The position numbers and the translations under genes are program-made. Source: Pyrinomonadaceae bacterium (GTDB lineage: Bacteria > Acidobacteriota > Blastocatellia > Pyrinomonadales > Pyrinomonadaceae). From it: a stretch of DNA of 18,057 nucleotides. Location of the stretch: the NCBI GenBank assembly GCA_013812565.1, contig JACCTF010000056.1, positions 1 to 18,057 of the forward strand, written 5' to 3'. Shown in pieces: positions 1 through 18,057 of this stretch (the first letter of the stretch is position 1; each line of letters begins with the position of its first letter). The notes under the pieces were generated by a model. That model searched no databases. It worked only from the letters and a program-made list of their open reading frames with translations, and was not told the origin of the DNA.

Positions 1-270
1 CTCTTGCGCTCCCGCAATCTGATGCGCGCTGCCGATCCAACCTGACAGCGTGCCAGCTCGCAACAACAATTCAGCTGCCGCCTTGTAGTCTAATCCATCA
101 AGCTGCGGACGCTCACCGATTTGCCACCACTGCTCAAGCTCTTGGCAGGCTGCTTCATAGTTGCCGCCTTCCTCCTGCTCGCGGGCGCGTACGCAGCCCA
201 CCTGCACTTGTTTGCTCAAGCTAAACGTTGAATCCGCTGTATGTTTAACTCGTTGAGTGTCTAAGCCCAA
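1..270 (-). CDS. TPR-like helical protein, N-terminal 90 residues (runs off left edge)
   Basis: An open leftward frame of 90 codons reaches the left edge without a stop. I place the start at TTG 270-268 because a purine-rich AGAGAGG lies 8 nt upstream and an in-frame TAG lies further upstream. The protein begins MLGLDTQRVKHTADSTFSL and continues with Glu/Ala-rich amphipathic helices: around residues 36-52 (REQEEGGNYEAACQELEQ), then WWQIGERPQLDGLDYKAAAELLL. The pattern resembles tetratricopeptide-type helical pairs, and no signal peptide is visible, so a cytoplasmic protein is likely. No helix-turn-helix is recognisable in the visible N-terminus. The function is unknown. Its divergent neighbour is a tiny secreted repeat protein, and the two share a regulatory gap. 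The family name TPR-like is inferred from helix pattern only. Confidence 0.6.
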   Translation of the reverse strand, partial: MGLDTQRVKHTADSTFSLSKQVQVGCVRAREQEEGGNYEAACQELEQWWQIGERPQLDGLDYKAAAELLLRAGTLSGWIGSAHQIAGAQE

Positions 271-304
271 AACACTTTCCTCTCTTACGTACTATTTTGT
301 GTGT

Positions 305-338
305 TAAACATGATAAATTATGTTTACAGATCGTAAAC
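305..338. promoter_or_regulatory. Nested inverted repeats, candidate operator
   Basis: Two perfect inverted repeats share a central arm: TAAACAT (305-311) with ATGTTTA (320-326), and GTTTAC (322-327) with GTAAAC (333-338, 5-nt spacer). They cover the -35 elements of both divergent promoters and the -10 of the leftward one. This is a typical layout for a repressor or dual regulator of a divergent pair. The regulator itself is not identified. Confidence 0.5.
310..337 (-). promoter_or_regulatory. Leftward sigma70-like promoter for the TPR-like gene
   Basis: Reading leftward, TTTACG (337-332) and TATCAT (315-310) are separated by 16 nt, matching 4/6 and 5/6 of the sigma70 consensus. Transcription would start near 303, about 33 nt before the TTG start. 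It overlaps the rightward promoter and the inverted repeats, so the two directions probably compete. Confidence 0.45.
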
Positions 339-351
339 GTAGTGCTATAGT
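323..351 (+). promoter_or_regulatory. Rightward extended -10 promoter for the GDISGD protein
   Basis: TTTACA (323-328) and TATAGT (346-351) are separated by exactly 17 nt, and the -10 is preceded by TGC (343-345), the extended -10 feature. The predicted start near 358 coincides with a small hairpin TGCTTG-tgg-CAAGCA (357-371) at the 5' end of the transcript. The leader before the ATG would be about 155 nt. The -35 hexamer lies inside the inverted repeats described separately. Confidence 0.6.
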
Positions 352-512
352 GTTTTTGCTTGTGGCAAGCATGTTAATGCAAGATCAAGCTTCATTACAA
401 TCCTCGCAACATCCTCAGATCTTTCATTAACCCCTCCAAACATCAACATTCTTCAGCCAAAAACCATTACGTCTTAAATCCACATATCCATAATATCCTA
501 AGGAGATCACCC

Positions 513-740
513 ATGAAAAAGTTTAAACAGTTTGCAACCATGACCGTCTTAACGTTTGCACTCGCTTCTTCAACCTTTGCTGGCGATATATCTGGCGACA
601 GAACTAGAAGTGGAGATATATCGGGTGATAGATCCAGTTCCGCGTATAGCTATAAAGCAGGCGATATTTCCGGTGATGGAATCAGTCCCGTGACCACAAC
701 GTGGCTGAGCATTCTACAAAGCATGCTGTCATTCGTTTAG
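513..740 (+). CDS. Small secreted protein with three GDISGD repeats
   Basis: This is a 75-residue protein with a strong ribosome binding site (AAGGAG, 8 nt before the ATG). Residues 1-23 form a classical Sec signal peptide: basic MKKFKQ, hydrophobic core, and probable cleavage after STFA. The mature part has about 52 residues and contains three copies of GDISGD: residues 24-29, 34-39 (both followed by Arg) and 50-55 (followed by Gly). Between copies are short Ser/Arg/Tyr-rich linkers. The last 17 residues (SPVTTTWLSILQSMLSF region) could form a hydrophobic or amphipathic helix. There is no cysteine and no known domain that I recognise. It is divergent from a TPR-like gene and has its own promoter. 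Possible roles, all inferred, are a precursor of a repeated peptide signal, a surface or matrix peptide, or an Asp/Gly-rich ion-binding peptide. That the gene is real is well supported; its function is unknown. Confidence 0.8.
   Translation: MKKFKQFATMTVLTFALASSTFAGDISGDRTRSGDISGDRSSSAYSYKAGDISGDGISPVTTTWLSILQSMLSFV
582..680 (+). repeat. Three 21-nt coding repeats (GDISGD R/G)
   Basis: Copies lie at 582-602, 612-632 and 660-680. Copies 1 and 2 encode identical heptapeptides but differ at four third-codon positions (GGC/GGA, TCT/TCG, GGC/GGT, GAC/GAT). Copy 3 adds ATT and TCC, again synonymous, with Arg changed to Gly only at the seventh residue. Conservation is therefore at the protein level, not the DNA level. 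Confidence 0.85.
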
Positions 741-809
741 ATTGAGCTAACCAGGGTTAGGCAAGTAATCCCGGTAGTCGTCGATGAAACAAGATTTTCG
801 CCCTGTCTC

Positions 810-916
810 TCTACCCTTTCCTGTCACAACTGTCCGCCAGCCGATCTGACAGTAACCAACCCGTCAGACTACCCAGAGAAGGTCAAGCTGACCTTCTCGC
901 AAAGGGTAGACCCTTT
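810..916 (+). ncRNA. Possible structured RNA element behind the GDISGD gene
   Basis: A perfect 10-bp closing stem pairs TCTACCCTTT (810-819) with AAAGGGTAGA (901-910). Inside it are TCTGAC/GTCAGA (845-850 with 863-868) and a perfect 10-bp hairpin GAGAAGGTCA-agc-TGACCTTCTC (876-898). The 3' arm of the closing stem can instead form AAAGGG-taga-CCCTTT (901-916), so two folds are mutually exclusive. It starts 70 nt after the small gene's stop codon and could be its 3' UTR, a terminator without a U-tract, or a separate RNA. The strand is assumed from the upstream gene. Confidence 0.4.
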
Positions 917-1523
917 GGCTCGAATCGCAACTCACATGCCATTAGCGTTTGCAGTAGATCCCCTCAGCTCATTAGCGAACCTATTAGACCTCATCACTTG
1001 CTAACAAAGCGCGATCCAGGAGTCTAAACTCATCAGCTTCATTGCAATAAAATAATAGGCTGTAAAGTTCTTATTGCTACCGACTCCAAATCAGTCTGCA
1101 CTAGCTACAAGCGCCGGAGTTCTCCGTTGCGCCCACAATTATCAGCATTCACACCTTTACCTTTGTCGCTTGCTGAAAAGCCTCACATTTTCGCTCTAGC
1201 TTGTTGCTCACGTGCTTAAAGGTAGAGTTAAACAGTGTGATCAGAGTTATGGGTCGTAACGATGTTACAGACTTTTGGTTGTAATAATTGTCACGTCCTG
1301 TGTAAAGCTTACCCGACAATTCTCATCCCAAATCCACCGGGCGTCATAATAAACACCGAAAGGCGCTTTCTGAAGCAACTGGTTCAATGGCACAGAATGT
1401 GCTTGTGTAACTACGGCAAGCACGAAAAACTTAACGTGACCCCGCCGCCTACTCACCTCTGAGCGTGGCCCGCCGCTGCGCCAATCGCCTGCCGAGCGTT
1501 CCTACTAATGTGCCATCCTTTCC

Positions 1524-1548
1524 AGAACCCAGCCAGTCGCTGGGTTCT
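1524..1548. repeat. Perfect 10-bp hairpin
   Basis: AGAACCCAGC (1524-1533) and GCTGGGTTCT (1539-1548) enclose a 5-nt loop. No U-run follows, so it is a hairpin of unknown role: a weak terminator, a processing site or a dispersed repeat. Confidence 0.5.
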
Positions 1549-1664
1549 CCTGCGTTTACGGCACTCATCCGAAAACTACAAAGCATTACTCCCCTTTGCT
1601 ATCGCATCGTCTACTGTGCTGCTGTGGCTCAAGGGGCTTACTAAAAGGTGCGCTCATGACAGAC

Positions 1665-1687
1665 ATTGTCACTTGGAAAGTGACAAT
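1665..1687. promoter_or_regulatory. Operator-like palindrome ATTGTCACTT-gga-AAGTGACAAT
   Basis: Two perfect 10-bp arms are separated by 3 nt, giving a 23-bp dyad of the size bound by a dimeric repressor. It lies about 190 bp upstream of the predicted aldo/keto reductase promoter, rather far for a simple operator. It may instead mark a lost promoter or a small-RNA hairpin. Confidence 0.4.
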
Positions 1688-1876
1688 TTATGTTTGTTGC
1701 CGACGTGTGGAGAGCTTATAGAGAATGCTCCTTCAGTGTTGAAGCGGTTGATCAAAAATTTACGCCGAAGCAGTTAGGAGTACGAAGTTCGAAGTTTAGA
1801 GGAACGTCAAGCGTGCGTGTTTAGTAGCTTCACACTTCGCGCCTCTTACGGTTTACGGTGTGCCGATAATTTAGCT

Positions 1877-1905
1877 TGGACAAAGCTTAATTTAGCCGCT
1901 AAACT
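1877..1905 (+). promoter_or_regulatory. Sigma70-like promoter of the aldo/keto reductase
   Basis: TGGACA (1877-1882) and TAAACT (1900-1905) are 17 nt apart. The start site near 1912 would give a leader of about 28 nt containing the AAGGAG ribosome binding site. Confidence 0.45.
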
Positions 1906-1939
1906 CTGCCGACAAACTTCACTATAAGGAGCGCGTGAG

Positions 1940-2938
1940 ATGAGGAAGGAAAAGATTACCCGCCGCGAGTTTATCGAGAAAACCACGTTGACCGTTTCTG
2001 CTGCCGCCGTTCTACCACCAATGCTCTCCGATGTAGCATCTGCCGGAGCGGCAGCTCCCGCCAAGCTGCCGCTCCGCGTGCTTGGTCGCACGAAAGTCAA
2101 AGTGCCGATCCTCGCCTTTGGGTGCGGCAGTCGCTTTCTAATGTACAAAGACGAACAGGAAGCGCTACAGATTCTCAACCACGTCATCGACCTCGGCGTC
2201 ACCTATCTCGACACTGCGATAAATTACGGCAAAGGTTTGAGCGAGACGCGCGTCGGGCAAGTGATGAAGACGCGACGCAGAGAGGTATGGTTAGCGACCA
2301 AAGTGCCGGAGAGCGCTCGCACGCGCGACGGCGCACTGCGCGAAGTGGAGCAAAGTCTAAAAAGGTTACAAACCGACCATGTTGATCTGTTGCACATCCA
2401 CAGTTTAGGAGGCGCAGATGATCTCGCCAAGATCGAGGCTCCCGAAGGCGCGCTGAAAGCGTTGTACGAACTGCGCGAACAAAAGGTCGCACGCTTCATC
2501 GGCATTACGAGCCATACCGATGGAGCGGTGATGGCCCGGGCCATCGAGCGCCATGATATAGACTGCGTGCAGATGGCGATGAACCCGGCCCGGGCGAACA
2601 ACTTTGAAGCGCTCGCACTGCCGGCGGCGCGGAAGAAAAATCTCGGCGTGATCTTGATGAAAGTGACGGCGCAGGAGAAATTGCTCGGCGCAGGAGCGGG
2701 CAAAGCAGATGTTGATATGCTCATCCGCTATGCGCTGAGTCTGCCGGTGGCAACTGCTGTGATAGGCATGCCCAAGCCCGAGTTCATCGAGCACAATGTG
2801 ACAGTAGCGCGTAATTTCAAGCCACTGAAAGCAGATGAAATGAACACCTTACGCAACCAGACAGCCTCGTCGCAAGCGAGCCTTGAACGTTTCTTCCTTG
2901 ATCACCGTGACGACGCGCACGACGCACACTTGGCCTGA
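1940..2938 (+). CDS. Tat-exported aldo/keto reductase
   Basis: This 332-residue enzyme of the aldo/keto reductase superfamily is predicted to reduce carbonyl groups with NADPH or NADH in a TIM-barrel fold. The start is fixed by AAGGAG 10 nt upstream. Residues 7-12 read TRREFI, the twin-arginine motif, followed by a hydrophobic stretch and an Ala-rich region to about residue 40. Export by Tat, folded and with cofactor bound, is therefore likely. The catalytic tetrad appears intact: Asp91 (YLDTAINYG), Tyr96, Lys121 (WLATKVP) and His154 (DLLHIH). Other barrel landmarks are GITSH (188-192) and the late strand AVIGMPKPE (273-281). There is no C-terminal 4Fe-4S ferredoxin cysteine set, which some related proteins have. 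It stands alone with its own promoter and a hairpin behind it. Substrate unknown. Confidence 0.9.
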   Translation: MRKEKITRREFIEKTTLTVSAAAVLPPMLSDVASAGAAAPAKLPLRVLGRTKVKVPILAFGCGSRFLMYKDEQEALQILNHVIDLGVTYLDTAINYGKGLSETRVGQVMKTRRREVWLATKVPESARTRDGALREVEQSLKRLQTDHVDLLHIHSLGGADDLAKIEAPEGALKALYELREQKVARFIGITSHTDGAVMARAIERHDIDCVQMAMNPARANNFEALALPAARKKNLGVILMKVTAQEKLLGAGAGKADVDMLIRYALSLPVATAVIGMPKPEFIEHNVTVARNFKPLKADEMNTLRNQTASSQASLERFFLDHRDDAHDAHLA

Positions 2939-2962
2939 AGTTTACTCCACCCTCCAAGCGCA

Positions 2963-3002
2963 GTAGCCGACTGCAACCCTAATGTCTGCGGCAGTCGGCT
3001 AC
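2963..3002. terminator. Bidirectional hairpin between convergent genes
   Basis: GTAGCCGACTGC (2963-2974) and GCAGTCGGCTAC (2991-3002) form a perfect 12-bp stem with a 16-nt loop. It lies just behind the aldo/keto reductase and behind the leftward MFS gene. No U-tract follows directly, so it may also be a dispersed palindromic repeat used as a transcript end. Confidence 0.55.
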
Positions 3003-3205
3003 CGCATCCAAGCAGTTTGTTTGCAAAGAAGACTTTTGTATTCACCCTTATCACAAACTCCTGCCTCCAAACGCTGCTTGCTTCTCATAGTTTCATGGTC
3101 GAGCTAGGAAGACCTTCGACGGTTGCATACTGTAGACACCTCGTGTGGCTTGTGGCAGAACGATTCAAAAAGCAGCGGTGATTCCCAACCGATTCGCAAG
3201 GCAGC

Positions 3206-4399
3206 TTATAAAGCGATCTTTCTCTTCGGCAATAGCGCCACCGCCACGGCACCGAGCACAGCCATGCCGATCAACATTATAAAGCCTGTGGCATAACTAT
3301 CAGTTGCATCGCGTAAGCGGCCAACGAAATATGGAGATAACGCCTCGGCTACTCCATCAGCCGTCAAGATGATTCCCATCAATCGCCCGAGGACTTTCAC
3401 GCCAAACAGTTCCGCCGCCATCAGCGGAATAATCAAATACTCGCCGCCCAAGCCGATCCCGAAGATGATAGCGAACAGGTATATCGCGCCCGGGCGTGCG
3501 GCATAGAATAGAAAAGGGATCGCGGCGGCGATGAGCAAGTAAATCAACAGCATTACGTATTTCTTCGGGATACGGTCGGCCAACCATCCCATTAAAACGC
3601 GTCCTACCAGACTGAACATCAGCACCAGCGAAACAACGCCCGCAGCAGCATCTTGCGAATACTTTTGATCCAGGCTGAGAAATAGTTTGAGGTGTTGATT
3701 GGTGCCACCGACCGCTGCGATGGAACACATACTGCCGAGGGCCAGCAAGTAGAAAGATTTGCTGCGGAGCGCTCCGCTGATCGAAGCAGGTGGAGCGCTC
3801 TGCTTTCGCTCTTGCTCCACCTCTGGCGCCTCCTTGACGAAGAAGGCCATCGGGAAAGCGATAACGATAATCAACACTCCAAGCGTTCGCAACGCTCCTT
3901 GCCAACCAAAGTTTGCGATCAACCACACGGACAAGAGCGGCACCAGCGCGCCGCCGACGCCGATGCCTAGATAGGCAAAGCCCATCGCCTTGCCGCGAGC
4001 TTTATCAAACCAACGTGATAGAAGCACTTGATTCGGCAGCGGCCCGCCGCACACATAGCCGAGCGCATTGAGTACATAAAAGAGATAGAACATTCCGAGC
4101 GTCGAGACGGTGCTCAAGCCGACGAGCGCCAAGCCCGCCATCAGGATCCCGATTAACATCAACCTTCGCGGGCCAAAGCGGTCAATCATCCATCCGGCGG
4201 TAAAACCAAACAGCGGCCCTACAACCAGCTTGCTCAAGGCGTTGCCTGAAGTAACCTGCGTGCGCGTCCAGCCGAACTCGCGAACCATAAAGTCGTAGTA
4301 GAAAGGAAGCCCGTAGAGCGCGAGGCCCACGATGGAGAAGAGCGCTAGGAAAGAGGTCGCGGCGACTTGAATCTGTGCGGGGCGTGAATGTTCAACCAT
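3206..4399 (-). CDS. MFS transporter, monocarboxylate/oxalate-formate antiporter-like
   Basis: This 397-residue integral membrane protein has about 12 hydrophobic segments in two halves, joined by a charged cytoplasmic loop near residues 188-212 (KEAPEVEQERKQ). The MFS motif A is clear at 69-79 (GWMIDRFGPRR), with a second-half counterpart at 271-280 (GWLADRIPKK). The stretch SRWFDKARGKAMGFAYLGIGVGG (128-150) matches the loop and helix typical of monocarboxylate and oxalate/formate-type MFS porters, so the substrate is probably a small organic anion or sugar acid. The ATG at 4399 has no good ribosome binding site, but no better start exists downstream before the first membrane segment. It is divergent from the Gfo/Idh/MocA-DUF993-isomerase trio, which suggests it imports their substrate. 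Confidence 0.85.
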   Translation of the reverse strand: MVEHSRPAQIQVAATSFLALFSIVGLALYGLPFYYDFMVREFGWTRTQVTSGNALSKLVVGPLFGFTAGWMIDRFGPRRLMLIGILMAGLALVGLSTVSTLGMFYLFYVLNALGYVCGGPLPNQVLLSRWFDKARGKAMGFAYLGIGVGGALVPLLSVWLIANFGWQGALRTLGVLIIVIAFPMAFFVKEAPEVEQERKQSAPPASISGALRSKSFYLLALGSMCSIAAVGGTNQHLKLFLSLDQKYSQDAAAGVVSLVLMFSLVGRVLMGWLADRIPKKYVMLLIYLLIAAAIPFLFYAARPGAIYLFAIIFGIGLGGEYLIIPLMAAELFGVKVLGRLMGIILTADGVAEALSPYFVGRLRDATDSYATGFIMLIGMAVLGAVAVALLPKRKIAL

Positions 4400-4413
4400 A
4401 TATAGTTAATGAG

Positions 4414-4448
4414 AAGTCAGAAATCAGAAGTCAGAAGTCGGGAGTCAG
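4414..4448. repeat. Five tandem heptamers (AAGTCAG)
   Basis: Consecutive 7-bp units AAGTCAG, AAATCAG, AAGTCAG, AAGTCGG and GAGTCAG occupy the gap between the divergent MFS and dehydrogenase genes, immediately upstream of the MFS start. Similar AAAGTC/AATGTCC-type sequence recurs near 6995-7013. The array could be a dispersed low-complexity repeat or a set of phased regulator sites. Confidence 0.7.
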
Positions 4449-4660
4449 AATAATCCGGGGAAGCCACTGCTTCTACTCTGTCTCCTGTGTTCATCGTGCA
4501 TCTTTTTCCTTGTGCTCTCTGCGGCAAAAGCCGCCTTGTGCAACACCCATCTCTAATCTGCAGAAGATGCCTGACGAATTCGTGCAGCATAGGGTATTAT
4601 CTCGGCACACTCAATAACCAATGCCTCTCGGATTTGAAAAACTTTGGAGGTCGCACGAAC

Positions 4661-5806
4661 GTGCAAACAGTCGGCATCATCATGAACGGTGTGACAGGGC
4701 GGATGGGGATGAACCAACACCTGATCCGATCCATCGTCGCGATTCGCCAGCAGGGAGGCGTTCCCCTCGCAGACGGTCGGTTGCTTTATCCGAATCCAAT
4801 TCTTGTCGGGCGCAACAAAGCGAAACTTCGCTCGCTCGCCGAAGCGCACGGACTGGAACGCTACTCAACCGATCTTGAGGGGTGTCTCCAGAACCCGGAG
4901 GACACAATCTATTTCGATGCCCAGGTAACTCCACGACGCGCCGCGGATGTGCGCGCGGCAATCGCTCACGGCAAGCACGTCTATTGCGAAAAGCCGCTCG
5001 CGGCAGACTTACGCTCCGCAATAGAGTTAGCTCACTTAGCTCGCGAAGCGAAGGTTAAGAACGGTGTCGTGCAAGACAAATTGTTCCTGCCGGGGATTCG
5101 TAAATTGAAGCGTCTGGTTGATAGCAGTTTCTTCGGACGTATCCTCTCGGTGCGCGGCGAATTCGGCTACTGGGTTTTCGAAGGCGATTGGCAAACGGCA
5201 CAGCGCCCTTCGTGGAATTACCGCAAAGATGAGGGCGGCGGCATCATCACAGACATGTTTTGTCACTGGCGTTATGTCCTCGATCACACCTTCGGTCGCG
5301 TCAAAGCGGTGCAGTGCACAGGCGCAACGCACATCCCTGAGCGCGTCGATGAAGCGGGCAAACGTTACCAAGCTACAGCAGATGATGCGGCCTATGGTTC
5401 ATTTGATTTGGAGGGCGACATCTTTGCTCAGATCAATTCATCTTGGACGGTGCGCGTCTATCGCGATGAACTTTTCCAACTGCAAGTAGACGGAACCGAA
5501 GGAAGCGCCGTGGTCGGGCTTCGTGGTTGCCGTGTGCAGCATCGTGTGAACACTCCCCGCCCCGTATGGAACCCTGACATCCCGAACCCTTTCAACTTTT
5601 ACGAGCACTGGCAAGAGGTGCCGGATAATCAGGAGTTTGACAACGCTTTCAAGGTGCAGTGGGAGATGTTCTTGAAGCACGTTGCATGCGACGAACCGTT
5701 TCCGCATGACTTTCTGGAGGGGGCGCGTGGCGTACAACTCGCTGAACTCGGCTTGCAGTCATGGCGCGAGCGGCGTTGGTTGGATGTACCGGAACTGACC
5801 TTGTAG
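4661..5806 (+). CDS. Gfo/Idh/MocA-family NAD(P)-dependent dehydrogenase
   Basis: This 381-residue enzyme is predicted to oxidise a sugar, polyol or glycoside hydroxyl with NAD(P). I choose GTG 4661 as start: TGGAGG lies 10 nt upstream and the family's first strand (VGII) begins right after. The open frame continues upstream, but that extension is not family-like. A dinucleotide-binding Gly-rich loop is at residues 10-16 (GVTGRMG) and the family hallmark EKP at 110-112, whose lysine is the usual catalytic residue. GGGIITDMFCH (192-202) carries Asp198 and His202, as in the active-site helix of the family. The stop lies 17 nt before the DUF993 start, so the two are almost certainly cotranscribed. 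The exact substrate cannot be read from sequence. Confidence 0.88.
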   Translation: MQTVGIIMNGVTGRMGMNQHLIRSIVAIRQQGGVPLADGRLLYPNPILVGRNKAKLRSLAEAHGLERYSTDLEGCLQNPEDTIYFDAQVTPRRAADVRAAIAHGKHVYCEKPLAADLRSAIELAHLAREAKVKNGVVQDKLFLPGIRKLKRLVDSSFFGRILSVRGEFGYWVFEGDWQTAQRPSWNYRKDEGGGIITDMFCHWRYVLDHTFGRVKAVQCTGATHIPERVDEAGKRYQATADDAAYGSFDLEGDIFAQINSSWTVRVYRDELFQLQVDGTEGSAVVGLRGCRVQHRVNTPRPVWNPDIPNPFNFYEHWQEVPDNQEFDNAFKVQWEMFLKHVACDEPFPHDFLEGARGVQLAELGLQSWRERRWLDVPELTL

Positions 5807-5823
5807 ATTTCCCAAATATCACT

Positions 5824-6987
5824 ATGTCTCAAGAACTGCTACTGCCCCGCTCAGACGGCACACTTGCTCAGTACCGTACTGGGCCACCCTCTGATTTTGT
5901 GCCGCCCGCCGAGCCGCTTCGCAGCCGCATTGCTTATTCAGCGGCACATGTCGTCTGCGATCCGCTAGCCCACTATAACCCTCTGTCAGATACGTGTCTC
6001 GATTGGGATGCGACGCTTGCTTACCGGCATTACTTGTGGTCACTGGGACTCGCCGTCGCTGAAGCGATGGATACGGCGCAGCGCGGCATGGGCCTCGACT
6101 GGATCACTTCGCAGGAATTGATCCGGCGTTCGCTTCGGGAAGCACGAGCCAGCGGCGGCCGTATCGCTTGTGGCGCGGGCACTGACCATCTCGTCCCCGG
6201 TGCGAACGTGACGCTTGATAAAGTAGAGCGTGCCTATGAAGAACAATGCAGCTTTGTTGAAGGCGAAGGCGGTCGGGTGATCTTGATGGCGAGCCGCGCG
6301 CTGGCCCGGTGCGCGGCGAGTTCGGATGATTACGCGCGGGTGTACAGTCGGATTCTCTTGCAAGTATCGCAGCCGGTGATTCTGCACTGGCTGGGCGACA
6401 TGTTCGATCCACAGCTCGCCGGTTATTGGGGAACAAACAATCTCGATCAAGCGATGGACGTCTGCCTTGGTATCATTCATGAGCATGCAAGCCGCATCGA
6501 CGGCATCAAGATTTCTCTGCTTGATCATGAACGCGAAATCCACATGCGGCGACAACTACCCAAAGGTGTGCGGATGTACACGGGCGACGATTTCAATTAC
6601 GACCTGCTGATTCGCGGCGACGAGCATGGTTACAGCGATGCGCTGCTTGGCATCTTTGACGCGATTGCGCCGGCAGCCTCTGCCGCGCTGCAGGCTTTGG
6701 ACGCGGGCGATAGCGAGCGCTATACCCAAATTTTACAGCCGACAGTCGCGCTCTCCCGCCACATCTTTCAAACGCCCACTTACGCCTATAAAACCGGCAT
6801 CGTCTTTTTAGCTTACCTCAATGGTCATCAAAAACATTTCCGCATGGTGGGCGGACTAGAAAGCGCCAGATCAATCGCCCACTTCGCAGAGCTTTTCACG
6901 TTAGCAGATCAGGCAGGTTTATTACTCGACCCAGAACTCGCCGCCGAACGTATGCGCCGGGTTCTGGCACTTGCCGGAATTACTTAA
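5824..6987 (+). CDS. DUF993 protein, DHDPS-like TIM barrel
   Basis: This 387-residue protein resembles the DUF993 family, which I place near the dihydrodipicolinate synthase/N-acetylneuraminate lyase aldolases. An upstream in-frame ATG (5761) overlaps the preceding gene, so I choose ATG 5824, where MSQELLLPRSDG begins. Features include GAGTDHL (117-123), SQPVILHWLGDMFDP (182-196) and DGIKISLLD (226-234). Lys229 in GIK sits where the Schiff-base lysine of DHDPS-like aldolases is expected; His188 replaces the tyrosine region of classical members. If the alignment holds, the reaction would be a retro-aldol or hydrolytic C-C or C-O cleavage through an imine. It lies between a dehydrogenase and an isomerase-like protein, suggesting a catabolic step after oxidation. 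No biochemical function is known to me for this family. Confidence 0.8.
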   Translation: MSQELLLPRSDGTLAQYRTGPPSDFVPPAEPLRSRIAYSAAHVVCDPLAHYNPLSDTCLDWDATLAYRHYLWSLGLAVAEAMDTAQRGMGLDWITSQELIRRSLREARASGGRIACGAGTDHLVPGANVTLDKVERAYEEQCSFVEGEGGRVILMASRALARCAASSDDYARVYSRILLQVSQPVILHWLGDMFDPQLAGYWGTNNLDQAMDVCLGIIHEHASRIDGIKISLLDHEREIHMRRQLPKGVRMYTGDDFNYDLLIRGDEHGYSDALLGIFDAIAPAASAALQALDAGDSERYTQILQPTVALSRHIFQTPTYAYKTGIVFLAYLNGHQKHFRMVGGLESARSIAHFAELFTLADQAGLLLDPELAAERMRRVLALAGIT

Positions 6988-6994
6988 TGGTCAA

Positions 6995-7099
6995 AAGTCT
7001 AATGTCCAAAGTCAGGGATGCACCGTGCCCTTCAGCCATACAGCGCGTTCATCGACCTTACATTCCAACATTGGGCATTGAACTTTAGACATTGGACTT
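6995..7099. repeat. Long imperfect inverted repeat before the isomerase gene
   Basis: Arms 6995-7012 (starting AAGTCTAATGTCC) and 7082-7099 (ending ACATTGGACTT) form 18 positions with 16 Watson-Crick pairs, one wobble and one mismatch, around a 69-nt loop. The right arm ends 4 nt before the ATG of the isomerase-like gene. There is no U-run, so it is not a standard terminator, but it would fold in a readthrough mRNA and enclose the translation start region. Confidence 0.65.
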
Positions 7100-7103
7100 C
7101 TTT

Positions 7104-7925
7104 ATGCAGCCATTCACTGACACTGCGCGCCTCAGCCTTAATCAGATGACGACTGAGCTGTGGAGTTTGCGTGAAGCCGTGGAAGGGTGTGCTCGTCAGG
7201 GCATTCCTGCAATTGGTTTGTGGCGGCATAAAATCGCTGAAGCGGGGCTTACGGAAAGCAGTCGCCTCGTGCGCGATGCGGGCTTGCGTGTGTCGAGCGT
7301 GTGTCGCGGCGGGATGTTTCCGGCATCCACTGCACGCGAGCGACAAGCGCGGATTGATGATAATTGTCGCGCGGTTGATGAAGCGGCGGCGCTCGGTGCT
7401 GACACGCTCGTATTGGTGTGTGGTGCGTCGCCGGATTGCGACATTGACGGGGCGCGCCGGATGGTCAGAGACGGCATTAGCCAAGTCGTGCTTTATGCCC
7501 GCGGGTCTAACGTGCGGATCGGCGTTGAACCGCTTCATCCGATGTTCGCCGCTGAGCGTTCGGTTATCGTCACACTGGCTGAAGCAAACGAGATCGCGGA
7601 AGAATATACCCCGGCGGAGGTCGGCGTTGTCGTCGATGTCTATCATTTGTGGTGGGACCCACAGGTGTACGTCGAAATCAAGCGCGCCGCTGGGCGCATC
7701 CTGGGGTTTCATGTTTCGGATTGGATTGTGCCCGTGCCGGATATGCTGATGGGGCGCGGGATGATGGGCGACGGCGTGATCGAACTGCGTCGTCTTCGTG
7801 AGGCGGTTGACGAAGCCGGATACGATGGATTCATCGAAGTGGAAATCTTCAACCGAGCAATCTGTAACATGCCCGGTGAAGAGACTCTTAAGTTGATGCA
7901 AGCGCGGTATCTGTCCTGTGTTTAG
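7104..7925 (+). CDS. Sugar phosphate isomerase/epimerase-like TIM barrel
   Basis: This 273-residue protein belongs to the xylose isomerase-like TIM barrel superfamily (the AP-endonuclease-2 fold shared by IolE, IolI and many sugar isomerases and epimerases). I prefer ATG 7104 (MQPFTDTARLSLNQ); an in-frame TTG at 7092 is possible but lies in a repeat arm. Neither start has a clear ribosome binding site. Likely metal ligands are Glu142 (IGVEPLHP), Asp178 and His181 (VVDVYHLWWD), His203 (GFHVSDW) and Glu247 (IEVEIF), the usual set in this fold. It follows the DUF993 gene by 116 nt, separated by the inverted repeat. Together with the dehydrogenase it suggests oxidation then isomerisation or cleavage of a sugar-like compound. 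The substrate is unknown. Confidence 0.87.
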   Translation: MQPFTDTARLSLNQMTTELWSLREAVEGCARQGIPAIGLWRHKIAEAGLTESSRLVRDAGLRVSSVCRGGMFPASTARERQARIDDNCRAVDEAAALGADTLVLVCGASPDCDIDGARRMVRDGISQVVLYARGSNVRIGVEPLHPMFAAERSVIVTLAEANEIAEEYTPAEVGVVVDVYHLWWDPQVYVEIKRAAGRILGFHVSDWIVPVPDMLMGRGMMGDGVIELRRLREAVDEAGYDGFIEVEIFNRAICNMPGEETLKLMQARYLSCV

Positions 7926-8017
7926 ATAGTAGTGAACCAGCATCCTTTGGTGGTATTGTTGGCTTACCCCGAACTGAATTACGATACTCCATTCGATTCG
8001 CTCAAGGAGTTAATTCC

Positions 8018-8836
8018 ATGAAGTTGCTCCTCATCATACTTATTTCGATATGCCCTCTGCTGTGTCAAGTGGGTTGTACGCGGAGAAGTAATCAACATGC
8101 ACAGAATGCAGTACGGACAGATACCACTTATTCCCTTAAGGGAAGTAACCTTGTCTCGAAAGAGCAAAGCAACTCGGAAAATTTGAGCGAAGCTCAAAGG
8201 TATTTCAAACAGGGTCTTGATCTTTACAATAAGAACCACGACAGGGAAGCGATTGAAGCTTTCCTGCAAGCCATCCGTATCAATCCGGATTATGCGGAAG
8301 CGTACTTCAGACTGGGTCTGGCTTATGCGGTGGTTGATCAGAAAGAAGAAGCGAAAGAGGCACACCGGAAAGCGATTGAAGCATATAAGAAGTTCGTTCG
8401 TTCCAATCCGAATGACGCAGCGGCTCACTTTAATATGGGCGAAGCATATAGCAGGCTGAGCCAGTATGACGAAGCGGTTAAGGCATATAAGCAAGCACTT
8501 CGCCTGCAACCGGATGACAGCGACATGTACTATGAACTAGGCGTCGCGCATATCAAGTTGGCCCAGTACCAGGAAGCAGTAGCGGCACTTGAAAAAGCGA
8601 GCGAGATTGATGCAGATAATCACCGTGCGAGTGACGAACTGGAGAAAGCAAGGCAGGGACTTAAACGCCGCGAGGCTATTCTGAAGCAGCAAGAAGAAGC
8701 CTTGCGAAGGCAGGAAGAGGAAGCTTTGCAACAGCAAAATTCGAACCTTGCCTCTACCAGCCCAAGCCCTGCGGCAAGTCCAAGTCCGCTGATGAGTCCG
8801 AAGCCTTCAGCGACCCCGATCCGGCAAGCTCCATAA
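8018..8836 (+). CDS. TPR-repeat lipoprotein
   Basis: This 272-residue protein has AAGGAG 8 nt before the ATG. Residues 1-19 are a hydrophobic signal sequence ending in CQVGC, so Cys20 is a probable lipidation site; the -3 Gln is atypical for a lipobox. Four tetratricopeptide repeats occupy about 57-90, 91-130, 133-166 and 167-200. Typical landmarks are A-x-x-A-F-x-x-A-I-x-x-N-P (78-90), HFNMGEAY (137-144) and YYELGVAH (171-178). Residues 205-242 form a Glu/Gln/Arg-rich coiled coil, and the tail 248-272 is Ser/Pro-rich (SPSPAASPSP). It is probably a membrane-anchored periplasmic scaffold for protein-protein contacts. It follows the isomerase gene by 92 nt but has no obvious functional link to it. 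Confidence 0.85.
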   Translation: MKLLLIILISICPLLCQVGCTRRSNQHAQNAVRTDTTYSLKGSNLVSKEQSNSENLSEAQRYFKQGLDLYNKNHDREAIEAFLQAIRINPDYAEAYFRLGLAYAVVDQKEEAKEAHRKAIEAYKKFVRSNPNDAAAHFNMGEAYSRLSQYDEAVKAYKQALRLQPDDSDMYYELGVAHIKLAQYQEAVAALEKASEIDADNHRASDELEKARQGLKRREAILKQQEEALRRQEEEALQQQNSNLASTSPSPAASPSPLMSPKPSATPIRQAP

Positions 8837-8907
8837 ATGCGCGCGGCTCGAAAGGCGTCTGCAACAAATCACCTCTGTTCGCAAATCACTCTTACAACTG
8901 CCCGATG

Positions 8908-8974
8908 GTTGTGGCACAGACTTCAGTCTGTGAACGGCACTTCGCATTATATAGACTGAAGTCTGTGCTACGAC
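8908..8974. terminator. Long inverted repeat between convergent genes
   Basis: GCACAGACTTCAGTCT (8914-8929) and AGACTGAAGTCTGTGC (8953-8968) pair perfectly. The stem extends outward with wobbles to about 8908/8974. Each arm is itself partly palindromic (CAGACT-tc-AGTCTG), as in REP-type dispersed elements. It lies between the TPR lipoprotein and leftward metK, where it could end both transcripts. Confidence 0.55.
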
Positions 8975-9038
8975 GAATGGTTGACGCTGGTTGAACTTCC
9001 GTGACTATCTCTGTGTCAAGGTCAGTTCTTAATAGCGC

Positions 9039-10157
9039 TTATTGTTCCCACGGCAACTCAGGTTTACCGAAATGTCCGTAGTTTGTTGTTTGATGATAAA
9101 TCGGCCGGAGTAAATTTAATCTACTGATGATGGCTGCCGGTCGAAAATCGAAATCTCTAACGAACTCTGCGGCCGCGTGTTCATCGCCGGTGCCGAAGGT
9201 ATCGACCTTGATTGATACCGGCTGCGCCACACCAATGGCATATGCCACCTGCACTTCCGTCTTATGAGCCAATCCCCGCTTTACCAATTGGCGCGCTACA
9301 TAGCGACAGAAGTAAGCGCCGCTGCGATCCACCTTTGATGGGTCCTTGCCGCTGAAAGCCCCGCCGCCATGACGTCCCATCCCGCCGTAGCTGTCAACGA
9401 TAATTTTGCGACCCGTGACACCGCAGTCCGCTGAAGGACCGCCCAGCGTGAAGCTGCCCGTCGGATTAACTTGGAAGCGCACGTCCTCGTTGTACCACGA
9501 GCCGAGCGCTTGCGGGGCGAGATGTTCGATGACGAAGCGTCGGATTTCGTCTTGTTTAACCTCTTTAATGTGCTGAGTGGAAACAAGAATGTCCGAGACA
9601 AACTTCGGCTGGTTATCTTCATACACTACGGAGACCTGCGTTTTAGCATCAGGGCGCAGCCAGTCAACCGTTCCGTTCTGGCGTTCACGGGCGAGGCTCT
9701 GCGCTAAACGGTGAGCCAGCAAGATGGGTAGCGGCATCAGTTCAGGCGTTTCATCAGTCGCGTAACCGAACATAATCCCTTGATCACCTGCGCCCTGTTC
9801 TCCACGCTCGGTTTGTGATTCATCGACACCTTGCGCGATCTCGGCAGACTGCTTCGTAATATATTGGTGAACTCGCACTCCATCAGCATTAAACGCCTCA
9901 GTCGAATCGGTGTAGCCGATATGCTGTATCGCCTGCCGCACAACCTGCTCGTGATCCACCTCACCGTGCGAAGTTATCTCTCCGGCGAGCACGACGGTCT
10001 CGCTTTTGCAGAGAACTTCACATGCCACACGGCTCTCTTGATCTTGCGCTAGGTAGGCGTCGAGGATCGAGTCAGCAATAAAATCACAGACCTTATCCGG
10101 ATGCCCCTCTGAAACAGATTCAGAGGTGAAGGTATAGCGTGATCGTTTCATGTTCAT
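9039..10157 (-). CDS. metK: S-adenosylmethionine synthetase
   Basis: This 372-residue cytoplasmic enzyme makes S-adenosylmethionine from methionine and ATP, releasing phosphate and diphosphate. The start at 10157 follows AAAGGAG with an 11-nt spacer; a longer frame to 10202 adds residues not seen in the family. Signatures are GHPDKVCD (18-25), the hexapeptide GAGDQG (122-127) and the P-loop-like GGGAFSGKDPSKVDRS (264-279), with the methionine and ATP-binding lysines and acidic metal ligands in place. The C-terminus YGHFGKPELPWEQ is also typical, and the length is close to the usual 380-400. It is preceded by a SAM-type riboswitch and intrinsic terminator, so its product probably represses it. 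The gene converges on the TPR lipoprotein gene. Confidence 0.97.
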   Translation of the reverse strand: MNMKRSRYTFTSESVSEGHPDKVCDFIADSILDAYLAQDQESRVACEVLCKSETVVLAGEITSHGEVDHEQVVRQAIQHIGYTDSTEAFNADGVRVHQYITKQSAEIAQGVDESQTERGEQGAGDQGIMFGYATDETPELMPLPILLAHRLAQSLARERQNGTVDWLRPDAKTQVSVVYEDNQPKFVSDILVSTQHIKEVKQDEIRRFVIEHLAPQALGSWYNEDVRFQVNPTGSFTLGGPSADCGVTGRKIIVDSYGGMGRHGGGAFSGKDPSKVDRSGAYFCRYVARQLVKRGLAHKTEVQVAYAIGVAQPVSIKVDTFGTGDEHAAAEFVRDFDFRPAAIISRLNLLRPIYHQTTNYGHFGKPELPWEQ

Positions 10158-10296
10158 TTCAGTAATTTCTCCTTTGTTAACTATTATCCAACGAAACATC
10201 AACCTCGGACAACGAGGGTATAAAAGTCTTCTGCCGTCACTTTCTCTTTTGAAACTTTCCTGAGTAGTATCATACGTATCAAGACTGACAGAAATG

Positions 10297-10333
10297 AAAA
10301 AGGCCGCCGAGTCACATCAGACCGGCGGCCTTT
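10297..10333 (-). terminator. Intrinsic attenuator terminator in the metK leader
   Basis: Read leftward, AAAGGCCGCCG and CGGCGGCCTTTTT form an 11-bp GC-rich stem with a 13-nt loop and a terminal U-run. It lies between the riboswitch and metK, about 140 nt before the start codon, where it can stop transcription when SAM is bound. Confidence 0.85.
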
Positions 10334-10369
10334 AGGGTTCTTTGGAGACTCGCTGTTCGGAAGATTTAA

Positions 10370-10470
10370 CTTCTGCACATCGAAGGTTGTCGCCCTCAAG
10401 GCACCGTTGGCGTCTCCTGCCCGGTTGCCGGGCCACCTTGTTTTGGTGGCCGCTCCTGATGCTGCAAAAG
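10370..10470 (-). promoter_or_regulatory. SAM-I/SAM-IV-type riboswitch in the metK leader
   Basis: The leader RNA, read leftward from 10470, closes with a P1 stem: CUUUUGCAGCAUC (10470-10458) pairs with GAUGUGCAGAAG (10381-10370), with one wobble and a single-nucleotide slip. Then come GGAG, a P2 hairpin GGCCACC/GGUGGCC (10451-10445 with 10437-10431), the conserved CGGCAACC (10430-10423) and, further on, GGUGCC near 10405-10400. The order GAG, P2, CGGCAACC, GGUGC is that of the SAM-I/SAM-IV aptamer clan. Location before metK and before an intrinsic terminator fits a SAM-off switch. The exact Rfam family is not settled by eye. Confidence 0.8.
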
Positions 10471-10499
10471 TAAATACCATGACACGGCCGGTTGTGCAA
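10471..10499 (-). promoter_or_regulatory. Possible metK leader promoter
   Basis: Read leftward, TTGCAC (10499-10494) and TATTTA (10476-10471) are 17 nt apart. The start near 10464 would begin within the 5' strand of P1 and leave about 7 bp of it, still enough for the riboswitch fold. The match to consensus is modest. Confidence 0.35.
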
Positions 10500-10741
10500 G
10501 CAACCATTAGCAGACATTTGTTTTAACTGTCATGCAGTGTTTTACAATCTTGCTACACTATTGAGAGTCACTCATGAAAATTTAGATTGAAGTAGCAACC
10601 GCAATACTTTTGTCACTCAATCACACCACCCGTGAAGTCTGCTATTGCTAAGCTGTCTCAGATAAAAGCGAACTGCTCCCAATTAACTTACCTACACAGC
10701 TAGCGGTAACGCTAGTGAAACTTGAATGAGGAGATTTACGG

Positions 10742-11407
10742 ATGACCATGAAGATCTGGAACCATACATTCCGCACAGTTGGAACTTTCGCGGCGACCCT
10801 TGCATTAGCAATCTTTGCCAGTGCGCAGCAGACCACGACCACACCAACCCAGACGCAATCCAGCCCGGCTCAGGGCGGGCAACAAACTAATCCTGCAACG
10901 ACAACTACCCCTGAATCTTCGTCAGCGCCTTCAACTGCGCAGAGCGATGCGGCAGCCGACATCGTTGAGACGGCTACTAAAGCCGGTTCCTTCACGACGC
11001 TTGCCAAAGCGCTTGATGCTGCGGGTTTGACCGAGACGCTCAAAGGCGCCGGCCCCTTCACCGTCTTTGCTCCGACGGACGAAGCCTTTGCGAAATTGCC
11101 AGCAGGCACGCTCGATGAATTACTCAAACCGGAGAACAAAGATAAGTTGAAAGCAATCTTGACTTATCATGTCGTTCCCGGCAAAGTGATGGCGAGCGAT
11201 GTCGCAAAGATGGATGGCAAGATGGCTAAAACCGTGCAGGGTGGTGAGATCCATGTCAGCACAGCGGGCGGCGTCAAAGTAGATAATGCCTCCGTGACAC
11301 AACCGGACATTGCTGCGTCGAACGGCGTGATCCACGTGATCGACACTGTGCTGATGCCATCAGGCGGCGGCAAGATGAAGGGTTCAAAGAAGCCCTCAAC
11401 TCGTTAA
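10742..11407 (+). CDS. Secreted FAS1 (fasciclin) domain protein
   Basis: This 221-residue protein has GAGGAG 8 nt before the ATG; a second in-frame ATG follows two codons later. Residues 1-28 are a Sec signal peptide with probable cleavage after FASA. Residues 29-70 form a Thr/Gln/Ser/Pro-rich linker. One FAS1 domain spans about 71-206, with the H1 box [11 protein letters not shown] (106-116), the YH pair (142-143) and the H2 box [12 protein letters not shown] (195-206). The tail is basic. Single-FAS1 secreted proteins are usually linked to adhesion or matrix binding. A hairpin CTAGCG-gtaa-CGCTAG (10700-10715, GNRA loop) lies just upstream of the ribosome binding site, and a strong terminator follows, so it is a single-gene unit divergent from metK. 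Confidence 0.92.
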
Positions 11408-11433
11408 ATTCAGTTGATATTCTAACAACTCAC

Positions 11434-11467
11434 AAAGGGGTCGTGCTTCGTTGAAGCGACCCCTTTT
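11434..11467 (+). terminator. Intrinsic terminator after the FAS1 gene
   Basis: GGGGTC-gt-GCTTC pairs with GAAGC-GACCCC around a GTT loop, with a 2-nt bulge, preceded by AAA and followed by TTTTT. It ends the FAS1 transcript 27 nt after its stop codon. In reverse it could also serve the leftward gene ending at 11535. Confidence 0.9.
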
Positions 11468-11534
11468 TCGTTTTGTTCGTTCTTCTGCCCGCGATTCGGC
11501 TAGGGCCGGGAACTCTGAGCTTCACCGTTAGACT

Positions 11535-12317
11535 TTATTGGACAGCTATTTTGTGCGATGGTCGGCCGATGTGGATGTGCGCGCCAGTGGCTGAGCCCGG
11601 CACAGCACGACGGAAGGCGATGAAGGGGACACCTCTTTCTCTCAGATGTGCGATCAAGGCTTGGCCTTCAACACTGTCTGGATGCACTGCGACATCGATG
11701 GCGTTGCGATGATTAAATCCCATGCGGTCGTGCACGGTTGATTGACCAAATGCGCTCACCGGAAGCGTTCGGCTAAAGCGTGCCGCAAAGAAGTTCGCGA
11801 TCTTTCCTGCATCTGAGAGCGTCCAGTTCGTTGCGCCGCTATAGCGGATGTAGGCGGTTTTGGTTACAAGTGTTTTCGGCGGAAGCGATACAGCGCGAGC
11901 CAACTCTTCCATGTGGTTGGACTCGACGATGAAATGATCAGCCTCCGTGAGTTGTTTGCGTGCTTCATCCACCTTCACGCGCGCGGCAGTCTCCGCTTCT
12001 TCGCTTCCTTCAAGCTCGCGTTTTGAGACAAGCCCCTCGGCATACAGCTTCTTTACCTGCTCCGAACGCTCCGCCGCCTTGCGGACGCTCGCCTCATAGA
12101 AGACGAGTAATTCCGTCAGACTCTTTTTGTAATCATTGGTTGCCTTGATCAACCCGGCTCTAAGCTGGGCGAGATTATCAGGAGGGTCAGCTTGCTTACC
12201 CGGCAACGATGGTGACTTTGACGATGGCGATCGTCTACCCTGCGCCTCGACACGCGCACCCGCCGTCAAGAACGCGAGCACGATCAGCACAGTATTGATG
12301 TATTTGTTAACCATCAT
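11535..12317 (-). CDS. Secreted coiled-coil protein, possible M15/LAS-like C-terminal domain
   Basis: This 260-residue protein has a signal peptide (residues 1-25, cleavage after VEA), then a Ser/Pro-rich linker to about 48. A long helical, coiled-coil-prone segment follows (49-142, Glu/Lys/Arg/Ala-rich). The C-terminal globular part includes FGQSTVHDRMGFNHRNAIDVAVHP (190-213) and TGAHIHIG (244-251). The cluster of His196, His203, Asp208, His212, His247 and His249 resembles the zinc-binding H...D...H layout of M15/LAS peptidoglycan peptidases, although the spacing HRNAID is shorter than the usual one. If active, it would trim cell-wall peptides in the periplasm. This assignment is tentative. 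The start has no clear ribosome binding site. It lies 91 nt downstream of the hydrolase gene in the same direction. Confidence 0.75.
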   Translation of the reverse strand: MMVNKYINTVLIVLAFLTAGARVEAQGRRSPSSKSPSLPGKQADPPDNLAQLRAGLIKATNDYKKSLTELLVFYEASVRKAAERSEQVKKLYAEGLVSKRELEGSEEAETAARVKVDEARKQLTEADHFIVESNHMEELARAVSLPPKTLVTKTAYIRYSGATNWTLSDAGKIANFFAARFSRTLPVSAFGQSTVHDRMGFNHRNAIDVAVHPDSVEGQALIAHLRERGVPFIAFRRAVPGSATGAHIHIGRPSHKIAVQ

Positions 12318-12342
12318 TTCATTCGAGAAGGGGCAATATTTG

Positions 12343-12399
12343 GAGTACCGCCTTTAGGCGGCTTCGGCGTGGAACATGTGCTGCCCAAAGTCGGTACTC
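12343..12399. repeat. Inverted repeat GAGTACCG / CGGTACTC with inner palindrome
   Basis: GAGTACCG (12343-12350) and CGGTACTC (12392-12399) bracket a 41-nt interior that begins with the palindrome CCGCCTTTAGGCGG (12348-12361). It fills most of the gap between two leftward genes and looks like a dispersed palindromic element or an internal transcript-processing hairpin. Confidence 0.5.
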
Positions 12400-12408
12400 T
12401 AAACTGCC

Positions 12409-13086
12409 TTAAGCCAGATGCTGACGGAAGAACTGAGTAGTGCGTCGCCACGCGTCTTCGGCCGTCTCGCGGTTGTAAACTTCCGGGCGGTCATCATTGA
12501 AGAAAGCGTGGTCTACTCCTTCGTAGACGTGTATCTCCGCTTGTTTGCGAAGCGCCTTGAGTTTCGCTTCCAGCTCGCGCGCCGATTCGGGTGTGGCAGA
12601 TGTGTCGCGTTCGGCGTAGAGACCGAGCATCGGCCCATTAAGATTTGCAAGATCAGGCTTGATTGCCGGATGAACGCCGTAGAAGACGACGCACGCGCCG
12701 ACCCTCGAGTTCTTCGTCGCCGCGTACAACGATAACGCGCCGCCCATGCAGAACCCAACTGTACCTACTAGATCACCAGAGGCGCTAGGGTGATCGATCA
12801 CATACTGGACCGCCCCGCGCAGATCCTTCTCCGTTTCCGCAATGTTAATCGCCATCATCAACTTGCCCGCTTCGTCCGGCGAAGCAGTTTTTTTACCGTG
12901 ATACAAATCCGGCGCAAGCGCAACAAAGCCCTCCGCCGCAAAACGATCCGCGACCCTTTTGATGTGATCGACCAATCCCCACCACTCTTGTAGAACAATC
13001 ACGCCCGGCCCCTCGCCCGCTGCGGGAACAGCCAGGTACCCTTGTGCCACGCGGCCGTTGCTTCGAAACTCTACCATCTCGCCCAC
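12409..13086 (-). CDS. Dienelactone hydrolase family protein
   Basis: This 225-residue alpha/beta hydrolase cleaves ester or lactone bonds. The classical member acts on dienelactone in chlorocatechol breakdown, but most family members have unknown substrates. The start is GTG 13086, set by GAGGAGG 8 nt upstream; the ATG three codons later would sit too far from it. The catalytic triad is Cys113 in the nucleophile elbow GFCMGG, Asp161 (LYAERDTSATP) and His193 (VDHAFFND). Glu34 in LQEWWG matches the conserved glutamate that activates the cysteine. No signal peptide is present, so it is cytoplasmic. No aromatic-degradation genes are nearby, so a role in chlorocatechol metabolism is not supported. 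It may be cotranscribed with the secreted coiled-coil gene downstream. Confidence 0.93.
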   Translation of the reverse strand: MGEMVEFRSNGRVAQGYLAVPAAGEGPGVIVLQEWWGLVDHIKRVADRFAAEGFVALAPDLYHGKKTASPDEAGKLMMAINIAETEKDLRGAVQYVIDHPSASGDLVGTVGFCMGGALSLYAATKNSRVGACVVFYGVHPAIKPDLANLNGPMLGLYAERDTSATPESARELEAKLKALRKQAEIHVYEGVDHAFFNDDRPEVYNRETAEDAWRRTTQFFRQHLA

Positions 13087-13507
13087 GCTCAGTTCCTCCT
13101 CATTTATTCAAGCTACAGTGATAAAATTACCACTACAGTAAAGGGACTATACTTACGAAAATGTAACTGTATCTTACCGTAACAGCGTTGCTTAACATGC
13201 GTCAACGCTTGGCTTCTCTCCTTATGCCTTACTGCTTCACCAAGGGCCTAGCATTGACGGATCTACCTTTACCGCTGCACATCAGAGAGCTTGCAGTGAA
13301 ATATGCTGGACACACCCGCACGGTTGGCTTATTATCCCCGCGACGTTTTGCAGAAGCTATCTGCCATGCTAGACGAGCGGTTTAGTTATCCTCTCATCAA
13401 TTTTCAATCCCGATGAACACTCATAACGTTCTAGACCAGAGCTTTGATGGTAGCGTCAGGTACTTGAGTCAACCAGCGGCACACCGATAGTTTTACCGGA
13501 GGATCAA
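13087..13507. other. Divergent intergenic region
   Basis: This gap separates the leftward hydrolase from the rightward bactofilin gene. Near the hydrolase are two direct copies of CTACAGT (13113-13119 and 13133-13139), 20 bp apart, about two helical turns, a possible regulator site. The short frame at 13188-13385 lacks a ribosome binding site and family resemblance. I see nothing else supportable. Confidence 0.5.
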
Positions 13508-14155
13508 ATGTTCAGAATGGGAAGAAATCCGAAGAGTGATCAAGGGGGTGGCGAAGCCGCAACTGATTCGGCGACACCGGCGGCAGCACCGCAACCCGCT
13601 TCACCCTACAATAGTTCGCTATACAGTAACGGCAATTCGCCTTCACCAACCCATACACAGCCGACCGCAAGCCCCCGCGCAAGCACCGAGAGCGAATCAA
13701 TGGCACGTGACATCAAAGAAGGAAATTTGAGTGGTTTTGTCGGCGCGGGAACGGCGCTCACCGGCGAAGTGACCTTTAGAGCGATGCTGCGTGTCGACGG
13801 GCACTTTTCAGGACGCATCAACTCAGAGGACGGCACGCTGATCGTCAGTGCGGGCGGACAGATTGACGCTGACGTAGAAGTCGCCATCGCCCAGATCAAC
13901 GGCACGATCAACGGAGATGTCTTCGCCACCAAGCGTGTTGAGCTGGGGCGTGCCGCTCGTATTAACGGCAACATTCACACACCGGCGCTGGTCGTCGAGC
14001 AAGGTGCAGTCTTCGAAGGCATCTGCCGCATGCTACAGATCAGAGAGGCGCAGGAGAAACAGCGCGAAGAACAGACTCGTGCCGCGAGCCTCCAGGCCAT
14101 TGAAGAAGTGAATCCTGCTGCCGAGTTGGCAAGCGTCGCCGAGATTGCGAGCTAA
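13508..14155 (+). CDS. Bactofilin
   Basis: This 215-residue bactofilin-family (DUF583) protein forms nucleotide-free polymers that scaffold cell shape, wall enzymes or chromosome-associated structures. CGGAGGATC precedes the ATG closely. Residues 1-70 are a disordered Ala/Ser/Pro/Thr-rich N-tail. The beta-helix core spans about 76-178, with the turn-by-turn pattern VTFRAMLRVDGHFSGRI, GTLIVSAGGQIDADVEV, INGTINGDV, RVELGRAARINGNI and ALVVEQGAVFEGI. The C-terminal tail (180-215) is Glu/Gln/Arg-rich then Ala-rich. It is followed by a strong terminator and is a single-gene unit. Bactofilins often neighbour M23 peptidase genes, but none is seen here; the secreted coiled-coil protein at 11535-12317 is the nearest wall-related candidate. 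Confidence 0.95.
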   Translation: MFRMGRNPKSDQGGGEAATDSATPAAAPQPASPYNSSLYSNGNSPSPTHTQPTASPRASTESESMARDIKEGNLSGFVGAGTALTGEVTFRAMLRVDGHFSGRINSEDGTLIVSAGGQIDADVEVAIAQINGTINGDVFATKRVELGRAARINGNIHTPALVVEQGAVFEGICRMLQIREAQEKQREEQTRAASLQAIEEVNPAAELASVAEIAS

Positions 14156-14220
14156 AACAACCTTCAGAATATCAGTATAGATGGTGCGCAAGTTGAGAAA
14201 GCACCATTTGAAAAAACCGG

Positions 14221-14277
14221 AAGCGCAGAGAAGAACCGCGGTCAAGCATCGATCGCTCCATCTTCTCTGCGCTTTTT
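14221..14277 (+). terminator. Intrinsic terminator after the bactofilin gene
   Basis: AAGCGCAGAGAAGA (14221-14234) and TCTTCTCTGCGCTT (14261-14274) form a perfect 14-bp stem with a 26-nt loop, running into TTTTT. It lies 66 nt after the bactofilin stop. Confidence 0.85.
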
Positions 14278-14445
14278 ACTTTAAAGCAAGTGGTTCAGAT
14301 CAAAAGTCTATTACCCGCTGCCACCGTATCATTGAGCGGGTTGTAGCTCTGCCGATTCTATTCGCCGCTATCCTGAAAGCATCCCCCGTGATAAAATGCA
14401 CAACGATTTACGAACGAGGAACCTTCTCCAAAAGAAGACTGCCAT

Positions 14446-14982
14446 ATGTCACTTGAAGAACGTCGCGCGCGGGCTGCGCGTGTACAGCTAATGCCAGCCG
14501 ACAAAACCGATGCGCCGCGCGGCGTCCGCAATGATAGCGTTAAAAACTTTGCGACTGAGAATTTCGTGAACGTAAAGCCTGCGACCCCTCTCAAGGAGGC
14601 GCTCGCGTTGATGCAGCAAGATCAAGATGGTTGCATTATTGTTTGCGAAGGAGAGCGGGTTATCGGCATGCTCACCGAAAGCGATGTTTTAACGAAGATT
14701 GTAAATGCACAAGTTGGCATGCACGTTGACATGAATGCCCCGGTGGGCGCGGTTATGGCTTCAGAGGTGGCGACGCTTTCCTCTGAAGCGACGCTCGGCG
14801 ACGTTGTGCGTTTGATGAACGAACGCGGACTGCGCAACATTCCTGTAGTTGATGGAGATCGTTTGGTTAGTGCGATCTCTGTGCTGGACGTTATAACCTA
14901 CTTGGCCGAGAGCTATCCCAAAGAAACCATGAACCTGCCTCCGGTCCCAACCCAAGTTATGGAGACCCAAGAGGGCGGGTAG
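14446..14982 (+). CDS. Two-CBS-domain protein
   Basis: This 178-residue cytoplasmic protein consists of a polar, probably flexible N-terminus (1-32) and two CBS motifs, about 36-92 and 101-156, which pair into one Bateman module. Landmarks are the first-domain strand-helix [11 protein letters not shown] (72-82) with Asp80 and the second-domain [23 protein letters not shown] (128-150). Such modules usually bind adenine nucleotides (AMP, ATP, SAM) and act as energy or ligand sensors, but here no effector domain is attached, so it probably works by contact with a partner. The ATG has only a weak upstream purine stretch. It precedes korA by 88 nt with no terminator between, so it may be cotranscribed with the oxidoreductase and sense nucleotide state for it; that link is inference. 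Confidence 0.9.
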
Positions 14983-15070
14983 AAGCGCGGATCAACGCAT
15001 CAACTGTCGCCGCTCCTTCATCAAAGGCTCTTTCAAAGCCTTCACTAAAGAAAGCCCCGAACAAATAGTT

Positions 15071-16936
15071 ATGAGCACCCTTATTGAAACTTCAGCAGCC
15101 GAGAAGGAAGCGCGGCAGTTTGAGGAGGTTGAGACCGTCACCATACGCTTCGCCGGAGATTCCGGCGACGGTATGCAGTTGACCGGTTCGCAGTTTACAA
15201 ATACGTCGGCCATGATCGGCAATGACATCTCGACTTTACCGGACTTCCCCGCAGAGATACGCGCCCCCGCCGGGAGTCTGCCTGGCGTGTCAGGTTTTCA
15301 GTTAAACTTTTCAAGCCATGAAATTCGCACGCCCGGCGATCAACCCAGCGTGCTGGTGGCAATGAACCCGGCGGCGCTCAAAGTCAACCTTCCTGATTTA
15401 GAGGAAGGCGGCACACTGATTATCAACACAGATGAGTTTAACGAAGATAACCTCGCGAAGGCCGCTTACAAGTCCAACCCGCTTGAGGATGGCACGCTCA
15501 CCGGCTACCGCATTCACAAAATTCCGATCACGACGCTCAACTTGAACGCGCTCAAAACTGAGGTCAAGCTGACGCGCAAAGAGATGGATCGTTGCAAAAA
15601 CTTCTACGCGCTCGGCGTGCTCTATTGGCTTTATGATCGCTCCGTTGAGCCGACGCTGAAGTGGATTGAGGAGAAGTTCAGCAAAAACCCGGAAGTCGCC
15701 CGCGCCAATGAGATTGCACTACGGACTGGTTACAACTACGCTGATACAACGGAAGTTTTCACCACGCATTACCGTGTACGCAAAGCCGACATCGCGCCGG
15801 GCAAATACCGCAAGATCACCGGCAACGAAGCGACCGCGATGGGCTTTGTCATCGCCGCGCAACTTGCCGGGCGCTCGCTCTTCTACGGCTCGTATCCGAT
15901 CACGCCTGCCTCTGACATCCTGCATGAACTCTCTCGTTTGAAAAACTTCGGCATCAAAACTTTTCAAGCCGAAGATGAAATCGCCGCCGTCTGCGCCGCC
16001 ATCGGCGCGAGCTTTACCGGCCACATCGGACTGACGGGCACTTCCGGCCCAGGCGTCGCGCTCAAACAAGAAGCGATTGGTCTCGCTGTGATGACCGAGC
16101 TTCCGCTGGTTATCATCAATGTGCAGCGCGGCGGGCCATCAACCGGACTTCCGACGAAGACTGAGCAGGCCGATCTTTTTCAAGCCGTGTGGGGACGAAA
16201 CGGCGAGTGCCCCGTCGTGGTCATTGCTCCCGCGACTCCCGGCGATTGTTTCCACATGGCGATCCAGGCCGTGCAGTTCGCGTTCAAGTACATGACGCCG
16301 GTCTTCTTTCTCTCCGATGGCTACTTAGCAAACGGGGCTGAGCCGTGGTTGATCCCTGATGTCAGCAGCTTGCCGAAGATCGAGATCAAATTTGCCGCCG
16401 ACCCGGAGAGCTTCCTGCCATACCTGCGCGATGTCGAAACGCTGGCGCGCCCTTATGCGATTCCGGGGACGCCTGGACTTGAACATCGCATCGGCGGCAT
16501 TGAGAAGCAGCACCAAACCGGCAACGTCTCTTACGATCCCGATAACCACGAGTTTATGGTGCGGATGCGACAGGCGAAAGTAGACCGTGTGGCGAATGAT
16601 ATTCCGCCACTTGAAATCTTTGGTGTTGAGACCGGCAAGGTGCTCGTGCTCGGTTGGGGATCAACCTATGGCGCGATCACATCAGCGGTCGAACAACTTC
16701 AGCGCGCAGGTCACAGCGTCGCGAGCGCGCACCTGCGCCATCTCAATCCGTTCCCGAAGAATTTAGGCGAAGTGCTTCGCGGCTTCGACCGGGTGATTGT
16801 GCCCGAGATGAACCTGGGTCAACTCTGCACCATGATCCGCGCGAAGTATTTAGTTGATGCCGTCGCGTTCTCAAAGGTCAAGGGGCAACCATTTCAGATT
16901 CGCGAGATCGTTCGTAAAGTCGAAGAGTATTTGTGA
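15071..16936 (+). CDS. korA: 2-oxoacid:ferredoxin oxidoreductase, fused gamma-alpha subunit
   Basis: This 621-residue subunit works with the beta subunit (next gene) to oxidise a 2-oxoacid, most likely 2-oxoglutarate, with CoA, giving succinyl-CoA, CO2 and reduced ferredoxin. The N-terminal gamma domain (about 20-215) has [13 protein letters not shown] (27-39). The alpha pyrimidine-binding domain (about 245-480) has the hallmark YPITPASD (275-282), GTSGPG (323-328) and [19 protein letters not shown] (351-369) with a substrate/CoA-side Arg353. A C-terminal transketolase-like domain follows (about 515-620, [13 protein letters not shown]). The length matches KorA-type fused subunits. The ribosome binding site is weak. 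Substrate choice between 2-oxoglutarate and other 2-oxoacids cannot be fixed from sequence alone. It could drive the oxidative TCA cycle with ferredoxin. Confidence 0.93.
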
Positions 16937-17099
16937 GCAGTCGAAGGCGGTGAGGTCTTTCGTCGTGGCGAAGCCGCCAACGCTGAACCCGCTGTGCCGG
17001 GATGGACGATGCCGGTTGATGATCTATTTGTATGATTTCGTATGCTGTTCTTAAAAACAGCAACTCAGCGGGCACACAGTAATATCTTTCAGGAGCAGA
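16937..17099 (+). promoter_or_regulatory. korA-korB spacer with a small hairpin and korB ribosome binding site
   Basis: This 163-nt gap is longer than is usual inside an operon. It contains a 7-bp hairpin TGCTGTT-cttaaa-AACAGCA (17043-17062) without a U-run, then AGGAG (17091-17095) 4 nt before the korB start. No strong promoter is evident. The hairpin may protect a processed korB message or modulate the subunit ratio. Confidence 0.4.
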
Positions 17100-18057
17100 A
17101 TGAACACAAACGGAACAAACGGCAACGCACATTTGAAGGACAACGCGGAGGCAGCCGCGTCACCTGAACCTTACGCCGGTTCAATGGCGGCTCGCGAGGT
17201 TGCGCCGCCGCCCGCCAAACTAACCAGGCAGGATTTCATCTCCGGCCAGGAGGTGCGCTGGTGTCCGGGATGCGGTGACTACTCGGTTTTGAATAACGTG
17301 CAGCGCGTCATGCCCGAACTCGGCGTTCCGCGCGAGAAGATCGTCTTTGTTTCAGGCATCGGATGCTCGTCTCGCTTTCCCTACTACATGAACACCTATG
17401 GCTTCCACACGATTCACGGACGCGCACCGGCCGTTGCCACCGGCATCAAGGCTGCGAATCCTGATCTCTCCGTGTGGGTTATCACCGGCGATGGCGATGC
17501 GCTCTCAATCGGCGGCAACCACTTTATGCACGCCATTCGCCGCAACTTAGACATCAACTACATTCTCTTTAACAACCGCATCTATGGTTTGACGAAAGGT
17601 CAGTACAGCCCCACTTCTGAACTCGGCAAGCGCACCAAATCGACGCCGATGGGCACGATTGATCATCCGATCAATCCGCTCTCAATCGCGCTTGCCAGCG
17701 AAGCGACCTTCGTCGCACGTTCGCTTGATATAGATGTCAAACACTTAAGCGCCACGATTGAGGCGGCAGCTCATCACAAAGGTGTCTCCTTCATCGAGGT
17801 TTATCAGAACTGCAACATCTTCAACGATGGCGCGTTTGTCTCTTTCACCGAGAAGAGCGTGCGCACCGATCACATGATCTATCTAGAGCACGGCAAACCG
17901 ATGATCTTTGGCAAAGATAGAAATCAAGGCATCCGGTTAAACGGTTCTCAATTGGAAGTCGTCCGCCTTGGTGAAAATGGCATCACCGAAGACGATCTTC
18001 TCGTGCATGACATTCACCGCCCCGACCCATCGCTCGCCTTTATGATCGCGCGTATGG
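17100..18057 (+). CDS. korB: 2-oxoacid:ferredoxin oxidoreductase beta subunit (runs off right edge)
   Basis: The first 319 codons are in the window and remain open at the edge. The ATG follows AGGAG by 4 nt. After an extended polar N-terminus (1-40) the family core begins. WCPGCGDY (54-61) supplies Cys55 and Cys58, and GIGCSSR (86-92) supplies Cys89, with Cys238 (YQNC) as the likely fourth 4Fe-4S ligand. Thiamine diphosphate and Mg bind at GDGDALSIGGN (130-140) through to NN (158-159). These place electron transfer to ferredoxin and decarboxylation in this subunit, which pairs with KorA. Usual KorB proteins are about 280-350 residues, so the end is probably just outside the window. The long N-tail is unusual compared with short archaeal versions. 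Confidence 0.93.
   Translation, partial: MNTNGTNGNAHLKDNAEAAASPEPYAGSMAAREVAPPPAKLTRQDFISGQEVRWCPGCGDYSVLNNVQRVMPELGVPREKIVFVSGIGCSSRFPYYMNTYGFHTIHGRAPAVATGIKAANPDLSVWVITGDGDALSIGGNHFMHAIRRNLDINYILFNNRIYGLTKGQYSPTSELGKRTKSTPMGTIDHPINPLSIALASEATFVARSLDIDVKHLSATIEAAAHHKGVSFIEVYQNCNIFNDGAFVSFTEKSVRTDHMIYLEHGKPMIFGKDRNQGIRLNGSQLEVVRLGENGITEDDLLVHDIHRPDPSLAFMIARM

What the first reader, a model, noticed from the sequence alone, without database searches (positions are those of the whole stretch)
1..740. Divergent pair: TPR-like protein and tiny secreted repeat peptide, a possible peptide-signalling module
A cytoplasmic-looking helical TPR-like gene (start 270, leftward) stands back to back with a 75-residue Sec-exported protein with three GDISGD units and a hydrophobic C-terminal helix. 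In Firmicutes RRNPP systems a TPR receptor sits next to a gene for an exported pro-peptide; a similar layout in a probable acidobacterium would be new. Against this: no HTH is visible at the receptor's N-terminus, so it could at best be Rap-like, and most of the TPR protein is outside the window.
Basis: partly seen in the sequence, partly recalled or inferred. Interest (0 to 1): 0.7.

Follow-up and report, generated by a model that had tools for sequence, protein, structure and literature searches.

The report
Peptide-sensing gene pairs in soil bacteria
In a family of soil Acidobacteria, genes for a sensor protein and for a small exported peptide with a repeated six-residue word sit back to back again and again, and the sensor's binding groove changes in step with the peptide word, which points to a previously undescribed bacterial peptide-signalling system.

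Summary
The divergent pair at 1-740 is real and belongs to a large family. In Pyrinomonadaceae (Acidobacteriota), 97 of 105 non-identical TPR homologues have a divergent exported small ORF, against 7 of 170 control genes; 136 of 138 strong peptide hits lie divergent to a TPR gene. Receptors join one ~425-residue TPR domain to different C-terminal outputs: Fis-type HTH, HTH plus receiver, sigma-54 AAA+, histidine kinase, or GGDEF-EAL. Peptides carry a hexapeptide unit, often repeated; identical repeats differ in 181 of 361 codons. Groove residue 212 covaries with unit residue 2 (basic with D/E/N, otherwise not) in 110 of 117 pairs; 12 independent tree pairs give 7.8 same, 0 opposite, 4.2 uninformative; held-out pairs agree in 22 of 26. 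Best reading: the peptide is the ligand of its neighbour, an RRNPP-like system outside Bacillota, but not an RRNPP member. Binding, export, processing, re-import and cell-to-cell use are inferred. The window's own receptor is cut at the contig end, so its output and residue 212 are unknown.

The parts
1..270 (-). N-terminal ~90 residues of the TPR receptor gene, cut by the contig end; output domain and groove residues 130 and 212 lie outside
   Evidence: ORF; 50% identical to the N-terminus of the paralogue in G000:C747; aligned as far as reference residue 99
271..512 (.). divergent intergenic region, 242 nt; holds a TGCTTG-N3-CAAGCA palindrome but not the GCAAG-N4-CTTGC element of many homologues
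   Evidence: sequence; palindrome listed; best match to GCAAG-N4-CTTGC has 3 mismatches
500..505 (+). Shine-Dalgarno-like AAGGAG of the peptide gene
   Evidence: sequence; 90 of 97 homologues have such a motif
513..740 (+). propeptide gene, 75 residues
   Evidence: profile hit E 4.9e-15 (the profile contains it); matches the C747 peptide at E 1.3e-5
513..581 (+). signal peptide, cleavage expected after residue 23 (STFA|GD)
   Evidence: sequence; same pattern in the peptide alignment; no signal-peptide predictor was available
582..599 (+). unit 1, GDISGD
   Evidence: sequence
612..629 (+). unit 2, GDISGD, codons differ from unit 1
   Evidence: sequence
660..677 (+). unit 3, GDISGD, codons differ from units 1 and 2
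   Evidence: sequence
702..737 (+). hydrophobic C-terminal segment (WLSILQSMLSFV), similar in kind across the family, role unknown
   Evidence: no covariation of the C-terminus with the receptor groove

Best explanation
The pair is a self-contained peptide-sensing cassette. The small gene makes a propeptide that is exported by Sec; cleavage by signal peptidase exposes the first copy of a hexapeptide unit, and further proteolysis frees the other copies. The unit, or a slightly longer peptide around it, binds in the concave groove of the TPR domain encoded by the neighbouring gene, with unit residue 2 meeting groove residue 212 (repeat 5) and unit residues 4-6 meeting repeats 3-5. Binding switches the attached output: transcription (Fis-type HTH, HTH plus receiver, sigma-54 AAA+), phosphotransfer (histidine kinase plus receiver) or c-di-GMP turnover (GGDEF-EAL). 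Shown computationally: the linked pair, the modular outputs, repeats held at the amino-acid level, and receptor-unit covariation. Inferred: direct binding, export, processing, return to the cytoplasm through an oligopeptide permease, and use between cells. For the window's own pair the receptor class is unknown.
For: Linkage: 97 of 105 against 7 of 170 controls; 136 of 138 peptide hits divergent to a TPR gene (126, 8, 2 to a TPR start cut by a contig end); over 99 family genomes 43 hold both, 1 TPR only, 0 peptide only, 55 neither, at TPR E<=1e-50 and peptide E<=1e-8 (lists read off; 25 more genomes have a weak peptide hit between 1e-8 and 1e-3). Unit: identical repeats differ in 181 of 361 codons, 0.50 against 0.65 if codons were drawn independently; the first unit recurs in its own peptide better than in others (top 5% in 50 of 91). 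Covariation: residue 212 basic with D/E/N at unit residue 2 in 110 of 117 pairs; 12 independent tree pairs give 7.8 same, 0 opposite, 4.2 no difference, p 0.008; K with D/N and R with E in 57 of 73, independent pairs 7.6 against 0.8 of 9, p 0.04; best of 770 tests on 358 columns; held-out 16 of 18 basic against 2 of 8 others. Columns at TPR positions 2,5,6,9,12,13, which HOP TPRs use to bind ligands (PMC1261162, passages), covary with the unit more than other columns (p 1.6e-4), not with the linker (0.94) or C-terminus (0.35). Asn252 and Asn253 (95% and 100% of 91) sit at positions 5 and 6. Model pLDDT 95. SBP_bac_5 proteins in 4 of 4 genomes.
Against: No binding, secretion or phenotype was measured. 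Eight of 105 receptors lack a detected peptide; one of these has a GTG-start peptide (L099) and one a profile hit upstream (G057). Three of 29 held-out receptors lack one by script; two of these have profile hits. Two of 138 peptides have no TPR gene. 49 of 97 peptides show no repeat significant at 0.05. Seven of 117 pairs break the 212 code, and R goes with D/N in 13 of 42. The link of residue 130 to unit residue 6 (89 of 107) rests on too few independent pairs. The last residues of the signal peptide also covary weakly with the groove (p 0.02). The top columns for unit residues 1 and 3 are not groove positions. A way across the outer membrane is unexplained. SBP_bac_5 is also found in 11 of 14 control genomes, so it is only permissive. 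The groove tests treat columns as independent.
Confidence: 0.74

Rival explanations
1. Autoregulated effector: the small exported protein is itself the effector (membrane-active or surface peptide), and the TPR protein is its local regulator or binds the precursor before export, so the loop is internal to one cell.
For: Divergent regulator-target layout is common (general knowledge). A palindrome GCAAG-N4-CTTGC lies 79-142 nt before the peptide start in HTH-type and sigma-54-type loci (HTH: 19 of 39 within 2 mismatches against 2.4 in shuffles; sigma-54: 4 of 13 exact against 0). The hydrophobic C-terminus recurs.
Against: GGDEF-EAL and histidine-kinase receptors show no DNA-binding domain in Pfam yet keep the pair. 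The covarying element is the unit, not the C-terminus. Binding of the precursor in the same cell would still be ligand binding, so this differs mainly in where the peptide acts.
Confidence: 0.15
2. Envelope or secretion-stress sensing: the TPR protein binds unexported or wrongly processed propeptide as a readout of Sec or protease capacity.
For: The residues just before the unit also covary weakly with the groove. TPR superhelices of this fold bind linear peptides (matches).
Against: Does not predict locus-specific units, repeats kept identical, or several receptors per genome (up to 8 listed) with units of their own.
Confidence: 0.06
3. Two conserved neighbours without interaction; the covariation is a relic of shared descent.
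For: Both genes descend together in the family.
Against: Overall TPR identity hardly tracks unit similarity (Spearman 0.03); one groove column stands far out; the test on independent pairs allows for descent; the substitutions are charge-compatible.
Confidence: 0.03
4. The small ORF is a RiPP precursor and the TPR protein a biosynthetic partner.
For: Multi-core precursors look alike (general knowledge); weak similarity of one TPR domain to a RiPP TPR protein (NF041717, E 5.9e-5, far under its cut-off).
Against: No neighbour cluster recurs in more than 13 of 95 loci (the printed clusters were looked at by eye, not run against a family library).
Confidence: 0.02

Closest known systems
RRNPP / RRNPPA quorum-sensing systems of Bacillota (Rap-Phr, NprR-NprX, PlcR-PapR, AimR)
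   Same: Cytoplasmic TPR receptor beside a small Sec-exported propeptide (the five-criterion signature of PMC10075063, passages); tandem copies of the pheromone in some propeptides (PMC11343458, abstract); a salt bridge between a groove residue and peptide residue 2 plus a conserved groove Asn (RapJ Asp192-PhrC Arg2, Asn225; PMC3601965, passages).
   Different: Acidobacteriota (diderm, general knowledge); C-terminal exchangeable outputs (HTH_8, receiver, sigma-54 AAA+, kinase, GGDEF-EAL) instead of N-terminal HTH or three-helix bundle (PMC9765709, passages); TPR sequence nearer to kinesin light chain than to Rap or NprR; unit follows the signal-peptide site; extra hydrophobic C-terminus.
Kinesin light chain / LGN-type TPR superhelices
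   Same: Best natural matches by sequence (KLC1, E 5e-12; designed TPRs score higher) and by fold (LGN); peptide-binding grooves.
   Different: Eukaryotic cargo and polarity adaptors; no functional relation proposed.
AfsR and MalT-type signal-responsive regulators with TPR
   Same: TPR sensor joined to a transcription output; weak sequence similarity (AfsR E 2e-6; TPR_MalT in 30 of 78).
   Different: Different output domains; no adjacent propeptide known to me (recalled, not searched).

Membership tests
RRNPP(A) | small (10-100 aa) propeptide adjacent to the receptor gene | tested here: met
   50-94 aa, at 97 of 105 receptors
RRNPP(A) | propeptide exported by Sec | tested here: inconclusive
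   signal-peptide-like N-terminus by a hydropathy rule and a recurring A|G site; no SignalP run
RRNPP(A) | receptor about 250-500 aa | tested here: not met
   complete receptors listed are mostly 484-890 aa because of the attached outputs; only the short HTH forms come near
RRNPP(A) | TPR domain that binds the peptide | tested here: inconclusive
   TPR_12 in 78 of 78, model pLDDT 95, groove-unit covariation; binding not measured
RRNPP(A) | N-terminal HTH, or three-helix bundle (Rap) | tested here: not met
   in the 10 complete receptors scanned one by one the outputs are C-terminal and no N-terminal HTH is reported
RRNPP(A) | homology to RRNPP receptors above general TPR similarity | tested here: not met
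   RapI E 2.7e-4, NprR 7e-4, behind KLC1 5e-12; RapF at rank 44 by fold
RRNPP(A) | processed peptide re-imported by an oligopeptide permease | not testable with these tools
   SBP_bac_5 proteins exist in 4 of 4 genomes and 11 of 14 controls, which is only permissive
Sigma-54 enhancer-binding proteins (subset of receptors) | sigma-54 AAA+ domain and HTH_8 | tested here: met
   Sigma54_activat in 13 of 78 receptors; both domains in L010, L068 and L080

The most novel reading that the evidence does not exclude
Pyrinomonadaceae carry an independently evolved peptide-pheromone language: an expanding family of divergent receptor-propeptide cassettes in diderm bacteria, in which one TPR reader is plugged into transcription, phosphorelay or c-di-GMP outputs and each cassette uses its own hexapeptide word, read through a simple charge code at groove residue 212.
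Probability: 0.6. Interest if true: 0.95.

Novelty: new variant of a known kind. Interest (0 to 1): 0.88.

Why it matters
Intracellular TPR receptors with adjacent exported propeptides are described for Gram-positive Bacillota (PMC10075063, passages). A natural set of over a hundred receptor-peptide pairs with readable covariation in Acidobacteriota would open peptide communication in an abundant and poorly cultivated soil phylum. It gives ready synthetic ligands to test, including for the isolate Pyrinomonas methylaliphatogenes K22, and offers a modular peptide-responsive sensor that nature has already joined to five kinds of output. The RapJ-PhrC structure paper says that too few Rap-Phr pairs were known to find covarying residues (PMC3601965, passages); here there are 117.

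Tried and rejected
Promoter of the peptide gene: I expected -24/-12 boxes in the sigma-54 class and did not find them (1 of 13 at score 12 or more); instead TGGCAC-N5-TTG boxes appeared in 3 of 4 kinase loci (the fourth just under the score) and in the single GGDEF locus, which I leave unexplained. GCAAG-N4-CTTGC is not enriched in HTH-receiver loci (3 of 31 within 2 mismatches against 2.2 in shuffles), and ACCAG-N6-CTGGT (7 of 31 of these) may be shared descent or an RNA hairpin. Residue 130 with unit residue 6, and W130 with G at unit residue 4, were not separable from descent. A search for a third conserved gene gave only locally shared neighbours. Whether the kinase-type TPR fragment at the end of contig C248 (L100) is the other half of the window's gene: it starts at reference residue 120 and the window ends at 99, and it has Lys212 as GDISGD would predict, but the nearest relatives of the two fragments differ and this is unproven. 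Literature: no paper with RRNPP and Acidobacteri, none with Pyrinomonadaceae and tetratricopeptide, none holding 5 of 6 terms; the listings (5 papers; 10; 20 of 82 shown; 20 of 34 shown; 15 of 178 shown) name nothing on this by title and start of abstract. Only open-licence PMC papers were searched.

Full report
What is in the window. The window is contig G000:C60, entire, of a 5.34 Mb draft genome. The leftward frame from 270 is the first ~90 residues of a TPR protein, cut at the contig end, and the ORF at 513-740 encodes 75 residues: a signal-peptide-like start, three GDISGD units and a hydrophobic end. A Pfam scan finds no family in the TPR fragment and only FG-GAP_3 at E 0.4 in the peptide.

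Relatives. A search of 40 genomes, the own one included, with the peptide found one paralogue (C747) and one homologue (G014), both divergent from a TPR gene. The units differ between loci (GDISGD, GDIGVG, GDLGTD) but are the same within these three peptides. The complete receptors share a ~425-residue TPR domain and differ in output: sigma-54 AAA+ plus HTH_8 in C747, GGDEF plus EAL in G014. Loci from named records are mostly titled Pyrinomonadaceae, Blastocatellia or Acidobacteria bacterium, and include the isolate Pyrinomonas methylaliphatogenes K22, whose contig has the length of the contig in G022, a genome of the window's family; hence Pyrinomonadaceae. Of 99 genomes of the family, 58 have a TPR match at E<=1e-20; at E<=1e-40, 44 of 162 genomes of the class match, all in the window's own family. 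In a sample of 199 genomes of the phylum the peptide profile matches 5 at E<=1e-7, the own one included, all in that family.

Linkage with control. I fetched 80 loci in four calls and 80 named ones (the best 80 of 123 found), many of them the same places, and reduced them, with the window, L010 and L011, to 108 TPR genes with N-terminus and non-identical sequence. Of these, 105 have at least 450 nt upstream. A rule for a divergent ORF of 45-100 residues with a positive start, hydrophobic core, cleavage-like site and hydrophobic C-terminus is met by 97 of 105, and by 7 of 170 other genes of at least 200 residues in the same loci; without the C-terminus condition it is 97 of 105 against 20 of 170 (the rule was changed, which gave 93 of 105 against 9 of 164 and missed the window's own peptide). 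The peptides start a median 147 nt from the receptor start. Shine-Dalgarno-like motifs precede 90 of 97. A profile of 66 peptides, searched over 99 whole genomes, gave a capped list of which I took the 138 hits down to about 1e-8: 126 are divergent to a listed TPR hit, eight more to an unlisted one, two face a TPR start that the contig end cuts off (L206; L212), and two (L207, L208) have no TPR gene. The profile was built from TPR-linked peptides, but it was free to find unlinked ones. Co-occurrence over 99 genomes is 43 both, 1 TPR only, 0 peptide only, 55 neither. Some receptors have two or three tandem propeptide genes (L214, L215, L216).

Modular receptor. In 78 complete receptors that have a peptide, TPR_12 matches 78, HTH_8 61, receiver 34, sigma-54 AAA+ 13; by motif 4 are histidine kinases and 1 is GGDEF-EAL (Pfam confirms L118, L121 and L011). 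Propeptides of the kinase and GGDEF classes hold 3-5 unit copies, those of the DNA-binding classes mostly 1-2 and at most 4. In 66 propeptides the best Pfam match is 9.4e-5 (3 of 66, a plant cysteine-rich domain), and 3 of 3 tested have no NCBIfam hit.

The unit is held at the amino-acid level. In 38 peptides with exact repeats of five or more residues, 181 of 361 compared codons differ, 0.50 against 0.65 if codons were drawn independently. Most of the repeats are therefore not fresh duplications. Against its own shuffles the best repeat is significant at 0.05 in 48 of 97 peptides. The first unit recurs within its own peptide better than in other peptides (top 5% in 44 of 97; re-registered, 50 of 91).

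Receptor-peptide covariation. In 91 discovery pairs I correlated, column by column, receptor similarity with unit similarity after removing overall TPR identity. Column 212 led (0.42, next 0.29). The table reads: K with D or N, R with E or sometimes D, other residues with non-acidic ones. Coded as basic against D/E/N this holds in 88 of 91 discovery pairs (54 of 55 basic, 34 of 36 other). In 26 held-out pairs from other loci it holds in 22 (16 of 18 basic carry D/E/N, 2 of 8 non-basic do; Fisher 0.003). The discovery set chose the column, so the held-out test and the scan over columns matter: over 770 codings of 358 columns, 212 is best both by raw agreement (94%, next other column 75%) and by pairs independent on the tree (7.8 same, 0 opposite; next other column a difference of 4.4) (this scan uses all 117 pairs). 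The independent-pair test on well-supported branches has 12 pairs, 4.2 of them uninformative, median p 0.008; with the two traits exchanged 9 pairs give 7.6 against 0.0, median p 0.008, range to 0.07; K/R against D,N/E gives 7.6 against 0.8, median p 0.04, range to 0.07. One held-out receptor with Glu212 has a unit with Lys (GKVDCP, L235). Residue 212 is position 12 of its TPR; HOP TPRs use positions 2, 5, 6, 9, 12 and 13 for ligands (PMC1261162, passages; the register onto these positions is mine, from the model's helices). Columns at these positions covary with the unit (p 1.6e-4), less with the signal-peptide end (0.02), and not with the linker (0.94) or the C-terminus (0.35). By unit residue the top columns are 212 for residue 2, 123 for 4, 205 for 5 and 130 for 6, all groove positions; those for residues 1 and 3 are not. 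Unit residues 2 and 4-6 thus appear to be read by repeats 3 to 5.

Regulation. A palindrome GCAAG-N4-CTTGC lies before the peptide gene in HTH-type loci (5 of 39 exact, 19 within two mismatches against 2.4 in shuffles) and sigma-54-type loci (4 of 13 exact); it is not enriched in HTH-receiver loci (3 of 31 within two mismatches against 2.2), nor seen within one mismatch in kinase (0 of 4) or GGDEF loci (0 of 1). I infer that it is the operator of some receptors, which would make the loop autoregulatory. The window lacks it.

Comparison and limits. The arrangement works like RRNPP systems and even recalls RapJ-PhrC, where a groove Asp pairs with peptide residue 2 and a conserved Asn holds the backbone (PMC3601965, passages). 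But it is not a member: outputs are C-terminal, most receptors are larger, and sequence similarity is nearer to kinesin light chains. Direct binding, export, processing, re-import and communication between cells are not shown. SBP_bac_5 proteins in 4 of 4 genomes make re-import possible. The hydrophobic C-terminus and the passage over the outer membrane are unexplained.

Noticed in passing
G000:C747:5965-7248 (L010, 2-1537, -) and G000:C747:3360-4859 (-): Two SBP_bac_5 (oligopeptide-binding type) hits lie on the same contig, about 3-7 kb beyond the 3' end of the paralogous receptor gene.
   Followed up: partly
L118, L119, L120, L121 and L011, 119-141 nt before the peptide start: TGGCAC-N5-TTG boxes (CGGCAC in L121) resembling sigma-54 -24/-12 sites occur in kinase and GGDEF loci rather than in the sigma-54-receptor loci.
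   Followed up: no
L214 (G009:C17), L215 (G009:C22), L216 (G043:C33): Tandem arrays of two or three different propeptide genes in front of one receptor.
   Followed up: partly
L208 3109-3267: Orphan propeptide homologue with no TPR gene found in 6.5 kb, next to kinase-like and receiver/HD-like genes named by eye.
   Followed up: no
window 1436-1497 and 1023-1068: Short stretches recur elsewhere in the genome at 85-87% identity (C631, C298; C321, C964), so they look like dispersed repeats.
   Followed up: no
L235 and L234 (G006): Receptors with Glu212 pair with units beginning GK or GQ, a possible charge swap worth a direct test.
   Followed up: partly
window 8018-8836 (+): A second TPR-like ORF with a lipoprotein-like N-terminus, by eye; not compared with the receptor family.
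   Followed up: no
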